The translations under genes were made by a program, and so were the position numbers. Source: Lachnospiraceae bacterium YSB2008 (GTDB lineage: Bacteria > Bacillota > Clostridia > Lachnospirales > Lachnospiraceae). From it: a stretch of 64,000 nt of DNA. Of this stretch, positions 1-64,000 are shown piece after piece (the stretch's first letter is position 1; each line of letters begins with the position of its first letter). Where the stretch lies: NCBI GenBank assembly GCA_000687655.1, contig JHWR01000002.1, positions 1 through 64,000 of the forward strand, read 5' to 3'. The notes beneath the pieces are model-generated. The model saw only the letters and a program-made list of their open reading frames with translations, did no database searches and was not told the origin of the DNA.

Positions 1-284
<284 letters not shown>

Positions 285-380
285 TCAAGTAAGATAGAAG
301 ATTCTTCTGAATCTGAGTAATGATTAGATGTATTCCGAGTTTTGTGTGAAGTTTTGAAGGTTCATGAACCTTTATAGTGT

Positions 381-451
381 AGGGGCTTGGTCAAATGGTA
401 TGATAGGGGTCTCCAAAACCTTTGGTGGGAGTTCGATTCTCTCAGCCCCTG
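381..451 (+). tRNA. tRNA-Trp (CCA anticodon)
   Basis: A full cloverleaf can be folded. Acceptor AGGGGCT (381-387) pairs with AGCCCCT (444-450), with discriminator G451. The anticodon loop is CTCCAAA (411-417) with anticodon CCA, closed by GGGGT/ACCTT. The T arm is GGGAG-TTCGATT-CTCTC. The 3' CCA is not encoded. It sits about 97 bases after the 23S end and before a terminator, so it is probably co-transcribed with the rRNA operon. Confidence 0.93.
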
Positions 452-473
452 CTCTTATATAAATAGAAATATA

Positions 474-503
474 AAAAGAACAGTCTTCACTGTTCTTTTT
501 TTG
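474..503. terminator. bidirectional Rho-independent terminator
   Basis: AAAAAGAACAG-TCTTCA-CTGTTCTTTTT forms an 11 bp stem with a T run on the plus strand and, read in reverse, a T run on the minus strand. It can end the rRNA/tRNA-Trp transcript and also the convergent cell-wall hydrolase gene. Confidence 0.88.
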
Positions 504-539
504 ACGTTACAGTATATTCATTATTTATAAGCAGGATAA

Positions 540-1766
540 TCAGTGGAATACATTTCCGCCTATATTTACTCCTTTTATTCCATGCTTTTCAGCATACCAT
601 GCTGATTTGAAATAGAAGTTTGGGACATTTCTCTTTCCATTTAAAACATCCTGTGCTGCCTGATAACATGCTGGTACAGGACCCTGTGCAAGTATAACTG
701 CAAGTCGGCCGCTTCCTGCTGGAGAGAACTGATTCTTGGCATATATAACTCCCTCGATGGTGTTATCAAACCTAGGGTCGGCAACTCTGTTCATTACAAC
801 ACTTCCTACAGCTATCATTCCCGGATAGCTTCTGCTTCCGGCTTCTGCCTGAATCAATGACGCCAGCAGTCTTAACTGCTGATCTGTGTGAGTATATGGA
901 CTTACACTATAGTATGTTGAACCGTCACCTGTATATGTTACATTACTCATTTCGCCATTATATGCTGTGTTCATCAGAGTTGTTCTTTCCTGGGCTTCAA
1001 GGTAGGATAATTCCTGCTGAAGCTTAGTTGCAACTTCGTTAGCATCCTCAGCCTTCTTTTCCGCGGCTTCTTTAAGCTTTATCAGATCATCTATTTTGAC
1101 CTGCATGTTCATAATATAACTTTGATAAGTCTTATTCTGATCGTCCTTTTCCTGAATCAGTTCTTCAAGCTCTGATTTATTTAACTCAAGCTCGGATATC
1201 ATATTCAGATACGAATCGACTCTGTTATTAATATTGTCTGTTACGCCGGTAATATACTCCGGTCTGTTCATCAGATCCTCAGGAGTTTCGGCATTCATTA
1301 TAACCGCAATATAGTTATTTGATGAACCGGCTTCATACATCATTGCAAGAATCTTACCAAGAGAGTCTTTTTCTTTACCGATCTTTGATTCTTTATCAGA
1401 GATATCTTGATCTATAGCAGCTATATCAGCCTCAATTTCTTTAATTTCAGATTTTTGTGTTTCTATGAGCTCTGCAGTTTCAACTATGTTTTTATTAATT
1501 TCCTCGATCTGATCAGCAATGTCCTGAGCCGTATTCTTGCTTGCATCAGCAGTATCCTTTGCATTCTGAAGCTCATCACTTTTGTCAAAATAACCATCCG
1601 GATATGGATCAGTAGCTGATGCCAAAGGGTATATCCCAGGGTTCGGTAAAGTGGACACAGAAGAAAAGGGTATGAACGAACCCGGCAGTTCAGCGATTAT
1701 CATACCCAATATCAGAGCATATGCGTAAACCCTATGTTTTTTTGTTTTGAATACTGTTTTTTTCAT
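540..1766 (-). CDS. secreted SleB-type cell wall hydrolase with N-terminal coiled coil
   Basis: The 408-residue product probably remodels peptidoglycan outside the membrane. It starts MKKTVFKTKKHRVYAY followed by a hydrophobic segment (about residues 12-35), a signal peptide or anchor. Residues about 60-270 are a charged coiled coil of the CwlO/PcsB kind (stretches such as IEEINKNIVETAELIETQKS). The C-terminal about 125 residues match the Hydrolase_2/SleB cell-wall hydrolase family, with LLASLIQAEAGSRSYPGM, VGSVVMNRV and KNQFSPAGSGRL; the glutamate of QAEA is the likely catalytic residue. A GTG six codons upstream is in frame, but neither start has a clear Shine-Dalgarno site; ATG at 1766 was chosen because the Lys-rich N-terminus follows it. 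It is divergent from the antiporter gene. Family assignment is firm for the C-terminus, and the substrate bond is inferred. Confidence 0.85.
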   Translation of the reverse strand: MKKTVFKTKKHRVYAYALILGMIIAELPGSFIPFSSVSTLPNPGIYPLASATDPYPDGYFDKSDELQNAKDTADASKNTAQDIADQIEEINKNIVETAELIETQKSEIKEIEADIAAIDQDISDKESKIGKEKDSLGKILAMMYEAGSSNNYIAVIMNAETPEDLMNRPEYITGVTDNINNRVDSYLNMISELELNKSELEELIQEKDDQNKTYQSYIMNMQVKIDDLIKLKEAAEKKAEDANEVATKLQQELSYLEAQERTTLMNTAYNGEMSNVTYTGDGSTYYSVSPYTHTDQQLRLLASLIQAEAGSRSYPGMIAVGSVVMNRVADPRFDNTIEGVIYAKNQFSPAGSGRLAVILAQGPVPACYQAAQDVLNGKRNVPNFYFKSAWYAEKHGIKGVNIGGNVFH

Positions 1767-1774
1767 ACCTGAGT

Positions 1775-1804
1775 ATTGTAGCACATTTGTAAAGATTTTT
1801 GCAA
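1775..1804 (-). promoter_or_regulatory. putative sigma-A promoter for the cell wall hydrolase
   Basis: Read on the minus strand: -35 TTGCAA (1799-1804), 18-base spacer, -10 TACAAT (1775-1780). The predicted start of transcription falls within 2-3 bases of the ATG at 1766, so the mRNA would be leaderless or nearly so. The -35 hexamer is the same palindromic TTGCAA used by the divergent plus-strand promoter. Predicted by eye only. Confidence 0.5.
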
Positions 1805-1827
1805 AAAACCGTTATTTGTTATATTAT
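1799..1827 (+). promoter_or_regulatory. putative sigma-A promoter for the NhaC-type antiporter
   Basis: TTGCAA (1799-1804), 17-base spacer, TATTAT (1822-1827). It is followed at 1853 by GGAGGGG and the ATG at 1868. It shares its -35 hexamer with the divergent promoter. Confidence 0.55.
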
Positions 1828-1867
1828 TAAGTGTGTGGATTTTTCTGAAAAATGGAGGGGAAAAGAA

Positions 1868-3199
1868 ATGGGTAGTAAAGACAAACGTAGTGTAGCACCA
1901 AATCCAAAAGCACTTTTACCTATAGCTGTTTTTTTGGTTTTATATCTTGGAAACGGTATCTTTTTTGAATATATCAGTCCGTCCGAAGGACGCATGGGAT
2001 TCTATGTGGTCTCAGTAGTTCTTGCGTTTTCTATAGCACTTATTGTTGCGTTTCTCCAGAATAAAGACAGAAGTTTTGATGAGAAAATACATTCATGTGC
2101 AGAAGGAATAGGTGATGACAATATCGTCATAATGCTTTTCATTTTCCTTCTGGCCGGAGCCTTCAGTGGGATAGCGGGTGAGGCAGGAGGAGCATCCAGT
2201 ACTGCAAATATGCTCTTAAATGTAATACCGGCAAGATTTGTTGTTCCTGGACTGTTTCTGATAGCCTGTCTTATTTCCATGGCTATGGGTACAAGCGTAG
2301 GAACTATATCAGTTATCGCTCCAATAGCGTGTGCTGTGGCTTCAAATGGAAAGCTCCCGGTTCCGCTTACAGTCGGAGTTGTAGTCGGAGGAGCGATGTT
2401 CGGTGATAACCTTTCATTTATATCAGATACGACTATAGCAGCCACAAAGACACAGGGCGTGCAGATGAAGGATAAGTTCAGAACGAATATAAGAGTTGCA
2501 TTACCAGCTGCTTTGATCACACTTATTGCATTGTTTATCTATGCATTTACCAGTAAAGGAGCAGATGTTGGGACATTTGAGTTTAGTATAATTCAGGCAC
2601 TTCCATATTTTATAGTCCTTGCTCTCTCTGTTATTGGTATAAATGTATTTATCGTTCTTATTACAGGTATAATTCTCTTTGTTGGCGCAGGTGTGATCAC
2701 GGGTACGCTTACTTATTCGACATCACTTTCATCGATGGGTGACGGGATGGCCGGTATGTTTGAAACAATGATAGTAACTATACTGGTTGCTTCTATAGCA
2801 GCGCTTATGAAGGAAAATGGTGGTTTTGAGGCAATACTTTCATTTATAAGAAAGAAAGCAGATTCGAAGAGAGGCGGTATGTTCGGCGTTGCATTTCTTA
2901 CTGCATTCATGGATATTGCAACAGCTAATAATACCGTAGCCATAGTTATAGCTGCACCTATTGCAAAAGACATTAGCAGAGAGTACGGAATAGAACCAAG
3001 AAAAACAGCATCTCTGCTGGATACCTGTTCGTGTATTGCACAGGGTATAATTCCTTATGGAGCACAGCTTCTGGTTGCAGCTAATATTGCTAAGGTTACA
3101 AGCTTTTCATTAATTCCATTTCTCATATATCCTTTTGTATTAATAGTATTTGTCATCATATCGATACTTAAGGAAGGCAACGGAAAAAAGACAGATTGA
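1868..3199 (+). CDS. NhaC-family Na+/H+ antiporter-like membrane protein
   Basis: A 443-residue polytopic membrane protein with about 11-12 hydrophobic segments. Family signature stretches are MAMGTSVGTISVIAPIA, GAMFGDNLSFISDTTIAATK and the second-half repeat FMDIATANNTVAIVIAAP plus LLDTCSCIAQGIIPYGAQLL, typical of the Na_H_antiporter (NhaC) family, which exchanges cytoplasmic Na+ for protons or an organic anion. The ATG at 1868 is preceded by GGAGGGGAAAAGAA; an in-frame ATG farther upstream has no ribosome site and overlaps the promoter. The next gene starts 20 bases downstream. Ion versus organic-acid specificity cannot be read from the sequence. Confidence 0.85.
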   Translation: MGSKDKRSVAPNPKALLPIAVFLVLYLGNGIFFEYISPSEGRMGFYVVSVVLAFSIALIVAFLQNKDRSFDEKIHSCAEGIGDDNIVIMLFIFLLAGAFSGIAGEAGGASSTANMLLNVIPARFVVPGLFLIACLISMAMGTSVGTISVIAPIACAVASNGKLPVPLTVGVVVGGAMFGDNLSFISDTTIAATKTQGVQMKDKFRTNIRVALPAALITLIALFIYAFTSKGADVGTFEFSIIQALPYFIVLALSVIGINVFIVLITGIILFVGAGVITGTLTYSTSLSSMGDGMAGMFETMIVTILVASIAALMKENGGFEAILSFIRKKADSKRGGMFGVAFLTAFMDIATANNTVAIVIAAPIAKDISREYGIEPRKTASLLDTCSCIAQGIIPYGAQLLVAANIAKVTSFSLIPFLIYPFVLIVFVIISILKEGNGKKTD

Positions 3200-3218
3200 T
3201 TGTCTGGAGGTAAACATC

Positions 3219-4013
3219 ATGGCATTACGTATGAAAGAACCGTTAACTGAAGAAGAACAGAAGGAACTGAAGATTGCTCACTCAAGGAAGTATTTCTATG
3301 TTTCCTCCGAGGGAGATGGCGGTTATCTTGATGCATATAACAGGCTGAAAGCCAAGGGCGATGCAGGCAGAACCAGATACTTTGATAAGATAAAGTCAAG
3401 TGATCTCCGACGTAAGCAGATGAAAAAGGATCTCATGACGGATGTTCAGTTTATAGTCGGTTATTTACTTGTTTCATTTTTATATGTGGGTGCACTTAAA
3501 TTTTTTGAAATATCAGGTACCACTAACGGATTTATCGGTGGTTTATATACAATGATGAATCTGTTCAAATATCCATTTCTGTTCATAGTTTTTCTTGTTA
3601 TGTTCCCAATATCTTTAGGACGTTTCTGTAAGAGATTCATGAGATACGGCACAATGACTGAGATGGCACTATTCGAGAATTATCGTATTGAAAATGGAAT
3701 TATCTCTCTTAAGGAAGAAAAAAGACGATGTGCCAAGGCTATAGAGGATTACGATTCATTTATAAAAGCACTTTACAGTGATGATACAAAGGATGTATAT
3801 CCGGCAAGAAATTATCATAAAGAGTATACAGAGATGAGTGATACCCAGAGAGACGTAATCGACAGAATGGAGGCTCTGGCTGAATTTCCGGATTTCTATT
3901 CCAATTCACTGGATAATATGCGTGATCTCAGCAGCCCTGTATGGTTGTATGCCGGAGTTATATTTTTCATTGCCCTGATCGTTATTGCTGAGATAATAGT
4001 TTTAGTTTATTGA
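3219..4013 (+). CDS. membrane protein of unknown function
   Basis: I do not recognise this 264-residue protein. It starts MALRMKEPLTEEEQ after GGAGG at 3205-3209. The first about 70 residues are charged and cytoplasmic-looking. Two adjacent hydrophobic segments follow (around FIVGYLLVSFLYVGALKFF and YPFLFIVFLVMFPISLG), then a soluble stretch of about 100 residues, and a third hydrophobic segment at the extreme C-terminus (SPVWLYAGVIFFIALIVIAE). It lies between the antiporter and an ABC exporter in the same direction with short gaps, so it may be co-transcribed with either. No catalytic motif is visible. Confidence 0.75.
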   Translation: MALRMKEPLTEEEQKELKIAHSRKYFYVSSEGDGGYLDAYNRLKAKGDAGRTRYFDKIKSSDLRRKQMKKDLMTDVQFIVGYLLVSFLYVGALKFFEISGTTNGFIGGLYTMMNLFKYPFLFIVFLVMFPISLGRFCKRFMRYGTMTEMALFENYRIENGIISLKEEKRRCAKAIEDYDSFIKALYSDDTKDVYPARNYHKEYTEMSDTQRDVIDRMEALAEFPDFYSNSLDNMRDLSSPVWLYAGVIFFIALIVIAEIIVLVY

Positions 4014-4050
4014 TAGTTGACTGCATTTAGTATTACTAAGGAGTACAGAT

Positions 4051-4752
4051 TTGAGTTTTGTAGAATTCAGAAATGTAGATAAGGTTTATCAGAGCGGAGA
4101 TGTTAAGGTTGAAGCACTCCGTAACGTTTCATTTGACATTGAAAAAGGCGAGATCTGCGTCATAGTTGGTCAGTCAGGAGCCGGAAAAACTACGCTGCTC
4201 AACATTCTCGGTGGAATGGATCATCTGACAAGAGGCACAGTTATATTGGATGGAAATGAAGTGTCATCATATAACAAAAAACAGCTTGCAACATACAGAA
4301 GGCGAGACGTCGGCTTTGTCTTTCAGTTCTATAATCTGATACCAAATCTTACTGCCATTGAGAATATAGAGATAGCAACTCAGATTTCAAAGGATCCTCT
4401 GAATCCTGAAGAGGTTCTTGCGTCTGTCGGGCTGGCGGAAAGAAGAAATAATTTCCCTGCACAGCTTTCAGGCGGTGAGCAGCAGAGAGTAAGTATAGCC
4501 AGAGCGCTTGCCAAGAATCCGAAGCTGCTTCTTTGTGATGAACCTACAGGAGCACTTGATTATGAAACCGGAAAGGCAATACTGAAGCTTCTTCAGGATA
4601 TGAGCAGGAGTCATGGCATGACAGTCATTATTATTACGCATAATTCTGCTCTGACTGCAATGGCTGACAGAATAATAAAAGTAAGAAGCGGACAGATTCA
4701 TTCTGTTAAGATGAATGAGAATATAATACCTGTTGAAGATATTGAGTGGTAG
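4051..4752 (+). CDS. ABC transporter ATP-binding protein, MacB/LolD type
   Basis: A 233-residue ATPase powering the FtsX-type permease encoded next. Walker A is GQSGAGKTT, the signature motif is [15 protein letters not shown], Walker B is [12 protein letters not shown], and the switch histidine is in IIITHN. The sequence [18 protein letters not shown] is typical of the LolD/MacB/SalX subgroup. The start codon is TTG at 4051, supported by AAGGAG at 4038-4043 and the usual [17 protein letters not shown]-terminus. Nineteen bases separate it from the permease gene. Such pairs export peptides or resist antimicrobial peptides, or act mechanically on lipoproteins; the substrate is unknown here. Confidence 0.92.
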
Positions 4753-4771
4753 GAAGTAAGTTTAGCTAAAT

Positions 4772-7315
4772 ATGAACAGTGCATATCGCAAAAACTTAAT
4801 AAGGACAATAGCAAAATCTAAGGGAAGATATTTTGCTATTATGGCTATCATATTCCTTGGAGTAGGTTTTTTTGCCGGACTCAGGACTACTAAACCGAGT
4901 ATGGTTGAAACAGCCAACAGATATTTCAGAAGCCAGAATCTATACGATTTCAGGCTTCTTTCAAGTATAGGATTTGATTCAGAAGACATCGAAAAGATTG
5001 AGAAGAGTGATCTTATTATAAATGCTGAGGGCTCTTATTATGAAGATTTTCTGTATAAGACAGATGCCGGAGAAGATGATGTAATAACAGCCAGAACCAT
5101 GGGCGTAAATATCAATAAGCCTGTTGTGCTGTCCGGCCGTATGCCTGAAAAAGGTGATGAATGTATAGTGGACAGGAAGCTTTTCGGAAATGACTGTATA
5201 GGTAAGACCATAGAGGTCTCAGGAGCCAATAAAAAGGCTACTCTGGATACACTTAAGTATGACAGCTACAAAATAGTAGGAGTCTGTATATCTCCGATAT
5301 ATACCAGCTTTGAGAGGGGAACTACGTCTATAGGAAGAGGCAATATCAGCGGTTATATATATATAAACGAGGATGGATTTAAGTTTGATTATTATAAAGA
5401 AGCTTATGTTACATGTCAGGACGATCTGGATATTTATACCGATGAATATAATGATTTCATAGAAGATATCTCACCTAAGGTTGAAGACATGGTGACCGAA
5501 GTCGTTACTGAAAGATTCGATAATATCTCAGCAGTTGATATCATGGGTTCCCTGTTCGATTCATTTCTTTTAAATGGAGCGCTCGGAATGAGTGATTCCG
5601 GCATGACAGGAGACGGTCCGACTGTTTATGTCACAGACAGAAATATGAATATTGGTTATCAGGGCTATGAAAATGATACGAATATAGTCCGCGATGTAGC
5701 CAAGGTATTTCCTGTATTCTTTTTTCTTATCGCGGCTCTTGTATGTTCCACGACTATGACAAGGATGATAGACGATGAGAGAGGTCAGATCGGTACATTC
5801 AGAGCCATAGGTTACTCCGATAATGAGATACTTGTAAAATACCTGGTATATTCAGGCTCTTCAGCGCTCATAGGCTGTGTAACCGGTTTCTTTATAGGTA
5901 CCTGGATATTCCCATATATTATTGCTAAGACCTATGGCATGATGTATGACTTTGACAGCTATTCGGTTTTTATATTCAATGGGTTCCTATTTGTCATATG
6001 TATAATAGTTTCGCTCCTTTGCTCCATGGGTATGGCATATCTTGCATGTATGGGCGAACTGAGAGAGATGCCGGCGGTTCTTATAAGGCCTAAAGCTCCT
6101 TCAGCAGGAAAAAGAATATTCCTTGAATATATCACCCCGATATGGAGCAGGATGAAGTTCCTTCATAAGGTTACAGCCAGAAATGTATTTCGTTTCAAAA
6201 AGCGTATGTTCATGATGATAATAGGAATAGCCGGATGTATGGCCCTCGTCATGGCCGGGCTTGGTATAAGAGATTCAATTTCAAATCTTGCAGAATTCCA
6301 ATATGACGAGATAGAGGTTTATGATCTGTCTGTTCTTATGAAAAACGAAATAGATGATGACGTGAGAAGTGATATATCAAAACGTATCAAGAAGAGCGGA
6401 GTAGAGGATTATGAGCTCATGGAGCTGTACAGAACATCTCTTGAAATGCATCTTGAGGATTCTGTAAAGACTATATATGTATGTGCAGGAGACGGCGAAG
6501 AAATAAGGAATTTTGTAAATCTGGAGAATGATGACCGCATTCCTGTACAATACCCTGAAACAGGATATGCTCTGGTTTCGGAAAAACTCTGCAGGATCAC
6601 AGGAAAGAAAGTTGGGGATACGATTACTCTGACTGACAGTGATGATAATGAAGTAGAAATAACAATAGGAGGAACTTTCAGAAACTTTGTTTATTACTAT
6701 ATCTATATAACTCCAGAAACTTATGAGAGATGCTGGGGAGAGTCCTATGAGCCGAATTCACTTTATATAGATTTATATGAAAATGAAGCGATGACGGATG
6801 AAGAAAAGGATTCCATATACTCAGTAGGGGCGGAACTGTCTTCTTCTAAGAATGTTCTTTCTGTATCAATAGTTCCCGAGGTAAGAAAGAGGGTTATAGA
6901 TATGATGCACAGCCTGAATGCGGTTGTATTCCTTGTTATCGGATGTGCGGCATTACTTGCATTCGTTGTCCTTTTCAATCTCTCGAATATAAATATCACT
7001 GAAAGAGTGAGAGAGATAGCTACAATAAAAGTCCTCGGCTTCTATCCGGGAGAAACGGGTGCTTACGTAATGAGAGAAAGTCTTGTGCTTTCAATCATGG
7101 GAATTGTTGTCGGGATTCCGCTTGGTATAGTTTTCCTTCGCTTCGTAATATCACAGATAAAGGTAGATGTCATATCATTTGAAGCGAGACTTCTTCCTCT
7201 GAGCTACGTCATGTCTGTTATCCTGGTGCTTCTCTTCACAGTCACTGTCGATCTCATGATGCGCCCGAAGCTCGAGCATATTGATATGGCCGAATCACTG
7301 AAATCTGCCGAATAA
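4772..7315 (+). CDS. FtsX-like ABC transporter permease
   Basis: An 847-residue permease built as two similar halves. A membrane segment near residues 15-35 is followed by a large extracytoplasmic domain (about 40-310). The first FtsX-type three-helix core is at about 315-435, a middle helix near 485-505 (FMMIIGIAGCMALVMAGL), a second extracytoplasmic domain at 510-715, and the second FtsX core at about 720-840. This two-core topology is usual for BceB/YknZ/SalY-like exporters of Firmicutes. It partners the ATPase just upstream. No two-component system lies nearby, unlike Bce modules, so regulation by a linked sensor is not supported. The substrate is not deducible. Confidence 0.88.
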   Translation: MNSAYRKNLIRTIAKSKGRYFAIMAIIFLGVGFFAGLRTTKPSMVETANRYFRSQNLYDFRLLSSIGFDSEDIEKIEKSDLIINAEGSYYEDFLYKTDAGEDDVITARTMGVNINKPVVLSGRMPEKGDECIVDRKLFGNDCIGKTIEVSGANKKATLDTLKYDSYKIVGVCISPIYTSFERGTTSIGRGNISGYIYINEDGFKFDYYKEAYVTCQDDLDIYTDEYNDFIEDISPKVEDMVTEVVTERFDNISAVDIMGSLFDSFLLNGALGMSDSGMTGDGPTVYVTDRNMNIGYQGYENDTNIVRDVAKVFPVFFFLIAALVCSTTMTRMIDDERGQIGTFRAIGYSDNEILVKYLVYSGSSALIGCVTGFFIGTWIFPYIIAKTYGMMYDFDSYSVFIFNGFLFVICIIVSLLCSMGMAYLACMGELREMPAVLIRPKAPSAGKRIFLEYITPIWSRMKFLHKVTARNVFRFKKRMFMMIIGIAGCMALVMAGLGIRDSISNLAEFQYDEIEVYDLSVLMKNEIDDDVRSDISKRIKKSGVEDYELMELYRTSLEMHLEDSVKTIYVCAGDGEEIRNFVNLENDDRIPVQYPETGYALVSEKLCRITGKKVGDTITLTDSDDNEVEITIGGTFRNFVYYYIYITPETYERCWGESYEPNSLYIDLYENEAMTDEEKDSIYSVGAELSSSKNVLSVSIVPEVRKRVIDMMHSLNAVVFLVIGCAALLAFVVLFNLSNINITERVREIATIKVLGFYPGETGAYVMRESLVLSIMGIVVGIPLGIVFLRFVISQIKVDVISFEARLLPLSYVMSVILVLLFTVTVDLMMRPKLEHIDMAESLKSAE

Positions 7316-7343
7316 AAAACTGCCACACATATATGTGTGGCAG
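7314..7343 (-). terminator. Rho-independent terminator for the PH-domain gene
   Basis: A perfect 24 bp palindrome (CTGCCACACATA and its complement, 7320-7343) is followed, on the minus strand, by TTTTTT (7314-7319). On the plus strand there is no T run after it, so it terminates mainly the leftward operon, although the hairpin also lies at the end of the rightward permease gene. Confidence 0.85.
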
Positions 7344-7361
7344 TCGTAGTATTACACAATC

Positions 7362-7754
7362 TTAGTGATAGTGATCATCATCATAATCGTCATCATAGTC
7401 GCCGTGTTCAGTCATGAACTCTCGTCCTGTGATACGCTTTCTCTGACGTTCTTCTTCAACAAGCCCGGAGAGCTGTTCCTTAACTTCACTTGAGTGCTTG
7501 ATATTCTTCATTTCAAAGCACTTCAGAGACTTGTCTGAACTATCTACGGTAATAGTACCGGTTCCTATAATTCTCTGCCAGAAGGTTCTCTTAAGTGATA
7601 CATCAAGAATCCTGTATAATCTTACTTCATCTTCACGTAGTGTAAATACACCAGACTTAATGAACAGCCTTTCGCTGTCACAGCTGTAAGTTGTGAAAGT
7701 CCAAGGTAATCCTAACCAGTTTCTCTTTTTTTGTTTAAATAGTATCTCTCCCAT
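7362..7754 (-). CDS. PH-like (bPH, DUF304-type) domain protein
   Basis: A 130-residue soluble protein. Residues about 1-95 read as one bacterial pleckstrin-homology-like domain: alternating beta-strand pattern with TTYSCDSERLFIKSGVFTLREDEVRLYRILDVSLKRTFWQRIIGTG (shown here only as the region spanning residues 21-66). There is no membrane segment, unlike many DUF304 proteins. The C-terminus is a short Asp/Tyr/His tail. The ribosome site AGGAGGG precedes the ATG at 7754. It follows the large activase gene after 19 bases and probably shares its transcript. Ligand and role are unknown. Confidence 0.75.
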   Translation of the reverse strand: MGEILFKQKKRNWLGLPWTFTTYSCDSERLFIKSGVFTLREDEVRLYRILDVSLKRTFWQRIIGTGTITVDSSDKSLKCFEMKNIKHSSEVKEQLSGLVEEERQRKRITGREFMTEHGDYDDDYDDDHYH

Positions 7755-7773
7755 AATACCCTCCTGAAAGTTA

Positions 7774-10700
7774 TTATTCGTTAGTCTTTTCCTGGTTCAT
7801 GTTCTTGCGTGCAGCCGCAAGCATGAGCTTAATTCTGTTTATCTGATTTACTTCGGCAGCTCCCGGATCGAAGTCGATAGGAGTGATGTTAGAATCAGGA
7901 TATACAGAACGGAGCTTCTTGATAACACCTTTACCTATGATGTGGTTAGGCAGACAGGCAAATGGCTGTGCACAGACTATATTTGGTGTGCCGCTCTTGA
8001 TGAGCTCGACCATCTCACCTGTAAGGAACCAGCCCTCGCCCGTTTCATTTCCTATGGAAACTATCGGACGGGCATAGTCAGCTATAACCTTGATAGGAGT
8101 AGGAGGCTCGAACCTCTTACTCTTCTTAAGAGCTTCAGTCATAGGCTTTCTCATATGTTCAAGAAGATTTATTCCTGCATTTGATATTACCATAGATTTC
8201 TTGGATTTTCCAAGGAATTCGTATTTGTAATTTGAATTATAGAAGCTGTACATAAGGAAATCGAGTAGATCCGGCATTACAGCCTCAGCACCTTCAGCTT
8301 CAAGAAGGTCAACCAGGTGATTGTTTGCAGAAGGCAGGAACTTAACAAGTATCTCGCCTACAATTCCGACTTTTGGTTTCTTTTTGGTTTCATCGATAGG
8401 CAGTTCATCGAATGCCTTTACGATATCATTCACTATATATTTGAAATTGTGTGATCCACGCTCGATATCTCTTATACAGATCTTTTCCCACTTCTTATGG
8501 AGCTTATCAGCAGAACCCTTAACCTTTTCGTATGGTCTGGTATGGTACAGAACTCTCATGAACAGATCTCCGTAGAGAACAGCGTGGAGAGAGCACTTAA
8601 GACCTTTTGGATTAATCTTGAAACCTGAGTTCTTCTCAAGACCCTGAGCACTTATGGAAAGAACAGGAATCTGAGGATATCCGGCGTTTGCAAGAGCTCT
8701 TCTTATGAATCCGATATAGTTTGTAGCACGGCATCCGCCACCTGTCTGAGTTATGGCTACAGCCAGCTTGTCTATATCATAATTACCCGACTCAATGGCA
8801 CTCATGAGCTGTCCAACGACTATAATTGATGGATAGCAGGCATCATTATTAACATACTTAAGTCCTGTATCGATAGTAGCCTTCTCAGCATCAGGAAGCA
8901 TCTCGAAGTTGACCTTCATATGTCTGAGACCTGCCTGAAGCAGTGAGAAATGTATCGGTGACATCTGTGGGCAGAGAACGGTATAGTCCTTCTGCATTGC
9001 TTTAGTGAATTCAACTCTTTCAATATTTGTTGTAGAAGAAATAGGAGTGAAGTTTTTCTTTCTCCTTACATTTACAGCTGAGAGGAGTGAACGGATTCTT
9101 ATCCTTGCAGCACCGAGGTTACTTACCTCATCTATCTTAAGAACTGTGTATATTTTATTTGATTTTGAAAGAATGTCATTTACACAGTCGGTTGTAACAG
9201 CATCAAGACCGCATCCGAAAGAGAAGAGCTGTATGAGCTCAAGGTCATCTCTGGTCTTTACAAGGCTTGCTGCCTTATAGAGTCTGGAATGATACATCCA
9301 CTGGTCTGATACTATAAGTGGTCTTTCAACCTTACCAAGGTGTGATATGGAATCCTCAGAGAGTACTGCAACTCCGTAGGAATTGATGAGCTCAGGTATA
9401 CCATGATTGATTTCAGGATCTACATGATATGGACGTCCGGCAAGTACTATACCGACTTTTCCTGTTTCCTCAAGGTACTTGAGAGTTTCTTCACCCTTCT
9501 TTCTGACATCAGCCTTTACATTTTCTGCTTCTGCATATGCCATATTTACGGCATGGCTGATCTCTTCCATAGTTACGTCTGTATATTTGGAGAATTCTCT
9601 GAACATTCTTTCCTTAAGTGCTTTCGGATTATCGAGAGCAAGGAAAGGTCGGATATAAGTAATATCGTTCTTTTCAATCTCCTCCATGTTATTCTTTATA
9701 TTCTCAGAGTATGAGGTGACTATAGGACAGTTGTAATGATTGTTTGCATCAGGTGTCTCATTCATCTCATATGGTATACATGGATAGAATATAGTCTTAA
9801 GCCCGCTCTTAATAAGCCACATAACATGTCCGTGACTCATCTTTGCAGGATAACACTCAGTATCACTTGGTATTGATTCTATTCCGAGAGCATATATAGC
9901 CTTGGATGACTTAGGAGAGAGTATGACTCTGTATCCGAGCTCTGAAAGGAATGTATGCCAGAAAGGATAATTCTCATACATATTAAGAACTCTTGGAACG
10001 CCGATCTCTCCACGCTTTGCCTTTTCCTTTGGAAGAGGCTCGTAGCCGAATACACGCTCAAACTTGTAATCGTAAAGGTTAGGAACGTTATCAGCATTTT
10101 TCTTCTTGCCGAGACCCTTTTCACAACGGTTACCTGTGATGAATTTTCTTCCGCCTGAGAAATTGTTGATAGTAAGGAGACAGTTGTTTGTACAGCCCTT
10201 ACATCTTGTCATTGTAGTTGTAAATGTAAGTGTCTCAACCTCTGAAAGCGGAAGAGTTGATGTCTTAAATCCATCCTTATAATTATCTCTTGCTATAAGA
10301 GCGGCACCGAAGGCACCCATGATGCCTGCGATATCAGGTCTTATGGAAGTTCTTCCTGAAACAAGCTCGAAAGCTCGAAGAACAGCATCATTATAAAATG
10401 TACCGCCCTGTACGACTATCTGGTTACCGAGCTGTTTTGGATCTGTAAGCTTTATAACCTTGAGCAGTGCATTTTTAATAACTGAATAAGCAAGACCTGC
10501 AGAGATGTCCTCAACTGAAGCACCTTCCTTCTGGGCCTGCTTAACCTTGGAATTCATGAAAACAGTACATCTTGAACCAAGATCTATAGGGCTCTTTGCG
10601 AAGAGTGCGATCTTGGCAAAGTCCTTAACCTCGTAATCAAGGCTTCGTGCAAATGTTTCTATAAATGAACCGCACCCTGAGGAACACGATTCATTTAACA

Positions 10701-12009
10701 TTACATTGTCAACGACACCGTTCTTTATCTTGATACATTTCATATCCTGACCGCCGATATCAAGTATGGTATCAACTTCAGGATTAAAGAATGCTGCAGC
10801 AGTGTAGTGAGCTATGGTCTCAACCTCGCCGTAGTCAAGTGAGAAGGCAGATTTGAGAAGTGCTTCACCGTAACCTGTGGAACAGCTTCCTGAAAGAACT
10901 GCTGTAGACGGAAGGAGAGAATATATCTCCTTGAGTGCCTTGATAGTTGTCTTTACAGGACTTCCGTTATTATTGCTGTAGAAATCATACAGAAGCTCGC
11001 CTCTTTCACCTACAAGTGCAAGCTTTGTGGTAGTTGAACCGGCATCTATTCCGAGGAAGACCTTACCCTCGTATGTTTTGAGATCAGCACGCTTAACATG
11101 ATAAGAATACTGACGCTCATTGAATTCTTTGTAGCTCTCATCGTCAGAGAAGAGAGGATCAAGACGGTTTACCTCGACCTCTATCTTAAGTTCAGGAGTA
11201 AGCTTTTCAGCGAGCTCCATAAGATTTACAGTTTTGGTTTCGCTTGCGTGAAGAGCAGCACCCACAGCTGCGAAGAGATGTGAATGTGATGGTGATACTA
11301 TATGCTCGTCATCAAGATTAAGAGTCCTGATGAAGCATTCTTTTAACTGGTCAAGGAAATGAAGAGGACCGCCAAGAAATGCAACGTGACCTCTTATAGG
11401 CTTACCACAGGCAAGACCTGAAATAGTCTGGTTTACAACTGCCTGGAATATGGACACGGCAAGATTTGGCTTGGTAGCACCCTCATTTATAAGAGGCTGT
11501 ATATCGGTTTTAGCGAAAACACCGCATCTTGCAGCTATAGGATAGATTGTATCGTAATCTTTAGCATATTCGTTAAGACCCGCTGCATCAGTCATGAGAA
11601 GAGCAGCCATCTGGTCAATGAATGAGCCTGTACCGCCGGCACATACTGAATTCATACGCTGTTCAATACCGGACTTAGAGAAATATATGATTTTTGCATC
11701 CTCGCCACCAAGCTCTATGGCTACATCTGTTTCAGGAGCAGTGTCTTCAAGGGCTGTAGATACGCAGACTACCTCCTGCTCAAATGGAACGTCTATAACC
11801 TTTGCAAGCGCAAGTCCGCCTGATCCGGTTATATTCGGCGCAACTGTGCAGTCGCCGACCTCCTTGATGGCATTTTCAAGAAGCTCACGAAGAGTCTCCT
11901 TAATACGCGCAAAGTGTCTCTTGTATTCAGAAAAAAGAATGTTATGGTCTTCATCTACAACAGCAACTTTTACCGTTGTAGAACCTATGTCGATACCCAG
12001 TCTTTTCAT
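7774..12009 (-). CDS. double acyl-CoA dehydratase activase / DUF2229 / HgdB-like Fe-S protein
   Basis: The 1411-residue product fuses two ATP-dependent activase (BcrA/BadF/HgdC, ASKHA-fold) domains to dehydratase-like regions. Domain 1 (about 1-260) starts [19 protein letters not shown] and carries [11 protein letters not shown] and ARCGVF. Domain 2 (about 315-580) starts [16 protein letters not shown] with [11 protein letters not shown] and SRCTVF. Both therefore keep the two cysteines that bind the bridging [4Fe-4S] cluster in HgdC. A Cys cluster CKGCTNNC near residue 610 and a DUF2229 region ([18 protein letters not shown]) follow, then an HgdB/BcrC-like part. Known activases deliver low-potential electrons at the cost of ATP. 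Unlike classical hgdCAB loci there is no separate dehydratase or CoA-transferase next to it, so the substrate is unknown. ATG at 12009 has GGAGG ten bases upstream; an in-frame TTG three codons earlier is too close to it. Confidence 0.88.
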
Positions 12010-12040
12010 AAAAATCAAACCTCCAAATTGTCAAAAAGAC

Positions 12041-12069
12041 ATTATATATAAAATAGGTAATCTTTTCAA
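12041..12069 (-). promoter_or_regulatory. putative sigma-A promoter for the activase operon
   Basis: On the minus strand: TTGAAA (12064-12069), 17-base spacer, TATAAT (12041-12046). About 25 bases of leader including GGAGG precede the ATG at 12009. Confidence 0.75.
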
Positions 12070-12123
12070 GCTAAATAGACCATTGTTTACATTAAAGTTA
12101 CATCATAGTTTGTGATTTTTTAC

Positions 12124-12152
12124 TTTCGTTTCAGGGACATTTATATTATAAT
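12124..12152 (+). promoter_or_regulatory. possible promoter for the rhomboid-like gene
   Basis: A perfect TATAAT (12147-12152) follows a weak -35 TTTCGT (12124-12129) by 17 bases. The predicted start site is about 37 bases before the TTG start. The -35 match is poor. Confidence 0.45.
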
Positions 12153-12195
12153 AATATGGATTTTGTACATTACTTAGTTAAAGAGGCATTTTGTT

Positions 12196-13179
12196 TTGAA
12201 TAGTTTTAATAAAAACAACAGAAGAAGACGCGTGGACAGTCCATTTGTCCCCAATCTTTCTCTCGTTGTTATCATATGCATGATTATAGGATATGTGATC
12301 TGTTATACGAATCAGGATCTCTATCTTAAACTTACACTTTCACCCGGACGTATATTACTTGAGCATGAATACTGGAGACTTATAAGCTGGGTTATAACAG
12401 TTCCTTATCTGCTTTCGATGTGGAGCGCTATATTCCTTCCCATAGCACTTTATTTCTATTACAGGATAGGCATTACGCTGTCATATGTATGGGGAGAAAG
12501 GAATTTTAATCTTTTCATACTTGGCGGAGTATTCTTCATAGATCTCTTTGTTATGATAGTGGCCGTAGTCATGTATTTCGTGGCTCCGGAGTATCTTGCT
12601 TATGATGCAGTATATGCAATTCTCAGTCCTGCGGCTTCCTACATGCCGAACTGGTATATAATGCTCAGCATGTATCTTGCCATAGCATATGTTAATCCTG
12701 ATATGAAGATACTTCTTTACTTCGTTATTCCTGTTAAGATTAAGTATATGGCATATATTGATATTGTATTTCTTGCAATATCATTCATATTCGGAAGTTA
12801 TTATACAAAGGCTATCATATTTGCGGTTGCACTTAATTTCCTTCTGTTCCATCTCATACACCTGAAGCAGGGTAAAGTGAATCCGGGACAGCTGAAGAGA
12901 AGATATGAGTTCAGGAAGAGGATGAAGAATGCTCATATCAAGAAGGTATACGGCAATGAGAATGTGATTCCTGTTGATCAGAGATTCGTTGAGAATAATG
13001 CTGACGCGCCTAAACAGGGATTCCAAGGCGGTACTATAAAGAATACAAGGCATAGATGTGCGGTCTGCGGCCGTACAGAACTTGATGATCCGGAACTTGA
13101 ATTCAGGTTCTGTTCAAAATGTAACGGTACATTTGAATATTGCAGCGACCATCTTTTTACACATCAGCATGTAAAATAA
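12196..13179 (+). CDS. rhomboid-like membrane protein with C-terminal zinc ribbon
   Basis: A 327-residue protein with about six hydrophobic segments between residues 18 and 215, then a basic linker and a C-terminal metal-binding module. The first loop carries EYWRLISWVITVP, matching the WR motif of the rhomboid/derlin superfamily, and YVWGERNFNLF follows the second helix pair. The catalytic GxSG serine motif of active rhomboid proteases is not visible, so this looks like a proteolytically dead rhomboid (derlin-like) protein. The tail CAVCGRTE...FCSKCNGTFEYCSDH (about residues 288-320) supplies Cys/His pairs for zinc. TTG at 12196 is preceded by AAGAGG. Fold assignment is inference from motifs; function is unknown. 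It heads a run of same-strand genes up to 17305. Confidence 0.7.
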   Translation: MNSFNKNNRRRRVDSPFVPNLSLVVIICMIIGYVICYTNQDLYLKLTLSPGRILLEHEYWRLISWVITVPYLLSMWSAIFLPIALYFYYRIGITLSYVWGERNFNLFILGGVFFIDLFVMIVAVVMYFVAPEYLAYDAVYAILSPAASYMPNWYIMLSMYLAIAYVNPDMKILLYFVIPVKIKYMAYIDIVFLAISFIFGSYYTKAIIFAVALNFLLFHLIHLKQGKVNPGQLKRRYEFRKRMKNAHIKKVYGNENVIPVDQRFVENNADAPKQGFQGGTIKNTRHRCAVCGRTELDDPELEFRFCSKCNGTFEYCSDHLFTHQHVK

Positions 13180-13205
13180 ACAAACTATAGATTGGATAAT
13201 GATAA

Positions 13206-14630
13206 ATGAAACGTAAAGGCAAGATACTTCTTACTGATATAAAAGCAGACAAAAACAGAGCAGAAGCTATAAAGGCATATTTTGAGAATCTCAGCGATGC
13301 ATTTATTACCTACTCAGTGAATAAGCTTTCTCTTAATTATTTTACTATGAAGGAGATGGCAGAAGATAAGGATCCTAAGGAAAGAGAAGAATTCTTTTCA
13401 TATCTTGATACAATAGATGCTGAACTGAAGAAAGTTATTAGTCCTGACGGAGATGTCAGTTACAGCAAAGAGACCGATATAGACAGTATACTTAAGGTCA
13501 GGGATAGCATTACCGGTAAGATGAAGGTTCTTACTGCTTATACAGATGCTTTTCAGATATATGAATACATTTTAAATCGTAAAGAAGCAGCATTCTCGGA
13601 AGATAAGGAAACAGTTGACTGTTCAGATCTGGCTGAGAAAATGTATAACTTTGTATTTTCAGATAATGACAAGGTTGTGATCAATTCCAAGATTCAGAGC
13701 CTTGTAGCTGAACTTCCTGTAAGAATGACAAAGCAGAGATTCTTCGATATCATTTCTGCATCCCTTGATATATATAAGGGCAGCGAAAAGAAATCAGTTG
13801 ACGATTTTTCAGAGACTCTCCGTTCAGCGGCAGGTTTCGTAAGACCTGAAGGTTTCGATACACTTTATCCGGGACTCGCGGCGGCTCTTAATGTTCTGAA
13901 TGATATAGATTATAAGACTATCAATAAAGAGAATTTTGATAGGTTAAGAAGTGTTATAGATGAAGCGGCTGAAATCATTAATGAGAACGTTACTGATTTC
14001 ATGATGCTTCAGGAAATCGTAAATGATACGCTGATACTTCTTTATAATATCAGACCGGAAATGGATAAGTCACTCTATCCGGAAAGTGTAAATGCATCCT
14101 GCAGGATCATAAGAGGAATAGCTGAAACAGATAATATTTATCAGGCCTCCGAGGGCTTTGATGAATACTTTGAGAAGCTCATGGGTGCTCAGGAGGAGGC
14201 TTATGAGAAGCTGTCTTTCCTTGTAGCAGGACTCTATGAGATTACTGAGGGATATATGCATGATCAGTCTGATGACGTTTATGATAAGGCTAAGCTTCTT
14301 GCGAAGAGTGATATGCTCACATCTAACAGTATATTTGCAGATATTGATGATATAGATATTTCACCGCTTAAGGTGGTTGCAGATACTGCTGATGCGGATT
14401 ATATTAAGAGTGTGAAGGAAAGCCTTATGGCTGAATTTGACAAAGCTTTCGAAGGCATGGCTAAGCCGGTCAAGAGAAGCGTTATGGCAAAGATACTTTC
14501 ACTCGTGCCGGTATTTTTCAATACCATGGATGAGATAAAAGACTATTTTGAATATGCACTCACAAGGTGTACTGATCAGGACGAGCTTATGTCCTGTAAA
14601 CTGATCATTGAGGATATTATGGAGGGTTGA
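13206..14630 (+). CDS. unrecognised 474-residue soluble protein
   Basis: I do not recognise a family. The protein is acidic, predicted almost wholly alpha-helical, with no membrane segment or signal peptide. It begins MKRKGKILLTDIKADKNRAEAI, and the rest is a succession of amphipathic helices without Cys or nucleotide-binding motifs. It lies between the rhomboid-like gene and a small protein gene that begins 6 bases after its stop. The ribosome site is weak (AATGATAA before the ATG at 13206). Codon use is like its neighbours, so it looks like a resident gene rather than a recent import. Confidence 0.75.
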   Translation: MKRKGKILLTDIKADKNRAEAIKAYFENLSDAFITYSVNKLSLNYFTMKEMAEDKDPKEREEFFSYLDTIDAELKKVISPDGDVSYSKETDIDSILKVRDSITGKMKVLTAYTDAFQIYEYILNRKEAAFSEDKETVDCSDLAEKMYNFVFSDNDKVVINSKIQSLVAELPVRMTKQRFFDIISASLDIYKGSEKKSVDDFSETLRSAAGFVRPEGFDTLYPGLAAALNVLNDIDYKTINKENFDRLRSVIDEAAEIINENVTDFMMLQEIVNDTLILLYNIRPEMDKSLYPESVNASCRIIRGIAETDNIYQASEGFDEYFEKLMGAQEEAYEKLSFLVAGLYEITEGYMHDQSDDVYDKAKLLAKSDMLTSNSIFADIDDIDISPLKVVADTADADYIKSVKESLMAEFDKAFEGMAKPVKRSVMAKILSLVPVFFNTMDEIKDYFEYALTRCTDQDELMSCKLIIEDIMEG

Positions 14631-14636
14631 TACCTC

Positions 14637-14951
14637 ATGACTGTTAGAGATAATGTCCGCACCGATATAAGGAATAAGAGGGAATTAAAGAGTACTATTA
14701 AAAAGGTCAGAAAGGATCGTATCGTTCCATTTCTTTATCTTATAACTCTTCCTATACAGGGTGACGGCGTACTTGAGGTTTATAATTATAATATTCTTCT
14801 CCAGCCAACTCTGAAGAATCTGGCAGGGGAGATAACGGTAGTAGGGATGTCCAAGTCCAAGAAGGGTGCTATAGACCTTATCAGGGACATATATGAGGAA
14901 GCAGTAAAGGTTGATGAGAACCTTGATATCAGAAGCTTTCTCGGGTATTAG
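14637..14951 (+). CDS. unrecognised 104-residue protein
   Basis: A small protein starting MTVRDNVRTDIRNKRELKST, with a basic N-terminal 30 residues followed by mixed alpha/beta sequence (IVPFLYLITLPIQGDGVLEV). No membrane segment or catalytic motif can be seen. GGAGGG at 14621-14626 overlaps the end of the previous gene, so translation is probably coupled to it. It sits 12 bases before the DUF2953 gene. Function unknown. Confidence 0.7.
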   Translation: MTVRDNVRTDIRNKRELKSTIKKVRKDRIVPFLYLITLPIQGDGVLEVYNYNILLQPTLKNLAGEITVVGMSKSKKGAIDLIRDIYEEAVKVDENLDIRSFLGY

Positions 14952-14963
14952 AAGGGTGATTAT

Positions 14964-15896
14964 ATGGCTATATTACTTACAGTACTTAAAGTCCTTCTTA
15001 TAATCATCCTGTCTGTTCTGGGGCTTGCACTTCTACTTATACTTCTGGTTCTTTTCTGTCCTTTTGTTTATAAAGCAGAAGGTGAGATGTACAGCGATAT
15101 GTCAGCGGGAGTATCTGTTGGCTGGCTTTTTGCTAAAGTGGTCGGTGATTATACTAAGGATAAAGGCTTTGTCATGAAGCTGAAAATCCTAGGCATTCCT
15201 GTATATCGCAGCGATAAAGAAGCAAAGCCTAAGAAGGAAAAGAAAAAGAAGAAAGCAGAAACAGTTCAGGAGATTGAGACTGATAAGGAAGAGGAATCAG
15301 CTCAGGAACTCATTCCGGATGATGAATATACTCCGGATTCAGACGCTGCAGAACTGACTGGATCGGAAGAAGAGGAGTACGAAGAAGTGTTCCCGCCGGA
15401 ACCGAGCAGAAAAGAAAAACGGGCGGCTAAAAAGAAGGCAAAAAAAGAAAAAGCCGAAGAACAGGAAAAGAAAAGCTTCGGAGAAAAAGTAAATGACACT
15501 CTTGATAAGATAAATAAGAAGAAGGACTTCGTGCTTACCAAGAAGGATCATATAGAACAGTTCCTGGACAGACCGTATGTTCAGAAAACGATAGAAAGAG
15601 TCAAGAAGGCTCTTGTAAAGATTCTGAAGAGTATAATGCCGAAAAAGGGCAGGGCATATCTCCATATAGGATTTGATGATCCGGCAGATACAGGAGAACT
15701 TATCGGACTGGTCAGCCCATTCTGTTTTCTATATATGCACTGGCTTAATATAGAACCTGATTTCGAAAAAAAGGTTCTTGAGGGAGACCTGTTTATAAAA
15801 GGCAGAATATTTATCATCTCTATTGTAGCACCGGCAATTCGTATTGCTATAAGCAGAGATTTCTGGAAAACATATAAATTAGCTAAGAAAATATAG
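14964..15896 (+). CDS. DUF2953-type membrane-anchored protein (YtfI-like)
   Basis: A 310-residue protein with one N-terminal membrane helix (LLIIILSVLGLALLLILLVL), a short beta-rich piece, a long Lys/Glu-rich low-complexity linker (about residues 90-190), and a C-terminal region with AYLHIGFDDPADTGELIGL, the typical DUF2953 signature. In Bacillus subtilis a DUF2953 protein (YtfI) is encoded directly before YtfJ/GerW, and the same order is seen here with 21 bases between the genes. The linker is longer than in Bacillus. A role in the spore or cell envelope is known for the pair only through GerW. Confidence 0.82.
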   Translation: MAILLTVLKVLLIIILSVLGLALLLILLVLFCPFVYKAEGEMYSDMSAGVSVGWLFAKVVGDYTKDKGFVMKLKILGIPVYRSDKEAKPKKEKKKKKAETVQEIETDKEEESAQELIPDDEYTPDSDAAELTGSEEEEYEEVFPPEPSRKEKRAAKKKAKKEKAEEQEKKSFGEKVNDTLDKINKKKDFVLTKKDHIEQFLDRPYVQKTIERVKKALVKILKSIMPKKGRAYLHIGFDDPADTGELIGLVSPFCFLYMHWLNIEPDFEKKVLEGDLFIKGRIFIISIVAPAIRIAISRDFWKTYKLAKKI

Positions 15897-15917
15897 TTTT
15901 GGGGAGGAAGTAAGATA

Positions 15918-16352
15918 ATGGCAGATAAGGATAAAAATCTTGGAGTAAGTGTTACCAAGACAGTTAATACTCTGTTCAGTGGCATGGATGGATTCCTTTC
16001 AGCTAAGACAGTTGTAGGAGAACCTATAAGGGTTAATGATACCACGCTCATTCCGCTTGTTGATGTAAGTTTTGGTGTGGGAGCAGGAGCTCTGGGGAAA
16101 TCCAGAAGTGACAATGCCGGCGGCGGTATGGGAGGAAAGATGAGCCCTACAGCAGTTATGGTCATCAAAAATGGCTTTGTACAGATTCTTCCCGTCCATG
16201 ATGACAGCTCACTTGCAAGCGTTATGAATAAGATTCCTGGACTTGTTGATAAAGTTACAGATGTAATTAAGTCAAAGAAGGATCCGGGTGTGGCTGCTGA
16301 AAAGAAGAAGATAGATGATGTAATAGATAATTTGGAGGTTGAGGAATTCTAG
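15918..16352 (+). CDS. gerW: GerW family protein (YtfJ)
   Basis: A 144-residue protein of the YtfJ/GerW family: TLIPLVDVSFGVGAGALG, a glycine-rich GGGMGGKMSPTAVMVI stretch and a C-terminal Lys/Asp-rich tail. In Bacillus GerW sits in the spore and is needed for a normal germination response, but the family is also present in organisms not known to sporulate. It follows a DUF2953 gene as in Bacillus. The ribosome site GGGGAGG precedes the ATG at 15918. No other sporulation gene is in the window, so its use here cannot be settled. Confidence 0.88.
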   Translation: MADKDKNLGVSVTKTVNTLFSGMDGFLSAKTVVGEPIRVNDTTLIPLVDVSFGVGAGALGKSRSDNAGGGMGGKMSPTAVMVIKNGFVQILPVHDDSSLASVMNKIPGLVDKVTDVIKSKKDPGVAAEKKKIDDVIDNLEVEEF

Positions 16353-16354
16353 TT

Positions 16355-17305
16355 ATGAGAAGTGGATCCGAGATAGCTATAAAGAGAAACTGCTTCGAAG
16401 ATACCGTTATGCTGCTGGGGGATTTCAGTGTTGCAGGTCATGACATGCAATACTTTTTACGACTTTCTTATTATGGTTCTTCTAAGAAAAGATCGAATAT
16501 AAGTGCATATTTTGCACTTCTTGATGATACTAAGCGTGAATTCATAGAGGCTGACAGTAATGGCGCCGCTGATACGGCTGTGATAGGAGATTCAAATCTT
16601 CTGATCAGAAAGAACAATCTTGAGATATCAGAGACCAATAAAGGACTCCGTCTTTATGTTGTGCTTGATTCAATGACTATTGACTTTGTTGTAAGCAGAG
16701 ATACAGGCTCGATCAATGTCGGTGATCCCGGAGCTAAATTCGACAATGTAAGAGTCAGCTCTTATACATATCCATCCTGTTTTACATATGGTTCAGTAAC
16801 ATTGTCAAACTTTTATTATGAAGTAAAGGGAAGAGCACTTTATTTCAGATCCTTCCAGGAAAAGATTGACAAGACAACTATTCTTACAAGACATCTTGTA
16901 AAGAAAAATGAAGTTAATAAGAATAAGCTTTATCTCAGCAGGGGAGTATTTCATCTGTCAAACGATAATAATATTCTTTTTGTGACAGGAGATATTGGAC
17001 CTAATTCGCACGAATGGAGTAAGATAATATTCCCGAATGGCTCTCTGGATACTACAGAGCTTCTTCCGATGAATCAGGACATGAAGAAGTTTTTTGATTA
17101 CGCTGAGACGCAGACAGACGGAACAGTGTTCTACATCAATTCTACAGACGGAAGAGTCAAGCTTAAGTTCAAGGTTATGCCTCTTAAGCGCGAAGACCTT
17201 ACGCAGGACAGTGAAGGCTATGTTCTTTATGAAAGATTCACCCGTATAGTAGGTACCTACGACGGGCAGAAGATAAAGGGCTATGGATATATATCCATTT
17301 CATAA
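16355..17305 (+). CDS. unrecognised beta-rich protein, possibly lipocalin-like
   Basis: A 316-residue soluble protein with no signal peptide. It is rich in alternating hydrophobic strands, Ser and Asp. The ending RFTRIVGTYDGQKIKGYGYISIS resembles the closing strands of lipocalin-like CrtC/AttH/Svf1 families, but this is a weak visual resemblance. It begins 2 bases after gerW ends, with GAGG inside gerW as its ribosome site, and is followed by a terminator. It is probably the last gene of the 12196-17305 run. Function unknown. Confidence 0.7.
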   Translation: MRSGSEIAIKRNCFEDTVMLLGDFSVAGHDMQYFLRLSYYGSSKKRSNISAYFALLDDTKREFIEADSNGAADTAVIGDSNLLIRKNNLEISETNKGLRLYVVLDSMTIDFVVSRDTGSINVGDPGAKFDNVRVSSYTYPSCFTYGSVTLSNFYYEVKGRALYFRSFQEKIDKTTILTRHLVKKNEVNKNKLYLSRGVFHLSNDNNILFVTGDIGPNSHEWSKIIFPNGSLDTTELLPMNQDMKKFFDYAETQTDGTVFYINSTDGRVKLKFKVMPLKREDLTQDSEGYVLYERFTRIVGTYDGQKIKGYGYISIS

Positions 17306-17318
17306 AAAAAGCACAAGA

Positions 17319-17350
17319 AAAAACCGGTTCGATATGAACCGGTTTTTCTT
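17319..17350. terminator. bidirectional terminator between convergent genes
   Basis: AAAAACCGGTTC-GATAT-GAACCGGTTTTT gives a 12 bp stem flanked by A and T runs. It separates the rightward cluster from rpmB on the minus strand. Confidence 0.92.
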
Positions 17351-17360
17351 ATATCATAAA

Positions 17361-17549
17361 TTAGTTCGCTCTTTCAACGCAGCCTGAACGAAGACATCTG
17401 GTACAAACATAAATTGACTTAGTTGTTCCATCAACGTTTGCTTTTACCTTCTTGATGTTAGGCTTCATGATTCTGTTTGATCTTCTATGAGAATGGCTCA
17501 CATTGTTTCCAAAATGAACTGACTTATCACAATAAAAGCACTTTGCCAT
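17361..17549 (-). CDS. rpmB: 50S ribosomal protein bL28
   Basis: A 62-residue ribosomal protein of the large subunit. MAKCFYCDKSVHFGNNVSHSH and VCTRCLRSG supply two CxxC pairs, so this is the zinc-binding (C+) form. RRSNRIMKPNIKKV is the usual conserved centre. AGGAGG lies 7 bases before the ATG at 17549. It is divergent from the asp23/fakA-like genes, the usual arrangement in Firmicutes. Confidence 0.97.
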   Translation of the reverse strand: MAKCFYCDKSVHFGNNVSHSHRRSNRIMKPNIKKVKANVDGTTKSIYVCTRCLRSGCVERAN

Positions 17550-17597
17550 CTCAGCACCTCCTTACGAAATGTATTCTGTCAAATTCGCAACAGTGAC

Positions 17598-17626
17598 ATT
17601 CTATCAAAGACCTTTTTAAAAATCAA
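17598..17626 (-). promoter_or_regulatory. sigma-A promoter for rpmB
   Basis: On the minus strand: TTGATT (17621-17626), 17-base spacer, TAGAAT (17598-17603), giving a leader of about 40 bases. Confidence 0.65.
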
Positions 17627-17747
17627 GCAGTTTTTTTAAAAATTTTGTAATTCTAATACGCTTTATTTTTAAAGGCAAAACGTTTATAATAAATACCGTA
17701 TATGCCATAGACTTAAGTTTACTTTATTTTTATATGGAGGATGGGTT

Positions 17748-18107
17748 ATGACCGGTAATATTGTGAATGAAAATGGAAAGATAATCATAGACAGTGAAGT
17801 TATTGCCCAATATGCGGGACATGCAGCACTGGACTGCTTTGGAATAGTCGGTATGGCCACAATAAGCATGACTGACGGACTGGCTAAGTTGCTTAAAGGA
17901 AACAGTATAGATCAGGGTATCAATGTAACTATAGATGAGCAGAATGATATCAGTATAGATTTTCATATCATCATTGCATACGGAGTAAATATAAAAACAG
18001 TCGTTGATAATCTTATCAAGACTGTTAAATATCAGGTTGAGGATTATACCAGTCTAAATGTAAAGACCATCAATGTCTTCGTTGAGGGTGTCAGAGTAAT
18101 AGACTAG
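17748..18107 (+). CDS. Asp23/Gls24 family protein (YloU-like)
   Basis: A 119-residue Asp23/Gls24 family protein: IDSEVIAQYAGHAALDCFGIVGM, then GINVTIDEQNDISIDFHIIIAYGVNI and TVKYQVEDYTSLNVKTINVFVEGV. Members sit at the membrane or near cell-envelope factors. The position between rpmB and the DAK2-domain kinase is as for yloU in Bacillus. GGAGG precedes the ATG at 17748. A TATAAT at about 17686 suggests a promoter in the rpmB-asp23 gap, but I see no good -35. Confidence 0.92.
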   Translation: MTGNIVNENGKIIIDSEVIAQYAGHAALDCFGIVGMATISMTDGLAKLLKGNSIDQGINVTIDEQNDISIDFHIIIAYGVNIKTVVDNLIKTVKYQVEDYTSLNVKTINVFVEGVRVID

Positions 18108-18126
18108 TCTTAGGAGGATTGTAAAG

Positions 18127-19842
18127 TTGTCATCTATTAAACTTATTGACCAAAAGATGTTTCGTGACGCATTTCTTGCGGGCGCATATAATCTCAGTAA
18201 TAATAAAGAGATAATAAATGAATTGAATGTTTTTCCGGTTCCTGACGGAGATACCGGAACAAATATGACTCTTACTATAATGTCTGCTGCAGAGGAGGTA
18301 AAGAAACTTTCTTCTCCGAGCATAGACGATCTTGGAAAAGCTATCGCAAGCGGTTCTCTCAGAGGCGCCAGAGGTAATTCCGGTGTTATTCTGTCACAGC
18401 TCTTCAGAGGCTTCTGCAAGGATATCAAGGGCAAGAAGGATATTTCTGCACTTGATCTTGCCTCAGCATTCTCACGTGCTGTAGATACAGCATATAAGGC
18501 TGTTATGAAACCTAAGGAAGGAACTATACTTACTGTTGCAAAGGGTATGGCTCAGAAGGCCTTCGAGCTTGTTGAGGTTGAGGATGATGTCCTTATCTTC
18601 CTTGAGGAAGTTGTAAAATTCGGTGACAAGGTTCTTGCGAAGACGCCGGATCTTCTTCCTGTACTTAAAGAGGCTGGAGTTGTGGATTCCGGTGGACAGG
18701 GTCTTATGGAATTCATGCATGGTGTACTTACATCACTTAAGGGCGGCAGTGTTGAGCTTAAGGATGCTCCTGCTGAGAAGATTGAGTATCCCGGTCTTGA
18801 CATAAAGAATATGAGAGGAAGCAGCAGAGAGGATATTTCCACTGCTGATATCAAATTCACATATTGTACAGAATTCATATGTAATCTCAGGGAACCGATA
18901 TCGGATGCTGAGAAGGAAAAGTTCAGGGATTATCTCCTCAGTATCGGTGATTCTCTGGTATTTGTAAGTGATGATGAGATAATCAAGATACATGTTCATA
19001 CCAATCATCCGGGTCAGGCTTTTGAAGCTGCTCTGGAGAGAGGCTTCCTTACAAACATGAAGATAGATAATATGAAGGAAGAGCATAGTGAAAGAGTTCT
19101 TCTTGAAATGGAAAAGGTTAAGAATGCCTCATTTGATATGAAGAAAGAGGAAGAAAAGCCTGCAGAACCTGAAGGTGAGAGAAAAGACTTCGGATTCATT
19201 GCAGTTGCTTCCGGTGAAGGCCTTTCTGACATTCTGAAGAGCTCCGGCGTTGATTATGTGATTTCCGGCGGGCAGACCATGAATCCAAGCACAGATGACT
19301 TCATAAATGCTGCAAATACTATTAATGCCGATACGGTTTATATACTTCCTAATAATAAGAATATCATCCTTGCTGCCAATCAGGCTGCAGGACTGATCAA
19401 AGATAAGAAGCTCATGGTTATCCCGACTACAACTATACCTCAGGGTATTTCTGCCATGCTCGCATTCTCATTTGATGCGGACAGTGATGCTAATTTCGAG
19501 GCTATGAGCGATGCCATAAATGATGTCAGATCGGGTTCTGTTACTTATGCCGTTCGTGATACATCTATTGACGGAAAGGAAATCAAAAAGGATGATATCA
19601 TGGGACTCAGTGACAAGGGCATAGAGTCGGTTGGTAATGACATAAGCCGTGTTACTGTTGAACTTATAAAGGCAATGGCAGATGATGATGCAGAGCTTGT
19701 AACGATTTATTATGGTGAGGATGTTGGAAGAGATGCAGCAGAAAAGCTTGTGTCTTATATAGAAGAACTTGATCTTGGTGTTGATATAGAGCTTGCTGAT
19801 GGTGGACAGCCTATATACTATTATCTTGTCTCTGTTGAATAG
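18127..19842 (+). CDS. DAK2-domain fatty acid kinase-like protein (FakA/YloV)
   Basis: A 571-residue protein that, by analogy with FakA, phosphorylates fatty acids bound by a FakB partner. The N-terminal DAK2 domain (about 1-200) has NELNVFPVPDGDTGTNMTLT, where the aspartates bind Mg-ATP, and GSLRGARGNSGVILSQLFRG. The middle FakA domain has FTYCTEFICNL and IKIHVHTNHPG, and the C-terminal DegV-like region follows (SGGQTMNPSTDDFINAAN, PNNKNIILAANQAAGL). Start TTG at 18127 after AGGAGG. It is 19 bases behind the Asp23 gene and 11 before recG, the classic Firmicutes order. No FakB gene is in the window. Confidence 0.92.
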   Translation: MSSIKLIDQKMFRDAFLAGAYNLSNNKEIINELNVFPVPDGDTGTNMTLTIMSAAEEVKKLSSPSIDDLGKAIASGSLRGARGNSGVILSQLFRGFCKDIKGKKDISALDLASAFSRAVDTAYKAVMKPKEGTILTVAKGMAQKAFELVEVEDDVLIFLEEVVKFGDKVLAKTPDLLPVLKEAGVVDSGGQGLMEFMHGVLTSLKGGSVELKDAPAEKIEYPGLDIKNMRGSSREDISTADIKFTYCTEFICNLREPISDAEKEKFRDYLLSIGDSLVFVSDDEIIKIHVHTNHPGQAFEAALERGFLTNMKIDNMKEEHSERVLLEMEKVKNASFDMKKEEEKPAEPEGERKDFGFIAVASGEGLSDILKSSGVDYVISGGQTMNPSTDDFINAANTINADTVYILPNNKNIILAANQAAGLIKDKKLMVIPTTTIPQGISAMLAFSFDADSDANFEAMSDAINDVRSGSVTYAVRDTSIDGKEIKKDDIMGLSDKGIESVGNDISRVTVELIKAMADDDAELVTIYYGEDVGRDAAEKLVSYIEELDLGVDIELADGGQPIYYYLVSVE

Positions 19843-19853
19843 GAGAAAGTTAT

Positions 19854-21863
19854 ATGCAGCTTTCTGACAGCATAAGCACTGTAAAAGGAATAGGTGAAAA
19901 GACAGAGAAGCTTTTTCACAAGCTGGGCGTATATACCATAGAGGATCTTATCAGGACTTATCCTCGTACGTATATTGAATACACGGAGCCTGTTTCTGTT
20001 AACAGTATAAGACCCGGAGTAAGATGTGCGATAAGGGCTAAAGTCGTAACTAATATCGAGGTAAAGAAGCCGAGGAGGATGACCATAGTTTCATTCTCTG
20101 TCAGTGATGGCACCGGAAGTGTCAGAATTGTTTTCTTCAACAGTCCTTATATCAGAAGCGTTATACGCAAAGGGGATTCTTATGTGTTCGTAGGCACACC
20201 GAAGGTCAAAGGTAACTTCATCGTAATGGAGATGCCTGAATACTATGAGCTGAGAAAGTATACATCTCTCAAAAGTGTGATGCAGCCTGTATATCCGCTT
20301 ACCGCAGGGCTTACCAGCAACACTATAAGGAAAGCTGTCAAGGAGGTTTCCTACCTCATCGAAGGTATGGACGACATACTTCCCAAAGATATATTAAATG
20401 AATATGGACTTATGCCAAGGGGACAGGCCTCTTTTAATGTACATTTTCCGAGGGACATGGAAGAACTGAAGAAAAGCATAAAGAGGCTTGCTTTTGATGA
20501 GTTCCTTTCATTTTTGTATGATATAAAGATATTAAGAGAGAACTGCATAAGAAAAGAAAATGCTCATCCGGTCGGAAAAGATGCTGCCGGAAAGCTGCAG
20601 GAGTTTATCGGCAGCCTTCCATTTGAACTTACAAAAGGACAAAAGGATGCGGTTTCGGATATCATAACTGACATGACAGGGCCTTACACAATGAACAGGC
20701 TTATACAGGGAGATGTTGGTTCCGGTAAGACAGTCGTGGCTGAGGCGGCTCTCTATGTTAATTATCTTGCCGGGTATCAGGGCGCCCTTATGGTTCCGAC
20801 TGAAGTGCTTGCAGTTCAGCATTTCAAGGACCTTAGTAAAGTTTTCTCCGGAACCGGAATGAGAATATCGCTTCTGACAGGAAGCCTGAAGGATAAGGAA
20901 AAGAAGGATATAAAGAAGAAGCTTCTGGATGGTGAGATAGATATAGTCGTAGGAACGCATGCTCTGATCCAGGACAGTACAGACTGGAAGAATCTTGGAC
21001 TTACAGTCATAGATGAGCAGCACAGGTTCGGTGTTAATCAGAGAAAGAAGCTTTCTATGAAGGGAAATGCACCGCATACCATTGTTATGAGCGCAACCCC
21101 AATACCCAGGACTCTTGCCATGATCATTTATGCGGATTTGGATGTATCCCTTATTTCTGAGATGCCTATGGGCAGGAAGAGGATAATGAACTGTGTTGTG
21201 GGGACTTCTTACAGACCGACAGCATATAAGTTCATCGGTGACGAGATAAAGAAGGGACATCAGACTTATATCATATGCCCTATGATAGAGGAAAATGAGA
21301 GCAGTGATATAGAAAATGTAATTGATTATTCCTATGGAATCAAAGACTGGTTCGGAAGTGAAGTGAGGATAGAATACCTTCACGGAAAGCTGTCTGAGGA
21401 AGATAAGATCAAAATCCTTGAAAGGTTTATGGATGGTTCGATAGACATACTTGTTTCTACTACAGTTATAGAGGTAGGTATCAATAATCCGAATGCAACA
21501 GTCATGATGATAGAAAATGCTGAGAGGTTCGGCCTGGCTCAGCTGCATCAGCTGAGAGGAAGAGTCGGAAGAGGCGACGCCCAGAGCTATGCAATATTTA
21601 TAGATACAAAGGAATCAGAAGAGTCCAAAGAAAGGCTTTCTGTTCTTGAGAATTCAAATGACGGTTTCTTTATCGCTAAGGAGGATCTGAGACTCAGAGG
21701 ACCGGGTGATTTCTTCGGTATAAGACAGAGCGGAGATATGCCGTTCAATATTGCAGATATTTATAATCATGCTGATATGCTGAAAATGGCTCAGGATATC
21801 ATACTTAAATACAGTGACAGAATAAGCTTTAAAGATACAAAGCTTGCTGAAACTACTATATGA
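19854..21863 (+). CDS. recG: ATP-dependent DNA helicase RecG
   Basis: A 669-residue branch-migration helicase that remodels stalled forks and Holliday junctions. The N-terminal OB-fold wedge domain (about 50-150) is followed by helicase motifs: RLIQGDVGSGKTVVAEAAL (Walker A), VIDEQHRFGVNQRKKL (DEQH-type box II), VMSATPIPRTLAM (motif III), STTVIEVGINNPNA, and LHQLRGRVGRGDAQSYAIF (motif VI). LRLRGPGDFFGIRQSG is the RecG C-terminal wedge-associated motif. Length is normal. It is followed at once by a cellulase gene whose ribosome site begins at its stop codon. Confidence 0.96.
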   Translation: MQLSDSISTVKGIGEKTEKLFHKLGVYTIEDLIRTYPRTYIEYTEPVSVNSIRPGVRCAIRAKVVTNIEVKKPRRMTIVSFSVSDGTGSVRIVFFNSPYIRSVIRKGDSYVFVGTPKVKGNFIVMEMPEYYELRKYTSLKSVMQPVYPLTAGLTSNTIRKAVKEVSYLIEGMDDILPKDILNEYGLMPRGQASFNVHFPRDMEELKKSIKRLAFDEFLSFLYDIKILRENCIRKENAHPVGKDAAGKLQEFIGSLPFELTKGQKDAVSDIITDMTGPYTMNRLIQGDVGSGKTVVAEAALYVNYLAGYQGALMVPTEVLAVQHFKDLSKVFSGTGMRISLLTGSLKDKEKKDIKKKLLDGEIDIVVGTHALIQDSTDWKNLGLTVIDEQHRFGVNQRKKLSMKGNAPHTIVMSATPIPRTLAMIIYADLDVSLISEMPMGRKRIMNCVVGTSYRPTAYKFIGDEIKKGHQTYIICPMIEENESSDIENVIDYSYGIKDWFGSEVRIEYLHGKLSEEDKIKILERFMDGSIDILVSTTVIEVGINNPNATVMMIENAERFGLAQLHQLRGRVGRGDAQSYAIFIDTKESEESKERLSVLENSNDGFFIAKEDLRLRGPGDFFGIRQSGDMPFNIADIYNHADMLKMAQDIILKYSDRISFKDTKLAETTI

Positions 21864-21879
21864 TGGAGGTAATACTGAT

Positions 21880-23460
21880 TTGGAAAAGAAGAATAAGATT
21901 CTTATGGGAGCTCTTGCGGTTGCCGTTATAATCATCGCACTTTTGCTCGGATACATCATTGGATCAAAGGGAAAGAAGGATGATACTGCAAAGCAGGATG
22001 TAACGACTGAGGCTTCGACAACTGATGAGAAGACTACGGAGAAAACTTCAGAGAAAGCTACAGAGAATGATTCTGAAGAGAAAACTACTGAAGCAGATAA
22101 GAAGGATACTACTGAAAAGGCTAAGACAGTAGAACAGTATGCCTGCTATGCAAAGATATCTGCCGGTGATTCCTGGGAGAATGAAGGAAAGACTGTTGTT
22201 CAATATAATGTAGATTTATTTAATAAGTCTAAGAGTAAGATATCTGACTGGGAGATTCAGGTGGATGGATTCCCGACAGATGCAAAGGTCGGAGATTCAT
22301 GGAATGGTACGATCAAGCTGAAGGACGGAGTGCTTCATATTACTGCAGTTGATTATAATAAGGATATTGAGAGTAAGGGTTCTGTTACAGGAATAGGCTT
22401 CCAGGTTTACTTCAAGAATAAGGGGGACGCTTCTTCTGTATCAAAGAATCCTGATGTGTATGTAGGCGGTGAGCTTTATACGGAGGCTATGCCTGAAAAG
22501 GAGAAGCCGAAGGATGTTGAACCATCAGAACCTCCAAAGGTTGAGAAGGGCACTCCATTTGAAAATCATGGAAAGCTTTCCCTTAAGGGAACCGATATAG
22601 TAGATAAGAATGGTGAAAAATACCAGCTTAAGGGCATAAGCACACACGGACTTGCATGGTTCCCTGAGTATGTAAATAAGGATGCGTTCAAGACACTCCG
22701 TGATGACTGGGGAGCTAATATCATAAGGCTTGCAATGTACACAGCTGAGTCAGGCGGTTACTGTACAGACGGTAATCAGACCAATCTTAAGAAGCTTGTA
22801 GATGACGGTGTCAGCTATGCGACTGAGCTTGGAATGTATGTAATAATAGACTGGCATATACTCCACGATACCAATCCTCTTGATAATCAGGATGAAGCTG
22901 AGCTGTTCTTTGCAGAGATGTCTCAGAAGTATGCTGATTACGAGAATGTAATCTATGAGATATGTAATGAACCAAACGGCGGAACAGAGTGGAGTGATGT
23001 CAAGACCTACGCAGATGATATAATCCCTATCATCAGAAAGAATGATAAGGATGCACTCATTATAGTAGGAACACCTACCTGGTCACAGGATGTGGATATT
23101 GCTGCAAAGGATCCTGTTGATAATCCGGAAAATGTACTATATGCGATACATTTCTATGCAGCTACTCATAAGGATAATATAAGAAGTAAGCTTGAAACGG
23201 CTCATGATGCCGGACTTCCGATATTTGTATCAGAGTTCAGTATTTGTGAGGCATCAGGAAATGGAACGATAGATTATGATTCTGCAGATGAATGGTTTGA
23301 TCTCATAAATAAGCTTAATCTTTCTTACTGCGGATGGAATCTTTCTAATAAGGATGAGGCATCAAGCCTTATCGATTCGGGTTGTGACAAGAAGAGCGGA
23401 TGGTCAGAGGATGACCTTTCAGAGACAGGCCAGTGGCTCAGAAAGACCATTAAGAATTGA
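21880..23460 (+). CDS. membrane-anchored GH5 cellulase with CBM2-like domain
   Basis: A 526-residue endoglucanase. After a TTG start at 21880 (GGAGG at 21864-21868), MEKKNKILMGALAVAVII begins a signal-anchor helix. A Thr/Glu/Lys-rich spacer (about 35-85) leads to a beta domain (about 90-200) with ISAGDSWENEG, SDWEIQVDGFP and VTGIGFQVYF, resembling a family 2 cellulose-binding module. A Pro/Glu linker precedes the GH5 (subfamily 2-like) barrel: HGLAWFPEYVNKDAFKTLRDDW, YVIIDWHILHDTNPL, acid/base Glu in YEICNEPNG, nucleophile Glu in PIFVSEFSICE. It breaks the usual recG-rsmD neighbourhood and has no promoter of its own that I can see, so it is probably made from the recG transcript. Confidence 0.93.
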   Translation: MEKKNKILMGALAVAVIIIALLLGYIIGSKGKKDDTAKQDVTTEASTTDEKTTEKTSEKATENDSEEKTTEADKKDTTEKAKTVEQYACYAKISAGDSWENEGKTVVQYNVDLFNKSKSKISDWEIQVDGFPTDAKVGDSWNGTIKLKDGVLHITAVDYNKDIESKGSVTGIGFQVYFKNKGDASSVSKNPDVYVGGELYTEAMPEKEKPKDVEPSEPPKVEKGTPFENHGKLSLKGTDIVDKNGEKYQLKGISTHGLAWFPEYVNKDAFKTLRDDWGANIIRLAMYTAESGGYCTDGNQTNLKKLVDDGVSYATELGMYVIIDWHILHDTNPLDNQDEAELFFAEMSQKYADYENVIYEICNEPNGGTEWSDVKTYADDIIPIIRKNDKDALIIVGTPTWSQDVDIAAKDPVDNPENVLYAIHFYAATHKDNIRSKLETAHDAGLPIFVSEFSICEASGNGTIDYDSADEWFDLINKLNLSYCGWNLSNKDEASSLIDSGCDKKSGWSEDDLSETGQWLRKTIKN

Positions 23461-23519
23461 CATCAGAGAAAAATGCTATAAAATATAACCTGTGTGTTTT
23501 TAGAGGAGACTGACAGACT

Positions 23520-24068
23520 ATGAGAGTTGTAGCAGGGTCAAGAAGGAGCCTTCCGCTCAGAACGCTGGAAGGGGTAGATACAAGACCGACCTTAGACAGA
23601 TATAAGGAAACTCTGTTTAATATCATAATGCCTTATGTTCCGGAGTCGAGATTTCTGGATCTTTTCAGTGGCAGCGGCTCCATAGCTATAGAAGCTCTTT
23701 CAAGAGGAGCTAGTCATGCAGTGCTTGTGGAGAACAGCAGGGCAGCGGCCGAGGTTATTAAATACAACGTACATTTTACCAAGTTCGATGACAGTGCTGA
23801 TATAATCCAGAAGGATGCAGTTACTTATGTCAGGAATCTGCCAAAGGTTGATTTTGATATAATATACATAGATCCGCCTTATAATAAAGGGCTTGAAAAG
23901 GCTGTCATGCTTGAACTGAACCAAAAGCCATTTATATCAGAGGATGCTATAATCATAGTTGAATCTGCGCTGGAAGAGGACTTTTCGTATATAGAAGATA
24001 CTAAGTTCGAAGTATATAAAGTTAAAGAGTATAAAACAAATAAACATGTATTTATAAGGATAAGATAA
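23520..24068 (+). CDS. rsmD: 16S rRNA guanine-966 N2-methyltransferase RsmD
   Basis: A 182-residue SAM-dependent methyltransferase acting on 16S rRNA. It starts MRVVAGSRRSLPLRTLEG, has TRPTLDRYKETLFNII, the SAM motif LDLFSGSGSIAIEALSRGA, and the catalytic IDPPYNKG. Its TAA stop overlaps the coaD start (TAATG at 24066-24070), indicating translational coupling. A TTGACA at 23457 and TATAAA further on are poorly spaced, so a separate promoter after the cellulase gene is possible but weak. GAGGAG precedes the start. Confidence 0.94.
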   Translation: MRVVAGSRRSLPLRTLEGVDTRPTLDRYKETLFNIIMPYVPESRFLDLFSGSGSIAIEALSRGASHAVLVENSRAAAEVIKYNVHFTKFDDSADIIQKDAVTYVRNLPKVDFDIIYIDPPYNKGLEKAVMLELNQKPFISEDAIIIVESALEEDFSYIEDTKFEVYKVKEYKTNKHVFIRIR

Positions 24069-24562
24069 TGATAACAGCAGTATATCCGGGCAGCTTTGAT
24101 CCGGTAACTTTGGGACATTTTGACATAATCAAACGAGCATCATACCTTTTTGACCGGGTTGTTATAGGTGTGCTTAATAATTCTTCTAAAAAACAGGCAT
24201 TGTTTTCTAAGGAGGAACGTGTTATCATGTTAGAGGAGACTGTCGCAGAGCTTCCTAATGTTTTCGTTAGAAGCTTTGATGGTCTTGTTGTGGATTTTGC
24301 CAGAGAGCAGGATGCTCATATCATAGTCAGGGGGCTCAGGGCCATGGGGGATTTTGATATCGAACTCCAGATGGCACAGAGTAATCATATAGTTGCACCC
24401 GATGTGGATACTTTGTTCTTATCTACGAGTGTTGAATACTCGTATCTTTCATCAAGCATGGTGAAGGAGTATGCATATTATGGTGCCAATGTGAAAGACT
24501 TTGTACCGGCAAATGTCCTTCCAAAGATAGAAGAAAAGATTCATCTTATGAAAGTAAACTAG
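24068..24562 (+). CDS. coaD: phosphopantetheine adenylyltransferase CoaD
   Basis: A 164-residue enzyme of coenzyme A synthesis that transfers AMP to 4'-phosphopantetheine. The nucleotidyltransferase motif YPGSFDPVTLGHFDII (T/HxGH), the RGLRAMGDFDIELQMA stretch and the YSYLSSSMVKEYA phosphate-binding motif are all present and length is normal. The start overlaps the rsmD stop by one base. Confidence 0.96.
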   Translation: MITAVYPGSFDPVTLGHFDIIKRASYLFDRVVIGVLNNSSKKQALFSKEERVIMLEETVAELPNVFVRSFDGLVVDFAREQDAHIIVRGLRAMGDFDIELQMAQSNHIVAPDVDTLFLSTSVEYSYLSSSMVKEYAYYGANVKDFVPANVLPKIEEKIHLMKVN

Positions 24563-24575
24563 GAGGAAAGTTAAG

Positions 24576-25313
24576 ATGGGAAAAAAAGGCGTTGAGGAAA
24601 TGATATCTGAAATTGGCATATTTATTGATAAGTGTAAATATCAGCCGTTTTCATCAAACAATATCATAGTTCCGAGAGATGAACTTGAAAGGATGCTTAA
24701 CGAACTTAAGCTCAGACTTCCAAGTGAGTTTGAAAGATCTAAGAAGATCATGAGAAACAAAGAGTCCATACTTGCAGCAGCCAGAACCCGTTCAGATGCT
24801 ATCATAAGTGAATCTGTAAATGAAGCAAACAGACTTGTTGAGGAGAACAGGATCACACAGCTTGCAAATGACAGAGCAGAAGAGATTCTTGAAAATGCAA
24901 GAAACGAAGCTGATCGTATTGTAAATGATGCTAATGCAGAGGCTACTGAGGTTAGACTTGGAGCTCTTAATTATACAAGAGATAAGGTTGAGGAGATGAG
25001 AGCGTTCCTTGCTGCATCACTTGAGGCAGACAGAGAGAATTATCGTAATCTCGTTGAAACACTTGAAGATCAGGTATTCTCACTTGAGAATAATATAGCA
25101 GATGTTGACAGCAGTATAGGATATATTACAGGCGAGCCTGTAGCAGCACCTGCTCCTTCAGCTCCATCAGCACCGGCAGCAGATGACGGATACGATGATG
25201 ATTATGATGATGAAGATGATGATGTTGAAGAGTCATATGATGATGACGATGAAGAGGATGACTTCGACGAAGACGATGACTTCGATGATGACGATGATGA
25301 TTTCCTTGACTGA
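24576..25313 (+). CDS. coiled-coil protein with very acidic tail
   Basis: A 245-residue protein. Residues 1-60 are a conserved-looking head (MISEIGIFIDKCKYQPFSSN, VPRDELERMLNELKLRLPSE). Residues about 60-180 form a long coiled coil with alternating Ala, Glu and Asn (ILENARNEADRIVNDANAEA), similar to V/F-type ATPase stalks and DivIVA-type proteins. A Pro/Ala spacer is followed by about 45 residues made almost only of Asp and Glu. AGGAGG precedes the ATG 13 bases after coaD; a strong terminator follows. I infer a scaffold-like cytoplasmic role; the exact function is unknown. Confidence 0.8.
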   Translation: MGKKGVEEMISEIGIFIDKCKYQPFSSNNIIVPRDELERMLNELKLRLPSEFERSKKIMRNKESILAAARTRSDAIISESVNEANRLVEENRITQLANDRAEEILENARNEADRIVNDANAEATEVRLGALNYTRDKVEEMRAFLAASLEADRENYRNLVETLEDQVFSLENNIADVDSSIGYITGEPVAAPAPSAPSAPAADDGYDDDYDDEDDDVEESYDDDDEEDDFDEDDDFDDDDDDFLD

Positions 25314-25327
25314 TTGAAATGAATATA

Positions 25328-25358
25328 AGAAAACCGGAGGTTATGCCTCCGGTTTTTT
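25328..25358. terminator. bidirectional Rho-independent terminator
   Basis: AAAACCGGAGG-TTATG-CCTCCGGTTTTTT lies between convergent genes, ending the recG-coaD transcript and also, read in reverse, the tmcAL transcript. Confidence 0.93.
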
Positions 25359-25389
25359 GTTGTATAAATTGAGGTGTTTATATTTTGTT

Positions 25390-26580
25390 TTATAATACGA
25401 TTGACACGTTCGAAGAAAGCTCTTTAGGTTTTCGTACACCTGTTTCAATAAAGCAAAGAGAATTATATATGTCCGTAGCTTTCTTGTCATATTCCCAGGA
25501 CAGGGATGCTGCATGAGATTCCGGATTATAGTCTGCTTTCTTATTGATTATTGGTATTTCAGAATTGTCCTGTATTGTTTTCAGGAGCGTTGATGATTCT
25601 TTTCTGAAGGAGAGAAGGTTTGCGTAGTGTGAATAACCTTCATTTGTTATCTCTCTAAAATCATCTTCTTTTATTCGAAGTATCATATTCATAAGAGCCC
25701 TTGCGCTTCTTGTATATGTAATATTCTTTGTCTTCAGAAGCTGCACTGCTTCCGAAAATGATGTCGGTACAGGAATGGACTTAAGACGGTTCATCATATC
25801 TTTAGACATTTCATGATATATAACATCATAATCGAGCTCGCTAAGGCGAAGATTAAGAAGACCGTCCAGAACTGAAGTTCCGGGAAGGGCATTCTTAAAT
25901 AATTCCTGATCATATGACGGAACATGAGGAGCAATATCTTTATTATCATATATTAGAGTTCTGATTGCAGACGCGCTTAAGTATCCGTTCTTTTCATCAG
26001 TGTTATGATAACTGCCTTTTCTTATTATCGGACATATTCTGATGGATGAGTTTATTTTTTTGATTGCTGACATATATTCAAGTGCAAGTATATTGTTTGG
26101 AGAGGATATGATATCTTTTACTGAATCTCCAAGAATATCGGTCAGAGCCTTTTCTCTCGCAAGAGGATAAGAGTTGCCTTCCTTAATGTAATCCTGAAGA
26201 GAACTTTTATAGTCAGAAGGTTCATCTGTTATTATACTGCATATTTTTTCAAAGAGATTCATGTCCAGGGTTTCAACGCCGAAGGAAAGTGAATCAACAC
26301 AGCCGAGACTGTTGAGTATGGATACGGCACCCATTGCAAAATCGCCTGCATTTGAAATTGAAAAAATAACAGGCAATTCAAAAACTGCATCAATGTCCAA
26401 TGCGGCAGATCTTGCTCTGTTGTATTTATCATATATGGCAGGCTCGCCTCTTTGAACAAAGTTTCCGCTCATTATGGAAATGATATAGTCCGAGCCTGTT
26501 ATTTCGCGAGTCTTTCTTACATGATAGGCATGACCGTTATGGTAAGGATTATATTCAGAGATTATTGAAGCTGTCTTCAT
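25390..26580 (-). CDS. tmcAL: tRNA(Met) cytidine acetate ligase TmcAL
   Basis: A 396-residue nucleotidyltransferase (old name YlbM) that uses acetate and ATP to make N4-acetylcytidine at position 34 of elongator tRNA-Met. N-terminal motifs ISEYNPYHNGHAYHV (HxGH-type), SGNFVQRGEPAIYDKYNRAR, FELPVIFSISNAGDFAMGAV and SFGVET are those of the family. Length is normal. It is on the minus strand with its own promoter and faces the coaD operon across a shared terminator; ylbM near coaD is common in Firmicutes. Confidence 0.94.
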   Translation of the reverse strand: MKTASIISEYNPYHNGHAYHVRKTREITGSDYIISIMSGNFVQRGEPAIYDKYNRARSAALDIDAVFELPVIFSISNAGDFAMGAVSILNSLGCVDSLSFGVETLDMNLFEKICSIITDEPSDYKSSLQDYIKEGNSYPLAREKALTDILGDSVKDIISSPNNILALEYMSAIKKINSSIRICPIIRKGSYHNTDEKNGYLSASAIRTLIYDNKDIAPHVPSYDQELFKNALPGTSVLDGLLNLRLSELDYDVIYHEMSKDMMNRLKSIPVPTSFSEAVQLLKTKNITYTRSARALMNMILRIKEDDFREITNEGYSHYANLLSFRKESSTLLKTIQDNSEIPIINKKADYNPESHAASLSWEYDKKATDIYNSLCFIETGVRKPKELSSNVSIVL

Positions 26581-26618
26581 AAGTGTTTTTCTCCGTAAAT
26601 GTTATTCGATACATTTAT

Positions 26619-26647
26619 AGAATATCATGAACCGGCCATAATGCCAA
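26619..26647 (-). promoter_or_regulatory. putative sigma-A promoter for tmcAL
   Basis: On the minus strand: TTGGCA (26642-26647), 17-base spacer, TATTCT (26619-26624). The divergent promoter for the GGDEF gene starts 19 bases away, so the two could interfere or share a regulator. Confidence 0.55.
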
Positions 26648-26665
26648 ACCGAATTATAATCTGTG

Positions 26666-26694
26666 TTTACATGTTTAGTTGAAGTGATTATAAT
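26666..26694 (+). promoter_or_regulatory. sigma-A promoter for the diguanylate cyclase gene
   Basis: TTTACA (26666-26671), 17-base spacer, perfect TATAAT (26689-26694). The predicted start of transcription is near 26701, about 25 bases before the ATG. Confidence 0.75.
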
Positions 26695-26725
26695 TATTTT
26701 GTGGAAAAGACATGGGGACGGAATT

Positions 26726-27796
26726 ATGGGGATTATAGACATCATTACAAAAGATGTTATATCTGAAAATGAATCGAAGAGGGGTATGGTATCGCTCAGG
26801 ATACTTTATATCGCTCTTTTTGTTGCGTTTTCCATCGATCTTGTTCTTGTCGGATTCTCTGCCATATTATCAAATCCATTCCGTATCGCTCTTTTTTATG
26901 TTCTGATTCTTGTTCTGTTCTGGCAGACTTACCATACAACAACAAGAATATCCATTGCTGCTTTTGTTCTGTTTCTTCTTTGTATGATTTTGTCCTTTAT
27001 TCCTGTATTTGGCTGGAGTGCCGGAATGCAGAATTATTTTATAGTGATACTTATGCTTTCGTTTTTTGCAGTGCATGGTTCAACGCTGTTTAAGTTTCTG
27101 CTGGCCGGGCTTGTACTTTTTGCGAGAGCGTTGACTATTTTTCTTTTCGCAGGTACTAAACCGGAGACAGATATAGGACCTCTTACAGATAAATTTCTGC
27201 AGCTTACTAATATAACGGCGGTTTTCATTTCTATCATTATGATTTCTTATATTTTCAGCAGGGATGAGAATGCGGCTGAGAGCAAGCTTATGAGATTCAA
27301 TGACAGACTTATGCATCAGGCAGTAACTGATCCTTTGACGGGTCTTTATAACAGAAGAAGAGCCAGAGAGTATATGGATACCCTGGTAAAGAATATGAAT
27401 CATGATTCCATAAGCGTTGCAATAGGCGATATTGACTTCTTTAAGAAGGTAAATGATACTTATGGCCATGATGCAGGTGATGAGGTTCTGAAGTTCGTTG
27501 CAGAAACCTTCAAAGATTTATTCGCAGGAAAAGCTTTCATTTCCAGGTATGGCGGCGAAGAGTTTCTGATTGTATTTCCGGGGCTTAACGGTGATGAAGC
27601 ATATATACTGCTGGAAGATATGAGAAAAGACATTCAAAACAGTACGGTTATATCCGGTGAAGAAGAGATTAGAGTTACCATGACCTTCGGACTTACTGAG
27701 TTTGATTTTAACAAAGATATAGATCATACCATCAAAGAGGCTGATGAGAAATTATATAAAGGAAAGAGCAGTGGAAGAAACTGCGTCATCTATTAA
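26726..27796 (+). CDS. membrane diguanylate cyclase (GGDEF protein)
   Basis: A 356-residue protein predicted to make cyclic di-GMP. Residues about 25-185 carry five or six hydrophobic segments, a membrane sensor of no recognised family. The cytoplasmic GGDEF domain begins near DPLTGLYNRRRAREYMD, with GDIDFFKKVNDTYGHDAGDEVL, and the active-site motif is GGEEF (residues about 276-280), in the active class. The RxxD inhibitory site is missing at its usual place before GGEEF, so product feedback may be lost. ATG at 26726 was chosen because it follows the predicted transcription start; the ribosome site is weak. A monocistronic unit between promoter and terminator. Confidence 0.9.
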   Translation: MGIIDIITKDVISENESKRGMVSLRILYIALFVAFSIDLVLVGFSAILSNPFRIALFYVLILVLFWQTYHTTTRISIAAFVLFLLCMILSFIPVFGWSAGMQNYFIVILMLSFFAVHGSTLFKFLLAGLVLFARALTIFLFAGTKPETDIGPLTDKFLQLTNITAVFISIIMISYIFSRDENAAESKLMRFNDRLMHQAVTDPLTGLYNRRRAREYMDTLVKNMNHDSISVAIGDIDFFKKVNDTYGHDAGDEVLKFVAETFKDLFAGKAFISRYGGEEFLIVFPGLNGDEAYILLEDMRKDIQNSTVISGEEEIRVTMTFGLTEFDFNKDIDHTIKEADEKLYKGKSSGRNCVIY

Positions 27797-27827
27797 AATA
27801 TGAAAGAAGGACTTCTTATCAAAGAGG

Positions 27828-27860
27828 GTCCTGCATGTAAGATGCAGGACTTTTCTTTTC
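27828..27860 (+). terminator. Rho-independent terminator after the GGDEF gene
   Basis: GTCCTGCAT-GTAAG-ATGCAGGAC (27828-27850) is followed by TTTTCTTTTC. Confidence 0.9.
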
Positions 27861-27950
27861 TTAATGCAGATAGTAAAGAAAGAGTGTTTATGATATAATA
27901 TGCAAGGTTTGTGATATATTACTTTTTAGGGGTATCATGTAAAAAGATAG

Positions 27951-27979
27951 TTGACTTTTTATTTCAGTTATATTAATAT
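27951..27979 (+). promoter_or_regulatory. sigma-A promoter of recA
   Basis: TTGACT (27951-27956), 17-base spacer, TAATAT (27974-27979); the start site is predicted near 27986. Upstream, 27861-27950 holds only AT-rich sequence with another TATAAT (about 27893) lacking a good -35. Confidence 0.7.
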
Positions 27980-27991
27980 TAACGAGAAAAG

Positions 27992-28005
27992 CGAACATAT
28001 GTTTG
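27992..28005. promoter_or_regulatory. LexA (DinR) operator in the recA leader
   Basis: CGAACATATGTTTG matches the Gram-positive LexA/DinR consensus CGAACRNRYGTTYC at 13 of 14 positions. It lies a few bases after the predicted start of transcription and just before the ribosome site AAGGAGG, so bound LexA would block recA transcription until DNA damage. lexA is not in this window. Confidence 0.85.
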
Positions 28006-28017
28006 AAGGAGGATATT

Positions 28018-29043
28018 ATGGCAAACGAAGATAAAATAAGAGCACTTGATGCGGCACTTTCACAGATAGAGAAGCAGTTCGGTAAGGGAGCTGTAATGAA
28101 GCTTGGTGATAAGAATGCATCACTCAATATAGAAGCAGTACCTACAGGATCCCTCAGCCTTGACCTGGCACTTGGTATAGGCGGAGTACCTAAGGGAAGA
28201 ATTATAGAGATATACGGACCTGAGTCAAGTGGTAAGACAACAGTTGCACTTCATGTTGTTGCTGAAGTACAAAAGATGGGCGGTATAGCTGGTTTCATAG
28301 ATGCAGAGCATGCGCTTGATCCTGTATATGCAAAGAATATCGGTGTTGATATTGATAACCTTTACATTTCACAGCCTGACAACGGTGAGCAGGCTCTTGA
28401 GATCACAGAAACCATGGTAAGATCAGGTGCTGTTGATGTAATCATAGTTGATTCAGTAGCTGCACTTGTACCTAAGGCTGAGATTGATGGAGATATGGGA
28501 GACAGTCATGTTGGTCTTCATGCCAGACTTATGTCACAGGCACTTCGTAAGCTTACAGCAGCTATCAGCAGAACAAACTGTGTTGTTATATTTATCAATC
28601 AGTTAAGAGAAAAAGTCGGAGTGATGTTCGGTAATCCGGAGACAACCACTGGTGGTCGTGCACTTAAGTTCTATGCATCCGTAAGACTTGATGTAAGACG
28701 TATAGAAACTCTTAAGGCTGCCGGAGAAGTAATAGGTAACAGGACAAGAGTTAAGGTTGTTAAGAATAAGGTTGCACCTCCATTCAGAGAGGCAGAGTTT
28801 GACATCATGTTCGGTAAGGGTATATCCCGTTCAGGAGATATTCTTGATCTGGCTGCTTCAAATGGAATCATAGTGAAGTCAGGTGCATGGTATTCATATC
28901 TCGGAGAGAAGATCGGACAGGGAAGAGAAAATGCAAAGCAGTATCTTGAACAGAATCCGGATGTCATGTCTGAGGTAGAAGCACTTGTCAGAGAAAAATA
29001 TGCACCTGCAGATGAAGAGACAGGAGCAGAGAGTGAGGAATAA
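28018..29043 (+). CDS. recA: recombinase RecA
   Basis: A 341-residue recombinase that coats single-stranded DNA, drives strand exchange and triggers LexA self-cleavage. Walker A is [15 protein letters not shown]-type IDAEHALDP follows, and Walker [13 protein letters not shown], loop L1 and L2 residues ([27 protein letters not shown], residues about 199-225) are all present. The acidic C-terminal tail is [10 protein letters not shown]. The true start is ATG at 28018 after GAAGGAGG; an upstream in-frame ATG overlaps the ribosome site. It precedes recX by 2 bases. Confidence 0.98.
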
Positions 29044-29045
29044 GA

Positions 29046-29657
29046 ATGCCTTATATTGCAGTTAAGCATGTAGGCAATAGGTACAAGGTTTATTCCGATG
29101 ATACATATATAGGACCTCTTTGTAAGAGCGATATTGTAAGGCTGTCTCTTGAAGAAGATCAGGAAGTATCGCAAGCTCTTATTGAAGAGATTAAAGATAT
29201 CATGTACCGCAGAGCTTCAAACAGTTCCATGACTGTTCTTGGACAGAGAGAAGCATCTAAGGGAGATATCATATCAAAGCTCAAATTAAAAGAATATACG
29301 GATGAGACTATAGAGCATGTCATTGACATGCTCTATAAGTATAATTATCTGAATGACAGCAGATATATTGAAAGCTACATTCGTTCGAATATAGAAAAAA
29401 AGAGCAGGGCATGTATCAAGAGAGAACTCTCCATGAAGGATGTGGATACGTCTTATGTGGAAGTCTTACTGGATGAACTTTATGACGAAACAGGTATAGA
29501 TAACGAAAGTATTATTAAAGAGACTATAGCCAAAAGGTTTGGAAATCTGGATCTTTCTGATGATAAAAACCTTCGCAGGGTAGTATCCTATATGGCAAGA
29601 AGAGGGTTCAAACCCGGAGAAGTAATGAAATATATAAGTGATTTATCTGATGCCTAA
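29046..29657 (+). CDS. recX: regulatory protein RecX
   Basis: A 203-residue three-helix-repeat protein that binds RecA filaments and limits their growth. Recognisable parts are GQREASKGDIISKLKLKEYT, VIDMLYKYNYLNDSRYIESYI and the C-terminal repeat RVVSYMARRGFKPGEVMKYI. The gene starts 2 bases after recA and is surely co-transcribed, hence also under the LexA site. Confidence 0.92.
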   Translation: MPYIAVKHVGNRYKVYSDDTYIGPLCKSDIVRLSLEEDQEVSQALIEEIKDIMYRRASNSSMTVLGQREASKGDIISKLKLKEYTDETIEHVIDMLYKYNYLNDSRYIESYIRSNIEKKSRACIKRELSMKDVDTSYVEVLLDELYDETGIDNESIIKETIAKRFGNLDLSDDKNLRRVVSYMARRGFKPGEVMKYISDLSDA

Positions 29658-29673
29658 GTGGTTTACTTAATAC

Positions 29674-29700
29674 TTGACATTGATTTAAAAAACGTATAAT
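29674..29700 (+). promoter_or_regulatory. putative promoter of rny with short spacer
   Basis: Perfect TTGACA (29674-29679) and perfect TATAAT (29695-29700) are separated by only 15 bases instead of 17. About 50 bases of leader precede the GTG start. Confidence 0.6.
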
Positions 29701-29753
29701 ATCTATCTGTTGTACTATGCTTACAATAAATAACTAAATAAGGAGGTGCTCCT

Positions 29754-31301
29754 GTGCCAGTAACGATTATTGTGTGTGTACTAGTTGGTATCGTGGCTGC
29801 TGTCATAGGCTGGTTTGCCGGTATCGCTTATCGCAAGAATATTGCAGAAGCTAAGATCGGAAAAGCAGAAGACAAGGCTAAGAGTATTATAGATGACGCA
29901 CTTAAGACTGCTGAAGATAAGAAGAGAGAAGTTCTTCTTAATGCAAAGGAGGAGGCCCTTAAAACCAAGAATGATATTGAAAAGGAAGTTAAGGACCGCC
30001 GAAATGAGATTCAGCGTATGGAGAAGAGAGTTCTGTCACGTGAGGAAAACCTTGATAAGAAGACTACAGCTCTTGAGAGAAGGGAACAGTCCCTCACTCA
30101 TAAGGAAGAGAATCTTTCAAGGAAACAAGCCGAAGTTGATGAGCTTTCTGCAAAAAGGCTACAGGAACTGGAAAGAATATCCGGACTCACCTCTGAACAA
30201 GCAAAGGAATTTTTACTTAGGACTGTTGAAGAGGATGTAAAGCATGAAACAGCAGTCATGATCAAAGAACTTGAAACCAGAGCAAAAGAAGAAGCAGATA
30301 AAAAAGCTAAAAACTATGTAGTATCTGCAATCCAGAAATGCGCTGCAGATGTTGTATCAGAATCAACTATATCTCTGGTACAGCTTCCAAGCGACGAAAT
30401 GAAAGGAAGAATCATAGGACGTGAGGGTAGAAATATCAGAACCCTCGAAACTCTTACAGGTGTCGATCTTATTATAGATGATACTCCGGAAGCAGTTGTC
30501 CTGTCATGCTTCGATCCTATAAGAAGAGAAGTTGCAAGAATTGCACTTGAGAAGCTTATAGTCGACGGCCGTATCCATCCTGCAAGAATTGAAGAGATGG
30601 TTGATAAGGCTAAGAAAGAAGTAGAGACTAAGATCAGAGAAGAAGGTGAAAATGCAGCACTTATGTGTGGTGTTCACGGACTTCATCCTGAACTTATTAA
30701 ACTTCTTGGTCGTATGAAGTATAGAACCAGTTATGGACAGAATGTTCTTAAGCATTCAGTTGAAGTAGCTGAGTTGTGTGGCATCATTGCCGGTGAGATA
30801 GGTGAAGATGTCAAAATGGCTAAGAGAGCCGGTCTTTTGCATGATATTGGTAAATCTGTTGATCACGAATTAGAGGGATCACATGTTTCAATTGGTGTAG
30901 ACTTATGCCGTAAGTATAAGGAATCAGGAATTGTTGTTAATTCCGTAGCATCACACCATGGTGATACTGATCCTGAGAGTCTTATAGCTTGTATAGTCCA
31001 GGCTGCTGATACAATTTCAGCTGCAAGACCTGGTGCAAGACGTGAGACACTCGAAACATATACTACTCGACTTACAAAGCTTGAAGATCTTGTAAATGAC
31101 TTCAAGGGAGTAGATAAGACCTTTGCTATTCAGGCAGGACGTGAGATAAGGGTTATGGTTGTTCCAGAACTTGTAAATGATGCTGATATGGTTCTTCTGG
31201 CAAGGGATATTTCAAAGAAGATAGAAGACGAACTTGAGTATCCTGGACAGATTAAGGTAAATCTTATCAGAGAATCACGAGTAACTGATTATGCTAAATA
31301 A
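29754..31301 (+). CDS. rny: ribonuclease Y
   Basis: A 515-residue membrane-anchored endoribonuclease that starts bulk mRNA decay in Firmicutes. One N-terminal transmembrane helix ([20 protein letters not shown]), a long charged coiled coil (about 30-200), a KH domain ([20 protein letters not shown]) and an HD domain with the catalytic HD in [13 protein letters not shown]. Start GTG at 29754 after AGGAGG. Placement after recA-recX is common (recA-rny in Bacillus). Confidence 0.97.
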
Positions 31302-31315
31302 TTAAGTTGATTTTA

Positions 31316-31347
31316 AGAGCTGTGCTAATAGCACGGCTCTTTTTTTC
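31316..31347 (+). terminator. Rho-independent terminator after rny
   Basis: AGAGCTGTGC-TAATA-GCACGGCTCT with one G-T pair, followed by TTTTTT. Confidence 0.92.
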
Positions 31348-31364
31348 ATAATAGAAAGGATACT

Positions 31365-31393
31365 TTGTTCAAACTATAAATATATGATATATT
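31365..31393 (+). promoter_or_regulatory. putative promoter of the NUDIX gene
   Basis: TTGTTC (31365-31370), 17-base spacer, TATATT (31388-31393), with AGAGAGG before the ATG at 31427. Confidence 0.55.
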
Positions 31394-31426
31394 GTATCTA
31401 ATATTTCATTAAGAGAGGATCATTTC

Positions 31427-31978
31427 ATGGATAACATAAGATTTGACCGCATCAGGAGAGAATTAAAATACGAAGGTAACCGGCTTAAGTTTTACGAAGA
31501 CACATATGAGATGCCTGATGGAAATAAAGCATATTATGATTATATTGAAAACAGGGACGGGGCAGCTGTTCTTCCGGTAGATTCGGATGGTAAGCTTCTG
31601 TTCGTAAAGCAATACAGACCGGCTCTTGATGGAGAAAGTATAGAGCTTCCTGCAGGTTCTCTGGAATATGAAGATGAAGATTTTATGTCATGCGCAGCAA
31701 GGGAAGCGGAAGAGGAAACCGGAATGATTCCGGGAAAGCTCATCTATGTTTCTGACGTATATCCGCTTACAGCTTTCGTTAAAGAAAAGACAAAGGTATA
31801 TATAGGACTGGATCTGAAAAAAGGTGAAATTCACAGAGATGAAACTGAATTTATTAACGTAGTAAAACTGACGCTGGATGAGGCGTTGAATATGATAGAA
31901 ACAGGAAAAATAACTGATTCAAAGACAATAATAGCTATTTTTGCTTACAATAATCTGATTATTTCAAAAAAATTATAA
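31427..31978 (+). CDS. NUDIX hydrolase, ADP-ribose pyrophosphatase-like
   Basis: A 183-residue enzyme likely to cleave ADP-ribose to AMP and ribose 5-phosphate. The NUDIX core AAREAEEETGM is intact (REx2EE metal ligands), and FVKQYRPALDGESIELPAG before it is typical of the NudF/ADPRase subgroup. The distance between the box glycine and its first glutamate is one residue longer than the standard Gx5E. A monocistronic gene between a terminator and the xerD promoter. Confidence 0.9.
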   Translation: MDNIRFDRIRRELKYEGNRLKFYEDTYEMPDGNKAYYDYIENRDGAAVLPVDSDGKLLFVKQYRPALDGESIELPAGSLEYEDEDFMSCAAREAEEETGMIPGKLIYVSDVYPLTAFVKEKTKVYIGLDLKKGEIHRDETEFINVVKLTLDEALNMIETGKITDSKTIIAIFAYNNLIISKKL

Positions 31979-32092
31979 AAAAAATAATACTTGGATTATC
32001 CATATTTTGTAGACATAATTATTATTAGTTCATTATCTTGTGTAACCCCTGAAAAAGCTAGAAAAATCAATGGTTTTCATAAAATTTTTATA

Positions 32093-32121
32093 TTGATTTT
32101 ATGTAAATTTGAAATTATACT
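32093..32121 (+). promoter_or_regulatory. putative promoter of the xerD-aroC unit
   Basis: TTGATT (32093-32098), 17-base spacer, TATACT (32116-32121). A 9 bp inverted repeat AAAATCAAT/ATTGATTTT (32063-32071 and 32092-32100) overlaps the -35 and could be an operator. Nothing else is seen in the 209-base gap. Confidence 0.6.
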
Positions 32122-32187
32122 GTAACAGAAGCGAAATGATATTGAATGATTTTTGTAACAATTTCTAACTCGCCTAAGGGGAAATGT

Positions 32188-33072
32188 ATGGATGAATTAG
32201 TACAAGGTTTTGCTGATTACCTTGAAAGTACAAAACATGCAAAAAGCAATACTTTGCAGTCATATAAAAGAGATCTGGTTAAGTTCGCTGATTATACAAA
32301 AACAAGCGGAATTAATTCTATTGATGATGTCAATGTGACATGTCTTAATTCGTATATTCTGTTTCTGGAGAAGCAGGGATTAAGCTCTGCAACTATATCC
32401 AGATCTATAGCTAGTCTCAGAGCCTTTTTTGAATATCTTCGTAATGAAGGCGTTGTTAAGAAGAATCCGGCCGATGCGCTTAAACCTCCAAAGGTTATAA
32501 AGAAGACACCGGAGATTCTTACTGTTGAAGAAGTAACTAACCTTCTCAGTCAGCCTTCTACTAAGAATAATAAGGGTGTCAGAGATAAGGCTATGTTGGA
32601 GCTTCTTTATGCAACAGGTATGAGAGTTTCAGAGCTGATATCTCTCAGGCTTTCTGATGTTCATCTTCAGTTTGATTATATAGAATGTACTGATAACGGA
32701 AAAACAAGAATCATACCTATAGAGCATCAGGCAAAGATGGCGCTCAGTAATTACATCTATAAAGTAAGACCGGTTCTTTGCGATGATTCTGAGTATCTGT
32801 TCTCAAATGTTAAGGGAGGACAGATGTCAAGACAGGGATTCTGGAAAATCATTAAAGGATATGCAAAGAAAGCCGGTATAGACAAGGATATAACACCACA
32901 TATGATAAGACATTCATTTGCTTCTCATATGGTAAATAATGGTGCCGATATAAGAGCTGTTCAGGAGATGCTTGGACATTCGGATATTTCTTCAACACAG
33001 GTTTATCTGAAGAATAAAAAGAGCAGACTGAAAGAAGTATATGATATGGCTCATCCAAGAGCTAAGGCATAG
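32188..33072 (+). CDS. xerD: XerD-type site-specific tyrosine recombinase
   Basis: A 294-residue recombinase expected to resolve chromosome dimers at dif with a XerC-like partner. The N-terminal SAM-like core-binding domain (FADYLESTKHAKSNTLQSYKRDL) and the catalytic domain with Arg in YATGMRVSELISLR, HxxR in TPHMIRHSFASHMV, His in LGHSDISSTQ and nucleophile Tyr in QVYLKN are complete. ATG at 32188 after AAGGGG. No integron or phage context is present, and it is followed by aroC, so a housekeeping XerD is more likely than a mobile integrase. Confidence 0.88.
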   Translation: MDELVQGFADYLESTKHAKSNTLQSYKRDLVKFADYTKTSGINSIDDVNVTCLNSYILFLEKQGLSSATISRSIASLRAFFEYLRNEGVVKKNPADALKPPKVIKKTPEILTVEEVTNLLSQPSTKNNKGVRDKAMLELLYATGMRVSELISLRLSDVHLQFDYIECTDNGKTRIIPIEHQAKMALSNYIYKVRPVLCDDSEYLFSNVKGGQMSRQGFWKIIKGYAKKAGIDKDITPHMIRHSFASHMVNNGADIRAVQEMLGHSDISSTQVYLKNKKSRLKEVYDMAHPRAKA

Positions 33073-33089
33073 GAATGACGAGGTAACAT

Positions 33090-34187
33090 ATGTCAGGATC
33101 AATGTTCGGAAAGCTTCTACGTGTTTCAACATGGGGTGAATCCCATGGGGCTGCTGTTGGTGCAGTGCTTGATGGATGCCCTGCGGGGATACCGATAGAT
33201 GAAGAATACATTCAGAGCTTTCTAGATAGGCGCAAGCCGGGACAGTCGGAATTTACGACAGCAAGAAATGAATCAGATAAGGTTAGTATCATGTCGGGAG
33301 TATTTGAAGGTAAAACTACAGGTACTCCTATATCTTTGATTGTTTATAATAATGATCATCATTCATCTGATTACAGTAACATAAAGGATGTCTATAGACC
33401 GGGACATGCTGACTATACATTTGATGAAAAGTATGGATTCAGAGATTACAGAGGTGGCGGAAGGTCTTCGGGAAGAGAAACTATAGGAAGAGTTGCTGCC
33501 GGTGCGGTTGCAGCGAAAATGCTTTCAATGCTCGGTATTTCATTTACAACATACGTAAGCAGTATAGGTGAAATAACTGTAGATGAAACAAATCTTGATA
33601 TAGACTTTATAGATAAAAATCCTCTTTATATGCCGGACAGAGAGGCGTATGAAAAGGCCGGCGCATATCTTAAAGAGCTTTCATCAAAGGGTGATTCATC
33701 GGGAGCTGAAGTATGCTGCAGAGTAAAAGGGGTTCCGGCCGGGATAGGCGAGCCTGTATTTGATAAACTTGATGCATGTATTGCCCAGGCTGTTATGTCC
33801 ATAGGTGCTGTAAAGGCTGTGGAAATCGGTGACGGAAAGAGAGTATCTGGATATACAGGAAGCTTCAATAATGATAATTTCCAAAATATAGATGGAAATG
33901 TAATGAAGAAGACAAATCATTCGGGTGGCATACTCGGCGGCATAAGTGATGGAAGTGAGATAGTCATAAGAGCATCATTCAAACCTACTCCGTCCATTTA
34001 CACGGAACAGGATACGGTTGATCGTGATGGTAATGACACAAAGCTCACAATAAAAGGACGACATGATCCTGTTATTGCTCCAAGAGCAGCTATAGTAGTT
34101 GAGACGATGACTGCACTGGTAATAGCTGATCTTATGATGCAGAATATGAGCAGTAACATAGATAATATAAAAAAGATATATGAATAG
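33090..34187 (+). CDS. aroC: chorismate synthase
   Basis: A 365-residue FMN-dependent enzyme making chorismate from EPSP, the last shared step of aromatic amino-acid synthesis. Family signatures are WGESHGAAVGAVLDGCPAG, RRKPGQSEFTTARNESD, RPGHADYTFDEKYGFRDYRG and GGRSSGRETIGRVAAGAVA. Length is normal. It lies 17 bases after xerD and ends 12 bases before the rpsO promoter; the fused aroE-aroK gene is next but one. Confidence 0.96.
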   Translation: MSGSMFGKLLRVSTWGESHGAAVGAVLDGCPAGIPIDEEYIQSFLDRRKPGQSEFTTARNESDKVSIMSGVFEGKTTGTPISLIVYNNDHHSSDYSNIKDVYRPGHADYTFDEKYGFRDYRGGGRSSGRETIGRVAAGAVAAKMLSMLGISFTTYVSSIGEITVDETNLDIDFIDKNPLYMPDREAYEKAGAYLKELSSKGDSSGAEVCCRVKGVPAGIGEPVFDKLDACIAQAVMSIGAVKAVEIGDGKRVSGYTGSFNNDNFQNIDGNVMKKTNHSGGILGGISDGSEIVIRASFKPTPSIYTEQDTVDRDGNDTKLTIKGRHDPVIAPRAAIVVETMTALVIADLMMQNMSSNIDNIKKIYE

Positions 34188-34199
34188 TTATATTTTTAC

Positions 34200-34228
34200 T
34201 TGCAAGTAACAGACCTTTCTGTTATTAT
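34200..34228 (+). promoter_or_regulatory. sigma-A promoter of rpsO
   Basis: TTGCAA (34200-34205), 17-base spacer, TATTAT (34223-34228). The start site is predicted near 34235. Confidence 0.7.
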
Positions 34229-34234
34229 ACACCA

Positions 34235-34310
34235 AGCTGTAACTGGGACAGGGGATTCTCCAACCCATATCTCGGTTTCAAGCGGTTCATTATTTAAGGA
34301 GGATTTTGCT
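34235..34310 (+). promoter_or_regulatory. rpsO leader, likely S15 autoregulatory RNA
   Basis: About 76 bases lie between the predicted transcription start and rpsO. They hold GC-rich complementary pieces (TGGG at 34244 with CCCA at 34264; CTGT with ACAG around 34237-34251) unlike the AT-rich flanks. In many bacteria S15 represses its own translation through a structured leader that mimics its 16S site; several unrelated leader classes are known. A specific class cannot be assigned by eye. Confidence 0.5.
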
Positions 34311-34577
34311 ATGATTACAGCAGAACAGAAGAAAGACATCATTGCTAAGTATGGCAAGGATGCAAACGACACAGGTTCACCAGAGGTTCAGGTTGCACTT
34401 CTTACAGCAAGAATCAACGACCTCAATGAGCATTTCAAGGCTCATCCACATGATTACCATTCAAGAAGAGGTCTTCTTAAGATGGTTGGTCAGAGAAGAA
34501 ATATGCTTGCTTACATCAAGAGCAAGGATATCAATCGTTACAGAGAGCTTATTGAAAAGCTTGGACTTAGAAAGTAA
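34311..34577 (+). CDS. rpsO: 30S ribosomal protein uS15
   Basis: An 88-residue primary 16S-binding protein. The start is [20 protein letters not shown] at 34311 after AAGGAGG; a longer frame upstream is not translated as it has no ribosome site. [22 protein letters not shown] and [16 protein letters not shown] are the rRNA-contact signatures. It is transcribed from its own promoter and ends at its own terminator. Confidence 0.97.
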
Positions 34578-34586
34578 CAGACAAAG

Positions 34587-34620
34587 AAACGCAGTGGCCA
34601 ATAAGGTTACTGCGTTTTTC
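34587..34620 (+). terminator. Rho-independent terminator after rpsO
   Basis: AAACGCAGTGGCC-AATAA-GGTTACTGCGTTT (13 bp with two G-T pairs), followed by TT and C. Confidence 0.93.
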
Positions 34621-34673
34621 TGTTAATTCTTTTGTTTATCAGTAAAACAATTCTAACCTGAGAGGATTACATT

Positions 34674-36032
34674 ATGATCAAAGGAAGTACTAAAGTATTT
34701 GGTATATTTGGAAGACCTATAGAGCATACGCTTTCTCCCTTTATACATAACAGTCTTGCAGAATGTATAGGCGAAGACACAGTCTATACTGCTTTTCACG
34801 TGGGTGACAATCTTGAAAAGGCTGTGGAAGGTGCATTTGCAATGGGAGTAGATGGACTTAATATCACAGTTCCTTTCAAGGAAGATGTAATGAAAAGTCT
34901 GGTATCTCTGGATAAGACTGCAGAAACTATTGGTGCTGTGAATACTTTGGTTAAAACTCCGGATGGCTATAAGGGCTACAATACAGATGCATACGGAATA
35001 AAAAAGGCTTTGGAGGAGTATATTAAGATATCCGGACGCGACGCGGTAATTCTCGGTGCGGGCGGAGCTGCCAGGGCAGTTATCTATACATGTATGACTT
35101 CCGGATGCAATAGAGTATATATATTAAACAGGACTATAGAAAAAGCTCAGTCTCTTGCTGACGAAATGAATCGTAAGCTCGGCAGGGATGGTCAGGCTAT
35201 AGCTGTAAAAGATGCAGACAGTATAGACAGTGATATGTATATTCTGATTCAGTGTACATCTCTTGGTCTTAAGGAAGGTGATTCTCTCCTGATCGAAGAT
35301 GACAGTCTGTACGAAAGAGCAGCCTTTGGCTATGATCTGATTTATAATCCGGAAGAGACTCCGTTTACAAAAAAACTTGCTGAAGTTGGTGTATCCGATG
35401 ATAACGGTCTATCCATGCTTCTTTTCCAGGCGGTAAAAAGTCATGAACTCTGGACGGGGAAAGAGATACCTGAAGAGGCTGTGAAGAAGGTTTATGCCAA
35501 ACTGCGTAAAAAGGTGTACGGCAATAATATTGTCCTTACAGGTTTTATGGGTTCCGGAAAGACAAGCGTGGGAAAAGCGCTCGCAAGCCTTACAGGTAAG
35601 ATGTTTATAGATATGGACGAGGCAATAGTCAGAGCGGCAGGAATGAGTATAAATGAAATATTCGAGAAGTATGGCGAAGAGTCATTCAGGAGACTGGAGC
35701 ATGATATGCTTGTTGAGTATTCGTTAGATAAATATGATTCTATTATCTCCACAGGCGGAGGGATAGTAGTAAGAGAGGATAATATTCCTTATCTGAAGGA
35801 AATGGGAAAGGTATTCTATCTTGATGCTTCAGATGAGACTATTTACGAAAGAATCAAAGATGATAATGAAAGACCTCTCATGAGAGGCTGTGACAGGGAT
35901 GAGGCTCTTAAGAGAATAGCGTCACTTAAAGCCAAGAGACTTTTTGAGTATGCAAAAGCACTTGATGTAAGGGTTGATACTGAAGGTAAAAATGCCTCTG
36001 AAATAGCTGAAATCATAGCTTCCTATATGTAA
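34674..36032 (+). CDS. bifunctional shikimate dehydrogenase - shikimate kinase (AroE-AroK fusion)
   Basis: A 452-residue fusion of two consecutive shikimate pathway activities. Residues 1-270 are AroE (NADPH-dependent): FGRPIEHTLSPFIHNSL, catalytic Lys69 in NITVPFK, Asp105 in YNTDAYG, and the nucleotide loop GAGGAARA near 128-135. After a short helix (residues 270-283) comes AroK: Walker A GFMGSGKTS (290-298), FIDMDEAI with Asp for shikimate and Mg, SFRRLEHDML, STGGGIV (359-365) and lid NERPLM. Each half is of normal length, so both are probably active. aroC lies just upstream of rpsO. AGAGG precedes the ATG at 34674. Which order of reactions benefits from channelling is inference. Confidence 0.93.
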   Translation: MIKGSTKVFGIFGRPIEHTLSPFIHNSLAECIGEDTVYTAFHVGDNLEKAVEGAFAMGVDGLNITVPFKEDVMKSLVSLDKTAETIGAVNTLVKTPDGYKGYNTDAYGIKKALEEYIKISGRDAVILGAGGAARAVIYTCMTSGCNRVYILNRTIEKAQSLADEMNRKLGRDGQAIAVKDADSIDSDMYILIQCTSLGLKEGDSLLIEDDSLYERAAFGYDLIYNPEETPFTKKLAEVGVSDDNGLSMLLFQAVKSHELWTGKEIPEEAVKKVYAKLRKKVYGNNIVLTGFMGSGKTSVGKALASLTGKMFIDMDEAIVRAAGMSINEIFEKYGEESFRRLEHDMLVEYSLDKYDSIISTGGGIVVREDNIPYLKEMGKVFYLDASDETIYERIKDDNERPLMRGCDRDEALKRIASLKAKRLFEYAKALDVRVDTEGKNASEIAEIIASYM

Positions 36033-36040
36033 ACTTTAAC

Positions 36041-36069
36041 TTGATGAAAACTGCCGAATATGGTAGAAT
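36041..36069 (+). promoter_or_regulatory. sigma-A promoter of pnp
   Basis: TTGATG (36041-36046), 17-base spacer, TAGAAT (36064-36069); the start site is predicted near 36076, giving a leader of about 136 bases. Confidence 0.7.
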
Positions 36070-36080
36070 TTATAGGATTT

Positions 36081-36178
36081 TTAAGACTACCCGAGACTAC
36101 TGAAATGCCCATCTTTTTTAGAAAATCAGTTTTTCTATTTAAAGAAAGGTGAGTGTTTCAGTCGTTTCGGTGTCTTAA
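36081..36178 (+). promoter_or_regulatory. long stem in the pnp mRNA leader
   Basis: Two segments of the leader pair over almost their whole length: 36081-36087 with 36172-36178, 36091-36097 with 36164-36170, and 36099-36105 with 36156-36162 (about 21 base pairs with small bulges and one G-T pair). The roughly 50-base loop contains a smaller A/T hairpin. In E. coli the pnp leader forms a long duplex that RNase III cuts and PNPase then degrades, which limits PNPase synthesis. The same mechanism is inferred here from the geometry only. Confidence 0.65.
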
Positions 36179-36211
36179 ATATAAAAAAATAATAAAAAAG
36201 GAGACATGGAA

Positions 36212-38296
36212 ATGTACAAGAAATTTGAAATGGAGCTTGCCGGAAGAACTCTTCGCGTTGATGTTGACAGAGTTGCAAAGCAGGCTAACGGAGCAGTGCT
36301 TATTCACTATGGAGACACAGTTGTTCTTTCAACAGCTACAGCTTCTAAACAGCCAAGAGAGGGTATTGATTTCTTCCCTCTTTCAGTTGAGTACAATGAG
36401 AAGATGTATGCAGTAGGAAAGATACCTGGAGGATTCAATAAGAGAGAGGGTAAGGCATCTGAGAATGCTACACTTACCTGCCGTGTTATCGACAGACCTA
36501 TGAGACCTCTTTTCCCAAAGGATTACAGAAATGATGTAACCCTTGAGAATCTTGTTATGTCAGTTGATCCTGAATGCTCACCTGAGCTTACAGCTATGAT
36601 CGGTACAGCTATTGCAGTATCAATATCTGACATTCCATTTGACGGACCATGTGCAACTACACAGGTTGGTCTCGTTGACGGAGAATTCATATTCAATCCA
36701 AACTCAACACAGAATAAGGATTCAGACCTTAAGCTTACAGTTGCTTCTACAAGAGAGAAAGTAATCATGATCGAAGCAGGTGCAAATGAAGTGCCTGAGG
36801 ATAAGATGCTTGAGGCTATTTTCGCTGCTCACAAGGTTAATCAGAAGGTTATCGAGTTCATCGATAAGATCGTAGCTGAGTGCGGAAAGACAAAGTCAGA
36901 ATATGAGAGATATGCTGTTTCTGAAGAGCTTATGGCTGCCATCAAGGAAGCTGTTCCTCAGGAAGAGATGGAGAAGGCTGTATTCACAGATGACAAGATG
37001 GTAAGAGATGCTAATATCGACGAGATCAAGGCTATGCTTACTGAGAAGTTTGCTGATAATGAAGAGTACCTTGCTCAACTCGGTGATGCTCTTTATCAGT
37101 ATCAGAAGAAGACAGTTCGTAAGATGATCCTCAAGGACAGAAAGCGTCCTGACGGTCGTGAGATCACACAGATCAGACCTCTTGCAGCTGAAGTAGATAT
37201 CATTCCTAGAGTTCACGGTTCTGCTATGTTCACAAGAGGACAGACACAGATCTGCGATATCGTAACACTTGCTCCTCTTGCAGAGGCTCAGAAGGTGGAT
37301 GGTCTTGATGTAAACGTTACATCAAAGAGATATATACATCACTACAATTTCCCATCATATTCAGTTGGTGAGACAAAGGTATCACGTGGTCCGGGACGTC
37401 GTGAGATAGGACATGGTGCACTTGCAGAAAGAGCGCTTCTTCCTGTAATTCCTTCAGAGGAAGAATTCCCATATGCAATCCGTGCCGTATCTGAGACATT
37501 TGAGTCAAACGGATCTACATCAATGGCTTCTACATGTGCTTCATGTATGTCACTTATGGCAGCAGGTGTTCCTATCAAGGCTCCTGTAGCAGGTATCTCA
37601 TGTGGTCTTGTTACCGGTGATACAGATGATGAGTATGTAGTACTTACAGATATCCAGGGACTTGAGGACTTCTTCGGAGATATGGACTTCAAGGTAGCAG
37701 GTACAAAGAAGGGTATCACAGCTATTCAGATGGATATCAAGATTCATGGTCTTACAGATGATATAATCCGTGAAGCTATCGCAAGAACAAGACAGGCAAG
37801 AGAGTTCATCCTTGATGAAGTAATGCTTAAGTGCATACCTGCTCCAAGACCTGAGGTTAATGCATATGCTCCAAAGATTGAGCAGCTTAAGATTGATCCT
37901 GATAAGATAGGTGAAGTTATAGGTCAGAGAGGAAAGACAATTAACTCTATCATCGAAGAGACAGGCGTTAAGATCGATATCGATGATGAAGGTTTTGTAT
38001 CAGTAAGCGGTACTGACAAGGAAGGCATCGCTAAGGCACTTGAGATTATTCATCTTATAGTTGACCCTATCGAGGTTGGTAAGGTTTACACAGGTAAGGT
38101 TGTAAGAATCATGCCATTCGGAGCTTTCGTAGAGATATCACCTAACAAGGACGGTATGATACACATTTCTAAGCTTGCTGATCACAGAGTTGAAAAGGTA
38201 GAAGATGTTGTTAATATCGGTGACACAGTAAATGTTAAAGTCCTTGATATCAGAGAAGGAAAGATAAGTCTTGCACTTAAAGAAATAGTAGAGTAA
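36212..38296 (+). CDS. pnp: polyribonucleotide nucleotidyltransferase (PNPase)
   Basis: A 694-residue 3'-5' phosphorolytic exoribonuclease. Two RNase PH domains (about 1-220 and 310-540; FFPLSVEYNEKMYAVGKIPG, GPGRREIGHGALAERAL) flank a helical linker, then a KH domain (PDKIGEVIGQRGKTINSI) and a C-terminal S1 domain (GKVVRIMPFGAFVEISPNKDG). ATG at 36212 was chosen because GGAG at 36200-36203 is 8 bases upstream, against 2 for the ATG at 36206. rpsO lies upstream, as often, but here the aroE-aroK fusion separates them. Confidence 0.97.
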   Translation: MYKKFEMELAGRTLRVDVDRVAKQANGAVLIHYGDTVVLSTATASKQPREGIDFFPLSVEYNEKMYAVGKIPGGFNKREGKASENATLTCRVIDRPMRPLFPKDYRNDVTLENLVMSVDPECSPELTAMIGTAIAVSISDIPFDGPCATTQVGLVDGEFIFNPNSTQNKDSDLKLTVASTREKVIMIEAGANEVPEDKMLEAIFAAHKVNQKVIEFIDKIVAECGKTKSEYERYAVSEELMAAIKEAVPQEEMEKAVFTDDKMVRDANIDEIKAMLTEKFADNEEYLAQLGDALYQYQKKTVRKMILKDRKRPDGREITQIRPLAAEVDIIPRVHGSAMFTRGQTQICDIVTLAPLAEAQKVDGLDVNVTSKRYIHHYNFPSYSVGETKVSRGPGRREIGHGALAERALLPVIPSEEEFPYAIRAVSETFESNGSTSMASTCASCMSLMAAGVPIKAPVAGISCGLVTGDTDDEYVVLTDIQGLEDFFGDMDFKVAGTKKGITAIQMDIKIHGLTDDIIREAIARTRQAREFILDEVMLKCIPAPRPEVNAYAPKIEQLKIDPDKIGEVIGQRGKTINSIIEETGVKIDIDDEGFVSVSGTDKEGIAKALEIIHLIVDPIEVGKVYTGKVVRIMPFGAFVEISPNKDGMIHISKLADHRVEKVEDVVNIGDTVNVKVLDIREGKISLALKEIVE

Positions 38297-38317
38297 TGCT
38301 TGACGGAGGGTTATCAT

Positions 38318-40714
38318 ATGCGTTTTGGTTTTTTTGATGAAACTCGTAAAGAATATGTTATAGAAAGACCTGATACACCGGCACCATGGGCCAATTATCT
38401 TGGCTCGCCGGAGTATGGCGCTATAATATCAAATAATGCCGGAGGATACAGCTTCGTTAAATCCGGTGCAAACGGCCGTATTATAAGATATGTTTTCAAC
38501 AGCTTTGATCAGCCGGGAAGATATGTATATCTTAGAGATGATGAGACCGGAGAATACTGGTCAAATTCATGGATGCCTGTAGGCAAAGATCTTGAAAGCT
38601 TCAAGAGTGAATGCCGTCACGGTACCGCATATACAGTTATATCTTCAAAGTACAAAGATATAAGCACAAGCGTAAGCTATTATGTGCCACTTAATAAGAC
38701 ACATGAAGTATGGTGTGTTGAAGTTAAGAATGATTCCGACAGGGAGAGAAATCTTACTGTTACAGGTTATTCAGAATTTACAAATGAGAGCAACTATGAG
38801 CAGGATCAGATTAACCTTCAGTATACTCTCTTTATAACCAGAACGTATTTCCTTGGTAACCGTATCAAGCAGGTTATAAACGAAAATGTAAAGCAGGCTG
38901 TAAACGGAAGTACAGCTGCCTGCAGATTCTTCGGACTTGCAGGTGCAAAGGTTTCTTCCTACTGTGGTGATAAGGAGTCATTCCTCGGTAATTATCATAA
39001 TTATGGTAATCCTGAAACAGTAGAAAAGGGCGACCTTGGAAATGCTCTGAATTACAATCTTAATTCATGTGGAGCTCTTGCTACTAAGATTAATCTTAAG
39101 CCGGGCGAAAAGAAAACATTTACATTTATACTTGGTCTTAAGAATGATGAGGAAGCTGAAAGTATCATAAGCTCATATGATATTCCTTCAGTTAAATGTA
39201 CTGCTGAGATAGATGAACTTAAGAATTATTGGCATGGTAAACTCAGTAACTTCCAGGTTAAGACTCCAAGTCTTGCATTCAACGCAATGATCAATACATG
39301 GAATGCTTACCAGTGTTTCATGACCTTTATCTGGTCAAGGGCTGCTTCATTTACATATTGCGGTCTCAGAAATGGTTATGGATACAGAGATACAGTACAG
39401 GATATTCAGGGCGTTATACATCTTGCGCCTGAGATGGCTCTTGAGAAGATAAGATTCATGCTTTCTGCTCAGGTAAATAATGGTGCAGGTCTTCCGCTTG
39501 TTAAGTTCGATCATAATGCGGGTCATGAGGATACTCCTGATGATGAGTCTTATGTAAGAGCTACAGGTCATCCTGCATACAGAGCTGATGATGCGCTTTG
39601 GTTATTCCCAACAGTTTATAAATACATTTCCGAATCAGGTAATATTGAATTCCTTGATGAAGATATAGTATTTGCAAATGGAGACAATGCAAGTGTTTAC
39701 GGACATCTCAAGAGAGCTATTGATTTCTCTATGAATCATCTTGGTATACATGGAATGCCTGCAGGACTTCATGCTGACTGGAATGACTGTCTCAGACTTG
39801 GCAAGGATGGTGAATCAACCTTCGTTGCATTCCAGTTATACTATGCAATGAATATCATTAAGAAGTTTGCTGAATATAAGAATGATAAGATTTATATAGC
39901 TTATATTGACGATATACAGAAGAAGCTCGGTGAGACACTTCAGAATCTCTGCTGGAATGAGGACAGATTCATAAGAGGATTTAAAGATGACGGTATGGTT
40001 ATCGGTAAGAGAGATGACGTTGAAGCGTCAATGTGGCTCAATCCTCAGAGCTGGTCTGTAATCAGTGGTTTTGCAAGCAAGGATCAGGCAGAGAAGGCAC
40101 TTGATTCTGTACATGATATTCTCAGTACAGAACATGGATGCATGCTTATGGCACCTGCTTATAAGGATCACGCATTTGATGGAGCGCTCATGCTTCTCTT
40201 TAATGCATCTACAAAAGAGAATGGTGGTATATTCTCACAGCCACAGGGATGGATAATACTTGCCGAAGCACTTATGGGTCATGGTAACAGAGCGTATGAA
40301 TATTTCGTAAATTCAAGCCCTGCAGCTATGAATGATAAGGCAGAGGTCAGAAAACTTGAACCATATTCACATGGTCAGTTCACTGAAGGAAGTGACAGCC
40401 CATACTTCGGAAGAGCTCATGTTCACTGGCTTACAGGAACAGCATCTACAGTTATGGTAGGTTCCGTAGAAGGTATTCTCGGTATGAGACCTGATCTCAC
40501 AGGACTGAAGCTTGCACCTGCAATTCCAAGTGAGTGGGAGAAGTATGAAGTAGAGAAGACTTTCCGTGGAAAGAAGCTTCATATGGTATTTGAGAATCCT
40601 GAGGGTAAAGAATCAGGTTTCACAAGTCTTTCTGTAAATGGAGAGGCTTTGGCTGACAACTATATACCATTTGATATTCTTAAAGATGAGAATGATATAG
40701 TTTATACATTTTAA
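38318..40714 (+). CDS. GH94 disaccharide phosphorylase (cellobiose/chitobiose phosphorylase-like)
   Basis: A 798-residue cytoplasmic enzyme of glycoside hydrolase family 94, which splits beta-linked disaccharides with phosphate to give a sugar 1-phosphate. The N-terminus MRFGFFDETRKEYVIERPDT and APWANYLGSPEYGAIISNNAGGYS (residues about 23-46) are typical, as are GYRDTVQDIQGV, the catalytic Asp in HADWNDCLRLG, and HWLTGTAS near the C-terminus. Features such as RPGRYVYLRDDETGEYWS-like sequence recall chitobiose phosphorylase, while length and the nearby cellulase suit cellobiose phosphorylase; the substrate is open. GGAGGG precedes the ATG. Only 21 bases separate it from pnp, so it is probably co-transcribed. 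Confidence 0.88.
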   Translation: MRFGFFDETRKEYVIERPDTPAPWANYLGSPEYGAIISNNAGGYSFVKSGANGRIIRYVFNSFDQPGRYVYLRDDETGEYWSNSWMPVGKDLESFKSECRHGTAYTVISSKYKDISTSVSYYVPLNKTHEVWCVEVKNDSDRERNLTVTGYSEFTNESNYEQDQINLQYTLFITRTYFLGNRIKQVINENVKQAVNGSTAACRFFGLAGAKVSSYCGDKESFLGNYHNYGNPETVEKGDLGNALNYNLNSCGALATKINLKPGEKKTFTFILGLKNDEEAESIISSYDIPSVKCTAEIDELKNYWHGKLSNFQVKTPSLAFNAMINTWNAYQCFMTFIWSRAASFTYCGLRNGYGYRDTVQDIQGVIHLAPEMALEKIRFMLSAQVNNGAGLPLVKFDHNAGHEDTPDDESYVRATGHPAYRADDALWLFPTVYKYISESGNIEFLDEDIVFANGDNASVYGHLKRAIDFSMNHLGIHGMPAGLHADWNDCLRLGKDGESTFVAFQLYYAMNIIKKFAEYKNDKIYIAYIDDIQKKLGETLQNLCWNEDRFIRGFKDDGMVIGKRDDVEASMWLNPQSWSVISGFASKDQAEKALDSVHDILSTEHGCMLMAPAYKDHAFDGALMLLFNASTKENGGIFSQPQGWIILAEALMGHGNRAYEYFVNSSPAAMNDKAEVRKLEPYSHGQFTEGSDSPYFGRAHVHWLTGTASTVMVGSVEGILGMRPDLTGLKLAPAIPSEWEKYEVEKTFRGKKLHMVFENPEGKESGFTSLSVNGEALADNYIPFDILKDENDIVYTF

Positions 40715-40720
40715 TATTAA

Positions 40721-40764
40721 ATCCTCCGCGCATGGCAAAGGTTCGATGCGCGGGGGATGTTTTC
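40721..40764 (+). terminator. GC-rich terminator after the GH94 gene
   Basis: ATCCTCCGCGCAT (40721-40733) pairs with ATGCGCGGGGGAT (40746-40758) across a 12-base loop, followed by GTTTTCC. The stem is much richer in GC than its surroundings. Confidence 0.8.
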
Positions 40765-40772
40765 CTGTATTA

Positions 40773-40792
40773 GTGGTTGCTGAGCAACCCAC
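40773..40792. other. second hairpin upstream of ftsK
   Basis: GTGGTTGC-TGA-GCAACCCAC forms an 8 bp stem with one bulged C and no T run after it. It is followed by CGCCCGGCG, an unusually GC-rich patch. It might be a leader structure of ftsK or a remnant of a small repeat; no second copy was noticed in the window. A TTGCTG/TAACAT pair overlapping it (spacing 18) is a weak promoter candidate for ftsK. Confidence 0.4.
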
Positions 40793-40850
40793 GCCCGGCG
40801 TAACATATTTCGCTGGAAAAATACTTATTTGTAATTGACGAGGTAATGGG

Positions 40851-43454
40851 ATGGCATCATCCGGCAGCAAAAAAAAGAATAATTCTACCAAGAGCAAGCA
40901 GGTAGTACAGGACAATTCACTATCTCCGGAAACAAGGATGGAGATAGTTTTCTTCGTGCTTACTGCTTTCTGTATTTTCCTTCTTCTCAGCAGTTTTAAA
41001 CTTTGTGGAGTAGTCGGTGATTATGTGTCAGGTTTCTTCTTTGGTATATTTGGAGCAATAACATATATACTTCCTATATATGTTATTCTTTCTGTGATCT
41101 TTCTTATGGCAAACGGAGGAAAAAGAAGAGTTGTTCAGAAAATAATCTGGTCAGGTGTTGCACTGATTGATGCTGATTTTATTCTTCAGTTGATAAATGG
41201 TGCAGAAGGCGTTTCTGCTAAGAGCATTTATCTTGATGGTTTTCATGATAAGGTCGGAGGCGGTCTTATTTTCGGTGGTATAGCATCTATACTTCACGCC
41301 TTTATAGGAACTGTTGGCCTTATTATAATTATTATTCTTCTCGTTTTTGTTGTCGTAATCGAGGTTACGGAGATTTCTATTCTGGATTTCTTCAAGAATA
41401 TTAAGGATGCTGCAACAAGCAGAGCATCATATTATGATGACGAAGATGATGAATACGAAGATGGTGACGATGAGGGTTATCCGGAACAATCTGCCGGAAG
41501 AACAGAAAGGAAAGAACTGATTCCTGTAAATAAAGAGTCAAAAGGCAGGAGCATACTCAGTTCAATAAAAGTACTTCCAGATGAGGAGACTAAGCCTAAA
41601 AAGACTTCAGCGCCAAAGAATAAACGTGTAGATAATGAAGAGATGCATGAGGTGAAAAAAGAAACCGGATCACCTGAGATGCCATCTACAATGGGAGTGC
41701 GTAATTCAAAGAGAAAGAAACAGGAAGAGGAGGCTGCCAAGGAGGGTGTTATCACACTTCATGCTGAGAAGGACTATGATCCTATAGATGACAGCTTCCC
41801 TATCAGAGGAATCAGAAAACCTTCCAAAGAAGACGAAGTAGAGCTTTCACCGGAAGAAAATGATCCACTTGTTCCTGATTTTATAGAGAAGAGACAGAAG
41901 GCTGTTACCAAGAAAGAAGCAGAAGAAGCAACAACTCAGGTTGCCAAAGAAATATCCAAGGTTGGAGAGATTAAGAGACCTAAGAAGGAATACAAGCTTC
42001 CACCGGTATCACTTCTCAAGAAGAGCAAAAACTCAGGCGGCAGAAGCACTGAGGATGAGGTTCGTGCAACAGCAAAGAAGCTTAAGGATACTCTTGAAAG
42101 CTTCGGAGTAAATGTAAGTATCATGAACTGTAGTGTTGGACCTGCTGTTACAAGATATGAACTCCAGCCTGATATAGGTGTAAAAGTAGGAAAGATTACT
42201 GCTCTTGCTGATGACATTAAACTTGCACTTGCTGCGGCAGATATTCGTATAGAAGCTCCTATTCCTGGTAAAGCTGCGGTAGGAATTGAAGTCCCAAATA
42301 AAGAAAACAGTGTTGTTTCGTTCAGAGATCTTGTTGAATCTGAAGAATATAAGAATTCTTCGTCTCGCCTTACATTTGCAGTGGGTAAAGATATAGGCGG
42401 TAAAACAGTAGTTACAGATCTTGCTAAGATGCCACATCTCCTTGTTGCCGGCGCAACAGGTTCAGGTAAGTCGGTTTGTATAAATACGCTCATTATGAGT
42501 ATTCTTTATAAGTCTACTCCTGATGAGGTAAGGCTTATCATGATCGATCCTAAGATGGTTGAGCTTACCAGCTATAATGGTATTCCGCATCTTCTGGTTC
42601 CGGTTGTTACAGATCCTAAGAAGGCAGCAGGAACTCTTAATTGGGCTGTTGCTGAGATGACGAAGAGATATCAGCTCTTCTCAAAATATAATGTAAAGAA
42701 TCTGAAGGGCTTTAACAAGAAGGCCGAGAGCAATGATGATCCTGAGGGTTCACCTGATCTTGTAAAGCTTCCGCAGATAGTTGTTATCGTTGATGAGCTT
42801 GCTGACCTTATGATGGTTGCTCATGGTGAGGTTGAGGATGCGATAGTCAGACTTACTCAGCTTGCAAGAGCGGCAGGTATACATCTTGTAATAGCAACTC
42901 AGAGACCTTCTGTAGATGTCATTACAGGACTTATAAAGGCAAATGTACCGTCAAGAATTGCTTTTGCAGTTTCAAGTGGTGTTGATTCACGTACAATACT
43001 TGATATGAATGGTGCAGAGAAGCTTCTCGGAAAGGGTGATATGTTATTCTTCCCGACAGGTATTCCGAAGCCTGAAAGAGTACAGGGTGCACTTGTTGAT
43101 GATGATGAGTGTCTGGCTGTTGTAAATTATATCAAGAAACAGAACGGTGAAAGCCAGTATGACGAGGAAGTGTCCAATTCCATAAATAATGCTTCAACAT
43201 CTGTTGGTGGTGGTGCTTCTTCAGATGAAGATGAAAAATATGATGAATACTTCGAGGATGCAGGAAGACTTATAATTGAAAAGGATAAGGCTTCCATAGG
43301 AATGCTCCAGAGAATGTTCAGAATCGGCTTCAACAGGGCCGCAAGGATCATGGATCAGCTTGCTGATGCCGGAGTTGTAGGACCTGAGGAAGGAACAAAG
43401 CCAAGAAAGGTTCTTATGACTATGGATCAGTTTGATGAGTTCATGAGCCTTTAA
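40851..43454 (+). CDS. ftsK: DNA translocase FtsK/SpoIIIE
   Basis: An 867-residue septal motor that pumps chromosomal DNA during division. The first about 190 residues hold four to five membrane helices (IVFFVLTAFCIFLLLSSF and following). A charged linker rich in Lys/Glu spans about 195-390. The alpha/beta motor domain has Walker A GATGSGKSVCIN, Walker B VVIVDELADLM, and TQRPSVDVITGLIKANVPSR. The C-terminal gamma winged helix (RMFRIGFNRAARIMDQLADAGVV) reads orientation sequences. ATG at 40851. It opens a same-strand run with fhs, folD, rimO and pgsA. Confidence 0.95.
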   Translation: MASSGSKKKNNSTKSKQVVQDNSLSPETRMEIVFFVLTAFCIFLLLSSFKLCGVVGDYVSGFFFGIFGAITYILPIYVILSVIFLMANGGKRRVVQKIIWSGVALIDADFILQLINGAEGVSAKSIYLDGFHDKVGGGLIFGGIASILHAFIGTVGLIIIIILLVFVVVIEVTEISILDFFKNIKDAATSRASYYDDEDDEYEDGDDEGYPEQSAGRTERKELIPVNKESKGRSILSSIKVLPDEETKPKKTSAPKNKRVDNEEMHEVKKETGSPEMPSTMGVRNSKRKKQEEEAAKEGVITLHAEKDYDPIDDSFPIRGIRKPSKEDEVELSPEENDPLVPDFIEKRQKAVTKKEAEEATTQVAKEISKVGEIKRPKKEYKLPPVSLLKKSKNSGGRSTEDEVRATAKKLKDTLESFGVNVSIMNCSVGPAVTRYELQPDIGVKVGKITALADDIKLALAAADIRIEAPIPGKAAVGIEVPNKENSVVSFRDLVESEEYKNSSSRLTFAVGKDIGGKTVVTDLAKMPHLLVAGATGSGKSVCINTLIMSILYKSTPDEVRLIMIDPKMVELTSYNGIPHLLVPVVTDPKKAAGTLNWAVAEMTKRYQLFSKYNVKNLKGFNKKAESNDDPEGSPDLVKLPQIVVIVDELADLMMVAHGEVEDAIVRLTQLARAAGIHLVIATQRPSVDVITGLIKANVPSRIAFAVSSGVDSRTILDMNGAEKLLGKGDMLFFPTGIPKPERVQGALVDDDECLAVVNYIKKQNGESQYDEEVSNSINNASTSVGGGASSDEDEKYDEYFEDAGRLIIEKDKASIGMLQRMFRIGFNRAARIMDQLADAGVVGPEEGTKPRKVLMTMDQFDEFMSL

Positions 43455-43485
43455 ATATAAAGAATAATATATATCGGAGGAAACT

Positions 43486-45156
43486 ATGCTAACTGATATT
43501 GAGATAGCACAGAATGCCAAATTAAAGAACATAAAAGAAGTTGCAGGAAAGATAGGACTCAGTGAGGAAAACATTGAACTGTATGGAAATCATATGGCTA
43601 AGTTCACTGATGAGTATATCAACAGTGTGGCTGACAAGCCTGATGGAAAGCTCATACTTGTTACAGCTATCAATCCTACTCCTGCAGGTGAAGGTAAGAC
43701 AACTGTCACCATTGGACTTGGTGATGCTCTTGCTAAACTTGGAAAGAAAAGCATTGTAGCTCTCAGAGAGCCTTCACTGGGACCATGTTTTGGAGTTAAA
43801 GGAGGAGCAGCCGGAGGTGGATATTCACAGGTAGTCCCTATGGAGAAGCTCAACCTTCATTTCACAGGTGACTTCCATGCTATAACTTCTGCAAACAATC
43901 TTCTTTGCGCGGTTCTTGACAATCATCTTCTTCAGGGTAATACTCTTGGAATTGATCCAAACAGGATTGTTATCAAGAGATGTCTGGATATGAATGACAG
44001 AGCTCTCAGAAATATTGTTATAGGTATGGGTAAGCGTATGGACGGAGTGGTAAGAGAAGACCATTTTGTTATCACGGTTGCTACTGAAGTTATGGCTATA
44101 CTCTGTCTTTCTACCGATATATTTGACTTAAAGAAAAGACTGGGCAACATGATAGTTGCTTATACATATGCAAATGAACCTGTTAAGGCTGAAGCACTTG
44201 GCTGCGTAGGTGCTATGACAGCTCTTCTTAAGGATGCTATCAGACCTAATATTATACAGAGTCTGGAAGGTAATCCTGCTATAGTACATGGCGGTCCATT
44301 TGCAAATATTGCTCATGGATGTAATTCTGTGAGGGCAACACGCCTTGCACTTAAGTCAGCTGATTATGTTGTTACTGAGGCTGGATTCGGTGCCGATCTC
44401 GGGGCTGAGAAGTTCCTTGATATAAAGTGCAGACTCGCTGGGCTTAAGCCGGATGCATGTGTACTGGTTGCTACGGTAAGAGCACTTAAATACAATGGCG
44501 GAGTTAAGAAAGCAGACCTTAATGAAGAGAATCTGACAGCTCTGTCAGAAGGAATAGTTAATCTCGGTAAGCATATTGAGAATATCAAGAAGTTTGGTCT
44601 TCCTGTAGTTGTAACTCTCAACAGATTTGTTTCTGATACGGACAAGGAGATTGAGTTTGTAAGAGAGTTCTGTGAGAGCAAGGGTGCTATGCTTACAGTA
44701 TCAGAAGTATGGGCTAAAGGTGGTGAAGGTGGAATACCTCTTGCTGAAGCTGTACTTAAGGTTCTTGAAACTGAGAAGTCAAACTATGCACCTATATATG
44801 ATGCAGAGCTTCCTATAAAGGAAAAGATGCTCATTCTTTCAAAAGAGATATATGGTGCAGATGATGTTATATACAGTAAAGAAGCAGAAAATGCTATAGC
44901 AAAGATAGAAGATATGGGTTACGGAAACCTGCCTATATGTGTTGCAAAGACTCAGTATTCTCTTTCTGATGATCCGACTCTTCTCGGAAGACCGGAAGGA
45001 TTCAAGATGAATATTCGTGAAGCATATGTATCTGCGGGTGCCGGATTTGTTGTTCTGATATCCGGAAGTATTATGACTATGCCGGGACTTCCAAAGAGTC
45101 CTGCGGCTGAACGTATAGATATTGATGATGATGGAAATATTACAGGGTTGTTCTAG
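43486..45156 (+). CDS. fhs: formate-tetrahydrofolate ligase
   Basis: A 556-residue enzyme that uses ATP to make 10-formyl-tetrahydrofolate from formate. [21 protein letters not shown] is the ATP site, followed by [36 protein letters not shown] and [14 protein letters not shown]. Length is normal. CGGAGG precedes the ATG. With folD 18 bases downstream it forms a one-carbon unit giving methylene-THF from formate; a full acetyl-CoA pathway is not shown by these genes alone. Confidence 0.97.
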
Positions 45157-45174
45157 TAAAGGAGGTACTTTGAC

Positions 45175-46032
45175 TTGGCTGAGATTATAGATGGAAAGAA
45201 GATTTCGCAGGATATTAAGGATGAAGTAAAGGAGAAAGTGGCAGCTCTTCGTGAGAAGGGTATTGAAACTTCCCTTGCTGTTATATTAGTTGGAAATGAT
45301 CCGGCATCTACTGTTTATGTAGGAAACAAGAAAAAGGCCTGTGAGTATACAGGTATCCGATCTCTTTCATACGAACTTCCTGAAGATACTACAGAAGAGT
45401 CACTTCTTCAGCTTATAGATAAGCTGAATGCTGATGATACTGTGAATGGTATACTGGTTCAGCTTCCGCTTCCCAAGCATATCGATGAGAGTAAAGTTAT
45501 AAGAAGAATATCTCCTGATAAGGATGTTGACGGTTTTCATCCTGAATCCGTAGGACGTCTCAGTATAGGTGAGAAGGGCTTTGTTTCATGTACACCTGCC
45601 GGTATCATTGAGCTTCTTAAGAGAAGTAATACGGAGCTTTCAGGTGCTGAAGCAGTTGTTATCGGAAGAAGCAATATAGTTGGAAAGCCGATGGCAATTC
45701 TTCTTCTTAGAGAAAATGCTACAGTTACAGTTTGTCATTCTAAGACAAGAGATTTAAGGGAAGTATGCAAAAGAGCAGATGTTCTTGTTGTTGCTATAGG
45801 ACAGCCTGAATTCATTGATAATACTTATATCAAGGAAGGCGCTACAGTTATAGATGTAGGAATCCACAGGAAGGGCGATGGCAAGAAGCTCTGTGGTGAT
45901 GTTGATTATGAGAAGGCTTTTCCTGTTGCAGGAAAGATAACACCTGTTCCGGGCGGAGTTGGACCTATGACCATAGCTATGCTTATGTATAATTGCTACC
46001 AGGCAGCTCTGATGCAGAATGATCTTGTATAA
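45175..46032 (+). CDS. folD: methylenetetrahydrofolate dehydrogenase / cyclohydrolase FolD
   Basis: A 285-residue bifunctional enzyme interconverting methylene-, methenyl- and 10-formyl-THF. Signatures: STVYVGNKKKACEYTGI (catalytic Lys and Tyr region), GILVQLPLPKHIDESKVI, the NADP loop GRSNIVGKPMAILLL, and TPVPGGVGPMTIAML. Start TTG at 45175 after AAAGGAGG. A small GCATG/CATGC hairpin at about 46049-46068 follows but is a weak terminator. Confidence 0.97.
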   Translation: MAEIIDGKKISQDIKDEVKEKVAALREKGIETSLAVILVGNDPASTVYVGNKKKACEYTGIRSLSYELPEDTTEESLLQLIDKLNADDTVNGILVQLPLPKHIDESKVIRRISPDKDVDGFHPESVGRLSIGEKGFVSCTPAGIIELLKRSNTELSGAEAVVIGRSNIVGKPMAILLLRENATVTVCHSKTRDLREVCKRADVLVVAIGQPEFIDNTYIKEGATVIDVGIHRKGDGKKLCGDVDYEKAFPVAGKITPVPGGVGPMTIAMLMYNCYQAALMQNDLV

Positions 46033-46101
46033 TAGAAAACTACGCGGCGCATGCTGTAAGCAACATGCTTTATTATATATTTGATTCTAAGGAAACGATA
46101 T

Positions 46102-47430
46102 ATGTTCAATGTTTTGATGATCTCTCTGGGTTGTGATAAGAACAGAGTAGACAGCGAAGAGATGTTAGCCCTGCTGTCAAAGCGGGGCTATAATATTACA
46201 AATGAAGAGGAAGAGGCAGATATTGCCATTGTAAATACATGCTGTTTTATAGGCGATGCACTCACTGAAAGTATAGATACTGTTTTAGATGTCTCTAGAT
46301 TAAAGGCCGGAAGACTTAAATACATCATAGTTACCGGATGCATGGCTGAAAGATTTAAAGATGAGATAAAGACAGAACTTCCTGAAGTTGATGCATTTCT
46401 CGGAACATCATCTATAGATCACATTGCTGATGCTCTTGACAGGGTCACCAATGGTGAAACGGGTGTAATGTATTTTGATGATCTTGACAGACTTCCGATT
46501 GTTGAAGAAAAAAGACTTCTTACTGAAACTCCTTATATGGCATACCTAAAGATTGCCGAAGGCTGTGATAAGAGATGCACATATTGTGCGATTCCATACT
46601 TCAGGGGTCCTTACAGGAGCGTGCCTATGAATGTTCTTGTAAAGAGAGCTGAAGAGCTTGCTGAGAGCGGAGTAAAAGAACTTATTCTCGTCGCTCAGGA
46701 AACGACTTGTTATGGCATTGATCTTTATGGTGCCAAGTCACTTCATGAACTGATACGCAGATTGTCAGAAGTCGAGGGAATAAGCTGGATAAGGCTTATG
46801 TACTGTTATCCTGAGGAAATATATGATGAACTTATAGAAGAGATAGCCGAAAATAATAAAGTTCTTCATTATATAGATATGCCGCTTCAGCATACTGAAA
46901 GTGATATACTTCGTCGTATGGGCAGAAGGATAGATAAGGATAAGCTTTATGAGATAGTTTATAAGCTCAGGGAAAGAATTCCAGATATTGCCATAAGAAC
47001 TACTCTTATAGCAGGATTCCCGGGTGAAACTAAGGAGGATCATGAGGCACTCCTTGATACAATTAATGAGCTTTCATTTGACAGACTTGGTGTATTTGCA
47101 TACTCGAAAGAAGAAGGGACTCCGGCTGCTGATTTTCCTGATCAGATTGATGAGGATACAAAAGTATTCTACAGAGATGAAATCATGGAATTACAGCAGG
47201 ACATTTCATTTGATATAAATAATACTTTTATAGGTAAAGACATAGATGTTATAATTGAGGGGTACATATCAGATGATGATATATATGTTGGCAGAAGCTA
47301 CAGAGATGCGCCTGATGTTGATGGGCTTGTATTTGTAGAAGCTGACAGAGAATTCATATCAGGGGAGATAGTTAAGGTTCATGTTGAAGAAGCGGGACCT
47401 TATGATATGAAGGGAAGAGAGAAGATATAG
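46102..47430 (+). CDS. rimO: ribosomal protein S12 methylthiotransferase RimO
   Basis: A 442-residue radical-SAM enzyme that adds a methylthio group to an aspartate of ribosomal protein uS12. The N-terminal UPF0004 domain has SLGCDKNRVDSE, NTCCFIGDA and VTGCMAER cysteines for the auxiliary cluster. The radical-SAM triad is EGCDKRCTYCAIP, with FRGPYRSVP after it. A TRAM domain ends the protein (VDGLVFVEA...GEIVKVHVEEAGPYDM). ATG at 46102 with AAGGAA upstream is preferred over the earlier in-frame start. ftsK-rimO-pgsA order is usual in Firmicutes. Confidence 0.95.
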   Translation: MFNVLMISLGCDKNRVDSEEMLALLSKRGYNITNEEEEADIAIVNTCCFIGDALTESIDTVLDVSRLKAGRLKYIIVTGCMAERFKDEIKTELPEVDAFLGTSSIDHIADALDRVTNGETGVMYFDDLDRLPIVEEKRLLTETPYMAYLKIAEGCDKRCTYCAIPYFRGPYRSVPMNVLVKRAEELAESGVKELILVAQETTCYGIDLYGAKSLHELIRRLSEVEGISWIRLMYCYPEEIYDELIEEIAENNKVLHYIDMPLQHTESDILRRMGRRIDKDKLYEIVYKLRERIPDIAIRTTLIAGFPGETKEDHEALLDTINELSFDRLGVFAYSKEEGTPAADFPDQIDEDTKVFYRDEIMELQQDISFDINNTFIGKDIDVIIEGYISDDDIYVGRSYRDAPDVDGLVFVEADREFISGEIVKVHVEEAGPYDMKGREKI

Positions 47431-47441
47431 GAGGTAAAGGG

Positions 47442-49106
47442 ATGTATTACGACAATAATGTATGGGCTGCAAATGATGACAAAGGGGAAAAGATAGTTCT
47501 TCTTCCAAAGTATGCAAACAGACATGGTCTTGTTGCCGGTGCTACAGGAACAGGTAAGACAGTAACATTGAAGGTTCTTGCTGAGAGCTTCTCAGATATG
47601 GGAGTTCCTGTATTTCTTGCTGATGTTAAGGGTGATATTGCAGGTCTGGCAAATCCCGGTACTGACAGTGAAGATATGAAAAAAAGAATAGAGAGATTCG
47701 GCCTTTCAGAGGCAGGATTTTCATTTAATGGATATCCGGTTACTCTTTGGGATATTTATGGAAAGAAGGGTATACCTCTCAGGACAACCATTTCCGAGAT
47801 GGGACCGTTACTTCTTTCACGTATTATGGAGTTAAATGATCTGCAGAGCGATATACTCTCGATCGTATTCAAAATAGCAGATGATAATAATCTTCTCCTT
47901 ATAGATACAAAAGATCTTAAGGCTATGCTGAATCATGTATCTGATAACAGCAAGGAATATGAAGCTCAGTATGGAAAAATGAGTCCGGCTTCTATAGCTG
48001 CAATAATACGTGCACTTGTTGCGCTTGAGGTTGCAGGCGGTGATACTTTCTTCGGAGAGCCTGCTCTTAATCTTACAGACTGGCTTACATATGGTCCTGA
48101 AGGCAAAGGAATGATCAATATACTTGACAGCGAGAGCCTTATAAGTAACAGTAAGCTTTATTCGACATTCCTGCTGTGGCTGCTTTCAGAACTCTTCGAG
48201 AGACTTCCTGAGGTTGGTGATCTCGATAAACCTAAGATGATATTCTTCTTTGACGAGGCACATCTCCTTTTTAACGGAGCGTCTAAAGTCTTCCTTGAGA
48301 AGATAGAACAGGTTGTTAAGCTTATAAGATCAAAGGGAGTCGGTGTATACTTCTGTACACAGAATCCTCGTGATATACCTGACGGTGTACTCGCTCAGCT
48401 TGGAAACAAGATACAGCACGCACTTCATGCTTATACACCTTCTGATCAGAAGGCTGTTAAGGCGGCTGCTGATTCCTTCAGAGTTAATCCTGAGTTTGAT
48501 ACATATGAGACCATTATGAGTCTTGGAACAGGAGAAGCAGTTGTTTCATTCCTTGAAGATTCAGGTGTTCCGGGAATGGCCAGAAAGGCCTTTATACTTC
48601 CTCCTAGATCTTCTTTTGGAAGCATTGATGATGGAAAGAGAGACAGTATTATAAAAGGAAGTATGCTTTACAGTAAGTATTATGAATCAGTTGATCCGGA
48701 TTCAGCTTATGAATTCTTCGAAAGACGTGGCATAGAGCTTGCTGAAGAAGCTGAAAGAGAAAGACAGGAACAGGAAGAGGCTAAGGAAAGAGAGAAGCAG
48801 GAAAAAGAAGAGGCTAAGGCTAAAGAAAAGCAGGAACGTGAAGAGGCACGAGCTGCTGAAAGAGCTGAGAGAGAAGCTGCAAGAGAAAAAGAAAGAAAAG
48901 AGAGAGAAGAGGCCAGAAAGAAAGCTGCTGAGGAAAGAAAGAAGAATCAGGCAATTAACTCAGTCGGTAATTCAGTAGCCGGAACTCTTGGACGTGAAGC
49001 CGGAAAAGCAGCCGGAGGAAAGTTCGGTAAGTTCGGAAAGACTCTTGGCGGAAATGTAGGCGCAAGCCTCGGAAGAGGACTCTTTGCAACCCTCTTTAAG
49101 AAATAA
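47442..49106 (+). CDS. HerA/DUF853-type ATPase (YjgR-like)
   Basis: A 554-residue ATPase of the DUF853 branch of HerA/FtsK-like motors. Walker A is GATGTGKTVTLK (33-44), ADVKGDIAGLANPG follows, Walker B is MIFFFDEAHLLF, and YFCTQNPRDIPDGVLAQLGN is a family stretch. Residues about 425-510 are an Arg/Glu/Lys-rich helix, and the end is Gly-rich (AAGGKFGKFGKTLGGNVGAS). The biological role of YjgR-like proteins is unknown; no nuclease partner such as NurA is adjacent, so the DNA-end-resection role of archaeal HerA is not implied. AGGAGG precedes the ATG, 11 bases after rimO. Confidence 0.9.
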   Translation: MYYDNNVWAANDDKGEKIVLLPKYANRHGLVAGATGTGKTVTLKVLAESFSDMGVPVFLADVKGDIAGLANPGTDSEDMKKRIERFGLSEAGFSFNGYPVTLWDIYGKKGIPLRTTISEMGPLLLSRIMELNDLQSDILSIVFKIADDNNLLLIDTKDLKAMLNHVSDNSKEYEAQYGKMSPASIAAIIRALVALEVAGGDTFFGEPALNLTDWLTYGPEGKGMINILDSESLISNSKLYSTFLLWLLSELFERLPEVGDLDKPKMIFFFDEAHLLFNGASKVFLEKIEQVVKLIRSKGVGVYFCTQNPRDIPDGVLAQLGNKIQHALHAYTPSDQKAVKAAADSFRVNPEFDTYETIMSLGTGEAVVSFLEDSGVPGMARKAFILPPRSSFGSIDDGKRDSIIKGSMLYSKYYESVDPDSAYEFFERRGIELAEEAERERQEQEEAKEREKQEKEEAKAKEKQEREEARAAERAEREAAREKERKEREEARKKAAEERKKNQAINSVGNSVAGTLGREAGKAAGGKFGKFGKTLGGNVGASLGRGLFATLFKK

Positions 49107-49145
49107 GACTTTATATAAACTAATGATATTGGAGATTAACCTAAC

Positions 49146-49703
49146 ATGAATTTACCAAATAAAATAACGATATTCAGAGTTGTACTCATTCCATTTTTCC
49201 TTTTGTTTCTTTTGATTCCTTCTATTCCTGGAAACAGATGGATCGCATTAGCTATATTTATAATAGCATCGCTTACTGATATGGTAGATGGAAAGATTGC
49301 AAGGAAGTATAATCTGATAACTGATTTCGGAAAATTCATGGATCCACTTGCAGATAAGCTTCTTGTATGTTCTGCAATGATAGCGCTTATAGAACTGGAA
49401 AGAATTCCTGCATGGGTAGTAATCATTATCATAGCCAGAGAATTTACTATAAGCGGATTCAGACTCATAGCATCTGATAATGGTGTTGTTATAGCCGCTT
49501 CGATGTGGGGAAAGGTTAAGACAACTGTTCAGATGATAATGGTAATTCTTCTTATTGCAGATCTGGGAAGTGTTTTTCCAAATGCAGCAGGTGTTATAAC
49601 TATCATTGAATATGTTCTTATATATGCGGCAATGCTGCTTACGGTTATTTCTCTGATAGATTACATTGTTAAGAATAAAGAAGTTATAAAATCATATAAA
49701 TAG
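49146..49703 (+). CDS. pgsA: CDP-diacylglycerol-glycerol-3-phosphate 3-phosphatidyltransferase
   Basis: A 185-residue membrane enzyme making phosphatidylglycerol phosphate. The CDP-alcohol phosphatidyltransferase motif DMVDGKIAR...GKFMDPLADK (D-x2-DG-x2-AR-x8-G-x3-D-x3-D) is complete, flanked by four to five hydrophobic segments. GGAG precedes the ATG at 49146. It ends the ftsK-rimO run and is followed by a terminator. Confidence 0.96.
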   Translation: MNLPNKITIFRVVLIPFFLLFLLIPSIPGNRWIALAIFIIASLTDMVDGKIARKYNLITDFGKFMDPLADKLLVCSAMIALIELERIPAWVVIIIIAREFTISGFRLIASDNGVVIAASMWGKVKTTVQMIMVILLIADLGSVFPNAAGVITIIEYVLIYAAMLLTVISLIDYIVKNKEVIKSYK

Positions 49704-49712
49704 TACGAATTT

Positions 49713-49755
49713 AAGCCGTATTTGGGATAAGTAAAATGTTCCAAAAACGGCTTTT
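49713..49755 (+). terminator. terminator after pgsA
   Basis: AAGCCGT (49713-49719) and TTTGG (49721-49725) pair with ACGGCTT (49747-49753) and CCAAA (49741-49745) across a 15-base loop. TTAAAA follows directly and an eight-T run comes about 10 bases later, so the T tract is not perfectly placed. Confidence 0.7.
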
Positions 49756-49775
49756 AAAATTGGTTTTTTTTAAGG

Positions 49776-49804
49776 TTGAAATAAAGTAATAAGTGTACTA
49801 GAAT
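49776..49804 (+). promoter_or_regulatory. sigma-A promoter of the decarboxylase operon
   Basis: TTGAAA (49776-49781), 17-base spacer, TAGAAT (49799-49804); the start site is predicted near 49811. Confidence 0.75.
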
Positions 49805-49820
49805 ATACTCGGTCTAAATT

Positions 49821-49855
49821 GGCTTTAGAGTAGCCTTTAAGGCTGCCTTTTATTT
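49821..49855 (+). promoter_or_regulatory. leader with competing short hairpins
   Basis: AGCC at 49832-49835 can pair with GGCT upstream (49821-49824) or with GGCT downstream (49841-49844). The downstream hairpin is followed by GCCTTTTATTTT, so it resembles a weak intrinsic terminator and the pair resembles a small attenuator. Stems are only 4-6 bp, so this may be chance. Confidence 0.35.
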
Positions 49856-49882
49856 TCAAATTATTAACATGGAGGACTGAAA

Positions 49883-51307
49883 ATGAGCGTAAATGCCGGT
49901 ATGTCAGCAAGCGACAGAATCAATGCTTTGCTTGATGACGCAAGTTTCGTTGAAGTTGGTGCTTATATAACAGCAAGAAACACTGATTTCAATACTGATG
50001 CACTTGATACGCCCAAGGACGGTGTCATAACCGGATATGGACTTATCGGTGGAAGATTAGTTTATGTTTACAGCCAGGACAGAAGCGTTCTTTCCGGATC
50101 GATCGGAGAGATGCATGCTAAGAAAATAGCTAAGCTTTATGACATGGCTATGAAGATGGGAGCACCTGTTATTGGTCTTATAGACTGTGCAGGCCTCAGA
50201 CTCAGAGAAGCAACAGATGCACTTAATGCATTCGGAAGACTTTACATGAAGCAGACTATGGCTTCAGGAGTTATTCCTCAGATTACTGCAATTCTGGGAA
50301 CATGCGGTGGAGGAGTTGCTGTTATACCTTCACTCACTGACTTTACATTTATATCAGAAGATGGCGGAAAGCTTTTTGTTAACAGTCCTAATACACTGGA
50401 TGGAAATTATGTTGAGAAAGAGGATACTTCTGCAGCAGGTTATATAAGTGAGAATACATCACTTGTTGATAAGGTTCTTAAAACTGATGCTGAAGTTTTA
50501 GCTGAAATCAGAAACTTCATAGAACTCATCCCTTCTAATTGTGATGAGGAAGGTTTCCTTGATTCTGAAGATGATCTCAACAGAACACTTCCGGGCATAG
50601 ATTCAATGTCTGATGATGCAAGAGGAATAATCTCTTCAGTTGCTGATGATAATTATTTCTATGAAATAAAAGAGCATTATGCTCCTGAAATGGTTACAGG
50701 TTTCATCAGACTTAATGGATTCACAACAGGTGTTGTTGCTAACCAGATCAAAGATGGAAGTGATAAGCTTACTACAGGCGGAATGCAGAAGGCTGCTAAG
50801 TTCGTAAGCTTCTGTGATTCGTTTAATGTTCCTGTACTTACATTTACAAATGTAAAGGGATTTGCGGCTTCCATAGATGAAGAGAAGACTATATCAAGCA
50901 GTGCTGCAAAGCTTGTTCAGACATTTGCAAATGCAACTGTTCCTAAGGTAAATGTTATAACAGGCGAGGCTTATGGTACTGCATTTACTGCTATGAACTC
51001 AAAGTCAATCGGCGCTGATATAGTATACGCATGGCCAAAGGCTAAGGTTGGTATGATGGATGCAGAGATGGCTGCAAAGATCATATATGAAGAAGAGATA
51101 GACAGCAGCGAAGATAAGGTTAAGGCTATAGCAGAGTATAAGAATCAGTATGAGAACATACAGGGTTCTGCACTTTCAGCTGCTAAGCGCGGATATGTTG
51201 ATGATATCATCGAACCTGATGCAACCAGAAAGAGAGTTGCTGCTGCTTTTGAGATGCTTTCTACAAAGATTGAGGAAAGACCTTTAAAAAAGCATACATC
51301 TATATAG
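49883..51307 (+). CDS. acyl-CoA carboxyltransferase subunit (MmdA/12S-like), divergent
   Basis: A 474-residue crotonase-fold carboxyltransferase of the PccB/MmdA/transcarboxylase-12S family, expected to move CO2 between an acyl-CoA and carboxybiotin. N-terminal half: DSASFVEVG-type opening, YVYSQDRSVLSGSIGEMHAKKI, GAPVIGLIDCAGLRLREA. C-terminal half: GFTTGVVANQIKDGSDKLT, FTNVKGFAAS in place of the usual DVPGF, ITGEAYGTAFTAMNSKSIGADIVYAWPKAKVGMM. It is shorter than typical MmdA (about 510) and several conserved motifs are changed, so its acyl-CoA specificity may differ or be lost. First gene of a five-gene operon. GGAGG precedes the ATG. Confidence 0.88.
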   Translation: MSVNAGMSASDRINALLDDASFVEVGAYITARNTDFNTDALDTPKDGVITGYGLIGGRLVYVYSQDRSVLSGSIGEMHAKKIAKLYDMAMKMGAPVIGLIDCAGLRLREATDALNAFGRLYMKQTMASGVIPQITAILGTCGGGVAVIPSLTDFTFISEDGGKLFVNSPNTLDGNYVEKEDTSAAGYISENTSLVDKVLKTDAEVLAEIRNFIELIPSNCDEEGFLDSEDDLNRTLPGIDSMSDDARGIISSVADDNYFYEIKEHYAPEMVTGFIRLNGFTTGVVANQIKDGSDKLTTGGMQKAAKFVSFCDSFNVPVLTFTNVKGFAASIDEEKTISSSAAKLVQTFANATVPKVNVITGEAYGTAFTAMNSKSIGADIVYAWPKAKVGMMDAEMAAKIIYEEEIDSSEDKVKAIAEYKNQYENIQGSALSAAKRGYVDDIIEPDATRKRVAAAFEMLSTKIEERPLKKHTSI

Positions 51308-51323
51308 AAAGGCGGTTATAGAG

Positions 51324-52280
51324 ATGAAGAAAAAAATAATACTTCTCTTTATGATGTCTGTTCTTTTGCTAATGACTGCCTGCGGCGAGGAGAAGACTGC
51401 TACAAACTTCGAATATAATCAGGGAGTTATGGTAGCAATCAACCAGTCTCTTATAGATCAGTACAAGGATGTGAGTGACCTTGAGTATGATTATTATTCT
51501 ACAGAAGGTACTGATGTTGAGAAGGCTGCTGTATCAGGCTTTAAGATGGCAGAGACAACTGACCATGTTGGATCATTTGTTGGATTTGATACTTCAAATG
51601 AAAATGTAAGGATAGTTGATGGCAATGATGGCCAGATACTCTGCACAACCAGATGCATATATAAGAACAGAAATGTAGATGTTACTGTTTATTATAAAGA
51701 GAACAAAGAATTCAATCTGCAGAAGTCACAGCTTTATGAGACTCTTGCTAATGAAGCTATTCAGGCCGGATATAATAACCTGGATCAGTATGTTGCTGAG
51801 AATTATGCTGATTATGGATTTTCAATAGATTCGGCTGACGCTTTCCTGGATGATGTTATCATGAACAATGGTAATATCACTCCATACAAGGCTGTTGATG
51901 TGGAAGTAAGTGCAGTATATTCGCGAGAAGAGCTTCTTAAAAAAGCCGGTATCAATACCGGAATCGGAATGATCACCGTATTCTCAGTGCTTATTTTCAT
52001 AGCTTTCATTATCTACCTTCTTAAGTTTGTTCCAATGATGCTTGAAGGAAAGAAGAAAGAAGAGCCAAAGGCTGAGGTTAAGAAAGAAGTTAAAGTTGCT
52101 TCTGTACCGATTGCACCGGCTGCTGCCGAAGAAGAGCTTGATCCGGATAAGGATCATGAACTTATTGCAGTTATAACAGCTGCACTTTATGCATATTTAG
52201 GAAATGATAACGTAAGTACACCTGTCTGCACAGATAGCAATGACAGATTGGTTGTTCGTTCTATCAGAAGAGTCAGATAA
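51324..52280 (+). CDS. lipoprotein-like OadG (decarboxylase gamma/delta) subunit
   Basis: A 318-residue protein in two parts. Residues 1-20 are a lipoprotein signal with lipobox LMTAC (Cys20), followed by an extracellular region of about 185 residues. A single membrane helix (about 212-234, IGMITVFSVLIFIAFIIYLL) then leads to a cytoplasmic Lys/Glu/Ala linker and an end ELIAVITAALYAYLGN...VRSIRRVR, which is the conserved C-terminal motif of OadG/MmdD-type subunits that tether the carboxyltransferase to the pump. Ordinary OadG is under 100-130 residues with no lipobox; the extracellular extension is unusual. Seventeen bases after the carboxyltransferase gene. Confidence 0.82.
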   Translation: MKKKIILLFMMSVLLLMTACGEEKTATNFEYNQGVMVAINQSLIDQYKDVSDLEYDYYSTEGTDVEKAAVSGFKMAETTDHVGSFVGFDTSNENVRIVDGNDGQILCTTRCIYKNRNVDVTVYYKENKEFNLQKSQLYETLANEAIQAGYNNLDQYVAENYADYGFSIDSADAFLDDVIMNNGNITPYKAVDVEVSAVYSREELLKKAGINTGIGMITVFSVLIFIAFIIYLLKFVPMMLEGKKKEEPKAEVKKEVKVASVPIAPAAAEEELDPDKDHELIAVITAALYAYLGNDNVSTPVCTDSNDRLVVRSIRRVR

Positions 52281-52300
52281 TATCAGGAGGAATAAAATTC

Positions 52301-52687
52301 ATGAAAAACTATAGAATTACAGTTAATGGTACATCATATGACGTAGCTGTTGAAGAAGTATCAGGCGGCGCAGCACCTGCAGCAGCACCTGTTGCAGCAC
52401 CTAAGGCAGCAGCTCCTGCACCTGCAGCTGCACCTGCACCAGCAGCTAAACCTGCAGCAAGCGGCAATGAAGGAAGCGTTAAGATTGCTGCTCCAATGCC
52501 AGGAAAGATTCTCAGTGTTAAGACTGAAGCAGGCAAGGAAGTTAAGAAGGGTGAAGTACTTCTTATACTTGAGGCTATGAAGATGGAAAATGAGATAGTT
52601 GCTTCTCAGGATGGAACAGTTGCATCTGTAAATGTATCTGTAGGCGATGCTGTTGAAGCCGGCGATACACTTGCAACACTTAACTAA
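52301..52687 (+). CDS. biotin carboxyl carrier protein of the Na+ pump
   Basis: A 128-residue carrier. Residues 1-20 are a short conserved head ([20 protein letters not shown]), 21-55 a Pro/Ala swivel linker, and 56-128 a biotinyl domain with the biotin attachment motif EAMKMEN (Lys94). It equals the MmdC/GcdC or transcarboxylase 1.3S type. AGGAGG precedes the ATG. It shuttles CO2 between the carboxyltransferases and the membrane subunit. Confidence 0.95.
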
Positions 52688-52716
52688 TACGTTCATTTCT
52701 TGCAGGAGGAAAAAAG

Positions 52717-53838
52717 ATGCTTGAAGTACTTTCGAATCTGGCAAGTCAGACTGGTTTTGCAACACTTGACTGGAAGAACTACATAATGATATTGTTTGCA
52801 TTTTTCTTTATGTATCTTGCAATTGCCAAGGGCTTTGAACCACTCTTACTTGTTCCAATATCCTTCGGTATGTTCCTGGTTAACATGTTCCCGGATATCA
52901 TACAGGAAGGCGGACTTTTACATTATTTCTACAAACTTGATGAATGGAGTATTCTCCCTTCACTTATATTCATGGGCGTTGGTGCCATGACAGACTTTGG
53001 ACCGCTTATAGCCAATCCGGCAAGTTTCCTGCTTGGAGCGGCAGCTCAGTTTGGTATATATGGTGCTTACTTTATGGCAATCTTTCTTGGATTCACAGGT
53101 AAAGAAGCAGCAGCTATATCTATCATAGGTGGCGCAGACGGTCCTACATCCATTTTCCTTGCAGGTAAGCTTGGAATGGGTGGAACACTCATGGGACCGA
53201 TAGCGGTGGCAGCTTATTCATACATGTCACTCGTTCCGGTTATTCAGCCTCCTATCATGAAGGCACTCACAACTGAAAAAGAGAGGAAAATCAAGATGCC
53301 TCAGCTTCGTCCTGTTACTAAGCTTGAGAAGATTCTCTTCCCTATAGTTGTTACACTTGTTGTAGTTCTTATACTTCCAACTACAGCACCTCTCGTAGGT
53401 ATGCTTATGCTTGGTAATCTTTTCAGAGAGTCAGGAGTTGTTAAGCAGCTTACAGAAACTGCTTCAAATGCAATGATGTACATAGTTGTTATTCTTCTTG
53501 GTACATCTGTTGGTGCAACAACCAGCGCAGAAGCATTTCTTAATGTCAGCACACTTAAGATAGTTCTTCTCGGACTTATCGCATTCTGTCTTGGTACAGC
53601 TACAGGCGTTGTTTTCGGAAAGATCATGTGTGTTGTAACAAAGGGCAAGGTTAATCCGCTCATCGGATCAGCAGGTGTATCTGCAGTTCCTATGGCAGCA
53701 AGAGTTTCACAGAAGGTTGGATCAGAGTATGATCCTACAAACTTCCTTCTTATGAATGCTATGGGTCCTAACGTTGCCGGAGTTATCGGTACAGCAGTTG
53801 CAGCAGGTTCATTCCTTGCTATATTTAACGTTCATTAA
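52717..53838 (+). CDS. Na+-translocating decarboxylase beta subunit (OadB/MmdB)
   Basis: A 373-residue integral membrane protein with about nine to eleven helices that decarboxylates carboxybiotin and exports Na+. Family signatures: [41 protein letters not shown] (the Asp in the Na+ path), and the end [16 protein letters not shown]...[18 protein letters not shown]-like sequence. Length is slightly under the usual 375-430. AGGAGG precedes the ATG. Confidence 0.96.
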
Positions 53839-53855
53839 CAGTTGGAGGTAATATA

Positions 53856-55277
53856 ATGGCTGAAACAAACAGAAAAGTCGGGATTACCGAAACAGTCCTC
53901 CGTGATGCGCATCAGTCTCTGATAGCTACACGTATGACAACAGAGGATATGCTCCCGATAATAGATAAAATGGATCAGGTTGGATATCATTCAGTAGAGT
54001 GCTGGGGTGGTGCTACATTTGATGCATGTCTCAGATTCCTTAAGGAAGATCCATGGGAAAGACTTAGAAAGCTTAAGGATGGCTTCAAGAATACAAAGCT
54101 TCAGATGCTTTTCAGAGGTCAGAATATTCTTGGTTACAATCATTATTCTGATGATGTAGTTGAGTATTTCGTACAGAAGTCAATAGCAAACGGTATTGAT
54201 ATCATCCGTATATTCGACTGTCTTAATGACCTTCGTAACCTTGAGACAGCAGTTAAGGCTGCTAACAAGGAAGGCGGTCATGCACAGATAGCTCTTTCAT
54301 ATACTCTCGGTGATGCATATACTCTTGACTACTGGAAGAATATTGCTAAAGAAATAGAAGAGATGGGTGCTAATTCCATTTGTATTAAGGATATGGCAGG
54401 TCTTCTTGTTCCATACGAGGCTGAGAGACTTGTTAAGGCTCTCAAGGAAGGTACAAGTCTTCCTATACAGCTTCATACACATTACACATCAGGTGTTGCT
54501 GCTATGACATATCTTAAGGCTGTAGAAGCAGGATGTGATGTAATAGATACAGCAATGTCACCTATGGCTATGGGTACATCTCAGCCTGCAACTGAGGTTC
54601 TTGTTGAGACATTTAAGGGTACTCCTTATGATACAGGTCTTGATCAGACTCTTCTTGCTGAGATAGCTGATTACTTTGCACCTCTTCGTGAAAAGTATAT
54701 AGAAAGCGGACTTATGAGCACAAAGGTTATGGGTGTTAATATCAAGACACTTCTTTATCAGGTACCTGGTGGAATGCTTTCAAACCTTGTTTCTCAGCTT
54801 AAAGAAGCAGGACAGGATGATAAGCTCAGAGACGTTCTTGAGGAAGTGCCAAGAGTTCGTAAGGACTTCGGCGAACCACCTCTTGTTACACCATCTTCAC
54901 AGATAGTTGGTACTCAGGCAGTTCTCAACGTTCTTTACGGTAATGGCGGAGAAGGCCCTGAGAGATATAAGATGTTTACTCAGCAGTCCAAGGATCTGCT
55001 TTCAGGAAAGTATGGTCAGACAGTTAAGCCTTTCAATTCTGAGGTTCAGAAGAAGGCTATCGGCGATGTAGAGCCTATAACATGCAGACCTGCTGATAAG
55101 ATAGCTCCACAGCTTCCGGAGATGGAGAAGGCTATAGAGCAGTACAAGCAGCAGGATGAGGATGTTCTGTCATATGCTCTGTTCCCGCAGGTTGCTACAG
55201 AATTCTTTAAGTACAGAGAAGCTCAGCAGAAGAAAGTTGATGTATCAGCTGCAGCTGATGGAGCTTATCCTGTATAA
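53856..55277 (+). CDS. oxaloacetate decarboxylase alpha / transcarboxylase 5S-type carboxyltransferase
   Basis: A 473-residue TIM-barrel carboxyltransferase of the OadA/pyruvate carboxylase family, acting on oxaloacetate and pyruvate. Signatures: ETVLRDAHQSLIATRM (metal Asp), MLFRGQNILGY, CIKDMAGLL (catalytic, carboxylated Lys), LHTHYTSGVAAM (metal His pair) and DTAMSPMAMGTSQPATE. It stops after the conserved PYC_OADA helical domain and lacks the C-terminal biotin domain of full-length OadA, consistent with use of the separate biotin carrier. TGGAGG precedes the ATG, 17 bases after oadB-like. A hairpin after the gene ends the operon. Confidence 0.94.
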   Translation: MAETNRKVGITETVLRDAHQSLIATRMTTEDMLPIIDKMDQVGYHSVECWGGATFDACLRFLKEDPWERLRKLKDGFKNTKLQMLFRGQNILGYNHYSDDVVEYFVQKSIANGIDIIRIFDCLNDLRNLETAVKAANKEGGHAQIALSYTLGDAYTLDYWKNIAKEIEEMGANSICIKDMAGLLVPYEAERLVKALKEGTSLPIQLHTHYTSGVAAMTYLKAVEAGCDVIDTAMSPMAMGTSQPATEVLVETFKGTPYDTGLDQTLLAEIADYFAPLREKYIESGLMSTKVMGVNIKTLLYQVPGGMLSNLVSQLKEAGQDDKLRDVLEEVPRVRKDFGEPPLVTPSSQIVGTQAVLNVLYGNGGEGPERYKMFTQQSKDLLSGKYGQTVKPFNSEVQKKAIGDVEPITCRPADKIAPQLPEMEKAIEQYKQQDEDVLSYALFPQVATEFFKYREAQQKKVDVSAAADGAYPV

Positions 55278-55305
55278 TAAGACTGTTTTGAAATTATGAT
55301 GATTG

Positions 55306-55333
55306 AGGAGTCAGATTATGATATCTGACTCCT
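55306..55333 (+). terminator. hairpin terminator after the decarboxylase operon
   Basis: AGGAGTCAGAT (55306-55316) pairs perfectly with ATCTGACTCCT (55323-55333). The following TGTTATT is only moderately T-rich. Confidence 0.65.
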
Positions 55334-55355
55334 TGTTATTAGATGGGCTTTTAAA

Positions 55356-56603
55356 ATGAGAAAAATGATAATTATTGGCGGTGGAGCTGCAGGTATGATG
55401 ACGGCGGCCCTCGCTGCTGACAGGTATAAAGTGACTCTATTCGAGAAAAATGAAAAGCTCGGTAAGAAGCTTTTTATTACCGGTAAAGGCAGATGTAATC
55501 TGACCAATAATTCCGGAGAAGAAGAGTTTCTAAGAAATGTAGTCACAAACAATAAATTCTTATACAGCGCCATAAATGCTTTCGGTCAGTCGGATGTCAT
55601 GGAGTATTTTGAAAAGCTCGGACTCAGGCTTAAGACTGAGAGAGGAAACCGTGTTTTTCCGGTCAGTGATCATTCCAGTGATGTTATCAGGACTCTTGAA
55701 CAGGAACTTAAGAGAAAGGGTGTTAACGTCTTTCTTAACAGGAAGGTTGATGAATTAAGAATTACTGATAAAGAAGAAAATGGAGAGATTATTCATCAGG
55801 TTACAGGAGTTGTTTCGGGTGGAAAAACCTATGATTCAGATGTAGTTGTTATAGCTACAGGAGGTATTTCATATCCTCAGACCGGTTCTGACGGCGATGG
55901 ATTTAAATTTGCCAGAGGACTTGGCGTTGATGTAACTAAGCTTTATCCTGCCCTGGTTCCTGTCAGACTTAAGGATGATTTCTGCACGGAACTTATGGGA
56001 CTTACTCTCAAAAACGTCCGCATTTCATTTTCTTATATGAAAAAGAATAAGAAGAAGGATATTTATACGGAACAGGGAGAGATGCTATTTACCCATTTTG
56101 GTATAAGCGGTCCGCTTGTATTGTCAGGCTCATCATATCTCCATAAGTTTAAGGATGATGAGATTCTCATATCACTTGATCTTAAACCTGCACTTTCAGA
56201 AGATAAGCTTGAACAGAGAATAATCCGGGATTTTGAGGCCTTTAAGACAAGAGAGCTTAAAAATGCTCTCGGGGAACTGCTTCCAAGAGCAATGATTCCA
56301 TTTGTAATTAATAAAAGCGGTATAAATCCTGACAGACGTGTAAATGGACTGAGCAAAGAAGAGATAAAGAAGCTTGTCTATACATTTAAAAACTTTGATA
56401 TGCAGTATGATGGCCTTATGGGTTATGATCAGGCAATTATAACCTCCGGTGGAATTTCTGTTAAGGAGATTGATCCAAGAACAATGGAACTGAAAAAAAT
56501 TAGCGGAATCCGGGTCGCAGGTGAGGTAATTGACTGTGATGCACTGACTGGTGGTTTTAATCTGCAGATTGCATGGAGTACGGCATATCTGGCCTCCAGA
56601 TGA
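55356..56603 (+). CDS. BaiN/HI0933-family FAD-dependent oxidoreductase
   Basis: A 415-residue flavoprotein. The Rossmann FAD motif is IIGGGAAGMMTAALAA, followed by the family signature EKNEKLGKKLFITGKGRCNLTNN; VVIATGGISYPQTGSDGDGF and the C-terminal ITSGGISVKEIDPRTM...GEVIDCDALTGGFNLQIAWS are also diagnostic (HI0933/YhiN, BaiN). Reported activities differ within the family, so the substrate is left open. Position before cmk and ispH is common in Clostridia. The ribosome site before the ATG at 55356 is weak. A second family member starts at 63236. Confidence 0.9.
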   Translation: MRKMIIIGGGAAGMMTAALAADRYKVTLFEKNEKLGKKLFITGKGRCNLTNNSGEEEFLRNVVTNNKFLYSAINAFGQSDVMEYFEKLGLRLKTERGNRVFPVSDHSSDVIRTLEQELKRKGVNVFLNRKVDELRITDKEENGEIIHQVTGVVSGGKTYDSDVVVIATGGISYPQTGSDGDGFKFARGLGVDVTKLYPALVPVRLKDDFCTELMGLTLKNVRISFSYMKKNKKKDIYTEQGEMLFTHFGISGPLVLSGSSYLHKFKDDEILISLDLKPALSEDKLEQRIIRDFEAFKTRELKNALGELLPRAMIPFVINKSGINPDRRVNGLSKEEIKKLVYTFKNFDMQYDGLMGYDQAIITSGGISVKEIDPRTMELKKISGIRVAGEVIDCDALTGGFNLQIAWSTAYLASR

Positions 56604-56657
56604 ATGAGTTATATTAAATTTGCTCAGAAGTTATGGATGATATATCCTTCTGTAATT

Positions 56658-56686
56658 GCTTGATAAATGTAATGCAATATAGTATT
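56658..56686 (+). promoter_or_regulatory. putative promoter of cmk-ispH/S1-cheR
   Basis: TTGATA (56658-56663), 17-base spacer, TATTCT (56681-56686). About 60 bases of AT-rich leader precede cmk; nothing else is seen in this 150-base gap. Confidence 0.5.
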
Positions 56687-56753
56687 CTATTTGAGGAGAT
56701 ACGTTTTTAAATGATCATATTTTATTAATACTTATATGTTAGGGGTGTTCTAA

Positions 56754-57410
56754 ATGAATGTAGCAATTGACGGACCGGCAGGTGCCGGAAAAAGTACGAT
56801 AGCAAGACTTGTCGCAAAGGAGCTCGGTTTCATATACGTTGATACAGGAGCTATGTACAGAGCGATAGCTTTATATCTTCTGGATTCCAAAACTGATATC
56901 GAGGATATGAATGCTCTGAATGCGGCACTTAATAATATTAATATCAATATTCTTTATGATAATGGAGTTCAGCATGTATTCCTTAATCTTCAGGATGTTT
57001 CTGCTGAGATAAGAAGCGAAAAAGTAGGCAATATGGCCTCTAAGACCTCGGCTATTAAGGAAGTCAGAGATAAGCTTCTTTCACTTCAGAGAGATATTGC
57101 AGAGAAGAATGATGTCATCATGGATGGCCGAGATATAGGAACCAATATTCTTCCTAATGCAGAACTCAAGATTTATCTTACCGCTTCGGCTGATATAAGA
57201 GCCAAGAGAAGATATGATGAACTGAGAAATGCCGGTGAATGGCCTGATATCGATAAGATAAAGGCTGACATCATTAAACGTGATGAACAGGATATGAACA
57301 GAGAGATTGCTCCGCTTAAGCAGGCTGAAGATGCAGTTCTTATTGATTCATCTGATATGTCAATAAGCGAAGTAGTAGATAAGATAGTTGACCTTGTTAA
57401 AGCTATATAG
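56754..57410 (+). CDS. cmk: cytidylate kinase
   Basis: A 218-residue kinase that converts CMP and dCMP to diphosphates. P-loop IDGPAGAGKSTIARLVAKEL, YVDTGAMYRAIAL, VIMDGRDIGTNILPNAELKIYLTA and lid RRYDELRNAG are intact. GGGGTG is a weak ribosome site before the ATG at 56754. It lies 12 bases before the ispH-S1 fusion, the usual clostridial order. Confidence 0.97.
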   Translation: MNVAIDGPAGAGKSTIARLVAKELGFIYVDTGAMYRAIALYLLDSKTDIEDMNALNAALNNININILYDNGVQHVFLNLQDVSAEIRSEKVGNMASKTSAIKEVRDKLLSLQRDIAEKNDVIMDGRDIGTNILPNAELKIYLTASADIRAKRRYDELRNAGEWPDIDKIKADIIKRDEQDMNREIAPLKQAEDAVLIDSSDMSISEVVDKIVDLVKAI

Positions 57411-57422
57411 GGATAGGAACCT

Positions 57423-59444
57423 ATGGAAGTTATTGTTGCAGATAAAGCAGGATTTTGTTTCGGTGTAGAAAAGGCAGTTAATACTGCTTTTTCTTCTTGT
57501 AAGGAATATGCTGAAAAAGGAATTCCTGTTTATACATATGGTGACATTATACATAATGAGGAGGTTATCGAGAGACTTAAGTCTGCAGGTGCAATGAGGC
57601 TTGATGATATCGATGATCTTTCAGATAAAGAAAAAGCCGCAGTTATTATAAGATCTCATGGTGTGTCCAGAGAGGAAATGGACCGCATAAAGGCTACGGG
57701 AAGTATAGTAATAGATGCTACATGTCCCTTCGTTAGTCACATACATAAGATAGTGGATGAGAAGAGTAAAAACGGGACTGTTATCATCATTGGAAATCAT
57801 AATCATCCGGAAGTAGAAGGTACAAAAGGGTGGTGTAACAGTGAGCCTTTTATAGTCTCAGATGAGAAAGATCTGGACTTGCTTCCGGAAATTTCTGATA
57901 CCGAAATTACTGTGGTTGGACAGACTACATTTAGTCTTCAAAAATTTCAATATTTAGTTGAATTATTGCAAAAAAAATATTATAATATCAATGTTTGTAA
58001 AACTATTTGTAATGCGACCGAAGATCGTCAGCGCGAAACCGCCGAATTAGCCCGGAAGGTTGATGCGATGATAGTCATAGGAGGCAAAAGTAGTTCAAAC
58101 ACTCAAAAATTATATGATATAAGCAGATCAATATGTAAAAATACTTACTATATACAGACACTTGTTGACTTGGAGGGGACTTCGTTCGAATCCTTTGGTA
58201 GGGTAGGTATTACTGCTGGGGCATCTACCCCGAATTACATCATTAAGGAGGTTATTGAGCGAATGTCAGAGATGAGTTTTGAGGAAATGTTAAACAACGA
58301 GGAAGAGGTTCAGATCAGAACCGGCAGCAGAGTTGAAGGTACTGTTGTAAGTGTTAAGCCAGATGAGATTATCGTGGATATCCACTATAAGTCAGAGGGT
58401 GTTATTACAAGAAACGAGTACTCAAGCCAGCCAAACCTCGATCTCACCACAGTTGTTAATGTTGGTGACCCTATATCTGCAAAGGTTATCAAGACCAATG
58501 ATGGAGAGGGACAGGTAGTTCTTTCTACCAGACGTATTGAAGCTGAGAAGGCTTATACAAAGCTTGAGGAAGCTTTCAATAACGAAGAAGTACTTTCAGG
58601 AAAGGTAGTTCAGGTTCTTTCCGGTGGACTTTCAGTTCAGGTAGACGCATGCAGAGTATTCATACCTGCAAGTCTTGTATCAGATAACTTTGAAAGAAAT
58701 CTTGAGAAGTATCTTGATCAGGAAGTTGAGTTCAAGCTTATTGAGTGTGATATAGCCGGAAGAAAGAAGCGTATCATTGGTGACAGAAAGCAGGTTGTAT
58801 CTAAGAAGAAGGCAGAGGCAGCTAAGGAACTCTTCGACAGAATCGAAGTTGGACAGGTTGTTGAAGGAACAGTTAAGAATGTTACTGATTTCGGTGCTTT
58901 CATAGATCTTGGCGGAGCAGACGGACTTCTCCATATATCAGAGATGTCATGGGGCAGAGTTGAGAGCCCTAAGAAGCTTTTCAAGGTTGGTGATACTGTA
59001 AAGTGCTTCATCAAGGATATCAATGGTGAGAAGATAGCTCTTTCACTTAAGTTCGAAGATGATAATCCATGGCTTAAGGCTGAGGAGAAATATGCTAAGG
59101 GTACTGTTGTTACAGGTAAGATTGCCCGCATGACTGACTTTGGTGCATTTGTAGTTCTTGAGCCTGGTATAGATGCTCTTCTTCATGTTTCTCAGATTTC
59201 AAACGAGAGAGTTGAGAAGCCAAGCGATAAGTTCAAGATAGGTGATGAGGTTACAGCTAAGGTTGTTGACTTCAAAGCATCTGAGAAGAAAATCAGCCTT
59301 TCAGTAAGAGCGCTTCTTCAGGAAGAAGAGACAGAAGCTGAAGAAGAAGCTGCTGAGGAAGTTCAGGAGGAAGCTCCTGTAGCTGAAGAAGCAACAGAAG
59401 AAGTAACTGAAGAAGTTGCAGAAGAGACAGCAACTGAGGAATAA
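57423..59444 (+). CDS. IspH (HMBPP reductase) fused to ribosomal protein S1
   Basis: A 673-residue fusion. Residues 1-280 are IspH, the [4Fe-4S] enzyme that makes IPP and DMAPP from HMBPP: cluster Cys in AGFCFGVEKA, DATCPFVSHIH and CNATEDRQRE, with TAGASTPNYII near the end. Residues about 298-625 hold four S1 RNA-binding repeats: the first two are divergent (EGTVVSVKPDEIIVDIHYKS, GKVVQVLSGGLSVQV), the last two canonical (VKNVTDFGAFIDLGGADGLL, IARMTDFGAFVVLEPGIDAL). A Glu/Ala/Thr-rich tail (630-673) ends the protein. This fusion is known in Clostridia. An internal promoter and ribosome site may give a separate S1 of 393 residues, and codon use changes abruptly in 57936-58262. Confidence 0.95.
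   Translation: MEVIVADKAGFCFGVEKAVNTAFSSCKEYAEKGIPVYTYGDIIHNEEVIERLKSAGAMRLDDIDDLSDKEKAAVIIRSHGVSREEMDRIKATGSIVIDATCPFVSHIHKIVDEKSKNGTVIIIGNHNHPEVEGTKGWCNSEPFIVSDEKDLDLLPEISDTEITVVGQTTFSLQKFQYLVELLQKKYYNINVCKTICNATEDRQRETAELARKVDAMIVIGGKSSSNTQKLYDISRSICKNTYYIQTLVDLEGTSFESFGRVGITAGASTPNYIIKEVIERMSEMSFEEMLNNEEEVQIRTGSRVEGTVVSVKPDEIIVDIHYKSEGVITRNEYSSQPNLDLTTVVNVGDPISAKVIKTNDGEGQVVLSTRRIEAEKAYTKLEEAFNNEEVLSGKVVQVLSGGLSVQVDACRVFIPASLVSDNFERNLEKYLDQEVEFKLIECDIAGRKKRIIGDRKQVVSKKKAEAAKELFDRIEVGQVVEGTVKNVTDFGAFIDLGGADGLLHISEMSWGRVESPKKLFKVGDTVKCFIKDINGEKIALSLKFEDDNPWLKAEEKYAKGTVVTGKIARMTDFGAFVVLEPGIDALLHVSQISNERVEKPSDKFKIGDEVTAKVVDFKASEKKISLSVRALLQEEETEAEEEAAEEVQEEAPVAEEATEEVTEEVAEETATEE
57958..57986 (+). 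promoter_or_regulatory. internal promoter candidate inside ispH-S1
   Basis: TTGAAT (57958-57963), 17-base spacer, perfect TATAAT (57981-57986), within an AT-rich patch of the IspH coding part. It lies about 280 bases upstream of the S1 portion and could give an S1-only transcript. Coding sequence can create such matches by chance. Confidence 0.45.
58245..58265 (+). promoter_or_regulatory. internal ribosome binding site and ATG at the IspH/S1 junction
   Basis: AAGGAGG (58245-58251) lies 11 bases before an in-frame ATG (58263-58265, residue 281, MSEMSFEEML), exactly between the IspH and S1 halves. Starting there gives a 393-residue S1, the normal size of a Firmicutes S1 protein. The spacing is slightly long. 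Confidence 0.5.
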
Positions 59445-59449
59445 TATTT

Positions 59450-60235
59450 ATGACTGGAACCTATGAGCTTTTCAAGAGAGAGTTTTTCAGATTATCAGGA
59501 CTTGATCTTGACTCATACAATGAGAAGCAGATGAAAAGGCGTATAGAAGCCTTCATGATTCGTTCGGGTTACAGTGATTACACAGCATTTTCTAAAGGAA
59601 TGAAACAGGACACTGACCTGTTTCATTCCTTTATTTCGTATCTTACTATTAATGTATCTCTCTTTTTCAGGAATCCTGATCAATGGAAAGTTTTCGAGAA
59701 TAAGATAATTCCTATTCTTAAGAAAAAGAGAGACAAGGTACATATCTGGAGTGCTGCCTGTGCCAGGGGCGAAGAACCATATTCTCTCTCTATGTGTATG
59801 GCTAACAATTTTATGACTTCGAAATATGATATTCTTGCAACGGATTTTGACTCAGTTATACTTGAAAGAGCTAAGACCGGAGAGTATAAGGAAGATGAAG
59901 TTAAATCCATTCCCAAAGAGTATATGGAGAAATATGTAGTGGAAAGAGACGGCATGTACTATATGAGAGGCAGTATTACCGGAAGAATTACATTTAAAAA
60001 ACATGATCTTCTTTCTAAAACATATCCGACTGGCTTTGATTTTATTGCATGCAGAAATGTAACTATATATTTTACTGACAAGGCGAAGGACGCTATATAT
60101 AAGAAACTGAGTGCTTCACTCAATCCCGGAGGTATACTGTTTATCGGAAGTACTGAGCAGATAAAACATCCTGAGATTTATGGTTTTAAAAGGCTTGAAT
60201 CCTTCTTTTATCAGAAAATGGAAGATAAATCTTAG
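59450..60235 (+). CDS. CheR-type chemoreceptor methyltransferase
   Basis: A 261-residue SAM-dependent glutamate methyltransferase. The N-terminal helical domain (YELFKREFFRLSGLDLDSYN, YLTINVSLFFRNPDQWKVFE) is followed by the SAM-binding motif IWSAACARGEEPYSLSM, DILATDFDSVILERA and DFIACRNVTIYFTDKAKD. Length is normal for CheR. It starts 5 bases after the ispH-S1 stop and has a poor ribosome site, so translation may be coupled. No receptor, CheA or CheW gene lies nearby, so it could serve chemoreceptors encoded elsewhere. Confidence 0.92.
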   Translation: MTGTYELFKREFFRLSGLDLDSYNEKQMKRRIEAFMIRSGYSDYTAFSKGMKQDTDLFHSFISYLTINVSLFFRNPDQWKVFENKIIPILKKKRDKVHIWSAACARGEEPYSLSMCMANNFMTSKYDILATDFDSVILERAKTGEYKEDEVKSIPKEYMEKYVVERDGMYYMRGSITGRITFKKHDLLSKTYPTGFDFIACRNVTIYFTDKAKDAIYKKLSASLNPGGILFIGSTEQIKHPEIYGFKRLESFFYQKMEDKS

Positions 60236-60255
60236 AAATCGTATTATAAAATTCC

Positions 60256-60283
60256 TTGACAGTGTGCTTTTCTATGATATAAT
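60256..60283 (+). promoter_or_regulatory. strong sigma-A promoter of rpsU
   Basis: Perfect TTGACA (60256-60261), 16-base spacer, perfect TATAAT (60278-60283). The start site is near 60290, giving a leader of about 70 bases. Confidence 0.85.
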
Positions 60284-60359
60284 AACGTAGTGTTTATTCG
60301 TAGAAACGTTTGAAAGTAAGACACAGGAATCCACAACTGGAGGGAGGTTTGGGTAGTAG

Positions 60360-60536
60360 ATGTCAAGCGTTGTTGTTAAAGAGAACGAGACTTTAGATTC
60401 TGCACTTCGTAGATTCAAGAGAAATTGCGCTAAGGCTGGAATTCAGCAGGAAATCCGCAAGAGAGAGCATTATGAGAAGCCATCTGTAAAGCGTAAGAAG
60501 AAGTCAGAAGCTGCTAGAAAGCGTAAATTCAAATAA
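60360..60536 (+). CDS. rpsU: 30S ribosomal protein bS21
   Basis: A 58-residue basic protein, read directly from the sequence: [19 protein letters not shown], then [22 protein letters not shown] and a Lys/Arg-rich end [15 protein letters not shown]. It contacts the platform of the small subunit near the anti-Shine-Dalgarno region. Its own leader carries two purine-rich blocks, GGAGGGAGG at 60339-60347, 12 bases from the ATG. It is a single-gene unit between a strong promoter and a terminator. Confidence 0.96.
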
Positions 60537-60542
60537 ATCATC

Positions 60543-60577
60543 AAAGAACCTTCTTTCGTTTAAGAAGGTTCTTTTTT
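60543..60577 (+). terminator. Rho-independent terminator after rpsU
   Basis: AAAGAACCTTCTT-TCGTTT-AAGAAGGTTCTTT, followed by TTT. Confidence 0.93.
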
Positions 60578-60595
60578 ACATGAAAGGAGTTTCAC

Positions 60596-61585
60596 TTGGC
60601 TGAGAGAAGCTTTGTTCTGGATGACGCATGTCTCCAGTCAGTTTTTGGTGAATATGATGTTAATATAAAGAAGGTTGCCAAGACCTTCAATGTTGATTAT
60701 GTTATCAGAGATGAGAAACTTGTCCTGTCCGGAGATGAAGCGAGTGTTGTACGTGCTTCAAGATGCATTGAAGATATGGAAGGATTAATTCACAGTGGAA
60801 AGGTTCTGAATGAACAGAGCGTGAATTACATCATCGGTCTTGCATCATCTGAAAATGACAGCAAGCTTTCCAATCTTGATAATAATGTCATTTGTTATAA
60901 TATTCAGGGAAAGCCAATAGCTGCCAAGACTTTTGGTCAGCAGGCTTACGTGGATGCCATAGATAAGAAGATGATCGTCTTCGGTATCGGCCCTGCCGGA
61001 ACAGGTAAGACGTATCTTGCTATGGCAAAAGCCATAACAGCATTTAAAAGAAATGAAGTGAACAGGATCATTCTTACCAGACCTGCAATCGAAGCCGGCG
61101 AAAAACTCGGTTTCTTACCGGGAGATCTTCAGAGCAAGGTTGATCCATACCTCAGACCACTTTATGATGCACTTCATGAGATCATGGGCGCTGAACAGTT
61201 CCAGAAGAATATGGAAAAAGGTCTTATAGAGGTTGCACCGCTCGCATATATGAGAGGCCGTACTCTGGACAATTCATTTATTGTTCTTGATGAGGCTCAG
61301 AATACAACGCCTGCTCAGATGAAGATGTTCCTGACGAGAATAGGTTTTGGTTCCAAGGCTATCATAACAGGTGACCGTTCCCAGAAAGATCTTCCGTCGG
61401 GAACTAAGTCGGGACTTGATCATGCGCTTCGAGTTCTTAAGAATATTGATGATATAGGTGTATGTACTCTTACAAGTAAGGATGTAGTAAGACATCCGCT
61501 TGTTCAGAAAATCGTAGAGGCATATGAAAACTATGATAAGCATGAGAAAAGGTCATCACAGCACAAAAAGTTGAAAGAATCATAG
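60596..61585 (+). CDS. phoH: PhoH-like ATPase
   Basis: A 329-residue PhoH-family protein. Walker A is GIGPAGTGKTYLAMAKAI, then LTRPAIEAGEKLGFLPGDL, DPYLRPLYDAL, and Walker B SFIVLDEAQNTTPAQMKMFLTR; the ending SKDVVRHPLVQKIVEAYE is typical of the YbeZ type. Members are nucleotide-hydrolysing, RNA-linked proteins usually encoded next to YbeY, as here. Start TTG at 60596 after AAAGGAG. The 10-residue C-terminal extension is Lys/His-rich. Confidence 0.95.
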   Translation: MAERSFVLDDACLQSVFGEYDVNIKKVAKTFNVDYVIRDEKLVLSGDEASVVRASRCIEDMEGLIHSGKVLNEQSVNYIIGLASSENDSKLSNLDNNVICYNIQGKPIAAKTFGQQAYVDAIDKKMIVFGIGPAGTGKTYLAMAKAITAFKRNEVNRIILTRPAIEAGEKLGFLPGDLQSKVDPYLRPLYDALHEIMGAEQFQKNMEKGLIEVAPLAYMRGRTLDNSFIVLDEAQNTTPAQMKMFLTRIGFGSKAIITGDRSQKDLPSGTKSGLDHALRVLKNIDDIGVCTLTSKDVVRHPLVQKIVEAYENYDKHEKRSSQHKKLKES

Positions 61586-61599
61586 AATTATTGTATAAT
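61571..61599 (+). promoter_or_regulatory. promoter-like site before ybeY
   Basis: TTGAAA (61571-61576), 17-base spacer, perfect TATAAT (61594-61599). It overlaps the end of phoH. The predicted start of transcription (about 61606) would remove the ribosome site CGGAG (61602-61606), so the site is either not used or gives a nearly leaderless mRNA. Confidence 0.35.
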
Positions 61600-61612
61600 T
61601 TCGGAGATTATT

Positions 61613-62119
61613 ATGACTATATATACTTCAGTAGAGAAGGAACTTCAGGTTCCTGATGAGTATCTGGAAATATCAAAGGACATAGCAGAATTCACTGTTT
61701 CATATCTTGAATGCCCTTATGAATGTGAAGTCGAGATTATATTCACTGATAATGAAGGCATACATGAACTGAACAGAGAACACAGGGGGATTGACAGACC
61801 TACCGATGTACTTTCATTTCCTATGCAGTATTATGAAAAACCTTGTGACTTCTCATATGCTGAAGCAAATCAAATGGACAGCTTTAACAGTGAAACAGGC
61901 GAGCTCCTTCTGGGAGATATAGTCATTTCAATAGACAAAGTTAAAAGTCAGGCCGAGGAGTATGGCCACAGTGAGAAGAGAGAGGTTGCCTTTCTTACAG
62001 CTCACAGTATGCTTCACCTCTTTGGGTATGACCATGAAACTGATGAAGAAAGATCTTCCATGGAGAGTCTTCAGGAAGAGATATTAAACAAGAAAGGATA
62101 TACGAGAGATTATGTTTAA
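61613..62119 (+). CDS. ybeY: endoribonuclease YbeY
   Basis: A 168-residue zinc-dependent endoribonuclease involved in 16S rRNA 3' maturation and ribosome quality control. The zinc motif TAHSMLHLFGYDHETDEE gives the three histidines (HxxxHxxxxxH). NREHRGIDRPTDVLSFPM is the other family stretch; an acidic/aromatic insertion of about 20 residues follows it (YEKPCDFSYAEANQMDSF). It follows phoH after 27 bases and overlaps the next gene by 8 bases. Confidence 0.96.
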   Translation: MTIYTSVEKELQVPDEYLEISKDIAEFTVSYLECPYECEVEIIFTDNEGIHELNREHRGIDRPTDVLSFPMQYYEKPCDFSYAEANQMDSFNSETGELLLGDIVISIDKVKSQAEEYGHSEKREVAFLTAHSMLHLFGYDHETDEERSSMESLQEEILNKKGYTRDYV

Positions 62120-63230
62120 GAAAAGGTTGGTAGCTGTAACACTTAGTGCCTGTATCGTACTTGCATCACTTTCTGCTTGCGGCAAAAAAGAAGAGACTAC
62201 TACTGAAAAACCGGACAGTATTTCTGAAAAGGTTTATGATATTAATACTGATTCCGATGCTATGATCGAAGATAATGATGAAGATACTGTTCTTATGAAG
62301 GACGGAAAGCTTCAGCATGATCTTACAGGTGAGTGGATAACACCTGAAGAAAATGAAAAGAGATATATTGCAGTCATGGTAAATAACATAGCTCAGGCTA
62401 TGCCTCAGTCCGGTATAGAAGAAGCTGATGTTATATATGAGATGCTCGAAGAAGGCGGTATCACAAGACTTCTCTGCCTGTTCTCTGATTATGAGGATAT
62501 TGAGCAGCTCGGACCTATAAGAAGTACAAGAGATTATTATCAGATCAAGGCTCTTGAGTATAATGCTATACTTACTCACTGGGGCGCATCTGTATATGCT
62601 GAGCAGTATTGGGAACAGCATCCAAGTGTAAGCCATCTTGATCTTAATGGTAAGGATAACCGTTCAGGATTCCGTGTAAGCAGACCTGGTTATGCTATTG
62701 AACATACAGCATATACAACAGGTGAGCTTATCAATAAGTCAATTGAAGCTGACGGATATGATTTCAAGAAACAGGAAAACTACAGAAGAATGTTCCTCTT
62801 TAACACAGAGGATACTGATCTTAAAGACGGTGTCAGCGCTAAGAAAGTTGAAACAAACTATAACGCTAACAGAACTCCTTGGTTTGAATATGATGAGTCA
62901 ACAGGTCTTTATAACAGATTCCAGTATGGCAAGCCACAGATAGATGAAGTAACAGGAAATCAGATTGCATTTAAGAATGTCATCATACAGTTTGCTCCTC
63001 ATAAGTCAAGAGATGACGGTGCAGGAAGTATAGATATCAGCTTCTCAGGTTCAGGTGAAGGCTTCTATGCTACTAATGGTCAGATCATTCCTATTAAGTG
63101 GGAAAAGGATGAAACATTTGGAGTAACTAAGTTTAAGACTGTTGATGGTGAAAAGCTTAAACTCAATCCTGGTAAGACATGGATAACAGTTTTCCCTGAT
63201 ACTCAGAAGAGTGATATTGTATATCAGTAA
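62112..63230 (+). CDS. DUF3048 lipoprotein (YerB-like)
   Basis: A 372-residue predicted lipoprotein: MFKKRLVAVTLSACIVLASL signal with lipobox SLSAC, then a Thr/Glu/Asp-rich spacer. The two-part DUF3048 domain has VMVNNIAQAMPQSGIEEADV, LEEGGITRLLCLFSDYEDIE, LGPIRSTRDYYQIKALEYNA and, at the end, KFKTVDGEKLKLNPGKTWI. Function of the family is unknown; YerB is a membrane lipoprotein in Bacillus. The start overlaps the ybeY stop by 8 bases, so translation is coupled. Confidence 0.9.
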   Translation: MFKKRLVAVTLSACIVLASLSACGKKEETTTEKPDSISEKVYDINTDSDAMIEDNDEDTVLMKDGKLQHDLTGEWITPEENEKRYIAVMVNNIAQAMPQSGIEEADVIYEMLEEGGITRLLCLFSDYEDIEQLGPIRSTRDYYQIKALEYNAILTHWGASVYAEQYWEQHPSVSHLDLNGKDNRSGFRVSRPGYAIEHTAYTTGELINKSIEADGYDFKKQENYRRMFLFNTEDTDLKDGVSAKKVETNYNANRTPWFEYDESTGLYNRFQYGKPQIDEVTGNQIAFKNVIIQFAPHKSRDDGAGSIDISFSGSGEGFYATNGQIIPIKWEKDETFGVTKFKTVDGEKLKLNPGKTWITVFPDTQKSDIVYQ

Positions 63231-63235
63231 AGAAT

Positions 63236-64000
63236 ATGAACGAATACGATTTATGCATTATAGGAGCAGGAGCTTCCGGTCTTACGGCAGCCATAGAAGC
63301 GTCGAAGAGAGGACTCAGCACTATAATCATAGAAAAGAATAAGAAAATAGGACGTAAGCTATACGCAACAGGGAACGGCAGATGCAATATTGCAAATGCC
63401 GTTCTTCGTGCGGATAGCTTCTTTTTTAATTCATATGTAAATGAATTGATAGACGAAAATACATCAGATTATTTACGTGAATACTTTTTAAAACTCGGTG
63501 TACCATTCAGCGAGAAGGATGGCCTGTTTTATCCTTCTTCTTTCCAGGCTTCAACAGTTGTATGGGCTCTAAGGGATGCTGCTGTATCAACAGGTGTCAG
63601 CTTTGCTACGAACAATATGGTTTCAAAGATTGAAAAAGGTTCAGATGGTTCACATGTTGTTTCTTTTGATGATGATGGGGAATCGATTAAAGCTCGTAAC
63701 CTGATTCTTGCTATGGGAAGTCCGGCTTCAAAGTCTGCCGGCGGAACAGATGCAGATGATATTTATAGATTGTTTAAAGCTTTCGGTATTTCATATAACG
63801 AGTTCAGGCCGGTTCTTACGCCGATTCCTTGTTCTGATATTCCTGAAGAACTTAACGGAGTGAGAGCTTATGCGAGAGCTGAAATATCTTATGAAGGTCA
63901 GGATAAAGAAAGAGTTATATCAGAGACCGGTGAGCTTCAGTTTCTGACAGGTTTTCTTTCGGGAATAATGATCTTCAATCTGTCATATTATGTTCGAAAT
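63236..64000 (+). CDS. BaiN/HI0933-family FAD-dependent oxidoreductase (partial, runs off the window)
   Basis: The first 255 residues are in the window. MNEYDLCIIGAGASGLTAAI is the FAD-binding start and KNKKIGRKLYATGNGRCNIAN the family signature (compare GKKLFITGKGRCNLTN in the copy at 55356). ILAMGSPASKSAGGTD follows. The 3' end lies beyond position 64000. It begins 5 bases after the DUF3048 stop with no clear ribosome site. Sequence differences from the other copy are large, so they are old paralogues, not a recent duplication. Confidence 0.88.
   Translation, partial: MNEYDLCIIGAGASGLTAAIEASKRGLSTIIIEKNKKIGRKLYATGNGRCNIANAVLRADSFFFNSYVNELIDENTSDYLREYFLKLGVPFSEKDGLFYPSSFQASTVVWALRDAAVSTGVSFATNNMVSKIEKGSDGSHVVSFDDDGESIKARNLILAMGSPASKSAGGTDADDIYRLFKAFGISYNEFRPVLTPIPCSDIPEELNGVRAYARAEISYEGQDKERVISETGELQFLTGFLSGIMIFNLSYYVRN

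Follow-up and report, generated by a model that had tools for sequence, protein, structure and literature searches.

The window analysed here is a stretch of 64,000 nucleotides, positions 1 to 64,000 of contig JHWR01000002.1 from Lachnospiraceae bacterium YSB2008. It contains five ORFs on the same strand in the order 12S-like subunit, OadG, free biotin carrier, OadB and 5S, with intergenic gaps of 16-29 bases. These and two possible upstream elements are:

49776..49804, + strand: TTGAAA-17-TAGAAT, a possible promoter preceding the five genes (pattern match only)
49820..49846, + strand: hairpin with a T-rich run after it, lying downstream of the promoter-like match and ahead of the 12S-like gene (pattern match only)
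49883..51307, + strand: 12S-like carboxyltransferase-fold subunit of 474 aa, belonging to a clade hereafter called 12S* (PF01039 Carboxyl_trans, 361 bits, E 1e-107)
51324..52280, + strand: OadG-like membrane subunit of 318 aa (PF04277 OAD_gamma at residues 207-291, 67.5 bits, E 2e-18)
52301..52687, + strand: free biotin carrier of 128 aa with an EAMKMEN motif (PF00364 Biotin_lipoyl, 71.7 bits)
52717..53838, + strand: OadB, membrane carboxybiotin decarboxylase or Na+ pump subunit, 373 aa (PF03977 OAD_beta, 502 bits, E 1e-150)
53856..55277, + strand: 5S/OadA-type ketoacid carboxyltransferase of 473 aa (PF00682 and PF02436, HMGL-like and PYC_OADA)

The number of promoter-like matches in the region equals the chance expectation of the pattern scan, and Rfam matches in the window comprise only one rRNA end and one tRNA.

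ORFs and domain matches confirm the five genes and their order as given by an earlier, sequence-only reading. OadB reaches 473.6 bits with TIGR01109 and matches the solved structure 6iva. The 5S protein scores 749.6 bits with NF008985 (oxaloacetate decarboxylase alpha), above the cut-off of 718, and its C-terminus has no biotin domain. The best NCBIfam model for the carrier is MmdC-like (E 9e-42). The OadG-like tether of that reading holds for the C-terminus, which aligns as OadG (alignment A2), with a TIGR01195 score of 36.3 bits barely above the cut-off of 36.05; the description must be extended by some 200 N-terminal residues with a lipoprotein-like start and no Pfam match. The first gene had been called 12S/MmdA-like. 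Its Carboxyl_trans match stands but kinship to MmdA is distant, as mmdA (TIGR01117) yields 436 bits versus a cut-off of 998.8. The curated cut-offs for MmdC (142.6 versus 200) and MmdD (19.4 versus 150) were missed as well.

A genome survey, proposed as a check in the same reading, shows that the five-gene order occurs far beyond chance. BLAST recognises all five genes in 53 of 80 named loci; another 13 show four genes with OadG unrecognised by BLAST, and 12 end at a contig edge. OadB is absent from the remaining two (L075 and L092), where sequence past the cluster is visible; these are placed apart on the tree and both retain 12S, OadG, carrier and 5S. The order is found across Lachnospiraceae and in at least eight of 24 sampled genomes from other families of the order, with OadG unrecognised by BLAST in three of the eight; this is a lower bound, based on the 12S matches fetched from those genomes. 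In a sample of 149 genomes from the phylum, the combination of 12S, OadB and 5S turned up in just two, G000 and G191, which belong to the same family as the window. Two carboxyltransferase-type subunits, a free carrier and the parts of the pump pass down as one unit, which supports the gene set described in the earlier reading.

Key residues of 5S and OadB are nearly all intact. D17, Q20, K178, H207 and H209 of 5S, which we take to be the catalytic positions, show no variation in any of 145 rows. For OadB, nine of the ten functional positions, Na+-site residues included, are unchanged in 146-148 of 148 rows. The window's OadB likewise keeps nine of the ten StOAD positions, the exception being Arg304, replaced by Gln as in 139 of the 148 rows. 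Loss of an essential residue was dropped as a mechanism, since the published effect of R304A is described as moderate inhibition with a tripled Na+ requirement (PMC7274780).

The first subunit has a different history. 12S* splits from canonical 12S in the tree with support 100/100, and its rate of evolution is several times that of 5S and OadB. Among 203 positions conserved across 22 canonical 12S rows it keeps 85, whereas 94 are relaxed and 24 switched. GGARIQEG has become AGLRLQEA, TGP has become NSP, GGA..H...SG is lost and the second oxyanion GG reads G[ST]. Retained are the first oxyanion GG (G143, G144), R106, E109 and G365, to which we presume functional roles; in one genome (G046, locus L052) the first oxyanion GG is altered too. 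A simply decaying gene was ruled out, although catalysis may have been lost, because the changed motifs recur as a signature of their own in 158 rows, 153 of them distinct, and dN/dS in six pairs is 0.09-0.13. By clade, motifs and rate of evolution, 12S* departs from normal acyl-CoA carboxyltransferases; it accompanies the pump as a fixed partner and may be either a second carboxyltransferase acting on an altered substrate or a subunit for docking. The copies in G210 and G322, suspected to be broken because stops had been flagged, proved unbroken: their frames are open over 469 and 453 aa and the remaining four genes are in place.

Fatty acid synthesis begins with acetyl-CoA carboxylase (ACC), which is also a drug target; the ATP-dependent biotin carboxylase (BC) within it is usually considered indispensable. 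The main result of the analysis comes from beyond the window. Six-frame searches with a single Pfam model, PF02785, found no BC in any of the 37 genomes of the genus, including the single-contig genomes G002 and G005; the window's own assembly has 29 contigs. The same model matched in 13 of 14 control genomes and detects diverged BCs elsewhere in the family down to about 85 bits. The own genome has one biotinyl domain (PF00364), that of the operon's carrier, hence no AccB carrier of its own by this search. Among 160 family genomes, 24 have an AccA match and no BC match; all 24 have a 12S match, which their fetched loci show to be 12S* in every case, and no genome has AccA while lacking both BC and 12S. 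Biotinyl domains were counted in these 24 plus G002 and G005: exactly one, always in this operon, is present in 24 of the 26 (22 of the 24 family genomes), the others having two (G256) and three (G298). A single domain was also found in 18 of 18 genomes examined that lack both AccA and BC matches, while all 16 operon-bearing genomes examined with BC have at least two.

AccA and AccD lie within a fab operon of the own genome, the zinc ribbon and GG motifs of AccD being retained, and AccA is present in all 37 genomes of the genus. At the fab/acc locus of 21 BC-less genomes accD and accA are kept and no accB-like or accC-like frame was found (one locus, L165, ends at a contig edge); accB and accC are both there in 19 of 19 fetched loci from genomes with BC. 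Amino-acid-changing differences are far fewer than silent ones in AccD/AccA pairs from five BC-less genomes. Of the 69 AccA columns invariant in 18 rows from genomes with BC, 46 are kept in the 21 BC-less rows; the GEGGSGGAL motif is altered at one place in ten of the 21 (GEGSSGGAL in the own genome) versus one of the 18. These AccA changes count against the reading favoured below, as do the further biotinyl domains of G256 and G298.

Since neither a BC nor a second biotin carrier was found, the carrier most likely serves AccDA too, and this chromosomal enzyme is its likely partner on the acyl-CoA side. Arguing by elimination, we therefore favour, with a probability of roughly 0.6, a Na+ pump of the oxaloacetate-decarboxylase type; its carrier would charge AccDA as well, with CO2 taken from oxaloacetate or through pumping in reverse. 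Going by what is known of the families and the intact residues, 5S would transfer CO2 from oxaloacetate to the free carrier, and OadB, held by OadG, would free the CO2 while exporting Na+. The same carrier most likely passes CO2 to AccDA, giving malonyl-CoA for the fab pathway; it could be charged by 5S from oxaloacetate, as an ATP-free transcarboxylation, or by OadB running in reverse on the Na+ gradient. The operon carrier thus probably also supplies CO2 for fatty acid synthesis. Carboxylation of acetyl-CoA by reversal of such pumps has been published (Dimroth and Hilpert 1984, as cited in PMC7274780).

It is possible, if somewhat doubtful, that 12S* is an active acyl-CoA carboxyltransferase, most likely for malonyl-CoA/acetyl-CoA, so that 5S, 12S* and OadB would exchange CO2 via the carrier and AccDA would not be needed. 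Purifying selection on 12S* and its retained residues agree with this, as do canonical operons of 12S, carrier and 5S without OadB that adjoin mutase genes elsewhere in the phylum (L138, L262, L263). The two OadB-less lineages, which keep both carboxyltransferases and the carrier, fit the part of the earlier three-way CO2 exchange that concerns transfer between these two; the acyl-CoA role given there to 12S* fares less well, because the clade is diverged with many canonical residues lost or swapped, key motifs among them. The Clostridium thermocellum model iCth446, as described in PMC5414155, assigns malonyl-CoA to a 'putative transcarboxylase', Clo1313_1523-1526, which also speaks for such activity. 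Against activity of this kind as a substitute stands the presence of AccA throughout the genus, so AccDA is not replaced by 12S* there. We consider it unlikely that the operon is an ordinary oxaloacetate decarboxylase Na+ pump with a structural, non-catalytic docking 12S*, and AccDA idle or fed by something unrecognised. The loss of canonical residues, the fast evolution of 12S* and the changed first oxyanion GG in G046 would suit a docking subunit, but the recurring signature is not free drift. Half of the BC-less family genomes (24 of 48) show no AccA match at the cut-off used, so that AccA without BC may represent an intermediate in decay; against idleness, the AccDA frames are open and conserved in the fab operons of all 21 BC-less genomes fetched.

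It seems improbable that a BC is present but escaped the search because it is too diverged, lies outside the assembly or belongs to an unknown kind. Reliance on one model and the fragmented own assembly speak for it; against it are the complete genus-wide absence, single-contig genomes included, the reach of the model to diverged BCs, the loss of both accB and accC from their usual place in the BC-less loci fetched, and the carrier count, which is independently down to one in 24 of the 26 genomes with AccA and in all 18 without. Very improbable is a standard methylmalonyl-CoA decarboxylase MmdADCB, or a methylmalonyl-CoA:pyruvate transcarboxylase, of the propionate pathway. In its favour, mmd operons found next to mutase and epimerase genes (e.g. 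L141, L142) show the same 12S-OadG-carrier-OadB order. Mutase, epimerase and MeaB were however unrecognised in the annotated five-gene loci, while mutase occurs in 15 of 21 canonical 12S loci, so that the methylmalonyl-CoA side of the sequence-only reading finds no support in these loci. Curated cut-offs, motifs, the tree and the neighbourhood all led to rejection of a plain mmd operon.

Extending the favoured pump with an AccDA-charging carrier to the family, we give even odds to many Lachnospiraceae having a BC-less ACC, with one Na+-pump carrier as CO2 currency (in by 5S or reversed OadB, out by AccDA and 12S*), oxaloacetate or the ion gradient paying instead of ATP, and the ATP arm repeatedly lost. 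BC presence switches 13 times on the OadB plus 5S tree, at least six of these being forced by supported branches. Co-occurrence of BC loss and operon was set aside as proof (Fisher p = 0.21, 160 family genomes); it is not significant alone because 12S matches are nearly universal (146 of 160). A 12S match is also present in 98 family genomes having both AccA and BC, and must therefore have some role besides serving AccDA. Our literature search, with most subscription journals outside its reach, returned no report of a BC-less ACC. If the family-wide reading is true, lipid synthesis in a widespread gut family would be tied directly to membrane energy and the oxaloacetate/pyruvate node, the wide retention of the operon would be partly explained, and the reversal of Na+ decarboxylases, long known in vitro, would become a physiological route.

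Similar parts are combined differently in known systems. The heteromeric AccABCD shares AccD and AccA in the fab operon, whereas AccB and AccC were not found here. In the Enterococcus faecalis oxaloacetate decarboxylase the carrier is also a free protein, and we know of no 12S-like subunit in it. Its genes (oadHDB ... oadA) are, by the published description, likewise split over several ORFs, in a citrate pathway setting unlike that of the window operon (PMC3198936). The C. thermocellum model, as far as its description goes, similarly makes malonyl-CoA by transcarboxylation where standard ACC is lacking; there it is said to be absent entirely (PMC5414155), whereas the present genome retains AccDA and has lost just AccB and AccC. 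The mutase-linked mmdADCB operons share the first four genes in order; the window operon differs by a diverged 12S below the mmdA cut-off, an extra 5S gene and no mutase or epimerase recognised nearby. The propionibacterial transcarboxylase (12S, 5S, 1.3S) and operons L138, L145, L262 and L263 likewise combine two carboxyltransferases with one free carrier; compared with the transcarboxylase, the window operon adds the membrane pump subunit OadB and has changed 12S motifs. Finally, the Na+-translocating oxaloacetate decarboxylases of K. pneumoniae, V. cholerae and Salmonella likewise have a 5S-type alpha subunit with the kept positions, OadB with Na+-site residues and an OadG-type tether, while the window system has a separate carrier, an added 12S-like subunit, a large OadG N-terminal part and Gln for Arg304 in OadB.

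Gene content and order confirm the sequence-only reading of a five-gene Na+ pump operon with two carboxyltransferase-type genes. The genes lie closely packed on the same strand of contig C2 of the 2.69 Mb genome.

Features of the window
49820-49846: hairpin with a T-rich tail, preceded by a promoter-like site and followed by the first operon gene
49883-55277, forward strand: operon, in the order:
12S-like carboxyltransferase, 474 aa
OadG-like protein, 318 aa
biotin carrier, 128 aa
OadB
5S/OadA protein without biotin domain
57423-59444: single frame of 673 aa

Among solved structures, the 12S-like protein matches propionyl-CoA carboxylase beta chains and 12S, the 5S protein matches pyruvate carboxylase, OAD alpha and 5S, and OadB matches OAD beta (6iva). 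The hairpin may be either a terminator for the upstream gene or an attenuator.

Within the genus 33 of 37 genomes have a 12S match at E < 1e-80, two as fragments, and the four genomes without one are 71-80% complete. A survey for the five-gene order showed that it recurs, the set being complete by BLAST in 53 of 80 named loci; another 13 have four genes with OadG unrecognised by BLAST, 12 are truncated by a contig end and two, from Clostridium sp. HBUAS56010 (L075) and a Herbinix MAG (L092), keep 12S, OadG, carrier and 5S and lack OadB. These two take separate positions within the diverged clade of the 12S tree, hence OadB was probably lost twice with both carboxyltransferases retained. A short OadG occurs in two further families of the order (loci L041 and L042). 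The phylum was sampled by 149 genomes, with adjacency judged from match coordinates such that clusters divided between contigs escape the count. The 5S domain was found in 129 of them, 12S in 86 and OadB in 74. All three were clustered only in the genome under study (G000) and G191, both of the window's family; 12S and 5S clustered without OadB in four genomes (G094, G106, G144, G199) and OadB and 5S without 12S in 16. The five-gene set thus combines three modules, a combination encountered in our samples only within the taxonomic order of the window.

More surprising, and amenable to test, is that the operon carrier is the sole biotin protein found in a genome that has AccDA, the carboxyltransferase part of acetyl-CoA carboxylase, without detectable biotin carboxylase (BC, AccC). 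PF00364 identified one biotinyl domain in the genome, that of the operon carrier. The fab locus reads accD-accA-fabK-fabD-fabG-fabF-fabZ, and neither accB, encoding the cognate carrier, nor accC was recognised around accD-accA. AccA occurs in all 37 genomes of the genus and BC, by PF02785, in none. The wider family was sampled by 160 genomes, one per genus save two from the window's genus, and gave BC in 112, AccA in 133 and a 12S match in 146; these matches include the canonical type, as in G286.

Classes of the 160 family genomes by match present (+) or absent (-)
AccA+ BC+ 12S+: 98
AccA+ BC+ 12S-: 11
AccA+ BC- 12S+: 24
AccA+ BC- 12S-: 0
AccA- BC+ 12S+: 3
AccA- BC- 12S+: 21
AccA- BC- 12S-: 3

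On its own this table falls short of significance (p = 0.21), given how common 12S is. Fab/acc loci were fetched for 19 of the 24 AccA+ BC- genomes plus G002 and G005: accD and accA are present in 21/21 and an accB-like or accC-like frame in 0/21, one locus (L165) being truncated by a contig end. Both accB and accC were found in all 19 fetched BC+ loci (17 carriers recognised by BLAST, one by motif, plus L264). The operon locus was viewed in all 24 AccA+ BC- genomes and spanned from the diverged 12S to 5S in 23; in six of these OadG was unrecognised by BLAST, and in G277 the 12S is truncated by a contig end. The operon of G233 runs to the contig edge after OadB. On an OadB+5S tree of 73 hand-chosen rows (45 BC-, 28 BC+) the BC state changed at least 13 times, six changes being forced by supported branches.

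The biotinyl-domain count, which covered 65 genomes, is stronger evidence than the class table. Exactly one domain, always adjoining the operon 12S, was found in 24 of 26 AccA+ BC- genomes (the 24 of the family sample, G002 and G005); of the other two, G298 has three and G256 two, the extra domain of G256 lying in a cluster (L258) beside OadB and a 12S of canonical type. All 16 AccA+ BC+ 12S+ genomes counted, of 98, have at least two, and the four counted of 11 AccA+ BC+ 12S- genomes have 1, 2, 1 and 1. The AccA- BC- 12S+ class has one domain in 18/18 counted, of 21; of its 20 fetched loci 19 are five-gene and one (G286) canonical. Such genomes, with the operon and no AccA or BC match (e.g. 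G212, G234, G241, G344), may belong either to fatty acid scavengers or to makers of malonyl-CoA via the diverged 12S.

AccDA requires a carboxylated biotin carrier, and by elimination the carrier of the Na+ pump operon is the candidate CO2 donor. It could be charged from oxaloacetate via 5S, in which it would resemble transcarboxylase, or from CO2 via OadB run in reverse by Na+. Reversed decarboxylase pumps carboxylate pyruvate and acetyl-CoA according to Dimroth and Hilpert 1984, as cited in PMC7274780. Malonyl-CoA by transcarboxylation is already an existing idea, given that a published C. thermocellum model, for want of a standard ACC, assigns it to a putative transcarboxylase (PMC5414155). 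Within the portions of the literature covered by our search, no account was found of an AccDA that, having lost AccB and AccC, is fed by a Na+ pump carrier.

At sequence level AccDA remains conserved in the absence of BC. AccD of the genome retains its zinc ribbon and GG motifs. Among five BC- genomes pN is 0.18-0.25 for AccD and AccA, with pS, close to saturation, of 0.74-0.85 and 0.62-0.94 respectively. AccD retains 50 of 57 columns and the looser AccA 46 of 69; the AccA motif GEGGSGGAL has a single change in 10/21 BC- rows vs 1/18 BC+ rows, the ten including AccA of the genome itself (GEGSSGGAL; G000:C1:91636-92547, outside the window).

The 12S tree of 78 rows splits cleanly (support 100/100) into 22 canonical sequences and 56 of a diverged clade, hereafter 12S*. 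The 12S of Lachnospiraceae bacterium C6A11 (L054) adjoins L036, which comes from the same genus as the window, and this assigns the window to Lachnospiraceae. In 158 12S* rows (153 distinct), compared with the 22 canonical sequences, 85 of 203 canonical-conserved positions are kept, 24 switched and 94 relaxed. With row-by-row exceptions, GGARIQEG became AGLRLQEA, MFITGP became LFVNSP, AYGGAY..M.SK became A[YF]G[ST]AY..MNSK and GGA..H...SG was lost. G104, R106, E109, GG 143-144 and G365, whose roles we take from family knowledge, are retained. In six close pairs dN/dS is lowest for OadB (0.01-0.03) and 5S (0.03-0.05), lies at 0.09-0.13 for 12S* and 0.09-0.16 for the carrier, and is highest for OadG (0.18-0.24, with one pair saturated). 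12S* is under constraint yet no standard enzyme. The three-way CO2 exchange of the sequence-only reading, with 12S* as putative partner, is plausible. A long-branched five-gene 12S (L052, genome G046) has its first oxyanion GG changed to GI; this genome has no BC match and one biotinyl domain. A methylmalonyl-CoA mutase gene is found in 15 of 21 annotated canonical 12S loci, and additionally in L262 and L263. G094 contains two mutase-linked operons (L137, L138) whose 12S are identical in the tree alignment; OadB is present in one, a decarboxylase pump, and 5S takes its place in the other, a transcarboxylase.

On the pump side, 5S residues D17, Q20, K178, H207 and H209 are unchanged in 145/145 rows, and the OadB equivalents of Glu40, Asp203, Tyr229, Asn311, Asn373, Gly377, Ser382, Arg389 and Asn412 are conserved in 146-148 of 148. 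The Arg304 position (residue 244, 53446-53448) is Gln in 139/148 five-gene rows vs Arg in 14/14 canonical-12S rows, and Lys or Arg occurs one residue before it in 134/148. An alanine mutant at Arg304 is moderately impaired, according to PMC7274780. The residues compared hold no sign contrary to a putative oxaloacetate-driven Na+ pump.

OadG, which in the dN/dS pairs evolves faster than the other four proteins, combines a lipoprotein-like N-terminus with a part of about 200 aa without Pfam match (51324-51940). A second OadB outside the window (G000:C2:216417-217490; L134:8280-9799), 47% to the operon OadB, has His for Asn311 and Ser for Arg304; a 104-aa OadG-like membrane protein accompanies it, no carrier or carboxyltransferase was recognised alongside in L134, and its neighbours look glycolytic. 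The 673-aa frame presumably resembles IspH (isoprenoid enzyme) fused to ribosomal protein S1 repeats. Two related-looking flavoprotein genes lie about 7 kb apart (55356-56603 and 63215-64000), with starts GGGAAGM and GAGASGL.
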